Positions 1 through 45,097 of a stretch of 45,097 bases of DNA are shown piece by piece. The stretch comes from Acidobacteriota bacterium (GTDB lineage: Bacteria > Acidobacteriota > Terriglobia > Bryobacterales > Bryobacteraceae). The stretch lies in NCBI GenBank assembly GCA_016213775.1, contig JACQZR010000205.1:1-45097 (forward strand), written 5' to 3'. Each line of letters begins with the position of its first letter. Positions within the stretch are counted from its first letter, which is position 1. The translations under genes were made by a program, and so were the position numbers. The notes under the pieces were generated by a model. That model saw only the letters and a program-made list of their open reading frames with translations, had not been told where the DNA came from and did no database searches.

Positions 1-1966
1 CGGCGATAGCGCGGCCGAAAGGGGCGGCGACGGCGACGGCGAAGCCGCGCCCTTCCATCTTGACTCCGACGGGTTCGTTGGCTTCGGCTGCGATCTTCAC
101 GCAGGCTCCGCACAGGATGCATTTGCCAGGTTCGTAGATGATGTCGGGGTGGGAATCGTCCTGTGCAAAGCGGCGGCGGGCTCCGGCGAAGTGGTAGGGA
201 TCGGCGGCGTATTCCGCGGAGAGGGTGCGGATGCGGCAGCAATCGGATTTGCGGCAACCACAACTCATGCAGCGGCGGGACTCGCGTTGGGCTTCCTCTT
301 CGTTGAGGCCGAGCTCGATTTCATCGAAGGTTGTCAGGCGCTGGTGGTGCGGGATTTCGGCCATGCGAACGCGGGCGGCGTTCTCAATCGAGCGGAAAAC
401 TTCGGCACGCTCGGCGTCGTCGATGGGGCGGAAGGCGATGTCGTGCATTTCGGGCTCGCCAGTGACGGGAACGCCTGTGAGGAACTGATGGATGGAAGCG
501 GCGGCGACGCGTCCGGCGGCCACCGCGCGTACGGCGAGGTCGGCGCCGAGGACCGCGTCGCCTCCTGCGAAAACACCGGCAATGTTGGTGGCGAGGGTGT
601 GGGGATCGGCTGCGATGCCCCAGCCGCTGACCCGGATGCCTTCCTTTTCGGCGAGGTCCCGTTCCACGGATTGACCGGTGGCGGCGATCACCGTGCTGCA
701 CTCAAGGGTGAATTCTGAACCGGGGATAGCGACGGGGCGGCGGCGTCCGCTCTTGTCGGGTTCACCCAGTTGCATGCGCTGGCAGGTGAGTTGCAGGCCG
801 CCGGGGGCGGCTTGTTCCAGACGTATCGGGGCGACGAGGAAGTCCATTTGGACGCCTTCGGTTTCGGCGCCTTCTACTTCTTCCATGAGGCAGGGCATTT
901 CGCGGCGAGTGCGGCGGTACAGCACGCGGACGCGTGCGCCGTTCAAACGGGCGGCGGTACGGGCGCAGTCCATCGCTGTGTTGCCGCCGCCAATGACGAC
1001 GACATCAGAACCGAGTTCGGGTGGGTTGCCTTTGGCGTTCAGGGCGAGGAACTCGATGCCTCGTAGGGCGAGGTCTTCTCCCTCGCCTCCGAGTCCCTGG
1101 GCGTGTTGCGCGCCGATGGCGATGAAGACGGCGTCGTGGGAGGTGCGCAGATCGGCGAGAGTGAAGTCTTGTCCCCAGCAGGTGTTCATGCGGAACTGCG
1201 CGCCGAGCAGACGGATGATGTCGATTTCGGCGTCGAGGGCGTCCTTAGGGAGGCGATAAGCGGGGATGCCATACCGAAGCATGCCGCCGGGATGCTCGGC
1301 GGCGTCGTAGAGGGTGCAGGCGTGGCCGTTCTGGAGGAGGAAGAACGCGGCGGAGATGCCGGCTGGGCCCGCTCCAATGATGGCGACGCTTTTTCCGCTG
1401 GAGGGCGGACGCTGCGGCGTGTAGCGATGGCGGCCCTTCCAATCGAGATCGGCGGGATAGCGGTGGAGGGCACCGATGGCGAGGCCCTGATCGTGCTCGC
1501 AGCGGCGGCACTCCTGCTCGCAAAGGCGCGGGCAGACACGGCCGAGGGAGCCGGGGAGGGCCAGTTTGCGATTGATGATCTCGAGGGAGCGGCGGTAATC
1601 CTGGGAGGCGATTTCGTAGACGAAGCCGGGGATATCAAGCCCGGCGGGACAGCGCGCAGCGCACGGGGCGACGCATTCTCCGGCGTGATCGGAGAGCAGG
1701 AGTTCGATGGCGAGTTTGCGTGCTTTGGTGACGTCGGCGGTGCGGGTATGGACCACCATGCCTTCGGAGACAGGCATGGCGCAGGATGGGGAAAGGGTTC
1801 GGCGGCCCTCGATTTGCACGGCGCAAATGAAGCAGGAAGAGGAGGGTTCGAGGCCATCGACGTGACAGAGCGTGGGGATGCGGATTCCGGCGCCTTTGGC
1901 TGCCTCGAGGATGGTGGTGCCGTCCGGGACGGCGACTGTGCGGGAGTCGATGGTGAGGGTGATCAT
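1..1966 (-). CDS. NuoG/GltD-like FAD-dependent iron-sulfur oxidoreductase (C-terminus cut by window edge)
   Basis: The protein begins with a plant-type [2Fe-2S] domain as in NuoG and FeFe-hydrogenases (Cys34, Cys45, Cys48, Cys62). A GltD-like Fe-S region follows (Cys98, Cys102, Cys106, then a CPRLCEQEC motif). Next comes a two-dinucleotide oxidoreductase part with GAGPAGIS for FAD and IGGGNTAMD for NAD(P). Near the left edge there are more Cys motifs (CMSCGCRKSDCC and CILCGAC), and the frame is still open at base 1, so the C-terminus is missing. Its ATG overlaps the stop of the NuoF-like gene by 4 bases. GltD-like subunits pass electrons between NAD(P)H and ferredoxin-type carriers. I infer it is the soluble flavin module of the redox complex encoded upstream. 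It could instead serve a formate dehydrogenase or hydrogenase lying beyond the window. Confidence 0.85.
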   Translation of the reverse strand, partial: MITLTIDSRTVAVPDGTTILEAAKGAGIRIPTLCHVDGLEPSSSCFICAVQIEGRRTLSPSCAMPVSEGMVVHTRTADVTKARKLAIELLLSDHAGECVAPCAARCPAGLDIPGFVYEIASQDYRRSLEIINRKLALPGSLGRVCPRLCEQECRRCEHDQGLAIGALHRYPADLDWKGRHRYTPQRPPSSGKSVAIIGAGPAGISAAFFLLQNGHACTLYDAAEHPGGMLRYGIPAYRLPKDALDAEIDIIRLLGAQFRMNTCWGQDFTLADLRTSHDAVFIAIGAQHAQGLGGEGEDLALRGIEFLALNAKGNPPELGSDVVVIGGGNTAMDCARTAARLNGARVRVLYRRTRREMPCLMEEVEGAETEGVQMDFLVAPIRLEQAAPGGLQLTCQRMQLGEPDKSGRRRPVAIPGSEFTLECSTVIAATGQSVERDLAEKEGIRVSGWGIAADPHTLATNIAGVFAGGDAVLGADLAVRAVAAGRVAAASIHQFLTGVPVTGEPEMHDIAFRPIDDAERAEVFRSIENAARVRMAEIPHHQRLTTFDEIELGLNEEEAQRESRRCMSCGCRKSDCCRIRTLSAEYAADPYHFAGARRRFAQDDSHPDIIYEPGKCILCGACVKIAAEANEPVGVKMEGRGFAVAVAAPFGRAIA

Positions 1967-3717
1967 GGGGACACCACCTCGATGGCGTCGTCCTTGCAGA
2001 CCTGATAGCACATGTCGCAACGCGTGCATTTGGCAGTGTCGATCGAGTGGACCTTGTACGGCGTGTAGGCGATGGCGCCCACGGGGCAGATTTGCGCGCA
2101 TAGAGTGCACCCGATGCAGTTGGGTTTCACCTGATAGCGGATGAGGGCCGAGCAGCGCCCGGCAGGGCAGCGGCCCTGCATGTGGGCGTCGTACTCTTCA
2201 CGAAAGTAACGGAGCGTGGTGGCAACTGGGTTGGGGGCGGTCTGGCCGAGTCCACAGAGAGAGCCGCGGCCGACGTAATCAACGAGCAGTTCGAGTTTTT
2301 CGATGTCGTCCTTGTGGGCGGTCCCCGCGCAAAGGCGTTCGAGAATCTCGAGCATACGCTTGGTGCCGACGCGGCAGAAGGTGCACTTGCCGCAGGATTC
2401 GGCCTGGGTGAAGCGGAGGAAGAAGCGGGCGATGTCAACCATGCAGTCGCGGTCATCGAGGACCACCATTCCCCCGGAGCCCATGATTGCGCCGGTTTGG
2501 GAGAGGGCATCGTAGTCGATTGGGGTATCGGCGAGAGCGGCGGGGATGCAGCCGCCGGAGGGCCCGCCCATCTGGACAGCTTTGAACTGCCGGCCGTTCT
2601 TGATACCTCCGCCGATCTGCTCAACGATTTCCCGGATGGTGATGCCCATGGGGACTTCAATGAGACCGCCGCGCGCGATCTTCCCCGCGAGGGCGAAGAC
2701 CTTGGTGCCTTTACTGGTGGCGGTGCCGTAGGCGGCGAAGGCGGGAGCACCGTGACGGAGGATCCAGGGCACGCAGGCCAGCGTTTCGACGTTGTTGATG
2801 AGTGTCGGCTGACCCCGGAAGCCGCTCTCGGCAGGGTAGGGGGGACGGAGGCGAGGCATGCCGCGCTGGCCTTCCAGGGAGAGGATGAGGGCGGTTTCTT
2901 CGCCGCATACGAACGCGCCTGCGCCTTCGCGGACCTGGACTCTGAACCCGTGCAGGTGCCCGCCTGCCTCGGCTGCCTGGATGGCGGCGCGGATGTGCCG
3001 GACGGCCTGTGGGTACTCGGCGCGGACGTAAAAGAAACCTTCGCTGGCGCCGATGGCGTAGGCGGCAATGGCGAGACCTTCGAGCACGCGGTGGGGATCG
3101 GATTCCAGGACGAGCCGGTCCATGAACGCGCCGGGGTCCCCTTCGTCACCGTTGCAGACGACGAATTTTTGTGCCGCCTTCTGCGCCCGGGTGAGCGCCC
3201 ACTTGCGGCCAGTGAGGAAGCCTGCTCCGCCGCGTCCGCGCAGCCCGGATTCCGTGATCTCACGGATGACTTCGTCGGGCGTGAGCTGGGTGAGGCAGTG
3301 TTCGAGGGCGCGGTAGCCCCCGCAGGCGAGGTAGTCGTCGATGCGGAGGGGATCGACTTCTCCGCAGTTCTCCAGCACGATGCGTTTCTGTTTGGCGAGG
3401 TAGGGACCGTTGTTGGGGACGGGTTCGGGCGGCTCGCTGGTGTTGACGAGCTTACGGAAGAAACGGAAGGGGAGGTGTTGATCGACGATGTCGCGGGCGG
3501 TGTCGGGAGTGACGTTACCGTAGATATGCTTTTGGCCGCCGGAGATAACTTCGACCAGGGGTTCGCAGTGGCACATCCCGTTGCAGCCGACCGTTTTGAC
3601 GATGCCTTCAGCGCCTGCCCGGCGCGCGGCTTCGAGCAAGGCTTCGCGCACCGGTTCAGCGCCACTGGCGACGCCGCAGGAGCCGAGGCCGATTCTGATC
3701 TCGACGGCCGCGGTCAT
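1963..3717 (-). CDS. NuoF/HndC-like NADH-binding flavoprotein with C-terminal ferredoxin domain
   Basis: This is a 584-residue NADH dehydrogenase/hydrogenase diaphorase subunit. An N-terminal thioredoxin-like [2Fe-2S] domain carries Cys14, Cys45, Cys49 and Cys51. The NuoF core follows, with the FMN/NADH glycine motif GRGGAGF at about 161-167 and GDEGDPGAFMDR near 190-201. A [4Fe-4S] motif ESCGKCTFCRVGT comes next, and a C-terminal 2[4Fe-4S] ferredoxin (CIGCTLCAQICP and CTRCDMCYQVC) ends the protein. This order matches HndC/HydB subunits of NAD(P)-linked hydrogenases rather than respiratory NuoF, which lacks the C-terminal ferredoxin. The start was chosen at the ATG that overlaps the NuoE-like stop by 4 bases; reading further upstream in frame only enters antisense sequence. 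It probably oxidises or reduces NAD(P)H at FMN and exchanges electrons with the neighbouring Fe-S proteins. Confidence 0.9.
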   Translation of the reverse strand: MTAAVEIRIGLGSCGVASGAEPVREALLEAARRAGAEGIVKTVGCNGMCHCEPLVEVISGGQKHIYGNVTPDTARDIVDQHLPFRFFRKLVNTSEPPEPVPNNGPYLAKQKRIVLENCGEVDPLRIDDYLACGGYRALEHCLTQLTPDEVIREITESGLRGRGGAGFLTGRKWALTRAQKAAQKFVVCNGDEGDPGAFMDRLVLESDPHRVLEGLAIAAYAIGASEGFFYVRAEYPQAVRHIRAAIQAAEAGGHLHGFRVQVREGAGAFVCGEETALILSLEGQRGMPRLRPPYPAESGFRGQPTLINNVETLACVPWILRHGAPAFAAYGTATSKGTKVFALAGKIARGGLIEVPMGITIREIVEQIGGGIKNGRQFKAVQMGGPSGGCIPAALADTPIDYDALSQTGAIMGSGGMVVLDDRDCMVDIARFFLRFTQAESCGKCTFCRVGTKRMLEILERLCAGTAHKDDIEKLELLVDYVGRGSLCGLGQTAPNPVATTLRYFREEYDAHMQGRCPAGRCSALIRYQVKPNCIGCTLCAQICPVGAIAYTPYKVHSIDTAKCTRCDMCYQVCKDDAIEVVSP

Positions 3718-4559
3718 GTTTTCTCCGTCACGCTGTCGAGGGCTTCGCTGGCCGCGGCGGGCGTGAGTTTGCCGGCCGTCTGTTCGTCCACCATGATCAC
3801 CGGGGCGAGCGAGCAGCAGCCGAGGCAGGCGACCTCTTCGAGGGTGAACACCTTTTGCGGGTCGGTATCGGCGCCGTCCGGAATATCCAGGTGGCGCCGG
3901 AGTTCGTCGGTGACGGCGCGGGCCCCAGCGACGTGGCAGGCCGTGCCGTGACAGACGCGGACCATATGATCGCCTACTGGGGTGCGCCGGAAGCGGGAGT
4001 AAAACGAGGCGACGCCTGCGATTTGTGAGGCGGTGATTTCGGTGGTTTCGGTGACGCGGCGAAGGGCTTCGCCGGGGAGGTATCGCCAATGGGCCTGGAT
4101 GGCCTGGAGGATGGGGATGGCGGCTTCCGGCGTGCGGCCTTCGCGGGCGATGATGGCGTCGACAACTTCGGGGATGGGGGCTCCGTTTTGCGCGGCGGCT
4201 TTGATGGGTTTGAGTTTGAGTGGGGAGGCAACGCCGGATTTGACGGCCTCGATACGTTTCAGGGCGACGGCTGGCTTAGGCTGCTGCGCGGATTTCCTGC
4301 CGGCCGTGTAGAGGAAAGCCGCGGCGGATGCGATCAGGAGGATGGAGACCCAGCGAATACGGGCTTTGCGGGCGAGCCGCTCTTTGGTCATCGTGTCCTG
4401 GAGCGCGGCGAGTTCCTTGGAGAATTTGTGGTCGTCGCGGGCTTGCTCCTGAAGGACAGTGACTCGTTTGTCGTCGCGAGTTTTGTGAAGGCGCGCGATG
4501 GTGTAGTCGACCGTGAGGAAGGCGGCACAGAGGGCAATTATGGCGAGGGCGAGTTTCAT
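3714..4559 (-). CDS. NuoE-like [2Fe-2S] subunit with N-terminal membrane anchor
   Basis: The C-terminal half (about residues 125-275) is a NuoE/HndA-type thioredoxin-like [2Fe-2S] domain. Its ligands follow the C-x4-C and C-x3-C pattern (Cys203, Cys208, Cys245, Cys249). The first 95 residues are not part of NuoE. They show a hydrophobic segment at about 2-17, a charged helical stretch at 22-68 and a second hydrophobic segment at about 70-87, then a basic linker. The subunit therefore appears tethered to the membrane, which is unusual for a protein that is normally soluble. Both ends overlap neighbouring genes by ATGA, so it should be translated together with the NapH-like and NuoF-like proteins. 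I infer that the anchor holds the NuoEF diaphorase on the membrane Fe-S protein. Confidence 0.87.
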   Translation of the reverse strand: MKLALAIIALCAAFLTVDYTIARLHKTRDDKRVTVLQEQARDDHKFSKELAALQDTMTKERLARKARIRWVSILLIASAAAFLYTAGRKSAQQPKPAVALKRIEAVKSGVASPLKLKPIKAAAQNGAPIPEVVDAIIAREGRTPEAAIPILQAIQAHWRYLPGEALRRVTETTEITASQIAGVASFYSRFRRTPVGDHMVRVCHGTACHVAGARAVTDELRRHLDIPDGADTDPQKVFTLEEVACLGCCSLAPVIMVDEQTAGKLTPAAASEALDSVTEKT

Positions 4560-5515
4560 CTCGGCGCTCCGATTTGAACCAACGCTGCCTCGTTGGTACG
4601 CGGGCAGGAGCTGTAGCAGCGGGCACAGTAGAGGCAGTCCTTACGGATAGCGCGCATTTTGTCGATTGCGCCGTAGGGGCAGGCTTCGGTGCAAAGGCCG
4701 CAGTCGAGTTCTTTGTCGGGAGTTATCGTGACGCCGCGTTTGGAGAGGCGCGAGGCCCAGGCGAGCAGACCGCCGTACGGGCAGAGGTAACGGCAGTAGG
4801 GGCGTCCGACGAACATTCCGACGATGAGGAAAGCCGCGCCGACGTAGAGCATGTGGGCGAAGCCGTCGCGGCGGAAGAAACCGACGAAGGGATCGAAGCG
4901 GCAGATGAGGAATTCGCGGGCGGCGAACGGTTGTATCGCTTGCCAGATGGCAATGCCGAGGTAGGCGTATTTCAGAAGGCCGAGGGCTTGGTCGAGGCGG
5001 CGCGGGACTTGGATAGGTTTGAGGACGACGAGTTCCTGCATCGCGCCGAGAGCACAGACTCCGCCACAAAACGCCCGGCCGTAGAACATCGCCACGCCAA
5101 TGGGGAGGAAGAAGGTCGCGGTGACAACGATAGGGATGGAATAATGCGGATCAGTGAGGGCGACGGCAACGTTCTGGATGGAGCCAACCGGGCAGATGCA
5201 GCCTTCGCGATAAAAGCCGAAGTAGGCGAGCGATCCGATAGTGAGGAATTGCGCCCACCGGCGGCTGCGCTTGGAGATAACCAGCCAGACGGAGAGTCCA
5301 AGCGCTAGTGCGAGGACGCCAACATCGAGGACCTGGAGCCATTGCCGGCGCGGGAGCGGCTTCTGCACTTCCGGGACGGAGTAGCCTCCGCCGATGGTCT
5401 GGGGTTGGGGGGCCGTATCCACCGGCCGCTCGTATCGGACTTGGGCGTAGCTGTAGCCCAGACCCGCGAGCATCAGGAACAGGAGAAGGAGCAGGCGTCG
5501 GGCGGGCTCCGTCAT
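4556..5515 (-). CDS. NapH/NosR-type polytopic membrane protein with 4Fe-4S domain
   Basis: This 319-residue protein has a signal-like N-terminal hydrophobic segment, then several membrane segments (about 61-80, 125-145, 180-195, 222-237). Cys pairs of the NapH/NosR/CcoG type lie between or beside them (Cys106/Cys108, Cys150/Cys154, Cys241/Cys245). A C-terminal ferredoxin domain follows. Its first motif is reduced (Cys272, Cys275, Cys279), and the second is complete (Cys294, Cys297, Cys300, Cys304). Members of this family move electrons between the quinone pool or cytoplasmic carriers and periplasmic Fe-S or heme proteins. Here it lies between a Tat-type ferredoxin gene and the NuoE/NuoF genes with 4-base overlaps on both sides. 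The natural reading is a conduit between cytoplasmic NAD(P)H chemistry and an exported ferredoxin, which is an inference from gene order. Confidence 0.85.
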   Translation of the reverse strand: MTEPARRLLLLLFLMLAGLGYSYAQVRYERPVDTAPQPQTIGGGYSVPEVQKPLPRRQWLQVLDVGVLALALGLSVWLVISKRSRRWAQFLTIGSLAYFGFYREGCICPVGSIQNVAVALTDPHYSIPIVVTATFFLPIGVAMFYGRAFCGGVCALGAMQELVVLKPIQVPRRLDQALGLLKYAYLGIAIWQAIQPFAAREFLICRFDPFVGFFRRDGFAHMLYVGAAFLIVGMFVGRPYCRYLCPYGGLLAWASRLSKRGVTITPDKELDCGLCTEACPYGAIDKMRAIRKDCLYCARCYSSCPRTNEAALVQIGAPR

Positions 5516-6135
5516 TTTTCGGCGTGCTCCACTTTTTGGAGGGTCAGCGCTTCGGAGACGACCTTTCGTTCAATGGCATCCTTGGGGCAGGAGATGGAAA
5601 TGGCGCAACGGTTGCAATCGACGCAAAGGCCGTGGCGGACCATCAGGCGGACGGAGCCGAGTCCCATGGGCTCCTTGCAGCCCATTACGCATTTGCCGCA
5701 GCCGTCGCACTTGTTCTCGTCGATTACGTACTCGTAGAAGTTGTTGGCGGGGTCCTGGGGATCGGCGAGGCCGATGGGTTTGCGCGTTATCGCATCGCGG
5801 GGGCATCGCTTTTCGCTGGGGAGTCCGGTGGCGGGATCGACGGCGGACTTGATGTTGTAGTAGGCGGGGCAGATGTTGCATCGTCCGCAATTGGCGAAAT
5901 CGTTGACGGCGCGGACGGCGGATTGGGTGACGACACAGGCGGTGGTGCAGAGGCTGCAGGCTTCGGTGGCGGTGTCGCCGATGCGGCTGTTGACGCACTT
6001 GATGGCGTCCACCTGCCAGACGATCTGGCCCTGGGCTTTCTGGACGAGGTAGCCGGCGGTACCGGAGAGGGTGAGGAAGGCTGCCCCTCGCGAGAGGGTG
6101 CCGATCAAGTCACGGCGGGTTGGGGTATCGGCCAT
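5512..6135 (-). CDS. Tat-type exported ferredoxin-like protein with four [4Fe-4S] clusters
   Basis: This 207-residue protein starts with a twin-arginine region (TRRDLIG) and a hydrophobic stretch to about residue 32. It contains exactly 16 Cys (47, 60, 63, 67, 83, 86, 89, 111, 143, 146, 149, 153, 171, 174, 177, 183). That suits four cubane clusters, as in NrfC/NapG-like electron carriers. The terminal motifs CDGCGKCVMGC and CVDCNRCAISISCP are clear. It probably folds in the cytoplasm, is exported by Tat and docks on the NapH-like membrane protein encoded next; NapG-NapH pairs are the precedent. Its ATG lies 3 bases after the stop of the NHL protein gene, and its stop overlaps the next start by 4 bases. 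Confidence 0.88.
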   Translation of the reverse strand: MADTPTRRDLIGTLSRGAAFLTLSGTAGYLVQKAQGQIVWQVDAIKCVNSRIGDTATEACSLCTTACVVTQSAVRAVNDFANCGRCNICPAYYNIKSAVDPATGLPSEKRCPRDAITRKPIGLADPQDPANNFYEYVIDENKCDGCGKCVMGCKEPMGLGSVRLMVRHGLCVDCNRCAISISCPKDAIERKVVSEALTLQKVEHAEK

Positions 6136-6138
6136 GGT

Positions 6139-6954
6139 TCACCTTTCGCTCCGGGGTGAGAACTCCAGGATTTCGAGCCGGACCGTATCAGCCACGTAGA
6201 CATGGCCGTTGGGACCGACCGCGATGCTCATGTTTTTCGCGTTGCTATCGAACACTTTGTCCGCAATGACGGAGAGCAATTTGCCGTCCATATCGTAGAC
6301 CTTGGCGCGTGGGTCGGCTTTTTCGGTGACGTAGATGCTCGTGGCTACGGCAACGTTGGTGGGGTTGCAGCAGCCTTGGAAACCGGCGGGATCGATGCCG
6401 TCAAAGCGGCCGATGTGACCGAGCAGCGCGCCGTCGGGGGAGTAGCGTTCGACGCGGTGTTTGCCGGGGTTGGCGACGTGCAACGTGCCGTCGTGGACCA
6501 CGGAGAAACTGACGACGCCGTTGGGGATGTGGAGGCCCTGGGTGCGATTGTCGGTGGCGAGGGTGGCTGCGAACTTCCCCGCCTGGTAGCGGCGGATGCA
6601 GCGATTCTTCGCATCGCCGAAGTACGCGGAGTCTTTGTAGAAGCCGATCGCCGAAATACGGCCCAGCAGGGTTTCTTCGCGCAGTGTGGCGGCGAGACGG
6701 CCGTCGGGGGAGAATCGTTCCACTTGGCCAGCCTCGCCGACCCACACATTGCCATCTCGACCGATCGCGATACCGAAGCCCTGTTTAGCGGTGGGCCAGC
6801 GTCGCGTAAGCTGGCCGTTTGGGGCGAATGCTTTGACTTCGGAGTCTCCCGCGGCGAAGAGGTGGCCTTGTGGATTGACCGCTATGGCACGGAGGGTGGC
6901 GCGAAAGTGCGCCGGACCACCAAATCTTCGCAGCAGGGAGTAGGACATGTTCAT
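6139..6954 (-). CDS. NHL-repeat beta-propeller protein
   Basis: The 271-residue product is built of repeated blades with NHL-type phrases such as GIAIGRDGNVWVGE, VVHDGTLHVANPGKHRVERYSPDG and SIAVGPNGHVYVADT. It should form a six-bladed propeller. No convincing signal peptide is visible. I place the start at the ATG whose first base overlaps the PQQ-like gene stop in ATGA. A second ATG 6 bases further in (MSYSLL) is also possible. The function of the propeller is unknown. Its place between a PQQ-like propeller and an Fe-S protein suggests a protein-binding or scaffold role in the same redox system rather than an enzyme. Confidence 0.8.
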   Translation of the reverse strand: MNMSYSLLRRFGGPAHFRATLRAIAVNPQGHLFAAGDSEVKAFAPNGQLTRRWPTAKQGFGIAIGRDGNVWVGEAGQVERFSPDGRLAATLREETLLGRISAIGFYKDSAYFGDAKNRCIRRYQAGKFAATLATDNRTQGLHIPNGVVSFSVVHDGTLHVANPGKHRVERYSPDGALLGHIGRFDGIDPAGFQGCCNPTNVAVATSIYVTEKADPRAKVYDMDGKLLSVIADKVFDSNAKNMSIAVGPNGHVYVADTVRLEILEFSPRSER

Positions 6955-8186
6955 TTCCCCCGGACGTCGAGGCAGATCATTTTGGTCAAATCGCGCAGGA
7001 CGAGTTTGCCGTCGGAGAGGGCCATGGGCGCCCACACCTCCGGGCCGGTGAGAACTTGCGCACTGGCGAGTTCCTTGTAGCCGGTGGTAGTGGCTTCAAG
7101 CAGGCGTAACATGCCGGTCTTGCCTTCCATAACGTAGAACATTCCATCAACTAGCATGTAGCTGCCCAAATCGAAGGAGGCTTTGCCGTCGCTCGACCAG
7201 ACCTCTTTGCCGTCGAGGGTGAGGCAAGTGAAGAGGCCCCGCTTTTTCTTTCCGACAGCAAACATGTGTCCTTTGTAGAGGATAGGGGTGTGGACTTCGG
7301 AATTCCACTCATTCTGCTTCATGTCGAAGGTGGGGCTGGGTTTGTTGGTGGCGACCTTGAGCATAATGCTGCCTGCGTCATAACTCCCAGTGTTGAAGAT
7401 GCGGTCGCCATCCACCAAAAGGGGCGAGGGGGCGACGGAGACGTTGAACTTTCGATTGTGCTGCCAGAGGAGTCTGCCGTCCTGGGCGGAAACGCTCAGT
7501 GGGCCGCTGAGGGTGATGTAGAGGTACTGTTTGACACCGCCGATTGTTGCGGGCATGACAGACGCGTGCGTCATTTGGAGGTTTTCGGGGTTTTTGGTGC
7601 GCCAAATCTCCTTGCCCGTGGTTTTGTCGAAAGCGACGAGGATGGCGTCGCCGCCGGTGGCGATGATGAGCCGCTCGCCGTCCATGAGCGGGTTCTGGCC
7701 GTTGTACCAGGAGGGGATTTTGGCCTTGTACTCGGTGACCAGGTCTTTGCGCCAGCGCTCCTTGCCTGTCTTGAGGTCGAAGCTGTGGAGGACGCACTTG
7801 GGGTCGAGGGAGTAGACGGCGCGCGCGTCCACGGCGGGGACGGTACGGGTGATGGCGTGATTGGGGCGGATGAGACGCGCTTCTTTGTAGCGCCAGATTT
7901 CCTTGCCGTCGGTGAGGTTGCGGGCGATGACCATCCACTCGTTGGTTTTTTCGTCGTAGTCGTGATGGTAGACGCGTCCGGCGACGATGGCAGCGCCGGC
8001 ATAGCCCTGGGCGACGGGGACCTTCCAGAGGACTCTGGGGCCGCCGGCGGGCCAGGAGCGGAGGAGTCCGGTCTCCTTGGAGGTGGCGTCGCGGTTGGGG
8101 CCGCGGAACTGTGGCCAGTCAGCGGCGAATGAAGGGAGTAGGAAGGCGGGTAGGACGAGTAAGTTCCAGGGTTGCGGACGGCGCAT
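6951..8186 (-). CDS. secreted PQQ-like beta-propeller protein
   Basis: This 411-residue protein has a signal peptide at about 1-21 ending in SFA-A, then DWPQFRGPNRDAT, the usual opening of outer-wall PQQ-like repeat proteins. Tryptophan-docking phrases recur (GKEIWRYKE, GKERWRKD, GKEIWRTK, GRLLWQHN, GKEVWSSDG), consistent with a seven- or eight-bladed propeller. Such proteins are common in Acidobacteria and Planctomycetes. Few are proven to bind pyrroloquinoline quinone, and no dehydrogenase catalytic Asp/Glu pair is evident here. It is the first gene of the redox operon. The start is supported by AAAGAGG just upstream and by the signal peptide. It may be a periplasmic substrate-sensing or assembly factor, or an actual quinoprotein donor for the Fe-S chain; I cannot separate these. 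Confidence 0.85.
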   Translation of the reverse strand: MRRPQPWNLLVLPAFLLPSFAADWPQFRGPNRDATSKETGLLRSWPAGGPRVLWKVPVAQGYAGAAIVAGRVYHHDYDEKTNEWMVIARNLTDGKEIWRYKEARLIRPNHAITRTVPAVDARAVYSLDPKCVLHSFDLKTGKERWRKDLVTEYKAKIPSWYNGQNPLMDGERLIIATGGDAILVAFDKTTGKEIWRTKNPENLQMTHASVMPATIGGVKQYLYITLSGPLSVSAQDGRLLWQHNRKFNVSVAPSPLLVDGDRIFNTGSYDAGSIMLKVATNKPSPTFDMKQNEWNSEVHTPILYKGHMFAVGKKKRGLFTCLTLDGKEVWSSDGKASFDLGSYMLVDGMFYVMEGKTGMLRLLEATTTGYKELASAQVLTGPEVWAPMALSDGKLVLRDLTKMICLDVRGK

Positions 8187-8197
8187 TGGACCTCTTT

Positions 8198-8222
8198 CCG
8201 GAGCGAGACAGACGGGCTCCGG
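8198..8222 (-). promoter_or_regulatory. leader hairpin before the redox operon
   Basis: On the minus strand CCGGAGC and GCTCCGG form a perfect 7-base-pair stem with an 11-base loop, directly before the AAAGAGG ribosome-binding sequence of the PQQ-like gene. It may be an mRNA-stabilising 5' stem, an operator, or chance in GC-rich DNA. Confidence 0.35.
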
Positions 8223-8291
8223 CGTTTTTCGTGCACGTGAGGGTCCAAGGGTTGTTAGCGGGAAAGAGTGTTCCTGGGCATCGTTCTGCAG

Positions 8292-8537
8292 CTACTTGGG
8301 ATGGGGTATCAACTTGAGAATCCGGTACAGATCCCCCTCGATTGTGAAGTAGAATCGCCAGTCCTGATTGACTCTAGCCTGCCACCGGTCACCGGTCTCG
8401 TCGTACTTCTTGGCCCGCAAAGATGGGTGCCGGAGATTGTGCTCCAGAAGCACAATCTGCTTAAAGAAGGCCTTTCTTATGGTTTCCGGCGCACTCTCCA
8501 GGGTCTCGATCACGGCTGCGCTGTATACGGCCTTCAT
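8292..8537 (-). CDS. RelE/ParE-superfamily toxin
   Basis: This is an 81-residue protein. The C-terminal run W-x2-RV-x3-WRFYF-x2-EGD-x-YRI-x-K followed by HPK is typical of RelE/HigB-like mRNA interferases or the related ParE fold. Length and gene order also fit. Its ATG overlaps the stop of the upstream AbrB-like gene by 4 bases, so toxin follows antitoxin in one transcript. RelE members cleave mRNA on the ribosome and ParE members poison gyrase; the sequence alone does not decide which. Confidence 0.82.
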   Translation of the reverse strand: MKAVYSAAVIETLESAPETIRKAFFKQIVLLEHNLRHPSLRAKKYDETGDRWQARVNQDWRFYFTIEGDLYRILKLIPHPK

Positions 8538-8860
8538 CGAAGGTGGCGTTTACCCTTGCTGGCTGCCCGCCGTTTCAGCTCACCTTTCATGTGAGCGATC
8601 ATCTCGCCGGCTGAATTGAATGGGCCGTGGAATGGACCTTTTTGCGCCTCGTCCAATTCCGCGTCAATGATTGCGCGCTGGCGGGGGGTGTATTCATCGG
8701 CCGCCGGTTGGAGCGGGATGATGTGCAGGATTCCGCCGGTTTCCTTGACCTCCACCTGGTCGCCGACGCGAAAACCGGCCTTCCTCCGCAAGGATACAGG
8801 CAGGATACTGCGCATCTCGCTGGTCAGGGTGACAGTCATGGGCCGGGAAGACAATTTCAT
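8534..8860 (-). CDS. AbrB/MazE-type antitoxin
   Basis: The protein has about 108 residues. The N-terminal part TVTLTSEMRSILPVSLRRK followed by GFRVGDQVEV and GGILHIIPL is a swapped-hairpin AbrB DNA-binding domain. The C-terminal tail is charged and helical (RQRAIIDAELDEAQKGP onward) and would wrap the toxin. Pairing an AbrB antitoxin with a RelE-type toxin is common. The start is uncertain: I chose the ATG giving MKLSSRPMTV, but an ATG 7 codons later (MTVTLTS) or one 8 codons earlier (MVCSGC) could be used. The pair should be autoregulated by the antitoxin on its own promoter. Confidence 0.8.
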   Translation of the reverse strand: MKLSSRPMTVTLTSEMRSILPVSLRRKAGFRVGDQVEVKETGGILHIIPLQPAADEYTPRQRAIIDAELDEAQKGPFHGPFNSAGEMIAHMKGELKRRAASKGKRHLR

Positions 8861-8926
8861 GCTCTTGCACCCAGAGCATACCATCTTAATGCAACTCTGG
8901 GAAGGGTCGAGATCCAAGGCATTTCG

Positions 8927-10030
8927 TCACGTGCGGACCGGCTGGATCTTCACCGCCGGCTCGTAAGGGCAGAACGGATCCTCGGCGAAGGGGTTGCCCG
9001 TCGCTCCGTAAGCGCGGGCGCGGGAACCGCCGCAGAGAATGTGATACTCGCAGACGCCGCAGCGGCCTTCAAACTGAGTGGGGTCGTGGAGTTTCTGGAA
9101 GAGCGGAGAATCGCGGTAGATGTCGATAACGCGGTCGGATTTGACGTTGCCGGCCGTGACCGGGAGGAAGCCCGCTGGACAGATGTCGCCGGTGTTGGAG
9201 ACGAACATGATGCCGTGGCCGTCCCGGATGCCGAAGCCTCGGGTGACGCCGCTGCGCTTGGTCTCCTCGGCATTGCCGGATTCGCGTTTGCGCTCGAGAG
9301 CGACACGGCGGTAGGAGGGAGCTTCGGTAGTGGCAACGATGAAGGGCGACTCGAGTGAAGTGTCGTAAATCCAGCGCATGAGCTTCTCGCCCTGGGCGGG
9401 TTCGAGGGGTTCGAGGACCTTGCCGCGGCCGACGGAGATAAGGAAGAAGAGGCTCCAGCGGGCGATATCGAAAGGCTTGAGCAGTTCGTACACGTCGGGG
9501 GCATCGCCAGCGGTTTGGGCGGCGACGAGGGTATTCACCTGCGTGGGGATTTCGAGTTCCTTTGCCCAGCCAAGGGCGCGCATGGTGCGATCAAATGTAC
9601 CGGGGACGCCACGGATGGCATCGTGACGGGCGGCGGTGGAGCCATCGAGACTGAGGCCGAGCCCCTCGACGCCGTGCTCCTTGAGTTTGACGAGGACGTC
9701 GCGGGTGAGGGCTTCGGTGGCGGCGGGTGTGATGGAGATGCCGATGCCGAGACGCCGGGCTTCGTCGATTACTTCGAAGAGATCCTTGCGCGCGAGCGGG
9801 TCGCCACCGGTGAGAATCAGATGGGGCAGAGGCTCGCCGAAGTCAGGGATTTGGCGGAGAAATGCCAGGCCTTCTTCGTGGCTCAATTCGTTGGGATGGG
9901 GCTCAGGCATGGCCTCGGCGCGACAGTGACGGCAGGCGAGGGCGCAGGCCTGAGTCATTTCCCAATAGATGTTCAGCGGGGTTTTGGCGTAGTCCCGCGC
10001 GCCGTGGCGGGGACCTTGCGAGTGGTGCAT
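8927..10030 (-). CDS. radical SAM/SPASM domain protein
   Basis: This 367-residue protein has the radical SAM [4Fe-4S] motif C-x3-C-x2-C (Cys29, Cys33, Cys36) in WEMTQACALACRHC and the glycine motif LTGGDPL. The C-terminal SPASM-type Cys cluster includes NTGDICPAGF, CGVCEYHILCGGSRARA and DPFCPYEP. It resembles the AhbD/NirJ-like group, which includes heme-synthesis decarboxylases and peptide-modifying enzymes; I think it is closest to the set called TIGR04053. No heme genes or recognisable precursor peptide lie beside it here, so its substrate is unknown. It sits 20 bases after a TPR-like gene on the same strand and may be cotranscribed with it. Confidence 0.85.
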   Translation of the reverse strand: MHHSQGPRHGARDYAKTPLNIYWEMTQACALACRHCRAEAMPEPHPNELSHEEGLAFLRQIPDFGEPLPHLILTGGDPLARKDLFEVIDEARRLGIGISITPAATEALTRDVLVKLKEHGVEGLGLSLDGSTAARHDAIRGVPGTFDRTMRALGWAKELEIPTQVNTLVAAQTAGDAPDVYELLKPFDIARWSLFFLISVGRGKVLEPLEPAQGEKLMRWIYDTSLESPFIVATTEAPSYRRVALERKRESGNAEETKRSGVTRGFGIRDGHGIMFVSNTGDICPAGFLPVTAGNVKSDRVIDIYRDSPLFQKLHDPTQFEGRCGVCEYHILCGGSRARAYGATGNPFAEDPFCPYEPAVKIQPVRT

Positions 10031-10050
10031 ATTCCTACGGTACCGCGAAC

Positions 10051-11358
10051 CTAACGCTTTCGCGACACGGTGGGGGCGCAGGCGGAGGTTTTGAGACCTT
10101 CGAGCTTGGCGGCCTCGGTTTCGACAGTGAGGAGGAAGGGGTCCTTCGTGAACGCGGTGGCGACGCCTTCCCACTTGAGCTCGGCGTCCTTCTCGAGCTT
10201 ACCGGTGAGTGGTTTTTCGAGTTTGAGCACGACCTCAGGGGCGAGGGAAGGGTTGTCGGGCGTGCGGATGGCGAGCGTAAGTTGCGCCGGGCGGCATTCC
10301 GGTTTGGCGGCGACGACGACACCGTTGAGTTTGGGGAGGGCGGAGTCCTTGAGTCCGCTGTTGAAGTAATCGTCACCGTTGGGGGCGGCGAGGGCGGCTT
10401 TGATTTTCATCCAGAGCGCGACTTCGGGGTGCTTGCTTTCAAACTCGGCCTCTTTTTCGGCGAGCAGTTGCGTTTTGGATTTGAGGGTGAAGGTGTCGGG
10501 CGGTGTGGGTGATTGAACGGCGAGGGCCTTCAGTTGCTTCATGCCTTCGGCATCGTCACCGTGATACTGGTTGTAGATCTTATCAAGGTAGGGCGCCACG
10601 GTGGTTTGCTGCCACTTGGGATCGACCATGCCTTTGGCGGGATCGAGGGCGGCGGCGCGGGCGATTTGATAGATCGCGAATGGGATTTTTTCAGGCGAGC
10701 CTTTTGCCAGACAGACGGTGGATGATCCGAGGTACCAGGCGGCTTGCGCGCTATCAGGGAACGCTTGTTGGGCTTTGCGCGAGGCGGCTTCGGCGGCGGC
10801 ACAATCGGATGCTTTCAACTTCTGGACGACCGGGGCAAGGGCGAGGAAGAGCTGCGCACTACGGGCTGTCTTGCGAAGCTCGGCCCGGGCTTTGTCCCAA
10901 TCGGCCGGGGCCATGCCAGCGGGCGCTTTGTCAAAGGCATCGAGCTGGCGCGCCGCTTCGCCGGCGGTCTGCTGCTGGCGGTCGTTGGGTTCGGCGATGT
11001 ATTGCACCGCGACGCAAATGGAGTAGAGCAGTTTGAGACGTTCGGACGGATGATCGAAGGTCTTTTCGACCGCAAGGAGCGGTTCAGCAGCTTCGAGAGC
11101 TTTGGCGTGCTGGCCGGAGCCGTAATAGGCCTGCACGTAGAGCATCTGGCGGTTGTCCTGGAATTCGGAGGTGGGATATTTCTGTGCCCACTGATCGAGT
11201 CCCGCGAGGACCTTGGTGAAGTTGTTTGCGGCGAAGTCTTTGGCGACACCGTCGTAGATGTCGTATTCGGCGCGGTCCTTGTAGTTCTTTTGGGCCTGCG
11301 GCAACGCGGAAGCCGCGCAGAGAAGCGTGCAGGCACACAACACCCGGAGTGTATGCAT
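10051..11358 (-). CDS. secreted TPR-like repeat protein of unknown function
   Basis: The protein has a signal peptide (HTLRVLCACTLLCAASALPQA) and then long helical repeats. Examples are KVLAGLDQWAQKYPTSEFQDN, QAYYGSGQHAKALEAAEPLL and AWYLGSSTVCLAKGSPEKIPF, consistent with tetratricopeptide-like units. The last 100 residues are beta-rich (RPAQLTLAIRTPDNPSLAPEVVLKL) and may form a small sandwich. I chose the ATG at 11358 because AAAGGA lies 8 bases upstream; another ATG three codons earlier is possible. No enzymatic motif is visible. It is separated from the upstream TPR/jelly-roll gene by a region with a long inverted repeat. Confidence 0.7.
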   Translation of the reverse strand: MHTLRVLCACTLLCAASALPQAQKNYKDRAEYDIYDGVAKDFAANNFTKVLAGLDQWAQKYPTSEFQDNRQMLYVQAYYGSGQHAKALEAAEPLLAVEKTFDHPSERLKLLYSICVAVQYIAEPNDRQQQTAGEAARQLDAFDKAPAGMAPADWDKARAELRKTARSAQLFLALAPVVQKLKASDCAAAEAASRKAQQAFPDSAQAAWYLGSSTVCLAKGSPEKIPFAIYQIARAAALDPAKGMVDPKWQQTTVAPYLDKIYNQYHGDDAEGMKQLKALAVQSPTPPDTFTLKSKTQLLAEKEAEFESKHPEVALWMKIKAALAAPNGDDYFNSGLKDSALPKLNGVVVAAKPECRPAQLTLAIRTPDNPSLAPEVVLKLEKPLTGKLEKDAELKWEGVATAFTKDPFLLTVETEAAKLEGLKTSACAPTVSRKR

Positions 11359-11381
11359 CGTGTCCATCCTTTGACTTAGAA

Positions 11382-11449
11382 GCGCAAAGGGTGCGGCGCG
11401 CACCACCAGGAGTCCAAAACCGTTGCTCGCGCCGCACTCCGTTTTGCGC
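11382..11449. repeat. long interrupted inverted repeat between two secreted-protein genes
   Basis: Two perfect arm pairs are nested: GCGCAAA with TTTGCGC outside, and GTGCGGCGCG with CGCGCCGCAC inside, around a 26-base loop. Together they make 17 paired positions with one small asymmetric internal loop. It lies between the stop of the TPR/jelly-roll gene and the start of the next gene. It may attenuate read-through or stabilise mRNA ends. No U-run follows on either strand. Confidence 0.5.
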
Positions 11450-11468
11450 GTGTTCCTTTGAAGTTGAG

Positions 11469-12314
11469 CTATTGGGGCAGCGTTTCGAAGGTGACGTTGT
11501 CCACCCAGACCTTGCCCTTGCCGATCGAGCTGACGCCGAACTTAATGAAAGACGCGTCGTTAGGGACGCGGATACGGATTTCGCTTTGGGTCCATTCCTC
11601 AGAACGGACGGGGTTGGCGGTGACGTTGTTGGCGCGATCGACGCCGATCCACATCTGGCCTTGATCGGAGGCGCTGACGGGTTCCAGGCGGAGCCATGCG
11701 CGCAGGCGTACGAGTTTGCCGCGCCAGGCAGCGGCGCTGAAACTCTGCATGAGAGTGCCAACCTGGGTGAGCGCGTTGTCGGGGACCATGACGATGGCGC
11801 AACTGTCGCCGGTCATGCAGCCGCGGCGGCGGAGCTGGGCCTGCTGATCCGCTTCGTTGGGGAGCGCGGGGACGAACCAGGCGGCCGGGAGTTTGCCGGG
11901 GACGCCTTGATCGAACTTGAGGTTCATGGGGCCGATGATGGTGCTGCCCCAGTTGTCGAGTTTGGCGCGGGCCTGGGCGGAGCTGTCCTGGCCGGGGTAT
12001 TCTTTGGTGACGCGTTCGTAGATGTCGCGGGCGTCGCCGGCGCGGCCGGATTTTTCCATGCAGAGTCCGATGTGGAAGAGGGCGCGGGCTTCGACGGGCC
12101 GGAGTTTTGAGCCGGAGGCGAGTATGGCCCGGTATTCCGTGATTGCGCCGGCGAGGTCGCCCAAGACCAGCTCGCGATGAATGGCTGCTTCCAAACGCTT
12201 CTCCAGATCCGTGTCTTTTGGCGGGGCCGCAAGGGCGGCACCCAGGAACAGGATACTGAGCGACCCTACGGCGGTGATTTTGTTTGTGTCACGTTTGCGT
12301 AAGGTTATTGGCAT
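11469..12314 (-). CDS. secreted TPR protein with C-terminal jelly-roll-like domain
   Basis: This 281-residue protein has an N-terminal hydrophobic signal (AVGSLSILFLGAALAAP). A TPR module at about 30-120 follows (EAAIHRELVLGDLAGAITEYR, ARALFHIGLCMEKSG, ARDIYERVTKEYPG). A beta-sandwich domain at about 130-281 contains NLKFDQGVPGKLPAAWFVP, GKLVRLRAWLRLE and GKGKVWVDNVTFE. The second domain looks like carbohydrate-binding jelly rolls also found at the N-terminus of some acidobacterial S41 peptidases. It follows the response regulator by 5 bases, so kinase, regulator and this protein form one operon. Its TPR module resembles the N-terminus of the 1280-residue propeller protein that follows the second kinase pair in this window. 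I infer it is the output or ligand-binding partner of the two-component system. Confidence 0.75.
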   Translation of the reverse strand: MPITLRKRDTNKITAVGSLSILFLGAALAAPPKDTDLEKRLEAAIHRELVLGDLAGAITEYRAILASGSKLRPVEARALFHIGLCMEKSGRAGDARDIYERVTKEYPGQDSSAQARAKLDNWGSTIIGPMNLKFDQGVPGKLPAAWFVPALPNEADQQAQLRRRGCMTGDSCAIVMVPDNALTQVGTLMQSFSAAAWRGKLVRLRAWLRLEPVSASDQGQMWIGVDRANNVTANPVRSEEWTQSEIRIRVPNDASFIKFGVSSIGKGKVWVDNVTFETLPQ

Positions 12315-12319
12315 ATTCG

Positions 12320-12997
<678 letters not shown>

Positions 12998-13000
12998 TGA

Positions 13001-14899
13001 TTATGCCTTTGCTGCCGAGGGCAGCCACAGAGTGAACGTGGTGCCTTCGCCCTTTTTGCTGGCCAAGGTGATTTCGCCGCCGTGCGCGGCAACGATGTGG
13101 CGCACCATGGCGAGGCCAACGCCGGAACCTTTGGCATTGCTGGTGCTGGCGGCGCTGCCGCGAACGAACTTGCGGAAGATGGCTTTCTTTTCCGAGTCGG
13201 CGATGCCGAGGCCATGGTCCTTGACCGCAATGGTGACGCGACGGTCCTTCACGCCGCAATCGACCCAGACGGTGGGCTGATCGGGCGAGTATTTGACGGC
13301 GTTGTCGAGCAGGTTGCGGAGGGCGACGGTGAGGGCTTCGGGGTCGGCGTCGATCCAGCAAGGCGCGCCGGGGTCGAGCACTTCGACGTGGCGTCCGGTG
13401 CCGGCGATTTGCTGTTCGAAGTCGGTGACGACACGGCGGACGAGGGCAGCAGCGTCGAGCTCCTGAAAGTGATATTTGCGGGCGCCCGCTTCCATGCGGC
13501 CGAATTGGAGCAGGGCCTCGACGACACGTTGGAGGCGAGTGGTCTCCTTGACCATCATTTCGTAGTAAAGATGGCGGCGTTCTTCCGATGGGGCGCGGCC
13601 GAGCAACAGGATCTCGGAGAGCTGGCGCATGGTGGTGAGCGGCGAGCGGAACTCGTGGGAGACGGCGGAGACGAAGTCGGATTGCATGCGGAGCAGTTCG
13701 GCTTCGCGATGGATGGCGCGGGCGATGAAGAGGGTTCCGAGGACGAGGAAGAGCACCATGATGAAAATGCCGAGTAGGAGGAAGCGCTGCTGCACGGCGG
13801 ATTCGGCGCGGCTGACGGGTTCGGCGGAGACGTAGAGGGTCCAGGGGAGTCGGGTTTCCGCGGCGGTGCGGACGACGGCGCGGCTCCTGGCGATGCGGTC
13901 GCCCGCGAGGGTGCGGCCTTCGGGATCGACCAAGGCATAGTGTATGCCCGGCGGAACAGCCTGGCGAGCGATGACTTCCGGTGGCGCGATGAGCACCGCG
14001 CGGCTGTCGGCGGCGCCGCGCCAGAGGAGGAAGTAGGGTTGTCCGCCGGCCCAGATGGTTTCCTGACCGCGGACATCGGAATTGCGGGAGCGGGTTTCCC
14101 AGAGATGGTTGGCGACTTCAGAGAGGACGGCGGCTTCGGTAGGAGGTGGGTCGGACTTCTTGGCGAGGCGGCCGGATTCTGCCCAGTAGAAATGAAACTG
14201 GCCGCGGGTGAGGTGCCAGCGGCCGTTGGCAAGCTCCTGGCGAATGGACTCGGCCTGCGCGGGGGAGGCGGCGAGGACCGCGGATTCCATTCGACCCAGC
14301 AATTCGGCGGGGACTCCGGCGACACGGACACCTGGGATTGCGGCGAGCCGGACGTAGACGGACTTGCTGCCGTCTGCGTGGCCGGCGGTGCGGAGTATGC
14401 GCGCCATTCGAAGTAAGGCGCCGGCGCGGATGGCGGGATTGGGAGAAGCGGCGAGGCGCTCGTATCCGTGCAAGGCTTCAGTGGGTTGCGATTGGGCGAA
14501 CTCGAACATTTCGGCTTCGGCGAAGACCTTGGCGTCGGCCTCCGGTTCTGAGGACGGGAAGGGATAGTAGAGCAGGCGTCCGGAGGGAGTGACGGTCAGG
14601 GTGTCGTCGCGCATCATGAGCAGGACGCCGTTCGGGATCCGCGGAGGAGCGATCTCCGTGGCCTGCCAGACGCCGAGCTTTTCGGCTGTTTCAGCCAAGG
14701 CGCTCCGGACGGAAGCGGTGAGGCGGTCGGCTTCCTGTTCCATGCGTTCCTGGGTGCGTTGCGTTTCGACAAGGCGTTCCTGTTCGAGGAGCCGCCAGCC
14801 GAACCAGCCGAGGGCGCAGACAGAGACGAGAGTGAGGAGGTAGAGGGACACCAGCAGGGTTCTCGGAGGCTTGAGCCAAGGCGCCAAGGCCGGTATCAC
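13001..14899 (-). CDS. membrane sensor histidine kinase with large helical periplasmic domain
   Basis: This 632-residue protein has a membrane segment near residues 13-35, an extracytoplasmic region to about 372 and a second membrane segment at about 373-395. HisKA follows with no obvious HAMP domain (phospho-His about 415 in VSHEFRSPL), then HATPase_c (NLLDNAVKYSPD, DHGLGIA, GSGVGLAMV). The sensor region contains TPR-like helices (RAGALLRMARILRTAGHAD, SKSVYVRLAAIPG) and a beta-rich membrane-proximal part. The protein is a paralogue of the kinase at 36816-38732 across its full length, including the odd sensor. It is the first gene of its operon and probably senses something through interaction with a secreted TPR protein. 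Confidence 0.93.
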   Translation of the reverse strand: MIPALAPWLKPPRTLLVSLYLLTLVSVCALGWFGWRLLEQERLVETQRTQERMEQEADRLTASVRSALAETAEKLGVWQATEIAPPRIPNGVLLMMRDDTLTVTPSGRLLYYPFPSSEPEADAKVFAEAEMFEFAQSQPTEALHGYERLAASPNPAIRAGALLRMARILRTAGHADGSKSVYVRLAAIPGVRVAGVPAELLGRMESAVLAASPAQAESIRQELANGRWHLTRGQFHFYWAESGRLAKKSDPPPTEAAVLSEVANHLWETRSRNSDVRGQETIWAGGQPYFLLWRGAADSRAVLIAPPEVIARQAVPPGIHYALVDPEGRTLAGDRIARSRAVVRTAAETRLPWTLYVSAEPVSRAESAVQQRFLLLGIFIMVLFLVLGTLFIARAIHREAELLRMQSDFVSAVSHEFRSPLTTMRQLSEILLLGRAPSEERRHLYYEMMVKETTRLQRVVEALLQFGRMEAGARKYHFQELDAAALVRRVVTDFEQQIAGTGRHVEVLDPGAPCWIDADPEALTVALRNLLDNAVKYSPDQPTVWVDCGVKDRRVTIAVKDHGLGIADSEKKAIFRKFVRGSAASTSNAKGSGVGLAMVRHIVAAHGGEITLASKKGEGTTFTLWLPSAAKA

Positions 14900-14938
14900 A
14901 ATTCCGATTGTAGCCCGCGTGCGATCGCGTTTCGGACT

Positions 14939-14951
14939 GGTTTGTGTCAGA
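14939..14951 (-). promoter_or_regulatory. 13-base motif shared with the second kinase gene
   Basis: The minus strand reads TCTGACACAAACC about 40 bases before the kinase ATG. The identical 13 bases occur on the plus strand at 36783-36795, before the paralogous kinase. Spacing to the start differs (about 39 versus 20 bases), so it is more likely a regulator-binding site than a fixed -35 box. Confidence 0.5.
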
Positions 14952-14957
14952 TTTCGG

Positions 14958-16292
14958 TCACGACATTTCGAGAATCCCCATCATGCCCATGTCTTCGTGA
15001 TCGAGGATATGGCAGTGATAGACGGTCATGCCGGGGTAATCGTTGAAGGCGATTCGTATCCGGCGGCTGCTTTGGCGAGGGACGTTGATGACGTCTCTCC
15101 AGGCGGGGTCGATGATGCCGGCGCTATCAACCAGTTGAAATGGATTGACGTGGACGTGGAAGGGATGGTCCATGCCGCCGCGGTTTTCAATCACCCAGTC
15201 TTCCACCGTGCCTAACTGGACGTGCGTGTCGATGCGGTTCATGTCGAAGGAGCGGCCGTTGATGAGGAACGAACCCATCATGCCTTCGGTGAGGACGAAG
15301 TTCCGTTGGAAGTTGGGGGCGGGCAGTGTTGTGGCGGAGACAAGGCGGTCGGGGACAGGTATGGCTTGGGCGGTTGTGTCGCTGTAGATTAGGTGGCCAA
15401 GCACTTCGGTTGGTGGGGTTGCCGTTGCCCCCATCATCATTGCGCCGCGGTTGTAGGGGAGGTTGAGAATGCGATAGGCGCCCGGCGGGCGGTCTCCGGC
15501 GAGCAATGCGTCGATCCGCTGTCCGGGGGCCAGGAGATAGTCTTCCGCCCACCGCGTGGAAGGCAGGGGCCCGCCATCAGTGGCGATGATCGCCAGCGGA
15601 TGATCTTCTACCTCAAAACGGTAGTAGCGCGAACTGGACGCGTTCACAACGCGAAGGCGCAACAGGCCGTTCCGGGCAATGGAGAACTGAGGACGCAATG
15701 CGCCATTGATGGTGAGAAGCGAGCCTTCCCTGCCCTGCATCCTCTGTCCGAATGAGGCTTCCGGTATGACGCCGTTACGTGCGATGGTGAAGTCTTTCAG
15801 CATCAGGATGTGTTCCGTGGCTTGTGCCACTTCAGGGATTTCATCCAACTCGCCTCGCACCAGCAAGGGGCCGGACAGTCCGCGAAACACTTGTCGCGCG
15901 GTAGAGCCGTGGACGTGGGGGTGGTACCAGAATGTTCCGGGCGGATGAGTGGAAGGGAGTGGGGCCTCGTACAGCAATTCTTCGCCGGTGGGGACTTCAA
16001 GAAAGGGGTTGTCGCCATGTCCGGTGGGAGAGACGTGCAGTCCATGGAAATGCAGATTGGTGGTTTCCGGGAGGCTGTTGCGGAAGCGAATGCGAATGGT
16101 ATCTCCGGCGCGGGCCTCGATCACCGGTCCAGGCATGGCGCCGTTGTAGCCCCAATACTGTGTCTGTATGCCAGCGATGGCACCGAAGGCGGGTCGAGCA
16201 TCGAGAAGGATTTCCTCGTCAGCTTGCGCCTGCCGCAAGGCGAGCGTGGAGGTGGCGCAGCCAGCCAGAAAACGGCGTCGTGAGATGGACAT
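14958..16292 (-). CDS. Tat-exported multicopper oxidase
   Basis: This 444-residue protein has a Tat signal (SRRRFLAGCATSTLA) and three cupredoxin domains. All four copper-ligand blocks are present: HFHGLHV, WYHPHVHGS, HPFHVHVNPFQL and YHCHILDHEDMGMMG. The last includes the HCH segment and the distal Met usual for the type 1 site. The region TEGMMGSFLINGRSFDMNRID is Met-rich, as in copper-tolerance oxidases of the CueO/CopA group and in FtsP-like proteins. The start is taken as MSISRRR, where AGGAATCACC lies upstream. It faces a divergent group of small secreted proteins with Cys-Cys motifs, which supports a copper or metal role. Confidence 0.9.
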   Translation of the reverse strand: MSISRRRFLAGCATSTLALRQAQADEEILLDARPAFGAIAGIQTQYWGYNGAMPGPVIEARAGDTIRIRFRNSLPETTNLHFHGLHVSPTGHGDNPFLEVPTGEELLYEAPLPSTHPPGTFWYHPHVHGSTARQVFRGLSGPLLVRGELDEIPEVAQATEHILMLKDFTIARNGVIPEASFGQRMQGREGSLLTINGALRPQFSIARNGLLRLRVVNASSSRYYRFEVEDHPLAIIATDGGPLPSTRWAEDYLLAPGQRIDALLAGDRPPGAYRILNLPYNRGAMMMGATATPPTEVLGHLIYSDTTAQAIPVPDRLVSATTLPAPNFQRNFVLTEGMMGSFLINGRSFDMNRIDTHVQLGTVEDWVIENRGGMDHPFHVHVNPFQLVDSAGIIDPAWRDVINVPRQSSRRIRIAFNDYPGMTVYHCHILDHEDMGMMGILEMS

Positions 16293-16357
16293 GGTGATTC
16301 CTAACATTTACTTGGTGCAAACGAGCGGCCAAAGTGACAAGCACCAGGCGTGGGATC

Positions 16358-16386
16358 TCACCCAATCGCAAGCATCCGGTGGGTGA
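16358..16386. promoter_or_regulatory. inverted repeat in the divergent promoter region
   Basis: TCACCCA and TGGGTGA form perfect 7-base arms separated by 15 bases. They lie in the 194-base gap between the multicopper oxidase start and the first small Cys-rich gene. This could be an operator for a metal-responsive regulator; no regulator gene lies directly beside it. Confidence 0.35.
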
Positions 16387-16486
16387 CCATGCACAGCCGC
16401 GGGCATAGAGGATCAGATTCCAAAGGAGTTTCGATTTGAATGAAACTGGCAGTCGAATTGCACGTCTATCAGATGAAGGTTGTCCA

Positions 16487-16825
16487 ATGAAGACCACGAT
16501 CAAAATCGCTGCTGTGCTTCTAACGGCCGCCTTTGTACTGTTGAACCCGCTGGCATTGTGTTTGGCCTCCAGCCCGGTTTCGAATAGTCATCCGTGCTGC
16601 CCTGCGGGCAAAGATACCTCAGAGAAGATTCCAGCCAGTTGCTGCGCAATGCTTCCGGTTCCAGTTGGTAGCGCCGCAGTGGCGAGCGTCATCGTGACCC
16701 CCGCTCAGATTTTGGTTGAGACGCTCAACGCTCCGCTTCACGAATCGCAAGTGATTTCGCTGCCGGCGTGGGGGTATCGTTCCAACTGCATTGGACTCCT
16801 CAGGCTCCATCAACTTCTCATCTAG
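16487..16825 (+). CDS. small secreted Cys-rich protein, function unknown
   Basis: This 112-residue protein has a signal peptide (MKTTIKIAAVLLTAAFVLL, cleavage near CLASS). Two Cys-Cys pairs follow in HPCCPAGKD and PASCCAMLP, and a hydrophobic C-terminal half with little recognisable structure. The start is supported by GAAGG 8 bases before ATG. The Cys-Cys pairs, together with an oppositely oriented multicopper oxidase, suggest metal binding, but I do not recognise the family. Confidence 0.6.
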   Translation: MKTTIKIAAVLLTAAFVLLNPLALCLASSPVSNSHPCCPAGKDTSEKIPASCCAMLPVPVGSAAVASVIVTPAQILVETLNAPLHESQVISLPAWGYRSNCIGLLRLHQLLI

Positions 16826-16951
16826 ACGGCTCCTTTCTTCCATCCCCTTCGATTGCCACTGGGCATTTGCCTTCCGGACGCGCCCGGATGATGGCAGTCC
16901 GATGCGGCAGCGCGACGCCGCGTCAGGTTCCCTTGAAGATTGGAGATTTTT

Positions 16952-17227
16952 ATGAAACGCACGATCGTTATGCTCGCTGGAGCATTTCTTCTTACCGCCG
17001 GCTTTGGTCTGGCCGCGGATTCCGCGATGGAGAACCGGGTGAGGTCGAAAATGGGGCGGAGCCTAACAGCAGACACTGCGCAAGCAACGCCGGCGAGCGG
17101 CATGTGCTGCGAAGGGTGTTGCCGCAAGACCGTCGTTGCCCGCAGTTGGAGCGAACAACGGTCTCTCGCTAAATACGGTCGAGTGATTGAGCGTCGGCGG
17201 GACGTGACGGCGGGTGGTTGTCAATAA
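16952..17227 (+). CDS. small secreted protein with CCEGCC motif
   Basis: This 91-residue protein has a signal peptide (RTIVMLAGAFLLTAGFGLA-A). Near residues 51-57 it carries GMCCEGCCRK, a compact four-Cys motif suited to binding a soft metal ion. The C-terminal third is basic. GGAG lies 7 bases before the ATG. It follows the first Cys-rich gene by about 126 bases on the same strand. The family is not recognised; copper or zinc binding is an inference from the motif and from the multicopper oxidase next door. Confidence 0.6.
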   Translation: MKRTIVMLAGAFLLTAGFGLAADSAMENRVRSKMGRSLTADTAQATPASGMCCEGCCRKTVVARSWSEQRSLAKYGRVIERRRDVTAGGCQ

Positions 17228-17264
17228 CAGAACAGCAGCTACAATGACCGGAGGAACCTACTCG

Positions 17265-17585
17265 ATGAGACTCGCTACCCTTCTGGCAATCGTTGCCTCG
17301 ATTGCGACCGGCGCGGACAAACCCGCAAAGTTCACCGGCGTGGTGACCGATACGATGTGCAAGACAAACCACGCGATGATGAAGATCTCGCCTGACTCGA
17401 AATGCGTCGTGGAATGCGTGCGCAAGTACAACAGCAAGTATGCGCTGAATGATGGGACGAATGTGTACCCGTTAAGTGATCAGTCGCGGCCGGAACAATT
17501 TGCCGGCAAGCGTGTCGTGGTGACGGGGACGCTGTTTCCGAAGACGGGCATTCTCAAGGTGGATTCCATCGAGGCGGTAAAGTAG
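17265..17585 (+). CDS. small secreted OB-like protein (probably DUF5818 type)
   Basis: This 106-residue protein has a short signal peptide (RLATLLAIVASIATGA), then FTGVVTDTMCKTNHAMMK, KCVVECVRKYNSKYAL, VYPLSDQSRPEQFAGKRV and VTGTLFPKTGILKVDSIE. That pattern is common in small acidobacterial exported proteins, which I believe correspond to DUF5818. Three Cys and a His near the N-terminus could bind metal or form a disulfide. GGAGGA lies 9 bases upstream of the chosen ATG. Other in-frame ATGs occur 7 codons and more upstream but lack a signal peptide directly behind them. Confidence 0.7.
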   Translation: MRLATLLAIVASIATGADKPAKFTGVVTDTMCKTNHAMMKISPDSKCVVECVRKYNSKYALNDGTNVYPLSDQSRPEQFAGKRVVVTGTLFPKTGILKVDSIEAVK

Positions 17586-17607
17586 ATCGAAAAAGCAGGC
17601 ACGCATG

Positions 17608-17627
17608 CGGGCAAAAGTTTGCTCCCG
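17608..17627. terminator. possible bidirectional terminator hairpin
   Basis: GCAAA and TTTGC form a stem flanked by G- and C-rich bases, lying between the convergent ends of the small OB-like gene and the AraC regulator gene. No clear T-run follows, so this is weak. Confidence 0.3.
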
Positions 17628-17630
17628 GCG

Positions 17631-18506
17631 CTAACCCTTGAAACGATATGCTCTCGGGTTCATACCAAACTCCCCGCGGAATGCTCGATTGAAATTCGAG
17701 ACATCTCCGAAACCGCAAGCAAGCGCGATTTCGATGATGCGCGTCGATTCCGTTTTCAACCGGATGGCCGCTTGTCGAAGGCGGCCCCGGAGAAGGTACT
17801 GATGCGGGGTTGTACCGGTGACCTCCTGAAATGCCCGGAGGAAATGGTAGGGACTCAATCGCGCAATCTGGGCAAGGCTCGTCAGTTCATGGGGCATGGC
17901 GGGTTCGTTCTCGATCATCCGTACAACCCGAGTGACCCGTGCCAGGGAACTCGGCTTGGCCCCGATTCGATCGGGAGCGGCGCCGTGAGCGGTTTGCGCG
18001 GCGTGAGCAGCCAGTTCGAAGATCAGTTGCTCGCAGGCACCGCCATCGGCATCCGGCAATAGCGTCGAAGCCCTCGCCACGATTGGCGCCAGTACCCTTA
18101 TAGGCGGGAGACGGGGAACTCCAAAGCGCCAGCGGGTTCCAGAGGTGCGCGCCCCGACAGCATCCCAGGCAAGCCGATCGAAGAATTCGGTTGAGTAGGA
18201 CACCGCGATGCACCGATCCCCGACGCCGTGCTCATGACCGCAACAAAAGTGATCGCCGGCGTCGCCCAGCAACAAGGAACCCGGTGTCATCAATTCACGG
18301 CCCGATGCGGTGTGGTACTGAAAAGTTCCGCTCAGGACTACAGCAATGGAAGTGCGTCCATGCTGCTCCTCGAACGGGCTGTCATGCGGGCCGGCGGTGC
18401 AAATCACGTCCGACAGCGCCCAACCATCGCCGGATCCGATGATTCGCGCCTCAGGCGGATGGGTTGCGTTGAGATGCTTTTCGAAGTCGACAGCAATTTT
18501 CGCCAA
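17631..18506 (-). CDS. AraC-family transcriptional regulator
   Basis: This 291-residue protein has an N-terminal cupin-like sensor region (SIAVVLSGTFQYHTASGRELMTPGSLLLGDAGDHF, here split by beta turns) and a linker. A C-terminal AraC/XylS domain carries two helix-turn-helix motifs (LTSLAQIARLSPYHFLRAFQ and IIEIALACGFGDVSNFNRAF, ending FGMNPRAYR). The start is a TTG with a G-rich sequence about 9 bases upstream. No better ATG exists without losing the sensor domain. It is divergent from the DinB gene, which it may regulate. The effector is unknown; a CCGH motif in the sensor could bind metal. Confidence 0.88.
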   Translation of the reverse strand: MAKIAVDFEKHLNATHPPEARIIGSGDGWALSDVICTAGPHDSPFEEQHGRTSIAVVLSGTFQYHTASGRELMTPGSLLLGDAGDHFCCGHEHGVGDRCIAVSYSTEFFDRLAWDAVGARTSGTRWRFGVPRLPPIRVLAPIVARASTLLPDADGGACEQLIFELAAHAAQTAHGAAPDRIGAKPSSLARVTRVVRMIENEPAMPHELTSLAQIARLSPYHFLRAFQEVTGTTPHQYLLRGRLRQAAIRLKTESTRIIEIALACGFGDVSNFNRAFRGEFGMNPRAYRFKG

Positions 18507-18544
18507 GAATTACCGCCCCCCTCTGGCTTATAACCATTGTATAG

Positions 18545-18568
18545 CGAGCGGCTGAATCGGATCGCTCG
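18545..18568. promoter_or_regulatory. dyad in the AraC/DinB divergent region
   Basis: CGAGCG and CGCTCG arms are separated by 12 bases, just after a TATA-like stretch (ATTGTATAG) and before the DinB ribosome-binding site. This is a plausible operator for the adjacent AraC regulator, though AraC sites are usually direct repeats. Confidence 0.3.
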
Positions 18569-18592
18569 TTCGAATCGATCAGGAGAAGGAAT

Positions 18593-19033
18593 ATGGCAAT
18601 GAACGCTGAATCGCTGGTTCGGTTATTGGTGGAACGATGGGAACAGGTCTCCCGGAAGATAGAAGCCCTCGGGAGGGAACTGCCCGAGGAAACGCTAGAG
18701 CGCCCAACGGTGAACGGGGTCCGGCCCTTTGGGGCAGTCCTCCGGCACGTAGCGTTTTGGAATCAGTACGTCGCGGATTCGCTTCGCGGAAACACTGCGG
18801 ATGATACTGCGAACGAATTGGCGCCAGGCGAGTACGCAACGAAAGCCAGCATTCTGGACGCGCTGGCACGGAGTTCGCAGTCGGTCGCGGCGGCGCTGCT
18901 TGCCCACAAGTCCTTTGATGCAAAATCGGCGGAGTTGGTCATCACGTTTATTGAACACACGTCGGAACACTACGGCCAACTCGTCGTCTACAGCCGGACG
19001 TTGGGAATCGTACCCCCGGCGTCTCGCGCATAA
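18593..19033 (+). CDS. DinB-family protein
   Basis: This 146-residue four-helix bundle protein has the metal-ligand pattern of the DinB/YfiT superfamily: a His in LRHVAFWNQYV and His residues in IEHTSEHYGQLVVYSR near the C-terminus. Members include thiol S-transferases that use bacillithiol or mycothiol; the substrate here is unknown. The ribosome-binding site AGGAGAAGGA is strong, and a second ATG two codons in is also possible. It is followed by an SRPBCC gene and an M28 peptidase gene on the same strand with short gaps, suggesting one transcript. Confidence 0.85.
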   Translation: MAMNAESLVRLLVERWEQVSRKIEALGRELPEETLERPTVNGVRPFGAVLRHVAFWNQYVADSLRGNTADDTANELAPGEYATKASILDALARSSQSVAAALLAHKSFDAKSAELVITFIEHTSEHYGQLVVYSRTLGIVPPASRA

Positions 19034-19059
19034 CCGCACCTTGGAGATTGGAGAGGATT

Positions 19060-19482
19060 ATGGCATCTATTCGGAAAGAACTCTTGACCAAAGCAAGTGC
19101 CGGCGATGTGTGGGCCGCTCTTCGCGATATCGGCTCGTTGCACACCAGGCTTGTTCCCGGCTTTGTGGTGGATACCCAATTAGTACCGGGGGAACGCATT
19201 GTAACGTTTGGAAATGGGATGGTGATTCGGGAGCCGATTGTGGACATCGACGACGACGCACGGAGGCTCGTCTGGTCGGCGATAGGTGCACCGCTGACCC
19301 ACTACAATGCGTCCGCTCAGGTTTTTGTGAACCAGGATGGGCAGACCAGGCTGGTTTGGATTGCCGATCTTCTTCCGCACGAAGCAGCCGGTCCGATTGG
19401 GCAAATGATGGAACAGGGTATGGCCGTAATGAAGGCAACGTTGGACAAGCTGGCGCCGCAGAGGCAGGATGCTAACATTTGA
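19060..19482 (+). CDS. SRPBCC-family (START-like) protein
   Basis: This 140-residue protein starts IRKELLTKASAGDVWAALRD and contains GFVVDTQLVPGERIVTFGNG, RLVWSAIG and a C-terminal helix GPIGQMMEQGMAVMKATLDKL. That arrangement is typical of polyketide cyclase/SRPBCC helix-grip folds that bind hydrophobic ligands. GGAGAGG stands 3 bases before the ATG. The end overlaps the start codon region of the M28 peptidase gene. No catalytic residue pattern identifies a reaction. Confidence 0.82.
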   Translation: MASIRKELLTKASAGDVWAALRDIGSLHTRLVPGFVVDTQLVPGERIVTFGNGMVIREPIVDIDDDARRLVWSAIGAPLTHYNASAQVFVNQDGQTRLVWIADLLPHEAAGPIGQMMEQGMAVMKATLDKLAPQRQDANI

Positions 19483-21080
19483 AGATGTTGCCAGGGTCGA
19501 AACCTCTTCTCGCTATTGCCGCCACTGCGGCTCTGCTTGCCCAGTCCTCGGATGATGCCACCTGGCGCATCCGGCGCGAAGCCCTCGATCAATCGTCACT
19601 CAAGCGCACGATGCACTTCCTCACCGATGTGCATGGGCCGCGGCTTACCGGATCGCCTCGTTTCAATGGCGCGGCCGATTGGGTGGTGACGCAGTTGAAG
19701 GCTTGGGGATTGGAGAATGCCCATCTTGAGCCGTGGGAGTTCGGGCATCCGGGCTGGGACAATGAACGGACGTCGGTGCACATTGTTTCGCCGGTGCGAG
19801 ATGCGCTGGTTTGCGAGGTGATTGCGTGGACTCCCGGCACGAAAGGGCGGACGCGCGCGCAGGTGGTGCAGATCGTGCCGCCGCAGAATCCGACTGAGGA
19901 GAAACTGACGGAGTTCCTGGATAACGCCAGGAGCAAAGTGAGCGGCAAGATCGCGTTGGTGGGTGCGTCAACGCCGCTGCCGGTGTCGTTTGCACCGCTC
20001 ACCAAGCGTCGTGAAGATTCGGATGTGGTAGCGATGTACGATCCCACGAATCCGAACCCACCAACGTTCTTCAACCGGGGTCCTGCAACGCCGGCGCGCG
20101 ATCCGAAGGGTCCAAAGACGGTGAGCGCGCGCGATGTGGAACGGCGGATCAACGAGTTCCTGGCCGTTAATGGCGCTGTGGGACGCGTGAACGACGGGGG
20201 CCGCGACCATGGGCAGATCCGCGCCTTTAACAACCGGACGTTTGACATCGCCAAAGCTGTGCCGAGTATTGTTTTGCGGGCTGAGGACTATGGCCGCATC
20301 TCGCGGATTCTTGCCGACGGCACTCCGGTGGAGCTGGAAATGGAGATCGAGAACAAGTGGTATCCGGAGGGCAAGACCGCGCACAACGTGATCGCCGAGA
20401 TAGCCGGGTCAGATAAGAAGGATGAGGTGGTGATGCTCGGCGGTCACCTGGATTCGTGGCATTCGGCCACTGGCGCGACGGACAATGCGATCGGATCGGC
20501 GGTGATGATGGAGGCGCTAAGAATCCTCAAGGCCACTGGTGCGAAGCCGCGGCGGACCGTACGGCTGGCGCTCTGGAGCGGCGAGGAGCAGGGCTTGCTC
20601 GGGTCGAAGGCGTATGTGAAGGAACACTTTGGAACGTTCGAGAATCCGAAGCCGGAGGGGCGGGGTTTTGTGGCCTATTTCAATATTGACTCCGGGACTG
20701 GACGAGCGCGCGGCATGTCGGCGTTTGGACCGGAATCGGCGGCGAAGGTGCTGCGTGGGTTTCTCGCGCAGTTTGCCGATTTGGGAGTGCTCGGTGCGCG
20801 GGCGTCACGATCGCGACAGGCAGGGGGATCGGACCATTCCTCGTTTGCGGAGGCGGGATTCGCGGGGATCAGCGTGGGGCAGGACCCGATTGAGTACGGG
20901 TCGCACACGTGGCATACCAATCTCGACACCTACGAGCGGATTGTTTTCGAGGATGCGCAGAAGTCGGCTACGGTGATTGCAGCGACTGTGCTGCATCTAG
21001 CGAATCGCGAGGAGCGGTTACCGCGGTTCGCCAAGGATGAGATTCCGGCGGTCCCGAAGGCGGCGGCGGCGAGCGAATGA
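19479..21080 (+). CDS. secreted M28-family metallopeptidase
   Basis: This 533-residue protein has a signal peptide, a PA-like insert and an M28 zinc peptidase domain. Metal ligands are recognisable in GGHLDSWHSATGATDNAIG (His, bridging Asp), WSGEEQGLLGS (catalytic Glu and ligand), NIDSG and HTWHTNLDT. It is related to aminopeptidases and carboxypeptidase Q-like enzymes that trim peptides outside the cytoplasm. The start is taken as TTG at 19479, which overlaps the SRPBCC stop and has AGGA 9 bases upstream. The ATG two codons later gives nearly the same protein. It ends the DinB-SRPBCC-M28 gene group. Confidence 0.9.
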   Translation: MKMLPGSKPLLAIAATAALLAQSSDDATWRIRREALDQSSLKRTMHFLTDVHGPRLTGSPRFNGAADWVVTQLKAWGLENAHLEPWEFGHPGWDNERTSVHIVSPVRDALVCEVIAWTPGTKGRTRAQVVQIVPPQNPTEEKLTEFLDNARSKVSGKIALVGASTPLPVSFAPLTKRREDSDVVAMYDPTNPNPPTFFNRGPATPARDPKGPKTVSARDVERRINEFLAVNGAVGRVNDGGRDHGQIRAFNNRTFDIAKAVPSIVLRAEDYGRISRILADGTPVELEMEIENKWYPEGKTAHNVIAEIAGSDKKDEVVMLGGHLDSWHSATGATDNAIGSAVMMEALRILKATGAKPRRTVRLALWSGEEQGLLGSKAYVKEHFGTFENPKPEGRGFVAYFNIDSGTGRARGMSAFGPESAAKVLRGFLAQFADLGVLGARASRSRQAGGSDHSSFAEAGFAGISVGQDPIEYGSHTWHTNLDTYERIVFEDAQKSATVIAATVLHLANREERLPRFAKDEIPAVPKAAAASE

Positions 21081-21151
21081 GGCTGTACCCCGCGGCGCGG
21101 TTTGGGAGTATTGACAGTTTGTCAGGACCTGATACTCTTGGAGTGGAGAGG

Positions 21152-21177
21152 GAACCCCGCCGAAACGACGGGGGTTC
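21152..21177 (+). terminator. hairpin after the M28 gene (candidate terminator)
   Basis: GAACCCC pairs with GGGGTTC around a GC-rich inner part, followed by TTT on the plus strand. It would terminate the M28 transcript. Read on the minus strand, the same stem lies just after the 24-codon ORF and could terminate that transcript as well, though it lacks a good U-run in that direction. Confidence 0.5.
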
Positions 21178-21195
21178 TTTGGCCTTAGCCAAAGC
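21177..21195. repeat. 19-base hairpin repeat, copy 1
   Basis: The bases CTTTGGCCTTAGCCAAAGC contain a perfect 7-base-pair stem with a 4-base loop. On the minus strand the loop holds the TAA stop of the 24-codon ORF. A related copy lies at 21434-21452 in the same orientation (15 of 19 bases equal). Confidence 0.55.
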
Positions 21196-21259
21196 GTATC
21201 GTAATCACGAGACGCTTCAGCGTTAGGTTCCAGCTAACGCTAATGCTGATGATTCGCAT
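21185..21259 (-). CDS. 24-residue small protein with strong ribosome-binding site (candidate)
   Basis: The minus strand carries AAAGGAGGTG with the ATG 6 bases beyond it, an almost ideal Shine-Dalgarno arrangement. 24 sense codons and TAA follow. The peptide starts MRIISISVSW, continues NLTLKRLVIT and ends IRFG. Hydrophobic and polar residues alternate almost perfectly through residues 4-14 and again in 18-23, around a Lys-Arg pair at 15-16, which suggests an amphipathic beta-hairpin or membrane-active strand with net charge about +4. A perfect hairpin (21284-21309) lies upstream of the ribosome-binding site, another lies within the ORF (AGCGTTAG with CTAACGCT) and a third spans the stop codon. 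I do not recognise the family. It could be a real small protein, a leader peptide, or part of a structured repeat element. Confidence 0.5.
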   Translation of the reverse strand: MRIISISVSWNLTLKRLVITIRFG

Positions 21260-21283
21260 TTGGTTCACCTCCTTTCCGGGTCT

Positions 21284-21309
21284 GACTCACGGCCTGCCAG
21301 CCGTGAGTC
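21284..21309. promoter_or_regulatory. perfect 10-base-pair hairpin upstream of the small ORF
   Basis: GACTCACGGC and GCCGTGAGTC form a perfect stem with a 6-base loop, ending 8 bases before the AAAGGAGGTG sequence on the minus strand. It looks like a 5' leader stem of the small ORF transcript. Confidence 0.5.
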
Positions 21310-21498
21310 CCCCGGTCGGGAAAAGGAGATTCCAAACTACGCTCTCCGCACTGCGTTATCCCTCTGTTGATTTAGTGGCGGGAGCCCGGAATTCCTCTCA
21401 AAGTTTTTTGCGACAGGTCTGAAGCAAGCGGCTCCTTGGCCCTAACCAAAGCTTTAGGTTTCGCCTTGCAGCCGTCGTCGAAAAAACCTTAAACGCCC
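21310..21498. other. intergenic stretch with second hairpin repeat; no gene seen
   Basis: No coding frame is convincing here. A second copy of the hairpin repeat (CCTTGGCCCTAACCAAAGC) is at 21434-21452. On the minus strand TGTCGCAAAAA and, further downstream, CGCCACTAAA could be the two halves of an ECF-type promoter for the small ORF transcript, but this is only a resemblance. Confidence 0.35.
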
Positions 21499-21524
21499 CA
21501 CATGACGCTCGTGTGACATATACT
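21499..21524 (+). promoter_or_regulatory. candidate promoter and operator of the M4 protease gene
   Basis: TATACT at 21519-21524 is a good -10 box. Just upstream CACATGA and TCGTGTG form a dyad with a 3-base centre (one G-T pair) that would overlap the promoter. The gene's ribosome-binding site GGGAGG follows before the ATG at 21562. Confidence 0.4.
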
Positions 21525-21561
21525 GTTTCCAAGTGTTAACTGGAAGTCATGGGAGGCGAAG

Positions 21562-23097
21562 ATGAAGCTGACTGGAACGATGCTTGTTCTGCTGTTGTGC
21601 GCAACGGCAGGTTTTGCGGGAGACGACGAGGACGACAAGAAGGCCGTTAACCACATCAAGGGAAATCCACAGAAGTACGGGCTCGGGGCCCAAGACGAAC
21701 TGAAGCGTCGCAGCATCAAGATGGGCGCCAATGGCGAAAACCACATCCGCTACGACCGGTTCCATAAAGGCGTCAAGGTGTTCGAAGGGGAGGCGATCGC
21801 GCACGTCGATCGCGCAGGAGCAGTCACAGTCACGGACTCGCTGGGCGGAAGCATCGATCTGGATGTGAGCCCAAAGGTAAACGGTAACTCGGCGCGCGCC
21901 TCAGTGGCGCAAAGCCTGGGGATGAACCCGAACGATGTCACGTTCGAACTACAGATTCTGCCGCGCGGACAACGCAGCCCGGCGTCGAAGTTGGTATGGC
22001 ACATGACCGCCTTTAGTGAGAACGACGATGCGGAGCCACGCAAGTATGAAGTGTTTGTGGATGCACAGACCGGCGCCGTGGTTTGGATGTTTGATGCCCT
22101 GGAGCACTCGAGTGTCGACGGAACCGGCTACACGATGTACGCCGGTCAGGTTACGCTGGCACTCGATCTGAGTGCGAGCATCTACTATATGCGTGCTTTG
22201 GATGGTTCGAAGGTGTACATCAAGACCAATGACATGAAGAACCGTCAGAATGGCAGCGGTACGACGTTCTCCAACACGACTGGCGCATTCGGCAACTCCC
22301 AGCGCGATCTGTCCGACCGGTCCACCGCCGGCGCAGACGCGCACTTCGGTCTGGTGAAGACCTGGAAATACTATTTTGACAAGCACAACCGCAACGGTAT
22401 CGATGGCAATGGCCGCTCCACCTATGCGCGGGTGCACTACGGGCGTAACTACGAGAACGCCTTTTGGTCGAGCAGTTGCTTCTGCATGACGTTCGGGGAT
22501 GGTGCGAACACCTTCTATCCGCTGGTATCGCTGGACGTCGCCGGGCATGAGCTTTCGCACGGCGTCATGGCGGCGGAGGCCAACCTCACCTATAGCGGGG
22601 AGTCTGGCGGATTAAACGAAGCGAACTCCGATATTTTCGGTTCGCTGGTAGAGTTCTACGCCGCGAGCACCGTTGACATCGGTGACTGGTGGATTGGCGA
22701 GCGCATCTACAAATCGAACTGGAGTGGGAACACCTACACGCAGACAAAAGCATTGCGTTACATGGATGATCCGGCCAAGGATGGACGGAGTCCGGCGTGC
22801 TGGTCGCCGACGATCGGAAGCTTGAATGTGCACTATAGCTCGGGTCCGATGAACCACGCGTTCTACTTACTGGTAAACGGCGGTGCCAGCAAGTGCAACG
22901 GAAACAGCGTAACGGGTATCGGGCAGGACGAAGCGGCGAAGATCTGGTACGACGCAATCAGCAATCGAATGACCTCGTCAACCAATTATGCTGGTGCGCG
23001 GGTGGCGGCTCTGGCGGCGGCGGCAGCCTTGTTCGGCAATCCGAGCCAACAGTATGCCAGTGTTGCGGCGGCTTTCTCCGCGATCAATGTGAACTAA
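21562..23097 (+). CDS. secreted M4-family (thermolysin-like) metalloprotease
   Basis: This 511-residue precursor has a signal peptide (KLTGTMLVLLLCATAGFAG), an FTP/PepSY-type propeptide up to roughly residue 190 (GQRSPASKLVWHMTAF, EVFVDAQTGAVVWMFDAL) and the M4 catalytic domain. Zinc ligands are His329 and His333 of HELSH with catalytic Glu330, and Glu353 in GLNEANSDIFG. The transition-state His is in LNVHYSSG, followed by MNHAFYLLV. It should be an extracellular endoprotease. Its stop lies 1 base from the end of the convergent ECF sigma factor gene. I see no C-terminal sorting or PPC domain, so it is the short form. Confidence 0.95.
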   Translation: MKLTGTMLVLLLCATAGFAGDDEDDKKAVNHIKGNPQKYGLGAQDELKRRSIKMGANGENHIRYDRFHKGVKVFEGEAIAHVDRAGAVTVTDSLGGSIDLDVSPKVNGNSARASVAQSLGMNPNDVTFELQILPRGQRSPASKLVWHMTAFSENDDAEPRKYEVFVDAQTGAVVWMFDALEHSSVDGTGYTMYAGQVTLALDLSASIYYMRALDGSKVYIKTNDMKNRQNGSGTTFSNTTGAFGNSQRDLSDRSTAGADAHFGLVKTWKYYFDKHNRNGIDGNGRSTYARVHYGRNYENAFWSSSCFCMTFGDGANTFYPLVSLDVAGHELSHGVMAAEANLTYSGESGGLNEANSDIFGSLVEFYAASTVDIGDWWIGERIYKSNWSGNTYTQTKALRYMDDPAKDGRSPACWSPTIGSLNVHYSSGPMNHAFYLLVNGGASKCNGNSVTGIGQDEAAKIWYDAISNRMTSSTNYAGARVAALAAAAALFGNPSQQYASVAAAFSAINVN

Positions 23098-23098
23098 G

Positions 23099-23665
23099 TC
23101 AGCGTGCCAGCCGGCGGCGCAACCAGGCCTGCGCGTATCGCAAGTCGTGGCGCACTACATGGACAGAGATGCCTAGAGCCTCGGCGGTCTCCTCGGCGGT
23201 CATGCCACCGAAATAGCGCATCTCGATGAGCCGGGCGAGCGATTCGTTCTCCCCGGAAAGCGCCTGAATCGCGCCGTCCAATTCGATCAGATCGAGCAGT
23301 TCGACACCCTCGCCTGAGCGGACTTCCAGGCTGGTGGTGCGGGGTTCGTTGTCGCCCGGCACGGCGGAGCGCTTGAGACTGGCACGGGCACGGGCGTAAT
23401 CCACCAGCACCTGGCGCATCACGCGGGAAGCAACCGCGAGAAAATGCACTTCATCGGCGAAGGATCGCCCGGCGCCTTCAAACAGCTTCAAATAGGCTTC
23501 GTGGACCAGGGCCGTGGCCTGCAGCGTGTGGCCTGGACGTTCCCCCCGCAGGTGCCGCGAGGCGATGCGGTGGAGTTCCTGATAAAGAGTCGGGGTGATC
23601 TCGCCCAAGGCGGATTCGTCCCCCGCGCGCAGTCTTTGAAAGAGCTGATGTACCGGCTCGCTCAC
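23099..23665 (-). CDS. ECF RNA polymerase sigma factor (Acidobacteria/Planctomycete type)
   Basis: This 188-residue protein has region 2 (SALGEITPTLYQELHRIASR, TLQATALVHEAYLKL, HFLAVASRVMRQVLVDYARAR) and region 4 (LIEMRYFGGMTAEETAEALGIS, VVRHDLRYAQAWLRRRL). The LQATALVHEAYLKL signature marks the group I know as Sig-70_X6/ECF sigma factors. They often lie beside Ser/Thr kinases and are thought to be controlled by phosphorylation rather than by a classical anti-sigma factor. A kinase with TPRs is encoded about 800 bases away, divergently, beyond a DUF3455 gene. No anti-sigma gene is adjacent. Confidence 0.93.
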   Translation of the reverse strand: MSEPVHQLFQRLRAGDESALGEITPTLYQELHRIASRHLRGERPGHTLQATALVHEAYLKLFEGAGRSFADEVHFLAVASRVMRQVLVDYARARASLKRSAVPGDNEPRTTSLEVRSGEGVELLDLIELDGAIQALSGENESLARLIEMRYFGGMTAEETAEALGISVHVVRHDLRYAQAWLRRRLAR

Positions 23666-23788
23666 CAGAACAGCCTAACATTCCTCCTGCGTTGCTTGCC
23701 AATTTCCGCGAGCGAAGCCGCTTCCAGGGATAGAAAAACGCCTCCTATGAGCTTCGATCTTTCACTACCAGAACAAGAGGAGACCCAC

Positions 23789-24385
23789 ATGTTTCGAACA
23801 TTTTTGTCCTTCTGCGTGCTCGCCGTGGCGGGCATGCAGGCACAGAGCATTCAGCCGCCCGCTATACCAGCCGATTTGCAGGTTCCTTCCGGCCACACTG
23901 CGTTCCTGAAGGCCGCGGCTTCGGGGACGCAGAACTACATCTGCCTGCCCACGGCTGACGGGATGGCATGGAAGTTCCAGGCCCCGCAAGCGACGTTGTT
24001 TGTTTCGCTGCGGTGGTTCGGCGGAGAGGTGCGGCAGCAGGTGGCCACGCATTTTCTCAGTCAGAATCCGGTGGAGGCAGAGACGCCGGCACGTGCCACC
24101 TGGCAGGCGTCGCTCGATACCAGTGCGGCGTGGGCCGTGAAGATCAAAGAATCGAGCGATCCGGCGTTTGTCGCGGCGGGCGCAATCCCGTGGTTCCTGC
24201 TGCAGGTAGCGGGGACGAAGCGCGGACCATCGGGAGGCGAAATGCTGGCGCAAACCTCCTACATCCAGCGCGTGAATACGACGGGTGGCGTCACACCCAC
24301 TGCCGCTTGCACGGAGGCTGGGGCGCTACAATTCGTTCCTTACACGGCCGATTACATTTTCTACCGCGCCAGCGACGGCCAGTAA
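23789..24385 (+). CDS. secreted DUF3455-family protein
   Basis: This 198-residue protein has a signal peptide (FRTFLSFCVLAVAGMQAQS). The DUF3455 pattern follows: ADLQVPSGHTAFLKAAASGTQNYICL, WKFQAPQATLF, HFLSQNPV, ATWQASLDTSAAWAVK, IPWFLLQV and a closing QFVPYTADYIFYRA. The family occurs in exported proteins of many bacteria and fungi with no known function. The start has AGAGGAG 6 bases upstream; a longer in-frame start 14 codons earlier lacks a signal peptide. It is divergent from the ECF sigma gene and may belong to its regulon. Confidence 0.85.
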   Translation: MFRTFLSFCVLAVAGMQAQSIQPPAIPADLQVPSGHTAFLKAAASGTQNYICLPTADGMAWKFQAPQATLFVSLRWFGGEVRQQVATHFLSQNPVEAETPARATWQASLDTSAAWAVKIKESSDPAFVAAGAIPWFLLQVAGTKRGPSGGEMLAQTSYIQRVNTTGGVTPTAACTEAGALQFVPYTADYIFYRASDGQ

Positions 24386-24400
24386 TAATATCCACGGCAT

Positions 24401-24451
24401 GATCCACTCCTCCAGGGGATTCTCGCGTTAGTCGTGAGAGGGGAGTGGATC
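24401..24451 (+). promoter_or_regulatory. long hairpin covering the kinase ribosome-binding site
   Basis: GATCCACTCC at 24401-24410 is a perfect complement of GGAGTGGATC at 24442-24451. An inner stem TCTCGCG with CGTGAGA (one G-T pair) closes on a TTAGT loop. The right arm contains the purine-rich ribosome-binding sequence and the first possible GTG start of the kinase gene. In RNA this would hide the start region, so it is a candidate translational switch. It could also attenuate read-through from the DUF3455 gene. Confidence 0.55.
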
Positions 24452-24453
24452 AA

Positions 24454-27078
24454 GTGCACGAGGATGTCAGGGTACTGTTTCACGAACTGGCGGGGATGAA
24501 GCCGGCCGCGCGCGACGATTACTATTTTCGATACGCCGTCGCGACGACGGTCCGCGACGAGATCGAATCGCTGCTTTCCTATGACGAAACACGCGGTAGC
24601 TCACTGACGGGGATGGTGGGCGCCGCGGCGGAACAATATCTTCTCTCCACCGCACCGGTCTCGCAGGATGGCCGGTGCGGTTCTTTTCGTCTCATCCGGC
24701 CGTTGGGTAATGGCGGCATGGGGGCCGTCTACCTCGCTGAACGCGCTGATGGTGAAGTCCGGCAGCGCACCGCCATCAAGTTTCTTCACAGCGGAACCGA
24801 CACGCCATCGTTTCGCGAGAGGTTTCTACGCGAGCGGCAGATTCTGGCTTCGCTGAATCATCCGAGTATCGCGAGGTTGCTCGACGCGGGTCATAGCGAC
24901 GGCCATCCCTATCTGGTGATGGAGTACGTAGACGGGGAGCGGATTGATCAATACGCGCGCGGGTTCGGTGCGCGCGCCATTGTTTCGCTGTTCATCACAG
25001 TGGCGGAAGCTGTTTCGTACGCGCATCGAAATCTGGTGATCCATCGCGACGTGAAGCCTTCGAACATTCTTGTCGATGGGAACGGGCAGCCAAAGCTGCT
25101 CGATTTCGGAATTGCAAAAATCATTGACGCGGCCGAGGATACACGAACGGTGGATCGCGCGCACACGCCGGAGTACGCCAGCCCCGAACAACTGCGCGGC
25201 GAGGCACAATCCACTGCTACGGATATCTACTCGCTTGGAGCGGTGCTGTACCGGCTTGTTACCGGGAACAGCCCGCGTCAGCCGGCGGCGCAGCCAGACG
25301 GCGGCATTCCGGAAGATCTCGCCGCCATTATGCGGATGGCGATGCGCGACGAGCCCGACGACCGCTATGGCTCAGTTGATTTGTTGATCAGCGACCTTCG
25401 TGCATATCTGGAGCACCGGCCGGTACGCGCGCGCAGGAGCAACGTTCTATACTCAGCGCGCAAGTTCCTTCGCCGGCGCTGGCTCCCGGTGGCCGCGGCC
25501 ACGATTGCGCTGACTGGGATTGTCGCAGGTCTGGTTGTAGCGGACCGGCAGCGCGTTGTTGCCCAGCGGCGGTTTGAGCAGGTGCGGCAGCTCTCCAGGA
25601 AGATGCTTGATCTGGATGTGGAGATTCGCAATCTGCCTGGTTCCACCCACGCGCGCAATCGCATTGTGACGGCGTCCATTGCGTATTTGCGGCGGCTGGA
25701 TGCGACACGAACGACTGATCTGCAACTGGCTTTCGAGATCGCCGGAGCCTACCATCAGGTGGCACGTGTACAGGGCGTTCCCGTGAACACCAATCTCGGG
25801 CAATTGAAGCAGGCTGCGGAGAGTCTTGCGAAAGCGGAGTCGTACATCGAGCCAGTATTGCGGGCGCCTGGTTTCGCTCACCGGCGCGAGGCATTGTTGA
25901 CGGGGGCAATGATCGCGCAGGATGCGACCATTCTTGCGCAGATAGACAAACGCGACGCCGATTCCATGGCATTCAGCCGGAAGGGCGCAGCCCGTCTGGA
26001 GGAACTTTTGTCGTTCGCGAACCTCACTGCGAATGAGTCCGCTGCCGCGTCCCAGGTCTATGCCAACCTCGCGCTCGCACGTTCTAATATGCACTACCTG
26101 GACACGGCTGCCGACTTCGCCCGCCGCTCGGTAGATCTGGCGCGGAAGGCAGGCGGAGGGCCGGCGCAACTTGGCAAGAGCCTCAGCATTCTCGCAAATA
26201 CGGCGCGTTTTTCCGGTGATCTGGACGGAGCGCTGCTGGCGGTGCGCGAGTCGCATGCGATGGCGGAAGCGAACCTGGATCCACAAAAAGCGGATACTGT
26301 TTTCCAGTTGCTGGCAGCCATCTGGCGTGAAGGAGTGATTCTCGGCGAGCTCAACAATATCAGCCTGCAACGTCCACGCGAGGCCCTGCCCTTATTGCAG
26401 AGAGCGTTCGATGTCGCCGAGACGATGGCAATGAAGGATCCCAACGATTACTCCAGCCGTTCCTACGTTTCGATGGCGGGGCGAGAGCTTGCCGATATTC
26501 TGCGGGATTCCGAGCCTGCTCGTGCGCTGGCCATTTACGATCAGGCGCGGACGCGCGTGCTGGAAACGAAGAATAATGCCAAGGCCAAGCGCGACGAAGT
26601 GTGGTTACTGGCGGGCTCGTCCTACGCGCTGCGTCACCTGAACCGTCCGGCTGAGGCGCGCGCACGAATTGACACCGCCCTTGCGATTCTGCGTGGTCTG
26701 AAGGCTTATCCCGCCGATGCAGTGGAACCCGGCGAGGAGAGCGATGCTACGCTGCGCGCGCTGGCGGACCACTATGCTGCTACCGGAGATGTGGGAGCCG
26801 CCTTTCGGACCTATGAGGATTTGCTCGGCAAACTGATGGCGGCACATCCGCAACCGCAGACTGATCTGCGTCATGCCAACAACTTGTCACGGCTTTATCT
26901 GGATCTCGGCAATCTGAAGCTGCACACCGGGCGCACGAGTGAAGCAACCACCCTTTACGAGCAGCGCATCAAGCTCTGGCGTTACTGGGAGAGCAGGTTG
27001 ACAGGCAATGTGTTCGTGCAACGCCAACTCGCCGCGACGCCGGGTGCCGGCCAGATGCTGCTTTCGGCACAACGATAA
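24454..27078 (+). CDS. transmembrane Ser/Thr protein kinase with C-terminal TPR region
   Basis: The protein is about 874 residues from the GTG at 24454, which has GAGGGGAG 8 bases upstream; a GTG three codons earlier is an alternative. The Hanks-type kinase domain runs from about 75 to 335. It has the glycine loop LGNGGMGAVYL, the ATP Lys in AIKFL, the catalytic HRDVKPSN, DFGIAK and the APE-like TPEYASPEQ. One membrane helix follows at about 343-363 (WLPVAAATIALTGIVAGLVVA), then an extracytoplasmic helical repeat region of about 500 residues with TPR character (ELAFEIAGAYHQVARV-like, AYALRHLNRPAEARARIDTAL, LRALADHYAATGDVGAAFRTYEDLL). Kinases of this layout are abundant in Acidobacteria and usually lie next to an ECF sigma gene, as here. 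The substrate is probably the sigma factor at 23099-23665, an inference from context. Confidence 0.93.
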   Translation: MHEDVRVLFHELAGMKPAARDDYYFRYAVATTVRDEIESLLSYDETRGSSLTGMVGAAAEQYLLSTAPVSQDGRCGSFRLIRPLGNGGMGAVYLAERADGEVRQRTAIKFLHSGTDTPSFRERFLRERQILASLNHPSIARLLDAGHSDGHPYLVMEYVDGERIDQYARGFGARAIVSLFITVAEAVSYAHRNLVIHRDVKPSNILVDGNGQPKLLDFGIAKIIDAAEDTRTVDRAHTPEYASPEQLRGEAQSTATDIYSLGAVLYRLVTGNSPRQPAAQPDGGIPEDLAAIMRMAMRDEPDDRYGSVDLLISDLRAYLEHRPVRARRSNVLYSARKFLRRRWLPVAAATIALTGIVAGLVVADRQRVVAQRRFEQVRQLSRKMLDLDVEIRNLPGSTHARNRIVTASIAYLRRLDATRTTDLQLAFEIAGAYHQVARVQGVPVNTNLGQLKQAAESLAKAESYIEPVLRAPGFAHRREALLTGAMIAQDATILAQIDKRDADSMAFSRKGAARLEELLSFANLTANESAAASQVYANLALARSNMHYLDTAADFARRSVDLARKAGGGPAQLGKSLSILANTARFSGDLDGALLAVRESHAMAEANLDPQKADTVFQLLAAIWREGVILGELNNISLQRPREALPLLQRAFDVAETMAMKDPNDYSSRSYVSMAGRELADILRDSEPARALAIYDQARTRVLETKNNAKAKRDEVWLLAGSSYALRHLNRPAEARARIDTALAILRGLKAYPADAVEPGEESDATLRALADHYAATGDVGAAFRTYEDLLGKLMAAHPQPQTDLRHANNLSRLYLDLGNLKLHTGRTSEATTLYEQRIKLWRYWESRLTGNVFVQRQLAATPGAGQMLLSAQR

Positions 27079-27165
27079 GCAAGAAGCCAAAGATTCTCCT
27101 GCGAATCGCAGTTTCCGTTTCCGCTTCCGAATGTAGAACCACATCCGGTTACAGGAAACGAAAAC

Positions 27166-28536
27166 ATGAACACAATACATCGGAGCTTACCTTATATCAC
27201 GGCCCTTGCACTGGCAAGCATCGCCGCGGCGCAACCATCAAACCCCAGTGAGTGGAAGACCTGGGTCATCCCTTCCGGCAGCCAACATCAGGTGCCACCG
27301 CCGCCGGACGCGGCGGAGACTCGCGCGGAACTCGAGTGGCTGCGCACAGCATCGCCGGAATCGGACCCGCGCATTGTGGAGCAGGTGCGGTTCTGGGATT
27401 CCGGCCCGCCCTCTTACCGTTGGATGGACATGGTGACCAGACGGCAAATGGCGGGCGAGGCGGTGGGCGCCTATTTCGTACGCGCCTACGCGTACGTCTC
27501 GATGGCGATCTACGACGCTACTATCGCGGCTGAGAGCGCAAAGCAGACCTACCGCCGCGAGAGGCCGTCCCAGGCGGATCCGTCGATACGCACTCGTGTT
27601 CCGGTGCCTGCGAGCTTCTCGTATCCGTCCGACTACGCTGCCACTGCGGCAGCGGCTTCAACGGTGATGGCGTACCTTGTTCCGGCAGAAGCAGAGTACT
27701 TTCACAGTCTCGCCCAGGAAGCCGCGAAGAGCCGGCTGTACGCGGGCGTGGAGAACCTTTCCGACTATCACGCCGGCATGGAGCTTGGCCGCCGCATCGG
27801 CGAACTTGTGATTGCCAAGGCGCGTGCGGATGGGGCGGACATAGCGTTCGGCAGTGCGGTCCCGACGGGCCGATGCATTTGGACCGGCGTCAATCCTGGC
27901 AACGCTTCCGCCGCTAACTGGAAGCCGTTGTTACTGACGTCGCCTTCGGAGTTTCGTCCGGCGCCGCCGCCTTCGTGTGATTCGGCCCAGGTGCAGGCGG
28001 AGATGGCAGTGGTGCGCAACTTCCCTCGCGCGCTCACATCAGCGAACATGGCCACGAACGCGAAGGCACTTTACTGGCAGACGAACGAGGGCATCTTCCC
28101 CTGGGCCTTTGTCCACCTGAACCGGTGGGTGCTGGAGGATAAGCTGGAACAGAATCCCGCTCGCGCGGCGCGTGCGTATGCGCTGTTGGGAGCTGTTGGA
28201 TACGACGCGTTTATCGCCAGTCAGGACGGCAAGTTCGCGTACTGGTATCTGCGCCCGGCGCAACTGGAGCCGTCGTTGACGACGCTCTTCAACGCACCGA
28301 ATTTCCCGTCGTATCCTTCCAATCATTCGACATTCTCCACGGCCCGCGCAGAGATGCTGGCGTACCTGTTTCCCGATCGCGCCGGCCTCATTCGCGCGCT
28401 CGGAAAGGAAGCAGGGGACTCGCGCATCTGGGCCGGTATTCACTTCCCGATGGACAACCACGCAGGCGTCACACTGGGTGCGAACGTCGCGCATAAGTTC
28501 ATTGCCTGGGCGGAAAACGATGGATCTCAACGATAG
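27166..28536 (+). CDS. secreted PAP2/vanadium haloperoxidase-like phosphatase
   Basis: This 456-residue protein has a signal peptide (LPYITALALASIAAAQ). C-terminally it has the three acid-phosphatase motifs: KFAYWYLRPAQ (Lys and Arg-Pro), PSYPSNHSTFSTA (PSGH-like) and SRIWAGIHFPMDNHAG (SR, catalytic His and Asp). The family covers vanadium-dependent haloperoxidases and PAP2 phosphatases, and the exported acidobacterial members are uncharacterised. It is followed by an MddA-like and a SAM methyltransferase gene with short or overlapping junctions, so the three are probably cotranscribed, although a metabolic link is not obvious. Confidence 0.87.
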   Translation: MNTIHRSLPYITALALASIAAAQPSNPSEWKTWVIPSGSQHQVPPPPDAAETRAELEWLRTASPESDPRIVEQVRFWDSGPPSYRWMDMVTRRQMAGEAVGAYFVRAYAYVSMAIYDATIAAESAKQTYRRERPSQADPSIRTRVPVPASFSYPSDYAATAAAASTVMAYLVPAEAEYFHSLAQEAAKSRLYAGVENLSDYHAGMELGRRIGELVIAKARADGADIAFGSAVPTGRCIWTGVNPGNASAANWKPLLLTSPSEFRPAPPPSCDSAQVQAEMAVVRNFPRALTSANMATNAKALYWQTNEGIFPWAFVHLNRWVLEDKLEQNPARAARAYALLGAVGYDAFIASQDGKFAYWYLRPAQLEPSLTTLFNAPNFPSYPSNHSTFSTARAEMLAYLFPDRAGLIRALGKEAGDSRIWAGIHFPMDNHAGVTLGANVAHKFIAWAENDGSQR

Positions 28537-28546
28537 GAGAAACCTC

Positions 28547-29320
28547 ATGAAGAAGACTATGATTTTTGTCTACGGTGTCGCCAGCTACCTTTTGTTTCTG
28601 GCGGTGTTTCTCTACGCAATCGGATTTATCGGCAACTTCGCGGTGCCGAAAACATTGGACTCGGCCGCACCCGGGCCATGGCACACCTCATTGCTGATTG
28701 ACCTTGGCCTGCTGTCGCTGTTCGCAGTGCAGCACAGTGTGATGGCGCGGCCATGGTTCAAGCGCATGCTCACCACGGTGGTGCCTGAAGCGGCCGAGCG
28801 GAGCACGTATGTGCTGGCGAGCAGCCTTGCGCTGTTGTTCCTGTTCTGGAAGTGGCAGCCGTTGGGCGGCGTTGTGTGGGAGGTCGAGGCTCCAATGGTC
28901 CGCGTGGCCGTGTATGGGCTGTATGCCGCGGGCTGGGCGCTGGTGCTTCTCTCCACCTTCGTGATCAATCACTTCGATCTCTTCGGTCTACGGCAGGTTT
29001 GGCGCGCGCTGCAGGGTCTGCCGCAATCGAAGACGCCATTCGTGGTACCGGTGCTCTACCGGATCGTGCGGCACCCGCTGTACGTGGGCTGGTTCCTGAC
29101 GTTCTGGAGCGCGCCGACGATGACCGTTACGCACCTGGTGTTCGCGGTCATCACCTCGGCCTACATCCTGGTGGCCATCCAGTTTGAGGAGGCCGATCTG
29201 ATGAAGGCTCATCCGGAATATGTGGCCTATCGGGAGCAGGTGCCGATGCTTGTTCCAGGCCTTCCACGCGACGTCCTGATCCCGCAAGCGAATCAGGAGA
29301 AAGGACCACAACCGGCATGA
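28547..29320 (+). CDS. mddA: methanethiol S-methyltransferase (MddA-like, NnrU superfamily)
   Basis: This 257-residue integral membrane protein has about six hydrophobic segments. It carries AVQHSVMARPWFKR, FVINHFDLFGLRQVW, RIVRHPLYVGWFLTFWSAPTM and a C-terminal IQFEEADLMKAHPEYVAYREQVPML. RHPLYVGW and the FEE-x-DL motif mark the isoprenylcysteine/NnrU methyltransferase fold, and the exact set matches MddA enzymes that methylate methanethiol to dimethyl sulfide with SAM. AGGAG lies 8 bases before the ATG. Its stop overlaps the next start by ATGA, coupling it to a second, soluble SAM methyltransferase. Substrate assignment rests on remembered family similarity. Confidence 0.75.
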   Translation: MKKTMIFVYGVASYLLFLAVFLYAIGFIGNFAVPKTLDSAAPGPWHTSLLIDLGLLSLFAVQHSVMARPWFKRMLTTVVPEAAERSTYVLASSLALLFLFWKWQPLGGVVWEVEAPMVRVAVYGLYAAGWALVLLSTFVINHFDLFGLRQVWRALQGLPQSKTPFVVPVLYRIVRHPLYVGWFLTFWSAPTMTVTHLVFAVITSAYILVAIQFEEADLMKAHPEYVAYREQVPMLVPGLPRDVLIPQANQEKGPQPA

Positions 29321-30150
29321 CTACCGCACTGCTGAACACGCAAGCCTCCATGGAGATGGAGCAATTGAAGCAACGTTTGAAAGCCACTTGGATGACCGGC
29401 GACTACGACCGCTTCTCGCGATTCATGGAACGGGGAACGGAAGTGTTCTTCCGGAACCTCGGCATCCAGGCCGGCGACCGCGTTCTTGATGTGGCGTGTG
29501 GCGCCGGGCAACTGGCACTCATCGCCGCCCGCGCGGGCGCTGTTGTCAAGGGGTGCGACATCGCCAGCAACTGGGTGCAGGCCGCACAGCAGCGCGCCGC
29601 CCGGGAGAACCTCACCCTTCTTTTCCAGGAGGGAGACGCCGAGGAGCTACCGTATCTGGATGGTGAGTTCGACGCCGTGGTGAGCATGGTTGGCGCGATG
29701 TTTGCTCCGAGACCGGAGTTGGTGGCCGGGGAGTTGATCCGGGTCTGCCGGCCCGGCGGGATGATCGCGATGGCGAACTGGACGCCCGCCGGGTTCATCG
29801 GCCAGATGTTCAAGGTGATCGCCAAGCACATTGCACCGTCGGGCATGCCTTCTCCGGTGCTTTGGGGCGATGAGGCCGCTGTTCGTCAACGCTTGTCGTC
29901 CGGCGTGGCGGAGGTTCGTTGCACGCCGCGTATGTTCTCGTTCGAGTATCCGTTCTCGCCGGCGGAAGTAGTGGAGTTCTATCGTGAGAACTACGGACCG
30001 GCGGCGCGGGCGTTTGCTTCGCTCAACGGAATCGGGCAGGACCGGCTGCGTAGCGAGCTCACGCTATTGTGGTCGGCGCACAATACGGCGGACGAGGACC
30101 GCACGAAGGTGAACGCGGAATACCTGGAGGTGGTCGCGATACGGTTGTAG
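29317..30150 (+). CDS. class I SAM-dependent methyltransferase
   Basis: This 277-residue Rossmann-fold methyltransferase has motif I VLDVACGAGQLAL, motif II around VVKGCDIASNWV, motif III GDAEELPYLDGEFDAVVSM and motif IV LIRVCRPGGMIAMANW. It is similar to UbiE/SmtA-type enzymes with unknown acceptor. It overlaps the MddA-like stop by 4 bases and is thus translationally coupled. Downstream of its stop the sequence becomes repetitive and decayed, so it ends the gene group. Confidence 0.88.
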   Translation: MTTALLNTQASMEMEQLKQRLKATWMTGDYDRFSRFMERGTEVFFRNLGIQAGDRVLDVACGAGQLALIAARAGAVVKGCDIASNWVQAAQQRAARENLTLLFQEGDAEELPYLDGEFDAVVSMVGAMFAPRPELVAGELIRVCRPGGMIAMANWTPAGFIGQMFKVIAKHIAPSGMPSPVLWGDEAAVRQRLSSGVAEVRCTPRMFSFEYPFSPAEVVEFYRENYGPAARAFASLNGIGQDRLRSELTLLWSAHNTADEDRTKVNAEYLEVVAIRL

Positions 30151-30174
30151 TTCGCGTTTCGGCGGAGCCGAAAC

Positions 30175-30261
30175 CTGGAGTTTGTACATTTCTGCCGCCC
30201 TGTGGGGCGGGCTTCAGCCTGCGCGGGACTCAGTCCCGCCACTGGAGTTTCTACATTTTCT
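30175..30261. repeat. REP-like palindrome flanked by 19-20-base direct repeats
   Basis: The palindromic core GCGGGACTCAGTCCCGC lies after another GC-rich inverted segment (GGCGGGCTTCAGCCTGC). The flanks CTGGAGTTTGTACATTTCT (30175-30193) and CTGGAGTTTCTACATTTTCT (30242-30261) are near-identical direct repeats. The right copy touches the end of the decayed transposase gene. It looks like an inserted repeat with duplicated flanks, or a duplicated IS end. Confidence 0.55.
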
Positions 30262-30935
30262 CAAGCGTCGGCAGCCTGAACAGGGGCCGGATCCGTGATT
30301 GTGAACCCGAACGGGGCGATCAATTCCGGTTGCTGTGCCATTTCCTTGCGCAGAAGCGTGATGAGATCCAAACAAGAGGGTCGGCGAGCCTTGCGGCGCC
30401 ACTTGGGGAGCTCGGCTTATGCCTTTCCACGCTCAGCGCCGAAGGCCTGCAAGCGAAGCCATCCACATAGCGCTATAGGAAGCCACCGCCAGGACCGGCT
30501 GTATGGGCACAGAAGTAACGTTCCATAACTGCGCTTGGCCAACCCCAAGGGTGTCCTTCTCTTCGCGGTGATTCACCTCGATTTGCCAGCGGTCGAAATA
30601 GATTTGCAGCAACTGCTTGAGAGAACTGTGCAATAAGGCGAAGCGGACGCCGTCCGTCGCCGCCCTCCCAGTACACACCCACAACCTCTTTATAGCGAAC
30701 CTTGCGCCGTTTGCCGCCATAGAAGATCTTGGTGGTCTTCCAGTCGTCTTGGCGCACTTGTTCCGGGGTAAACTTCTCGACCCCATTAAAAGCGTCGCGA
30801 ACCGTCCGTGGCGCGAAAAATAGCTTGGCGTCTTTGCGAGCTCGGACCAGGAGCACCGACCGTTCTGGAATCGCTCCCATGCAGGTGCGATTGCAAAGGC
30901 TGCCATCCCACTGTCGTGAATCCCTGGGACGATTA
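30261..30935 (-). pseudogene. broken DDE transposase (IS4/IS701-like), at least two frameshifts
   Basis: Pieces of one transposase appear in three frames on the minus strand. The N-terminal piece reads QWDGSLCNRTCMGAIPERSVLLVRARKDAKL onward in short conserved runs. The middle piece contains LLQIYFDRWQIEVNHREEKD and GVGQAQLWN. The C-terminal piece contains AELPKWRR, SCLDLITLLRKEM and PFGFTITDP before its TGA. The RWQIEVNHREEKD segment holds the catalytic Glu region of IS4-like enzymes. Each frame ends in stops, and the 5' part is missing or unrecognisable, so the element is inactive. Confidence 0.75.
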
Positions 30936-31313
30936 GATGGAGATGTTTGTCACAAGCGCCGTGGAAAGGTCGCGGGGAGTTTAGAGCGCCTCAGCCAGCG
31001 CAACGAGCGGAACGGAGGGGAACGGGACAGCCCAACAAACGACCAGGCACGCACACACCGGTTAGCTTGTGCGATGCTCATTGGTTCATGGAAATACAGG
31101 AGCGGGCTATCAGGTTTTCATCAGGCTATGCCTGTGGCACACAGTGAAGGAGCAGGATTGCAGCAAGGGCGCATCTACGCGATGAACATATGGTTATCTC
31201 CGTCAGGATATGCCTTTTGTAGTACGGCGTCACCCTTTGGGCACGCTCCGTAGCGTTGCATAACGGGTGATATTGGAGCACGGCATGTCGGAGCGGTACA
31301 GTATGTAGGCGAG
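30936..31313. other. intergenic stretch without a recognisable gene
   Basis: No convincing coding frame or RNA gene was seen. There is a small perfect hairpin, CAGGC with GCCTG, near 31121-31133, and base composition is slightly lower in GC than around it. It is probably the remains of the transposon and its former target. Confidence 0.4.
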
Positions 31314-31667
31314 ATGTCGAACGCTCTTGATATTCGATTCCATCGCGCGTTGAACCAACACGCGCCTGGGTGCGAGAAGTGGGATTTTGATCCCTTGGAG
31401 TATCCCTTGCTCGGGCAGATTCGTGAAGGCCAATCGGCACTGCTTACGCGGAGCTTCAGCAGTGCGCAGCGCGAGTTCTACGTTGACTTCATCGGTCTCT
31501 CAACACTTGACGCATGCACCTTTCCTGACGCTGAAGAACGTACCGTCTTCGTTGGGTTGACGCGTTTCCTCGTCGAGGAGTTGGTCAAGCTTTCGGATGT
31601 CCTCGCGTCATCAGCGAACGTAGGATCCTTGGTCGGCACTCCGAGCACGGCGAACGCGCCGCCGTAG
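31314..31667 (+). CDS. hypothetical protein, possibly truncated by an in-frame TAG
   Basis: This 117-residue protein begins SNALDIRFHRALNQHAPGCE and contains IREGQSALLTRSFSSAQREF and FVGLTRFLVEELVKLSDVLAS. It looks like a natural protein, with balanced composition and an AGGCGAG sequence before the ATG, but I do not recognise it. After the TAG at 31665-31667 the same frame stays open for about 28 codons (ending RESIRAHAKWLI), so the stop may be a nonsense mutation. That extension also overlaps a perfect hairpin (AGTCCCGC with GCGGGACT). Being next to a dead transposase, it may itself be a relic. Confidence 0.4.
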   Translation: MSNALDIRFHRALNQHAPGCEKWDFDPLEYPLLGQIREGQSALLTRSFSSAQREFYVDFIGLSTLDACTFPDAEERTVFVGLTRFLVEELVKLSDVLASSANVGSLVGTPSTANAPP

Positions 31668-31746
31668 TATGCGTATTCAAGTCCCGCAAGTATGGCGGGA
31701 CTCAACTTCGGCGCCCGTGAGTCGATTCGGGCACATGCCAAGTGGC

Positions 31747-33855
31747 TCATTTGATCTGTCTTAACCCTTCCATCATGCGGGAAATCCACTTTTCTCCGTC
31801 GCCACCAAATCCCACGCTTTCCAACCGTATGTTCCCAACGGTGTCTACGATCCAGCTTCGGGGAAGACTCCAGGCGGGCTCGATCTCCTCCACCAATTCT
31901 CTTGCCAGCAGCACCGGAAACGACAGGTTCAGTTGCTTCATCAACGGCTCGATCAATCCCGGATTGTCATCCATGTTCAACGTCACCACTGCCACATCGC
32001 TACGGCCTTTCACGCTTTCGATCAGTTTTTCCAGGTGAGGCAACTCCTCACGACATGGCTTTCACCAGGACGCCCATACGGCCAGGAAGGTTGTCTTTCC
32101 CTTCAGCTCCGCCTGGGTCCATTTCTTTCCCTGGATGTCGATGACGTCGAATTTCGGCAGCGGCTTGTCGAGCTTGGTCCATTGGGGACCGCCAGATGGA
32201 GCTGGCGCGGAACGAGTGGGCATGCCGCCGACTCGCCAGGCCATCCAGGCCTCGCCGGTACCCCCAAGCGCCAGCCAGATTTCCCGAAGCTTCGTGGTCA
32301 TTTTTTCCCGGCCTTCTTTGTTGGCCTCTGGCATACTCGCCAGTAGCTTGCCGTACCAGGCGAGAGCGTCGAGTTTCCGATTCTCCTTCTCGGCCAGTTC
32401 CCCCATTCGCCGCGAGTGAGTCCGTTCGTTCCCCGCATAGGCCGTCTTATGCCATACCGGGGCCGAATCGGCGGGCTTGTTGGCGGCCAGGAGGTCACGC
32501 ATACTTGCCAACGGAGCCCCCGCGGCAGACGGCATGTCCGACCGAATCGCAGCCTCGGCCCACGCGTTCCAGGCGTTGAAACGCCATTGCCGGCGGCTGA
32601 ACTGCATGTCGTCCGCGGAGCTCTTGGATTGCGGGTACAGATCGCTCATCACGGGTGGTTGATCCAACTCCGTCAACCCTTGCTTCACCAGTTCCGGGAC
32701 ACGGTCCAGCCGGACGCCGTTCTGTACGTAAGTCTGCGCTACACGAATCTGAACGGGCATCTCCCAGGCGGAGCCAGGCCGGGTTGCCTTCAGGGCCAGC
32801 AGTTTGTCGCACGTGGCTTCTATCTCCGCTGCCGGGACATCGGCCACCACTCCCATCGCGCCGAGGCGCAGCGAGTAGATGGCAGGCTCTTCCGGCCATT
32901 TTGCCATCCACTCGTTACTGGCTCGCAGCAGGGCCCGGTTATATTCTTGTCTTTTTTCTAGCGGGTCTCCCTGCTTGGGAAAGGGGTGGTTCTTATGGAA
33001 ATCACTCTGCGCTCGGTAGAACGCCAAGGCAGCGCGTTCCTCCAGTTGCGTGGCCTCGTCCGATTTGCCGATGAGCTTGTAGCCAGACGCCAGAACAAAG
33101 GGAAAAGCATCCTCGCTGAAAGCTTTTGAGCGTTTTATGCGCTCGATGTCCGCTTCCACGCGTTTGCGCAACGCGGCATGCCCGGCTGGTGGTGCTAATT
33201 TAAACTCCATCCTCCACAGCGAGCCGTAAGCCCAGATCGCCTGCCGGTCCGACCGCCCTTCCAGCATCGTCCGAAGGCGCACCGCGCTCGTCTCCACGAA
33301 TGGCGAGCGGTCCATCCCGCTGATCCGGCCGTATGCGCTCAACGACTCGGGACATAGCCGGACGAATTCCTCCAGCGCATGACGCTGTTTCTCCTTGTCA
33401 CGGAAGTTCCGGTATTCGTAAATCTCTCCTAATAGAAGATGCGGGTGGGCGAACTGCGGGGCCTTCTCGATGGCCAGGCTCAACTTCGCGATGGCCTCAG
33501 GAGTGTTCCTGCCCACCAGCACCCGCGCATAGTAGTAGAGGCGGAGTGGGTCGTCCGGCCGCTGCTCGAGCAATTCCCGGTATTCGGCGATTCCATGGTC
33601 CCGCTCCCAGTCGATGCTGGGCAAGAGACTGGCATGGGCCTGCCGTACGAAGAAGTCGCCGTGATGCTTTTTGAGAAGGGCCGTGAGGCCGGCAAGCCGC
33701 CGCTGAAGGCGGTCCTCGTAGGAAGTTGCCTCCTGGCCAGTGACGGCCTCCAAAGCTTCCCGGATCCCGGGAGTTGCGTCGCAAGGGTAAGTGGTTTGCG
33801 CCCGCGCCAGTGGCACGAGTGCGTGGATCAACAGACAGGCCAACACTGTGCGCAT
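31747..33855 (-). CDS. secreted TPR protein with C-terminal TlpA-like thioredoxin domain; candidate selenoprotein
   Basis: Read through one in-frame TGA (32062-32064) this is a 702-residue protein. It has a signal peptide (RTVLACLLIHALVPLARAQ), a helical TPR region to about 560 and a TlpA/AhpC-like thioredoxin domain (FDVIDIQGKKWTQAELKGK, FLAVWASW, then the TGA codon 598, then KPCREELPHL). The cis-Pro segment SLPRSWIVDTVG follows near residue 670. TGA occupies exactly the first Cys position of the WCxxC redox motif, and the frame stays open for 104 codons of good thioredoxin sequence. This fits selenocysteine (U-x2-C) better than random decay, and a hairpin follows the TGA. An ordinary annotation would split the gene into 32062-33855 and 31747-32043. 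AGGAGGTG lies 5 bases before the ATG. It follows the M16 peptidase gene by 17 bases. Confidence 0.75.
32031..32058 (-). promoter_or_regulatory. candidate bacterial SECIS hairpin
   Basis: Starting 3 bases after the in-frame TGA, the minus strand can form an outer CCA/TGG clamp and a perfect 6-base-pair stem GTGAGG with CCTCAC around a 5-base loop AGTTG. The loop begins 16 bases after the TGA and has a G in its first two positions, in line with the known bacterial SECIS pattern of a short stem-loop within about 16-37 bases of UGA. Confidence 0.5.
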
Positions 33856-33872
33856 GGCGCACCTCCTGAGCC

Positions 33873-36599
33873 TTACTTCTGAAATACCCCGGCCCTGCGA
33901 AAGTCCCCCGCCTTCACAATGGACATCGCTTTGGGATCGATGTGGCGGCGGAACGCCTCACTCACTTGCTCCGCAGTGAGCGCTCCGATCTTCTTTTCCA
34001 ATTCCGCGTCCCAGGCCAATGTGCGGCCGTCCTCCTCGCGGCTTACTAGAGTGGAGACCAATCCTTCATCGCTGGAGAGAGAAACCCGGCGGTTTTGCAG
34101 CCAGGCTTTCTGGGCGGTTGCCACCTCCCCGGCGGTAAATCCGGCCCGGCGCGTGCGCGCCAGCTCATCCAGAAAGCTGGCTTCCACCTTGGGAGTATTT
34201 TGCGGAGCGCTGATGGCGAATCCCGAGAACACCGCCCGGTCGCCTTCCGTCATCGCCCAGAAAAAACTGCCGACACTGTAGCTCAGTCCCTCCTTTGTCC
34301 GGATGCGCTGGAACAGCGCATTGCGGAAGATGTCGTTGGCCAGAACCACGGCAGGATAGTCGGGGTGGCTATCGTTCATCTGAATGAGCGTCTGCAACTG
34401 GAAATACGCGTTCTGCTTGTCGGCCGTCACCAGAGCGAGGTTCACTGCCTCCCGCCTGGCATACGGGGCCAGCACCTTCTGGTAGCGCGCGTCGTTCTTC
34501 CAATCGCCGAAGAGCTCGTTCGCAGCTGCTCGCACAGCCGCCGGATCGAACTGTCCTGCCACCACCAACACGTCATTCGCCGCCCCGTTGATTCCCCAGA
34601 AGCGTTGATAGAACTCACGGACCTGACCGAGAGTCACTCTACGCGTGTCTTCGATTGCTTCGTCGATCGTGCTGATGTAACGGATGTCGCCGCGCGGGTT
34701 GGGATTCATGTGCCGGTTGAGGGCTTGGAAGGCCATGGATGCAGGCTCCAGGCGCGTCTGTTCCAACTGCGCGATGTGTTCCCGGCGCAGTTGCTCGAAC
34801 TCAGCCTCGGGGAATGCAGGCACCCTCAGGATTTCCGCTACCAGCCGGAGCGTATTGATGAGGTTGCCTTCAATGGTCGTGATCGGAACCTGGGCTCCGA
34901 CAGCGCCTCCCTGCACGTTGACGAACGCCTTAAGACGGTCCATCTCCTCTTGGATCCGCTGACGCGACTTGTTCTTCGTCCCCCGCATGAGCATGCCCGC
35001 CAGCAATTGACCAGCCTTTTGGCGTCCGAAGAGCGACTCTTCGTCGCCGACGCGTAAGGAGAAGCGGGCTGTCACCGCCGCGCCGCGAGTCTTCTTCGGT
35101 AGAAGCACGATTCTCAACCCGTTGGGCAGCCTGGACCGCTCGACTCGCGATTCGATGTTCGCCGGGGACGGGTCGAACGATTCCCCCTGTGAAACAACCG
35201 CGCCGCCCTTGTAGCCCTTCATACTCGACGCCAAATCCCGAACGGTTGGGATCTCGGCACGGTCCGGCTCGGCGGTTGGGAGGTAGACTCCGACTGTGCG
35301 GTTGGACTCCTTCAGGTACGCCTTGGCGACACGTGCAACGTCCTGCTCGGTGACGTCCCGGATACGGTCGCGGTGGAGGAAAAGGAGACGCCAGTCCCCG
35401 CGGGAGATCCACTCACTGAGCGAGAGTGCGATCTGCTGCGAGTCGTTGAAGGACAGCTCCGTCTGTTTGAGAAGACGGGCCCGCACACGCTCCACTTCCT
35501 GTCGCGTAGGAGGTTCCGACGCCAGCCCCTCGATGACGTGGATCGCTACCTTGCGCGCCTCTTCTACGGATTGGTCCTTACCCAACCGCACGTTCGCCGT
35601 GAGCGAGCCAGGTTGCCGCAACAACTCTACAAAGGACCCTGCCGACACCGCTTTTCCGCTCTCCACCAAGGCCTTGTGCAGACGGCCCGCCGGCGGAATC
35701 CGCAGCACTCCGGATAGTACGTCGAGCGCCGCCGAATCTGCGTGCGCCACCGCAGGAACATGGTACACAAGGAAAAGCGATGGGACGCCGCCGACGCGGC
35801 GCACCTCGACATTTCGTTGCCCGTCCTGCGCCGGTTCCACCGTATACGGGGTCTCGACGTGACGACCGGGACGTGGTATGCTCCCGAACGCCGCCGCCAC
35901 CCAGCCCAGAGTTTTCTCGCCGTCGAATGCGCCGGCAATAGTAAGGACCGCATTGTCGGGCTGGTAATACTTCCGGTAGAAGGCCCTTAAGCGCTCAATC
36001 GGTACGTTCTCGATGTCCGACCGGGCGCCGACGACCCAAGTCCCATACCGGTGCCAGGAGTATGCGGCGCGCATGGTGCGCTGATACAGCACGTTCTCCT
36101 GGTAGTTCTCCCCTCCCTCCCACTCATTTCGCACCACCGTCATCTCCGGATCGAGAATCCCTTTCTCCATCTTCGCGTTCACCATGCGGTCCGCTTCCAG
36201 CCCGATAGCCCATTTGAGGTTCTCCTCATTTGCCGTCAGCGTCTCAAAGTAGTTGGTACGGTCGAACCCCGTGGTGCCGTTCCACGCGGCCCCGTGGTCT
36301 TTGAGTTCCTTTATAATACTGGTCCGTTTAGTGGTCTGGAGGAACAACAAGTGCTCCAGCAGATGCGCCATGCCGTTCTCCCCCGAACCTTCGTGGAGCG
36401 AGCCAACCAGGTACGTCATGTTGACGGTCACCTTTGGCTTCGATGGATCTGGGAATAGGAGAATCCGTAACCCGTTGGATAGGGAGTACTCCGTGATGCC
36501 TTCGACGGAGGTTGTCTTCTGAACGCCGGAGGGAAGAGATTCGCTCCAGGCCAGAGTGGTTATCGACGCAGCCAGAGGCAGCCACATAATTCGCGCCAT
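33873..36599 (-). CDS. secreted M16-family zinc peptidase, fused two-half form
   Basis: This 908-residue protein has a signal peptide (WLPLAASITTLAWSE) and two M16 halves joined by a linker. The first half has the inverted zinc motif HLLEH in ENGMAHLLEHLLF and the downstream Glu region (DPEMTVVRNEWEGG). The second half (about residue 490 on, RLPNGLRIVLLPKKTRGAAVTARFSL in the family pattern) keeps the fold but has GQLLAGMLMRGT in place of the zinc motif, as in inactive partner domains. Acidobacterial members of this pqqL-like group degrade peptides in the periplasm. Its stop is 17 bases before the candidate selenoprotein gene, so both should share a transcript. Confidence 0.92.
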   Translation of the reverse strand: MARIMWLPLAASITTLAWSESLPSGVQKTTSVEGITEYSLSNGLRILLFPDPSKPKVTVNMTYLVGSLHEGSGENGMAHLLEHLLFLQTTKRTSIIKELKDHGAAWNGTTGFDRTNYFETLTANEENLKWAIGLEADRMVNAKMEKGILDPEMTVVRNEWEGGENYQENVLYQRTMRAAYSWHRYGTWVVGARSDIENVPIERLRAFYRKYYQPDNAVLTIAGAFDGEKTLGWVAAAFGSIPRPGRHVETPYTVEPAQDGQRNVEVRRVGGVPSLFLVYHVPAVAHADSAALDVLSGVLRIPPAGRLHKALVESGKAVSAGSFVELLRQPGSLTANVRLGKDQSVEEARKVAIHVIEGLASEPPTRQEVERVRARLLKQTELSFNDSQQIALSLSEWISRGDWRLLFLHRDRIRDVTEQDVARVAKAYLKESNRTVGVYLPTAEPDRAEIPTVRDLASSMKGYKGGAVVSQGESFDPSPANIESRVERSRLPNGLRIVLLPKKTRGAAVTARFSLRVGDEESLFGRQKAGQLLAGMLMRGTKNKSRQRIQEEMDRLKAFVNVQGGAVGAQVPITTIEGNLINTLRLVAEILRVPAFPEAEFEQLRREHIAQLEQTRLEPASMAFQALNRHMNPNPRGDIRYISTIDEAIEDTRRVTLGQVREFYQRFWGINGAANDVLVVAGQFDPAAVRAAANELFGDWKNDARYQKVLAPYARREAVNLALVTADKQNAYFQLQTLIQMNDSHPDYPAVVLANDIFRNALFQRIRTKEGLSYSVGSFFWAMTEGDRAVFSGFAISAPQNTPKVEASFLDELARTRRAGFTAGEVATAQKAWLQNRRVSLSSDEGLVSTLVSREEDGRTLAWDAELEKKIGALTAEQVSEAFRRHIDPKAMSIVKAGDFRRAGVFQK

Positions 36600-36782
36600 C
36601 AGAAACTCCTAAGTCAGAAGTCGCTGCGTTGGCCCAGGCTAGCAAGCGTTTTCAGCGATTCTATTCCCCGGTGATTCTGAATGCAAGAGCTAAATGCCTG
36701 GCGGAGTACTCCTGACCGGATCTTTACCAAATCAACACAGAATCGCGACAGTTCGGCTAATCTCACCGTTTCCAAAGAATCT

Positions 36783-36795
36783 TCTGACACAAACC
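36783..36795 (+). promoter_or_regulatory. 13-base motif shared with the first kinase gene
   Basis: TCTGACACAAACC is identical to the motif on the minus strand at 14939-14951. Here it lies 20 bases before the kinase ATG and is followed by a small hairpin (GCCG with CGGC). It is a candidate binding site for the paralogous response regulators. Confidence 0.5.
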
Positions 36796-36815
36796 GCCGG
36801 ATTCGGCATTAGAAT

Positions 36816-38732
36816 ATGTGCGAGATGCCCTTGCGGCTTTGGTTCCGGGCCCCACGCCGGGTGCTAACCATGTTCCTGGCGATCACATTGGTCCCGGCGG
36901 CAGCATTGGGGTGGTTGGGCTGGAAGATGCTCCAGCAGGACCGCGAGTTGGAACGGCAGAGAGAGGCCGAAGGACTGGAGTTGCTCGCGGGATTGATTCC
37001 ACCGGCACTGGAGCGCACGCTCGCCGGACTGGAAAAATACCTCGACACGCCTAACGCAAGTCTCCCCGAAGACACAGTCCGGCTGATCGCCGATGGGAAC
37101 AGTTTCGAGGCGCGCCCGGCGGGCCGCCTCCTCTACTATCCTTCCGCCGCCGCGTCAGCGGGACTTTCATCCGCGCGGTTTGCCGAAGCCGAGGAACTGG
37201 AACTACGCCGCAACGACCCAGCCGCCGCCATAGTTGTGCTTGGCAAGGATGTTCAAAGCAGCGATCCCGTCATCCGCGCCGGCGCGCTGCTGCGGCTGGG
37301 CCGCAATGCGAAAAAGCTCGGCCAGGAAGAAGTGGCATTGCGTGCGTATGAGCAACTGGCGGCATTGGGACAGGTACAGGTGGAAGGCCTGCCTGCCGCC
37401 ATGGCTGCCAGAGAGGCCCGTTGCCGGCTCTTTGAAAAGGCAGGCCGTAGCCAGGATCTGATGGCGGAAGCGGCCGCGCTTCATGGTGGGCTGCGCGAAG
37501 GAGAATGGCGCATCGCGCGCGCTACCTGGGAGTTCCACATCGAGGAAGCCGCCCGCTGGATCGCGCCATCCGCGCCACCGCCGCCCGATGCGAGTCGGCT
37601 GGCGCTGGCAGCCGCGGCCGAGTGGATCCACACCTGGTGGCGGGCCCATGGCGATTCCTCTGGTCGCCAGTTCCTCACTTTGGAAGGCCGGCCCGCGCTG
37701 GTGGCGTGGAAAGCGTCCGGCGGAAGGCTTACAGCCGTCGCGGCGGGGCCCCGCACCATTCAGTCCACGCTGAACTCCGTGGTCCACGATCCCGGTTTTT
37801 CCTATGTGCTATCCGATGCCTCGGACGCGGCAATCCTCGGCCAGGCCGAGGTGCATCCGCGACTGCATGTGGTGCGCGTTCCCGCCGACACCGGCCTGCC
37901 GTGGACCTTGCACCTTTCGCGCACAGACCCGCCCTCGCCTTCCGCGCGCGCCGATTTTCTTGCGGCAGGCGGCGCGATTCTTGCAATGCTGTTGCTGGGT
38001 GGCGGTTACCTCGTATTCCGTGCCATCGCGAGGGAGATGGCCGTTGCCCGCCTGCAATCGGATTTCGTCTCGTCGGTCTCGCACGAGTTCCGCAGCCCTC
38101 TCACCTCCATCTGCCAACTCTCCCATTTGCTGGATTCCGGCCGTGTACCGGATGATGGCCAGCGCGGGCGCGTATACAGTACGTTGGTGCGGGAGAGCGA
38201 GCGGCTGCACACGTTAGTGGAGTCACTGCTCGATTTCGGCAAAATGGAAGGCGGCACGTTGCGCTACCGGCTGGATCCGCTTGATGTGGAGCAACTGGTG
38301 GCGGACGTGACGGAGGCATTCCGCGCGCATCCGGGGGCGCAGGGCTACAACATCCACGTGGAGATCAGCGCGGAACTGCCGCACGTCGCCGCCGACCGCG
38401 AGCCGTTGGGCCGGGCCATCTGGAACCTGCTTGACAACGCGGTGAAGTACTCGCCTGAGAGCAGGAACATTTTCGTCACGGTGGCGAGCGCCGGTGAGGA
38501 CGTCACGATTTGCGTGCGCGACGAAGGTGTGGGTATCCCCGCCGAATTGCATGGGGAAATTTTCAAGAAGTTCGTACGCGGCAATCCGCCTCCAAATGTG
38601 AAAGGGACCGGGATCGGGCTGGCCATGGTAGATCATATTGTTCGCGGGCACGGAGGACGAATCCTGCTGGAGAGCCGAGCGGGAAGCGGAAGCACGTTCA
38701 CGATTGCGCTGCCGTGTGGAAGGAACGCATGA
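36816..38732 (+). CDS. membrane sensor histidine kinase, second paralogue
   Basis: This 638-residue protein has the same architecture as the kinase at 13001-14899. A membrane helix lies at about 14-33 (VLTMFLAITLVPAAALGWLGW), followed by an extracytoplasmic region with TPR-like helices (RAGALLRLGRNAKKLGQEEVALRAYEQLAALG) and a membrane-proximal beta domain. A second membrane helix (GGAILAMLLLGGGYLVFRAI) precedes HisKA (His about 423 in VSHEFRSPL) and HATPase_c (NLLDNAVKYSPE, DEGVGIP, GTGIGLAMV). There is no HAMP domain. The first ATG at 36816 is used, though one three codons later is equally possible. Its stop overlaps the regulator start by ATGA. It is divergent from the M16 peptidase gene. 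Confidence 0.93.
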   Translation: MCEMPLRLWFRAPRRVLTMFLAITLVPAAALGWLGWKMLQQDRELERQREAEGLELLAGLIPPALERTLAGLEKYLDTPNASLPEDTVRLIADGNSFEARPAGRLLYYPSAAASAGLSSARFAEAEELELRRNDPAAAIVVLGKDVQSSDPVIRAGALLRLGRNAKKLGQEEVALRAYEQLAALGQVQVEGLPAAMAAREARCRLFEKAGRSQDLMAEAAALHGGLREGEWRIARATWEFHIEEAARWIAPSAPPPPDASRLALAAAAEWIHTWWRAHGDSSGRQFLTLEGRPALVAWKASGGRLTAVAAGPRTIQSTLNSVVHDPGFSYVLSDASDAAILGQAEVHPRLHVVRVPADTGLPWTLHLSRTDPPSPSARADFLAAGGAILAMLLLGGGYLVFRAIAREMAVARLQSDFVSSVSHEFRSPLTSICQLSHLLDSGRVPDDGQRGRVYSTLVRESERLHTLVESLLDFGKMEGGTLRYRLDPLDVEQLVADVTEAFRAHPGAQGYNIHVEISAELPHVAADREPLGRAIWNLLDNAVKYSPESRNIFVTVASAGEDVTICVRDEGVGIPAELHGEIFKKFVRGNPPPNVKGTGIGLAMVDHIVRGHGGRILLESRAGSGSTFTIALPCGRNA

Positions 38733-39403
38733 AGAAGATTCTGGTTGTGGATGACGAGCCTGGCATCGCACTTGGGTTGGAGATCGACCTGCGCACGGAA
38801 GGCTATCAACCCGAAGTGGTGGCGGACGGAATCGAAGCGTTGCGGCGGGCGCGTGAGGAGCCGTTCGATCTGATCCTTCTCGACGTCATGCTGCCCGGGA
38901 AGGACGGCTTCGAAGTGTGCCGTGAGCTGCGCCGTTCGGGAGTGACCACACCGATCATCCTGCTCACCGCGAAGACACACGATGCGGAGAAGGTAATCGG
39001 GCTGGAACTGGGCGCGGACGATTACGTCACGAAGCCGTTCAACCCAATGGAATTGCGTGCGCGGATCAAAGCGGTGCTGCGGCGCGCGCCCCCGGAAACA
39101 CCTGACCTCTGCCGCTTCGGGGATGCCGAGATCGACTTCGCCCGCTGCGAACTGCATCGCGACGGGCAGGCGGTGGAGATCACGCCGATCGAGCTGAAGC
39201 TGCTCACCGTCTTTGTCCGCAGCCGTGGGCGCACGCTCAGCCGCGACCACCTTCTCAATGCCGTGTGGGGCGCGGGAACCTTCGTTAGCCCGCGCGTCGT
39301 CGACAACCACATCGTCGGTCTGCGCCGCAAGATCGAGCCGGAACCCGACTCGCCGCGCTACCTCGTCAATGTCCGCGGCATGGGCTACCGCTTCGATGCA
39401 TGA
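38729..39403 (+). CDS. OmpR/PhoB-family response regulator, second paralogue
   Basis: This 224-residue regulator has receiver Asp8/Asp9, phospho-acceptor Asp52 (LILLDVMLPGKDG), LLTAKT and VTKPF, then a winged-helix DNA-binding domain (ITPIELKLLTVFVRSRGRTLSRD, VDNHIVGLRRKIE, GMGYRF). It overlaps the kinase stop by 4 bases. It is close to the regulator at 12320-12997 in both domains, including the recognition helix region VVDNHI-x-LRRKIEP, so the two regulators may share binding sites. A 15-base palindrome spans its stop codon. Confidence 0.95.
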   Translation: MKKILVVDDEPGIALGLEIDLRTEGYQPEVVADGIEALRRAREEPFDLILLDVMLPGKDGFEVCRELRRSGVTTPIILLTAKTHDAEKVIGLELGADDYVTKPFNPMELRARIKAVLRRAPPETPDLCRFGDAEIDFARCELHRDGQAVEITPIELKLLTVFVRSRGRTLSRDHLLNAVWGAGTFVSPRVVDNHIVGLRRKIEPEPDSPRYLVNVRGMGYRFDA

Positions 39404-39411
39404 ATCATGCA
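39397..39411. promoter_or_regulatory. 15-base palindrome at the regulator stop codon
   Basis: TGCATGA and TCATGCA are perfect arms around one central base. The palindrome lies 70 bases before the propeller-protein gene and is followed by AGTTCACACACAACC, which loosely resembles the ACACAAACC end of the shared kinase motif. It may be an operator for the propeller-protein gene. Confidence 0.4.
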
Positions 39412-39480
39412 CAGTTCACACACAACCTCGGACGATGATCGGACAACCGGAAGCTACTCTGTTCCTCGGGAGGAATTGAA

Positions 39481-42400
39481 ATGACCCGTCGGACTATTCT
39501 GATTTGTGCCGCGCTGGTGGGCCTCGTTGTGGGACCCGCCGCCTGGAGCCAGAAGACGAGCAAGGCGGAGCTGCGCCTTCAGGAAGCCCATCGCAAGGAG
39601 ACCATCGATGGCGATTTGAAGTCGGCCATCGACCTGTACCGCAAAGCCATCAGTGAGGCCGGCAGTAACCGCTCGGTGGCGGCGAATGCTATGTTGCGCC
39701 TCGGCGGCTGCTACGAAAGGCAAGGCAACGCCGAAGCCCGCCGCACGTATGAGCGGCTAGTGAAGGAGTTCGGCGATCAGAAGGACGCGGCCCGCGATGC
39801 GCAGGCGCGGTTGGTGGCGTTGGGACCGGCTGAGGGTGGCGGTGCGAAAGCTATGACGGCCCAGCTCGTCGCACAAGGTCAGAATGCCGGCCAGGGCGGA
39901 CACGTCACTTTGGACGGAAGGCTGCTCGTCTTCGTCGATGGAGAGACCCTGGATATTGCCGTGCGTGATCTGCACTCCGGCGCTGTCCGGCGGCTCACCA
40001 ACGGTGGGACGCAAGAGGGCGTTCACGGGCACAGCCCGATTCCATCGCGCAACGGAAAGCAGATTGTGTATTCCTGGAATTCCGACGCTGGTGTGGAGCA
40101 GGGATTCGAACTGCGGGTGGTCAACGTAGACGGCAGCGGTATGCGAACGGTGCCGTTGAAGCTGGCCGAGGGCGATTCCTACTATCCGGTGGATTGGTCA
40201 ACGGACGGCAAGAGCATTCTGGCGCATCGTTATTGCCAGAGCTGTTCTTCCGGTTTGGTCGCCGTGGACCTAACTACAGGCGGCGTGCGGCAAATCCCCA
40301 AATCCGAGGGAGCATGGGGAGACATGGCCGGCCTATCTCGTGATGGACGATACGTCGTCTACGCCAGATCGCTTTCGGGCGATGACACCGACTGGGACAT
40401 TTTTGCACTGGACACGCAGACCGGGCGCGAAACCCTGGTCGTGAGCGGAACAGGCGCGGACCGCAACCCGGTGTGGGTCCCCGACAGCGATGCGATTCTC
40501 TTTCGAAGCGACCGCAGCGGTCGGAATGCAATCTGGATGGTGCGCGTCCGGGACGGGCAGGCAACCGGCGCTCCCGTGCTGATCAAGCCCGACGCGGGGG
40601 AGTACGAAGCGAGAGGCGTCAGCCGCGACGGATCGCTGTTCTACGCCATGCGGCACAGGTCCCAGGATATCTACCAAGCCCACGTCGATCCCAAGACCCT
40701 GCAGATTCGGGGCGCCCCGTCGCGGGCTGTGGAGACGAGCGTCGGACACAATTCCTGGCCGTTGTGGTCCCCCAAGGGAGACTCATTCGCTTACCATTCC
40801 GAGCGGGAGAAAAAGGCGCGTTTCGTAGTCCATCAGCGCGATGGCAAGGAGACGGTGGTGGCCGACCCGGCGCGTTGGACAGGGGGCCTACATTGGTGCG
40901 CTACCGGTGATCGCCTGACCTCATGGGGAACACCGATGGCCAACCAACTTCAGCTTTTCGATGCACGAACCGGAGCCGCTCTGCCGCCGCAGCCAATCAA
41001 CGGGCTCAGCGCTCCCTATCAACTCGGATTCTCGCCGGACTGCACGGCGGTTTTCGTTTCCACGTACTCGCGCCAGACCAAGCGGCGGCGCATCTACCGC
41101 TATGATGTGTCAACTGGCAAGCAGACGGACATCCTCGCCGACTCGGGTGAGTGGGCAACGTACCCCAGAGTCTCTCCTGACGGCCGCTGGCTCGCCTTGT
41201 ACGGGCGACTGGAAGGCAGCATGGAGACGGGTATCGTGGTCGTTTCCACAACCGGTGGAGCACCGCGTATGCTGGATTCGAAGGTCCAGTGGGGCCACAA
41301 CTGGACTCCGGATAGCAGGCGTCTGCTATATGCCCGCAGTGTGAAAGGGACCGATGGGAAGGGTGAGGAGAATGAGCTGTTTTGGATCGCGGTGGAAGGC
41401 GGCGCTCCGCAATCGATGGGTATCCGCATGCCCGGCGCGAGGGCGGCAAGCCTCAACCCGGACGGTAATCGGATCCTCTTTTCCGCAAGCTCGGAGGTGT
41501 CCAACGAACTCTGGGTGTTACGGAACCTGCCGATAAACGAAGGCCGTAAGACGGAGCCAGTTCCGGCCAACAAGCCTCCAGCGGTGGAGTTGATTAGCAA
41601 AGGCCGCTCTGTCGACTTCACTGGCCGCATCACGCCGGATGGGCGACTGCTTACGTTCGTTGACTCCGGCAGCGGTAACATCGCCGTGCGCGACCTGCGC
41701 AGCGGGGAAGTCCGGCGGCTCACTCGCGAAGGTGGCGGTGAGTCTCCCGTACCCTCCCGTAACGGTAAGGAGGTAGCTTATGTATGGCATCACAGCAATG
41801 GGCAGACCGAACTGCGAGTAGTCCCCATTGAAGGCGGAAGCTCGCGCACCGTGCCGGTGAAACCTCACGCCATGATCGTCCCTGCCGATTGGTCTCCCGA
41901 TGGAAAGACTCTGGTCGCTCTCTGGAGGGAATCCGATTCCGGCTGGCAGGGTGTCGCTACGGTGGACCTTCTCACAGGCGATTTGAAACGGCTCGTTTCC
42001 TGCGATGCGGCGAAGTGCAGAGGCGTGCGGGACATCAACGTTGGCGGCTTCTCTCCGGACGGCCGATGGATTGTGTACTCGAGGCCAACCGCCCCGAACT
42101 GGTGGCTGGCCAACCTATACGTGGTGGACCGGCAAACCAGGGAAGAAACCGCTCTTTTGAAGGAACAAAACCCGAGCAAGCAACCTATGTGGATTCCGCA
42201 CAGCGACAAGATTCTGTTCCAAAGTGAGCGCAACGGCAAGAACGGCATCTGGATGTTGCGGCTTCAATCCGGATTCGCGGATGGCATGCCGGTGCTGGTT
42301 CGTCACGATGTGGGTGAGACCGACTGGAAGGGGATCAGCCGCGACGGAACGCTTGTTTACGGAGAACGGCGAACGGGAAGCTTTATTTACCAGGCCACCA

Positions 42401-43323
42401 TCGATCTTCAGACGATGCGAATCGCCGACGTTCTCACGAAAGTGAGCGACGCCCACCCGGGGAAGGCCCACCGCCCTTCCTGGGCTCCCAGCGGCGATCT
42501 ATGGTCTTATCTCGTGATGCGCGGGGAGCGACAGGGCTCCACCTATGCGATGGTAATCCGCCAACCGGATGGAAAGGCAGTCGAAGTGGCGCACGATGCG
42601 GAGCCGCGTTACTTGCCCCGATGGTGTGAAGCGGACGGGCGCACATTCGTGTATAGAAAAACGGAGACATTCGGGCTGCGTTACGATGCCCGCAGCGGCA
42701 CCGAGGTTTGGGCCACTCCAGACCTGTTGCGGCGTCAACCCCAGGGCTCCGGACTGACATGGGGGTACACCTTCTCGCCTGACTGCAAGCGAGTGTACAT
42801 CACCTCATTCACACCTGATACGTCCCGCCGTAGAGTCGTTAGTCATGACTTGACAACCGGCAAAGAGGATCTGTTGCTGGACGAGCCAGGCAACTTTAGT
42901 CAAGGCCTATACGTTTCGCCGGACGGGCGCTGGCTGGCATCCGTAGGTCATGTCCCTGGCAAGGGGATGGGAATCTTGGCGATCCCGACAGCCGGCGGAC
43001 CGGTCCGGATGATCGCACAAGTTGGCTTCGGCGAAGGCGCAGTAGCCAGTGGCAACCTTTGGGCCGGAACCGCAGTCTGGCAAGGTGTCACGTGGACACC
43101 CGACTCCAAACGCGTCCTCTTCCCCCACAGCGAGGAGCAAAGTCCGGGTGCAGCAAATGAAATATTCTGGGCGTCCATCGACGGCGGCGGCCGGCAACCA
43201 ACCGGCATTTTCATGCGCGACGCCACGACCCCCAGCATCCACCCCGACGGCAAGCGCGTCCTTTTCTCTGCGGCGGACGACACCGAGGAACTCTGGGTGC
43301 TTCGCAATCTGCCTCTGAACTGA
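39481..43323 (+). CDS. secreted TPR protein with two tandem TolB-like beta-propellers
   Basis: This 1280-residue protein has a signal peptide (RTILICAALVGLVVGPAAWSQ) and a TPR module at about 28-115 (LKSAIDLYRKAISEAG, ANAMLRLGGCYERQG, ARRTYERLVKEFG). Two large homologous beta-propeller halves follow (about 125-685 and 700-1280). Matching phrases prove the duplication: TLDGRLLVFVDG with TPDGRLLTFVDS, IAVRDLHSGAVRRLT with IAVRDLRSGEVRRLT, PSRNGKQIVYSW with PSRNGKEVAYVW, and ELWVLRNLPIN with ELWVLRNLPLN. PD40-type blades (SPDGRWLALYG, TPDSRRLLYAR) mark the TolB/DPP4-like propeller class. No serine peptidase domain follows. GGGAGG lies 7 bases before the ATG. It follows the kinase/regulator pair and shares its TPR module with the protein at 11469-12314. 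Confidence 0.88.
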   Translation: MTRRTILICAALVGLVVGPAAWSQKTSKAELRLQEAHRKETIDGDLKSAIDLYRKAISEAGSNRSVAANAMLRLGGCYERQGNAEARRTYERLVKEFGDQKDAARDAQARLVALGPAEGGGAKAMTAQLVAQGQNAGQGGHVTLDGRLLVFVDGETLDIAVRDLHSGAVRRLTNGGTQEGVHGHSPIPSRNGKQIVYSWNSDAGVEQGFELRVVNVDGSGMRTVPLKLAEGDSYYPVDWSTDGKSILAHRYCQSCSSGLVAVDLTTGGVRQIPKSEGAWGDMAGLSRDGRYVVYARSLSGDDTDWDIFALDTQTGRETLVVSGTGADRNPVWVPDSDAILFRSDRSGRNAIWMVRVRDGQATGAPVLIKPDAGEYEARGVSRDGSLFYAMRHRSQDIYQAHVDPKTLQIRGAPSRAVETSVGHNSWPLWSPKGDSFAYHSEREKKARFVVHQRDGKETVVADPARWTGGLHWCATGDRLTSWGTPMANQLQLFDARTGAALPPQPINGLSAPYQLGFSPDCTAVFVSTYSRQTKRRRIYRYDVSTGKQTDILADSGEWATYPRVSPDGRWLALYGRLEGSMETGIVVVSTTGGAPRMLDSKVQWGHNWTPDSRRLLYARSVKGTDGKGEENELFWIAVEGGAPQSMGIRMPGARAASLNPDGNRILFSASSEVSNELWVLRNLPINEGRKTEPVPANKPPAVELISKGRSVDFTGRITPDGRLLTFVDSGSGNIAVRDLRSGEVRRLTREGGGESPVPSRNGKEVAYVWHHSNGQTELRVVPIEGGSSRTVPVKPHAMIVPADWSPDGKTLVALWRESDSGWQGVATVDLLTGDLKRLVSCDAAKCRGVRDINVGGFSPDGRWIVYSRPTAPNWWLANLYVVDRQTREETALLKEQNPSKQPMWIPHSDKILFQSERNGKNGIWMLRLQSGFADGMPVLVRHDVGETDWKGISRDGTLVYGERRTGSFIYQATIDLQTMRIADVLTKVSDAHPGKAHRPSWAPSGDLWSYLVMRGERQGSTYAMVIRQPDGKAVEVAHDAEPRYLPRWCEADGRTFVYRKTETFGLRYDARSGTEVWATPDLLRRQPQGSGLTWGYTFSPDCKRVYITSFTPDTSRRRVVSHDLTTGKEDLLLDEPGNFSQGLYVSPDGRWLASVGHVPGKGMGILAIPTAGGPVRMIAQVGFGEGAVASGNLWAGTAVWQGVTWTPDSKRVLFPHSEEQSPGAANEIFWASIDGGGRQPTGIFMRDATTPSIHPDGKRVLFSAADDTEELWVLRNLPLN

Positions 43324-43833
43324 ACCACCATCTCGGTACGGAGCACTATCCTAACGTTGGTTGGACTGTGAAAGAGAATAGGCTTATGAGCCGGGCCAGA
43401 CTCCGCGCGTCGATTTAAATCCTAAAGTGAACGCATCATGATCCTTCCAAGCACTCGCCGCGGTTCGACACTCAGGGGGTGCTGAGCCGCCATCGCCAGC
43501 AACCGAGGTACATTCGTGTCCACCATTCTCAGACGATGCGTCCTGTCGTAAATCTGTCGGGAACCCCAGGCAGTCCGGATTTTGATAGGCTTCCCGATGG
43601 CCGAACCGGAACCGTCCGCATGGTGGTAGGCCTTAGTCCGGCATCAAGAAGATCAACGGCCGCACATCGTCATATGGAGGCCACTCCCGTACCGCAGCGG
43701 TTGCCACATCAGGTTCTTCCGCGACCGCCCCAAGAAAATACTCACAGGATCAATCGCCTCGCTCACGTGTTCGCCACTGCGGTCGCCTGCGAAATCTCGA
43801 TCACATGATCGTTCGACCCCTCACGCTGCAGCT
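43324..43833. other. intergenic stretch without a supported gene
   Basis: Open frames exist on both strands but have no recognisable motif, no good ribosome-binding site and unusual composition. I read this as decayed sequence leading into a region of gene fragments. Confidence 0.45.
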
Positions 43834-43989
43834 TCAAAGCGGGCTGCCCGACGTGACCTTGCCGAACTCCTTGATATCCGCACCCGCGATGAACGACCGA
43901 CCGCCGCCGATCAGCACGACAGCCTTCACCGCCACATCCTTCGCCAGCCCTGCCGCAATGCCTTCCTGCACCCCCGGACTGAGGGCACG
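43834..43989 (-). pseudogene. fragment of a crotonase-fold (enoyl-CoA hydratase/FadB-like) gene
   Basis: About 50 codons on the minus strand read ALSPGVQEGIAAGLAKD, then VKAVVLIGGGRSFIAGADIK and EFGKVTSG before a TGA. GGGRSFIAGADIKEFG is the oxyanion-hole segment of enoyl-CoA hydratases, especially of FadB/FadN-type bifunctional proteins. Nothing recognisable of the fold precedes or follows, so this is a relic of a much longer gene. Confidence 0.7.
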
Positions 43990-44089
43990 GTGAAAACCTC
44001 TGGGGCACCGTCAACGCACTCACCTAATACGCCCCCCCCGAGACGGTCCACGGCTCCGGACTGGACATTGGTCATTGAAGCCTGCCCCC

Positions 44090-44317
44090 CTACCCCTCCC
44101 CATCCAGCCGGCAGTGCCCCCGCAGCACCGCATCATACTCCCCCACATTCCGATACCGCTCCCCTCCATCCGTAAGGTACCGCCGCGCCTCCCGCTCCCT
44201 CTCCCTCTCCATCTCCACACTCGCCACCCCGCTCAATACCGCCCCCTCCCCCAAAGGCGCATCCCTCCTCACCTTCAATTCCAACCTCTTCCCAAAAACC
44301 AACCGCGCAACACTCAT
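44090..44317 (-). CDS. small charged protein downstream of the terminase-like fragment
   Basis: This 75-residue protein starts SVARLVFGKRLELKVRRD. It contains an Arg/Glu-rich helix (EREREREARRYLTDGG) and ends with VLRGHCRLDGEG. Its ATG overlaps the stop of the terminase-like gene by 4 bases, so it was once a coupled partner of that gene. I do not recognise the family. The coding strand is very G-rich, unlike most genes in this window. Confidence 0.5.
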   Translation of the reverse strand: MSVARLVFGKRLELKVRRDAPLGEGAVLSGVASVEMEREREREARRYLTDGGERYRNVGEYDAVLRGHCRLDGEG

Positions 44318-44844
44318 AACAACCGATTCCTCCCTTGGATACTCCTGACCCGACCCGCCGACCAGCAAGCCAGCCCCACCGCCATCGCCAAATCGTCATG
44401 CTCCGTCCCACCGCTCCGCCGCATACTCGCCAACTCCGTCACCAGCCGCGGCGTCTCCGCCAAGCTCCGAGCAATCTGCAACTCCCCCTTCTCCAACAAC
44501 ACCAGCAGCCCACCCAACAAATCCGCCTTCGGAACAGTGACATCCTGCCCTGACCCGCCCACCTTTGCCCCACCCGTAATCGTCACCGCCGTCACCCCGC
44601 ACTCCAACCGCCGTCGCCGGATCATCTCCACCACCGGAGCCCCTACCCCCGTCGCATCCACCGTCAATTGACACTTCCCCGCAATCGCCTCATCCGCGAC
44701 AATCCGCTCCACCCGGTCCACCACTTTCCCGTAAGGCGTCCCCAGCGCCAACCGCTCCAACCACCTCACCAGCAGCCCAACATATCGCGCCGGCATCCAC
44801 GCCATTGCCTCCTCCACCCGCTCCACCACCGCAATTGCTGAATC
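44314..44844 (-). pseudogene. C-terminal fragment of a phage-terminase-like nuclease, truncated at the IS end
   Basis: The remaining 176 residues include DSAIAVVERVEE, ALGTPYGKVVDRVERIV, CQLTVDATGVGAPVVEMI and GGTEHDDLAMAVGLACW. VDATGVGAPVVE and the HDDLAMA segment fit the RNase H-like nuclease domain of terminase large subunits. The N-terminal ATPase domain is absent: the frame meets a stop just upstream, at the presumed boundary of an insertion sequence. The part that remains is intact and could still be translated from a GTG at 44829. Confidence 0.65.
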
Positions 44845-44845
44845 A

Positions 44846-45097
44846 CGGCTGTCCGGCTATTTTTCGATGAGTCGCAATAAGTCCCATTTCATCAGGGGGA
44901 TGCGAGCGCTGGACTCGGGAACGATTTGAAATCCGGAGGACTGTTTTTGGGTGGGATGGGGGGGCCAGGGATGCGAAACAATGAGGGATGAACACCGGCC
45001 GCACCGTCTTCTCCCAGGTGATTGCTCATGCACCTGGCAAGGAGTTCCAGAAATGCGTAGCTCGATATCGTGGCGACGCCAACGCGCGAGGCTTCTC
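44846..45097 (+). mobile_element. left part of an IS4-type insertion sequence (runs off the window)
   Basis: The terminase-like frame stops being recognisable near 44846, and an IS4-like transposase begins at 44988 and continues past the right edge. The exact left end is not determined; a terminal repeat such as GGCTGTCCGGCTA near 44847 is a guess that needs the right end for comparison. Confidence 0.5.
44988..45097 (+). CDS. IS4-family transposase, N-terminal part (DUF4372 type), cut by window edge
   Basis: The 36 visible residues start MNTGRTVFSQVIAHAPGKE and continue FQKCVARYRGDANARGF. This is the characteristic opening of DUF4372-bearing IS4-type transposases (MN-G-TVF-Q-, then F--CV-RY-GD----). 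The frame is open to the last base. A short GAGGG lies before the ATG. Confidence 0.8.
   Translation, partial: MNTGRTVFSQVIAHAPGKEFQKCVARYRGDANARGF

Follow-up and report, generated by a model that had tools for sequence, protein, structure and literature searches.

An in-frame UGA at the active site of a long TlpA/ResA-like protein of an Acidobacteriota bacterium is probably read as selenocysteine

Does an in-frame TGA at the active site of a thioredoxin-like domain end the protein, or is it read as selenocysteine (Sec)? The question is raised by a gene on the minus strand of the window, the whole stretch of 45,097 nucleotides of contig JACQZR010000205.1 (assembly GCA_016213775.1) that was analysed. 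Its frame, running from 33855 to 31747, reads FLAVWASW, TGA, KPCREELPHLEKL, and a program-made list of open reading frames stops the gene at 597 residues. The first-pass annotation had placed the TGA at the first Cys of a TlpA-like CxxC pair. Re-reading of the frame confirmed this: the TGA is codon 598, at the position of the first Cys of a TlpA/ResA-type CxxC (site WASWUKPC), and beyond it lie 104 codons of intact domain, up to the stop at 31749-31747. The features of the gene are as follows.

31747-33855, minus strand: proposed selenoprotein gene, 702 residues with codon 598 as Sec; stop codon TGA at 31747-31749.
32062-32064, minus strand: in-frame TGA, codon 598, proposed selenocysteine, from the reading of the frame and the recurrence of TGA at this column (14 of 61 distinct family members).
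32053-32055, minus strand: Cys601, second residue of the UxxC pair, invariant in alignment A1.
31861-31863, minus strand: Pro665, at the cis-Pro position of ResA-like proteins, invariant in A1 and aligned with the LP of ResA 4nmu.
33796-33855, minus strand: probable export signal, codons 1-20, MRTVLACLLIHALVPLARAQ, as read by eye.
32230-33771, minus strand: all-helical, TPR-like N-terminal domain, residues 29-542, from the structure model, with a TPR_11 match below cut-off.
31762-32181, minus strand: TlpA/ResA-like thioredoxin-fold domain, residues 559-698, from Pfam, a PDB sequence match to ResA and Foldseek matches to TlpA and ResA.

Pfam matches of the 702-residue read-through product to AhpC-TSA (PF00578; 46.2 bits, cut-off 26), Redoxin (PF08534; 38.2 bits, cut-off 26.6) and Thioredoxin (PF00085; 25.9 bits, cut-off 23.5) all span the TGA, while the NCBIfam equivalogs and subfamilies that it matched all score under their own cut-offs. 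In the structure model (mean pLDDT 82.0, pTM 0.67) helices continue to about residue 542 and the fold is thioredoxin-like from residue 559. ResA 4nmu is the closest solved protein by sequence (E 4.3e-18), and the best PDB fold matches of the C-terminal domain in Foldseek are TlpA 4txv (E 9.9e-7) and ResA 4nmu. U598, C601 and P665 line up with 4nmu and are invariant in A1; the proline equivalent to Pro665 is presumably in the cis state in ResA-like proteins. The long TPR region that had been claimed for the N-terminal part is helical in the model, and 'TPR-like' is fair because the model is all-helical in that region, but support for TPR itself is weaker than first stated, the TPR_11 match of the window protein reaching 18.7 bits against a cut-off of 26.8 and the TPR match of a relative (L120) 24.9 against 25. 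Outside the active site, Cys25 (33781-33783) and Cys168 (33352-33354) are conserved in 53 and 56, respectively, of 57 aligned members (those of the 61 whose site lies at residue 501 or later), so that the N-terminal part may contain a structural disulfide or a redox relay.

For a Sec-x-x-Cys site in such a domain, the likeliest activity would be extracytoplasmic thiol-disulfide exchange, as a reductase or isomerase, with Sec598 as the attacking nucleophile and Cys601 as the resolving residue; the helical N-terminal domain may bind a substrate or client, or partner proteins. A selenoprotein whose chemistry is peroxide reduction instead appears unlikely. The best Pfam match is indeed AhpC-TSA, and weak GSHPx matches are found in two of the three relatives scanned, but ResA and TlpA are nearest among solved proteins by sequence and by fold alike, and the site is UxxC, as against the TxxU listed for peroxiredoxin in PMC13188914. 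Assignment as a Sec-containing peroxiredoxin was accordingly rejected: TxxU is absent and the UxxC is preceded by WASW.

Family members were defined by a BLASTP match at E 1e-40 or better that covers the site, which gave 61 distinct members among the loci retrieved and hence a family of at least 61. At the column of codon 598, 14 of them carry TGA, 40 TGC and seven TGT. The alignment of homologues at this codon, proposed with the first reading as a check, therefore returned both Cys (47 members) and TGA (14, including 13 from other genomes), and the 104 codons downstream proved to be conserved in relatives. The TGA members come from 14 genomes, namely the gene's own, six others of its order and seven elsewhere in the class, and all were reached by protein search, none by a pattern built on the TGA alone. 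Of 257 genomes of the order, 58, counting its own, contain a match when E is limited to 1e-20. From the class 399 genomes were drawn, some again from the order; at an E limit of 1e-35, 26 of them, counting its own, contain a match. Eleven of the 26 come from outside the order, and a single TGA is present in seven of those 11. In a draw of 396 genomes from the phylum, seven genomes other than its own had matches, with no stop inside any match listed; the motif is of the Cys type in five, and two loci yielded no motif by the pattern used. A scan of the contig collection (genome_contigs) with the single protein gave no match; a TGA-specific DNA pattern on the same collection picked up 52 loci, of which 12 belong to the long family. 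For 12 of the 14 TGA members this pattern turned up a named record of the very same gene, among these records Solibacteraceae bacterium SbA3, Bryobacterales palsa_143 and Candidatus Sulfopaludibacter MAG_CO124. Several relatives from the taxonomic family of the window correspond in this way to named Acidobacteriota records, SbA3 for example, which fits the Acidobacteria suggested in the first-pass annotation. Between the window protein and the 11 TGA relatives of A1 identity is no more than 31-36%. In three genomes (G129, G198 and G229) the Sec and Cys forms are both present.

Some in-frame stops were excluded from the 14. In G157 (contig C656) the TGA lies elsewhere, the aligned codon is TGC and the match falls into two frames; in G064 (C181) the stop is a TAG and the aligned codon is AGC; and in G160 (C687, L073) the TGA is at the site but belongs to a separate short TlpA-like gene, with FAAWULPC. 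Serine (AGC) occupies the nucleophile position in L032 (own genome, contig C4, 9943-10359; WSTWSGPC) and L074 (G064; WASWSAPC), both small relatives of the domain.

The relatives of the window protein bear on the possibility that UGA 598 mainly terminates, a 597-residue helical protein being the main product and read-through being rare or selenium-regulated. ORF 1-597 is intact, and termination usually outcompetes Sec insertion when selenium is low; the C-terminal domain is, however, conserved in relatives, and those with Cys make it without any stop, so we regard predominant termination as quite improbable.

If the UGA is recoded as selenocysteine, a signal for SelB would be expected in the RNA, and one candidate lies immediately downstream.

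32035-32051, minus strand: bacterial SECIS-like hairpin GUGAGG-AGUUG-CCUCAC, 6 bp with a 5-nt loop that begins 16 nt after the UGA.

PMC13188914 gives as limits for bacterial SECIS elements (bSECIS) a loop of 3-9 nt, a stem of 4-16 bp and a G in the first two loop positions, the loop lying 16-37 nt from the UGA, and an energy of -7.5 kcal/mol or lower. The 17-nt element of the window falls within all of these, with the 5-nt loop AGUUG, 6 bp, a distance of 16 nt and -7.7 kcal/mol; the 63 nt after the UGA, taken by folding energy alone, do not stand out (z -0.21). The six-pair stem is complete in 13 of the 14 TGA genes (the remaining one has five pairs), as against two of the 47 Cys genes (mean 3.4 pairs), and the 17 nt reach -7.5 kcal/mol or lower in 13/14 TGA genes but in only 1/47 Cys genes. 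With a looser stem search, in which the register was not fixed, six or more pairs are found in eight of the 47 Cys genes and one TGA gene has only four. The codons beneath the stem differ likewise: codon 605 is TTG in 14/14 TGA genes as against 12/47 Cys genes, and codon 606 is CCT in 13/14 as against 7/47.

Across the 13 distinct sequences of alignment A2, pairing holds in 98.7% of cells; double-sided changes occur at two of the six pairs, and the other four never vary. None of 500 shuffles reached the covariation score of 0.179, and none the pairing percentage; 25 reached the count of doubly changed pairs and 221 that of further pair types. These figures are not probabilities because the shuffles ignore relatedness. 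When the partners were slid out of register, pairing was at most 69.2%. Alignment A3 covers 38 of the 40 other TGA loci found by the pattern (L121, too short, and L158, which holds an N, were dropped), the majority of them short TlpA-like genes, and in the register of the window hairpin pairing extends to 94.8% of its cells. It is weaker evidence than A2 because the search pattern fixes some of the stem bases, whereas the 14 genes behind A2 were all found by protein search too.

The genes for Sec decoding named in the first-pass annotation as a check, selA, selB, selC (tRNA-Sec) and selD, were all found in the genome. The tRNA-Sec has the anticodon TCA and scores 77.6 bits, over the family cut-off; the matches are 379.6 bits for selB, 493.9 bits for selA and 349.7 bits for selD, the last with one in-frame TGA. 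This selD (L026, contig C118, 30684-31613) has its TGA in a context read as AGUASK, which we take to be the expected place of SelD's own Sec, and because of this in-frame TGA SelD itself looks like a selenoprotein. Among the 13 other TGA genomes, tRNA-Sec is over cut-off in 12 (the exception being G229) and selB in 12 (the exception being G322), although five of these 12 selB matches (G229, G265, G228, G355 and G346) span only about the first 345-373 of 581 positions; both G229 and G322 are drafts, 80% and 84% complete. A selA match with E of 1e-60 or lower is present in each of the six further TGA genomes from the order, but selA does not single out the TGA carriers, because it is common in the order (over cut-off in 206 of 257 genomes). 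The comparison genomes are mixed: G045, G003 and G046 have neither tRNA-Sec nor selB, G002 has both with no selA match in the search of the order, G160 has both, G157 has selB only, and G055, which has the Cys form, has tRNA-Sec with no selB match.

Bacterial tRNAs other than tRNA-Sec that read UGA have been reported, and related genes have Cys in the column of codon 598, so that a suppressor tRNA might insert Cys, Ser or Trp here, with no use of selenium. We give this very little credence: the genome holds tRNA-Sec over the family cut-off with selA, selB and selD, the TCA-anticodon tRNA that was seen is that same tRNA-Sec, and the SECIS-like hairpin is specific to the TGA members. A nonsense mutation, a pseudogene or an assembly error, with the TGA a real stop or a mistake and the sequence downstream dead or misread, hardly merits consideration even though the contig is from a draft genome (314 contigs, 4.6% contamination) in which an isolated TGA of this kind does exist elsewhere (L038), since chance, which the first-pass annotation had also discounted, is not credible for a TGA found at the exact same column in 14 of 61 distinct members, 13 of them in other genomes, with the downstream domain and hairpin conserved. 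That isolated TGA served as a control. It lies in a TlpA-like gene (L038/L180, contig C27, about 4393-5037) and replaces the Trp just before CxxC (WAT-TGA-CGPC); matches were found in 172 of 237 genomes of the taxonomic family (own included) and, because among the matches listed only its own copy has the TGA, it is probably a mutation or assembly error, to which the window gene would not be comparable.

It would thus seem very likely, from the genomic evidence, that this is a selenoprotein gene in which UGA 598 is recoded as Sec by SelB through the downstream hairpin, encoding an exported TlpA/ResA-like thiol-disulfide oxidoreductase of 702 residues. The selenoprotein reading first put forward is supported by the Sec machinery, the recurrent TGA column and the covarying hairpin. 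SelB with Sec-tRNA would recognise the hairpin just 3' of UGA 598 and selenocysteine would be inserted, giving an exported protein with the Sec-x-x-Cys site in its C-terminal domain.

How far such a protein is new depends on which part of it is considered. Sec use in Acidobacteriota is not, since PMC12013277 lists a genome of this phylum with three known selenoprotein genes. Nor is the UxxC chemistry, which is of a known kind because the 2026 catalogue PMC13188914 includes the UxxC families 'Prx-like thiol:disulfide oxidoreductase' (PF00578) and 'thiol-disulfide isomerase-like protein' (cd02966). The window protein resembles these in its PF00578-type thioredoxin-fold domain with Sec first in UxxC, but differs, as far as the table descriptions of that catalogue go, in about 550 extra N-terminal residues, which are helical. 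The short TlpA-like UxxC genes share the site of the TGA and, for the most part, a hairpin in the same register that overlaps CREELP, but they are similar only to the last ~150 residues of the window protein and most of their frames are of about 150-430 residues. ResA of B. subtilis and B. anthracis and TlpA of Bradyrhizobium share the fold, the CxxC position and the neighbouring sequence with the window domain; they have Cys in place of Sec, are short and lack a helical domain, and the NCBIfam ResA score of the window protein, 69.5, is far under the cut-off of 170. NF041054 (ResA-like WAxxUGC motif-containing protein) has in common a ResA-like domain and a selenoprotein-type motif, but membership was rejected, its motif being UGC as against UxxC here (WASWUKPC) and the match weak (36.4 bits, cut-off 300). 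In the open PMC papers searched, neither the long architecture nor a TlpA-type selenoprotein of Acidobacteriota was found described, and the 700-residue form with its large helical N-terminal domain looks new.

The distribution of Sec and Cys over the family was followed on trees. In a tree of 47 of the 61 members, made with the site masked (L173, L081, L100 and 11 further Cys rows were omitted), 12 of the 14 TGA members fall in one clade together with one Cys member (L167, from G407), and the window gene and L161 lie outside it. The Sec/Cys label needs four changes on this tree, three of them forced by strong branches, and a single TGA clade is rejected (p-AU 6.3e-36); on a quick tree of 60 members (all but L173) three changes are needed. 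Old Sec with later replacement by Cys fits, because the window gene and L161 share an identical 17-nt hairpin; repeated gain is another possibility. For the Cys form of G407, replacement after loss of Sec decoding fits, since tRNA-Sec was not detected there (none at E 1e-8; the selB match, 228.5 bits, is under cut-off), although this is one case only. More speculatively, the DNA encoding CREELP in TlpA-like domains may fold so easily into a minimal bSECIS (GNGNGG-AGUUG-CC...) that these proteins are poised for a Cys-to-Sec swap; within the helical-TlpA family, exchange in both directions would have recurred several times over the class as Sec decoding was gained and lost, and in other phyla the TlpA families would have acquired this 17-nt element by convergence or by inheritance. 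We put this forward tentatively, as a possible but rather doubtful scheme.

Beyond the family, the loci found by the TGA-specific pattern (L109-L160, less the 12 family members) comprise 40 TlpA-like TGA loci, most with the same AGUU-loop hairpin, and 23 of the 40 are records titled Rokubacteria or Rokuibacteriota. L127 (Planctomycetota, 1059 residues) and L134 (Acidobacteria, 817 residues) are long frames with UGPC TlpA-like C-termini that resemble the query only in the TlpA-like domain; L134 forms two of the six pairs in the hairpin register. In the window, an M16-type peptidase gene (33873-36599) lies 17 nt upstream of the selenoprotein gene; a tblastn search for this peptidase in 19 loci of TGA members (3-8 kb each, several of them duplicates) gave nothing significant, the sole match having E 2.7. 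By eye, the minus strand of 1-4559 holds what look like genes for NuoE/NuoF-type subunits and for a GltD-like protein with an N-terminal ferredoxin-like part, running off the start of the window. In the ORF list, again by eye, a sensor kinase gene is paired with a response regulator gene at 12320-14899 and in much the same way at 36816-39403.

Standard ORF calling ends this gene at codon 597, and with that its catalytic domain is lost. Read through, the gene would add to the proteins that use selenocysteine one whose large N-terminal domain is helical and of the partner-binding type. With the Sec and Cys forms of one large enzyme side by side in three genomes, the question of why Sec is kept becomes directly testable.
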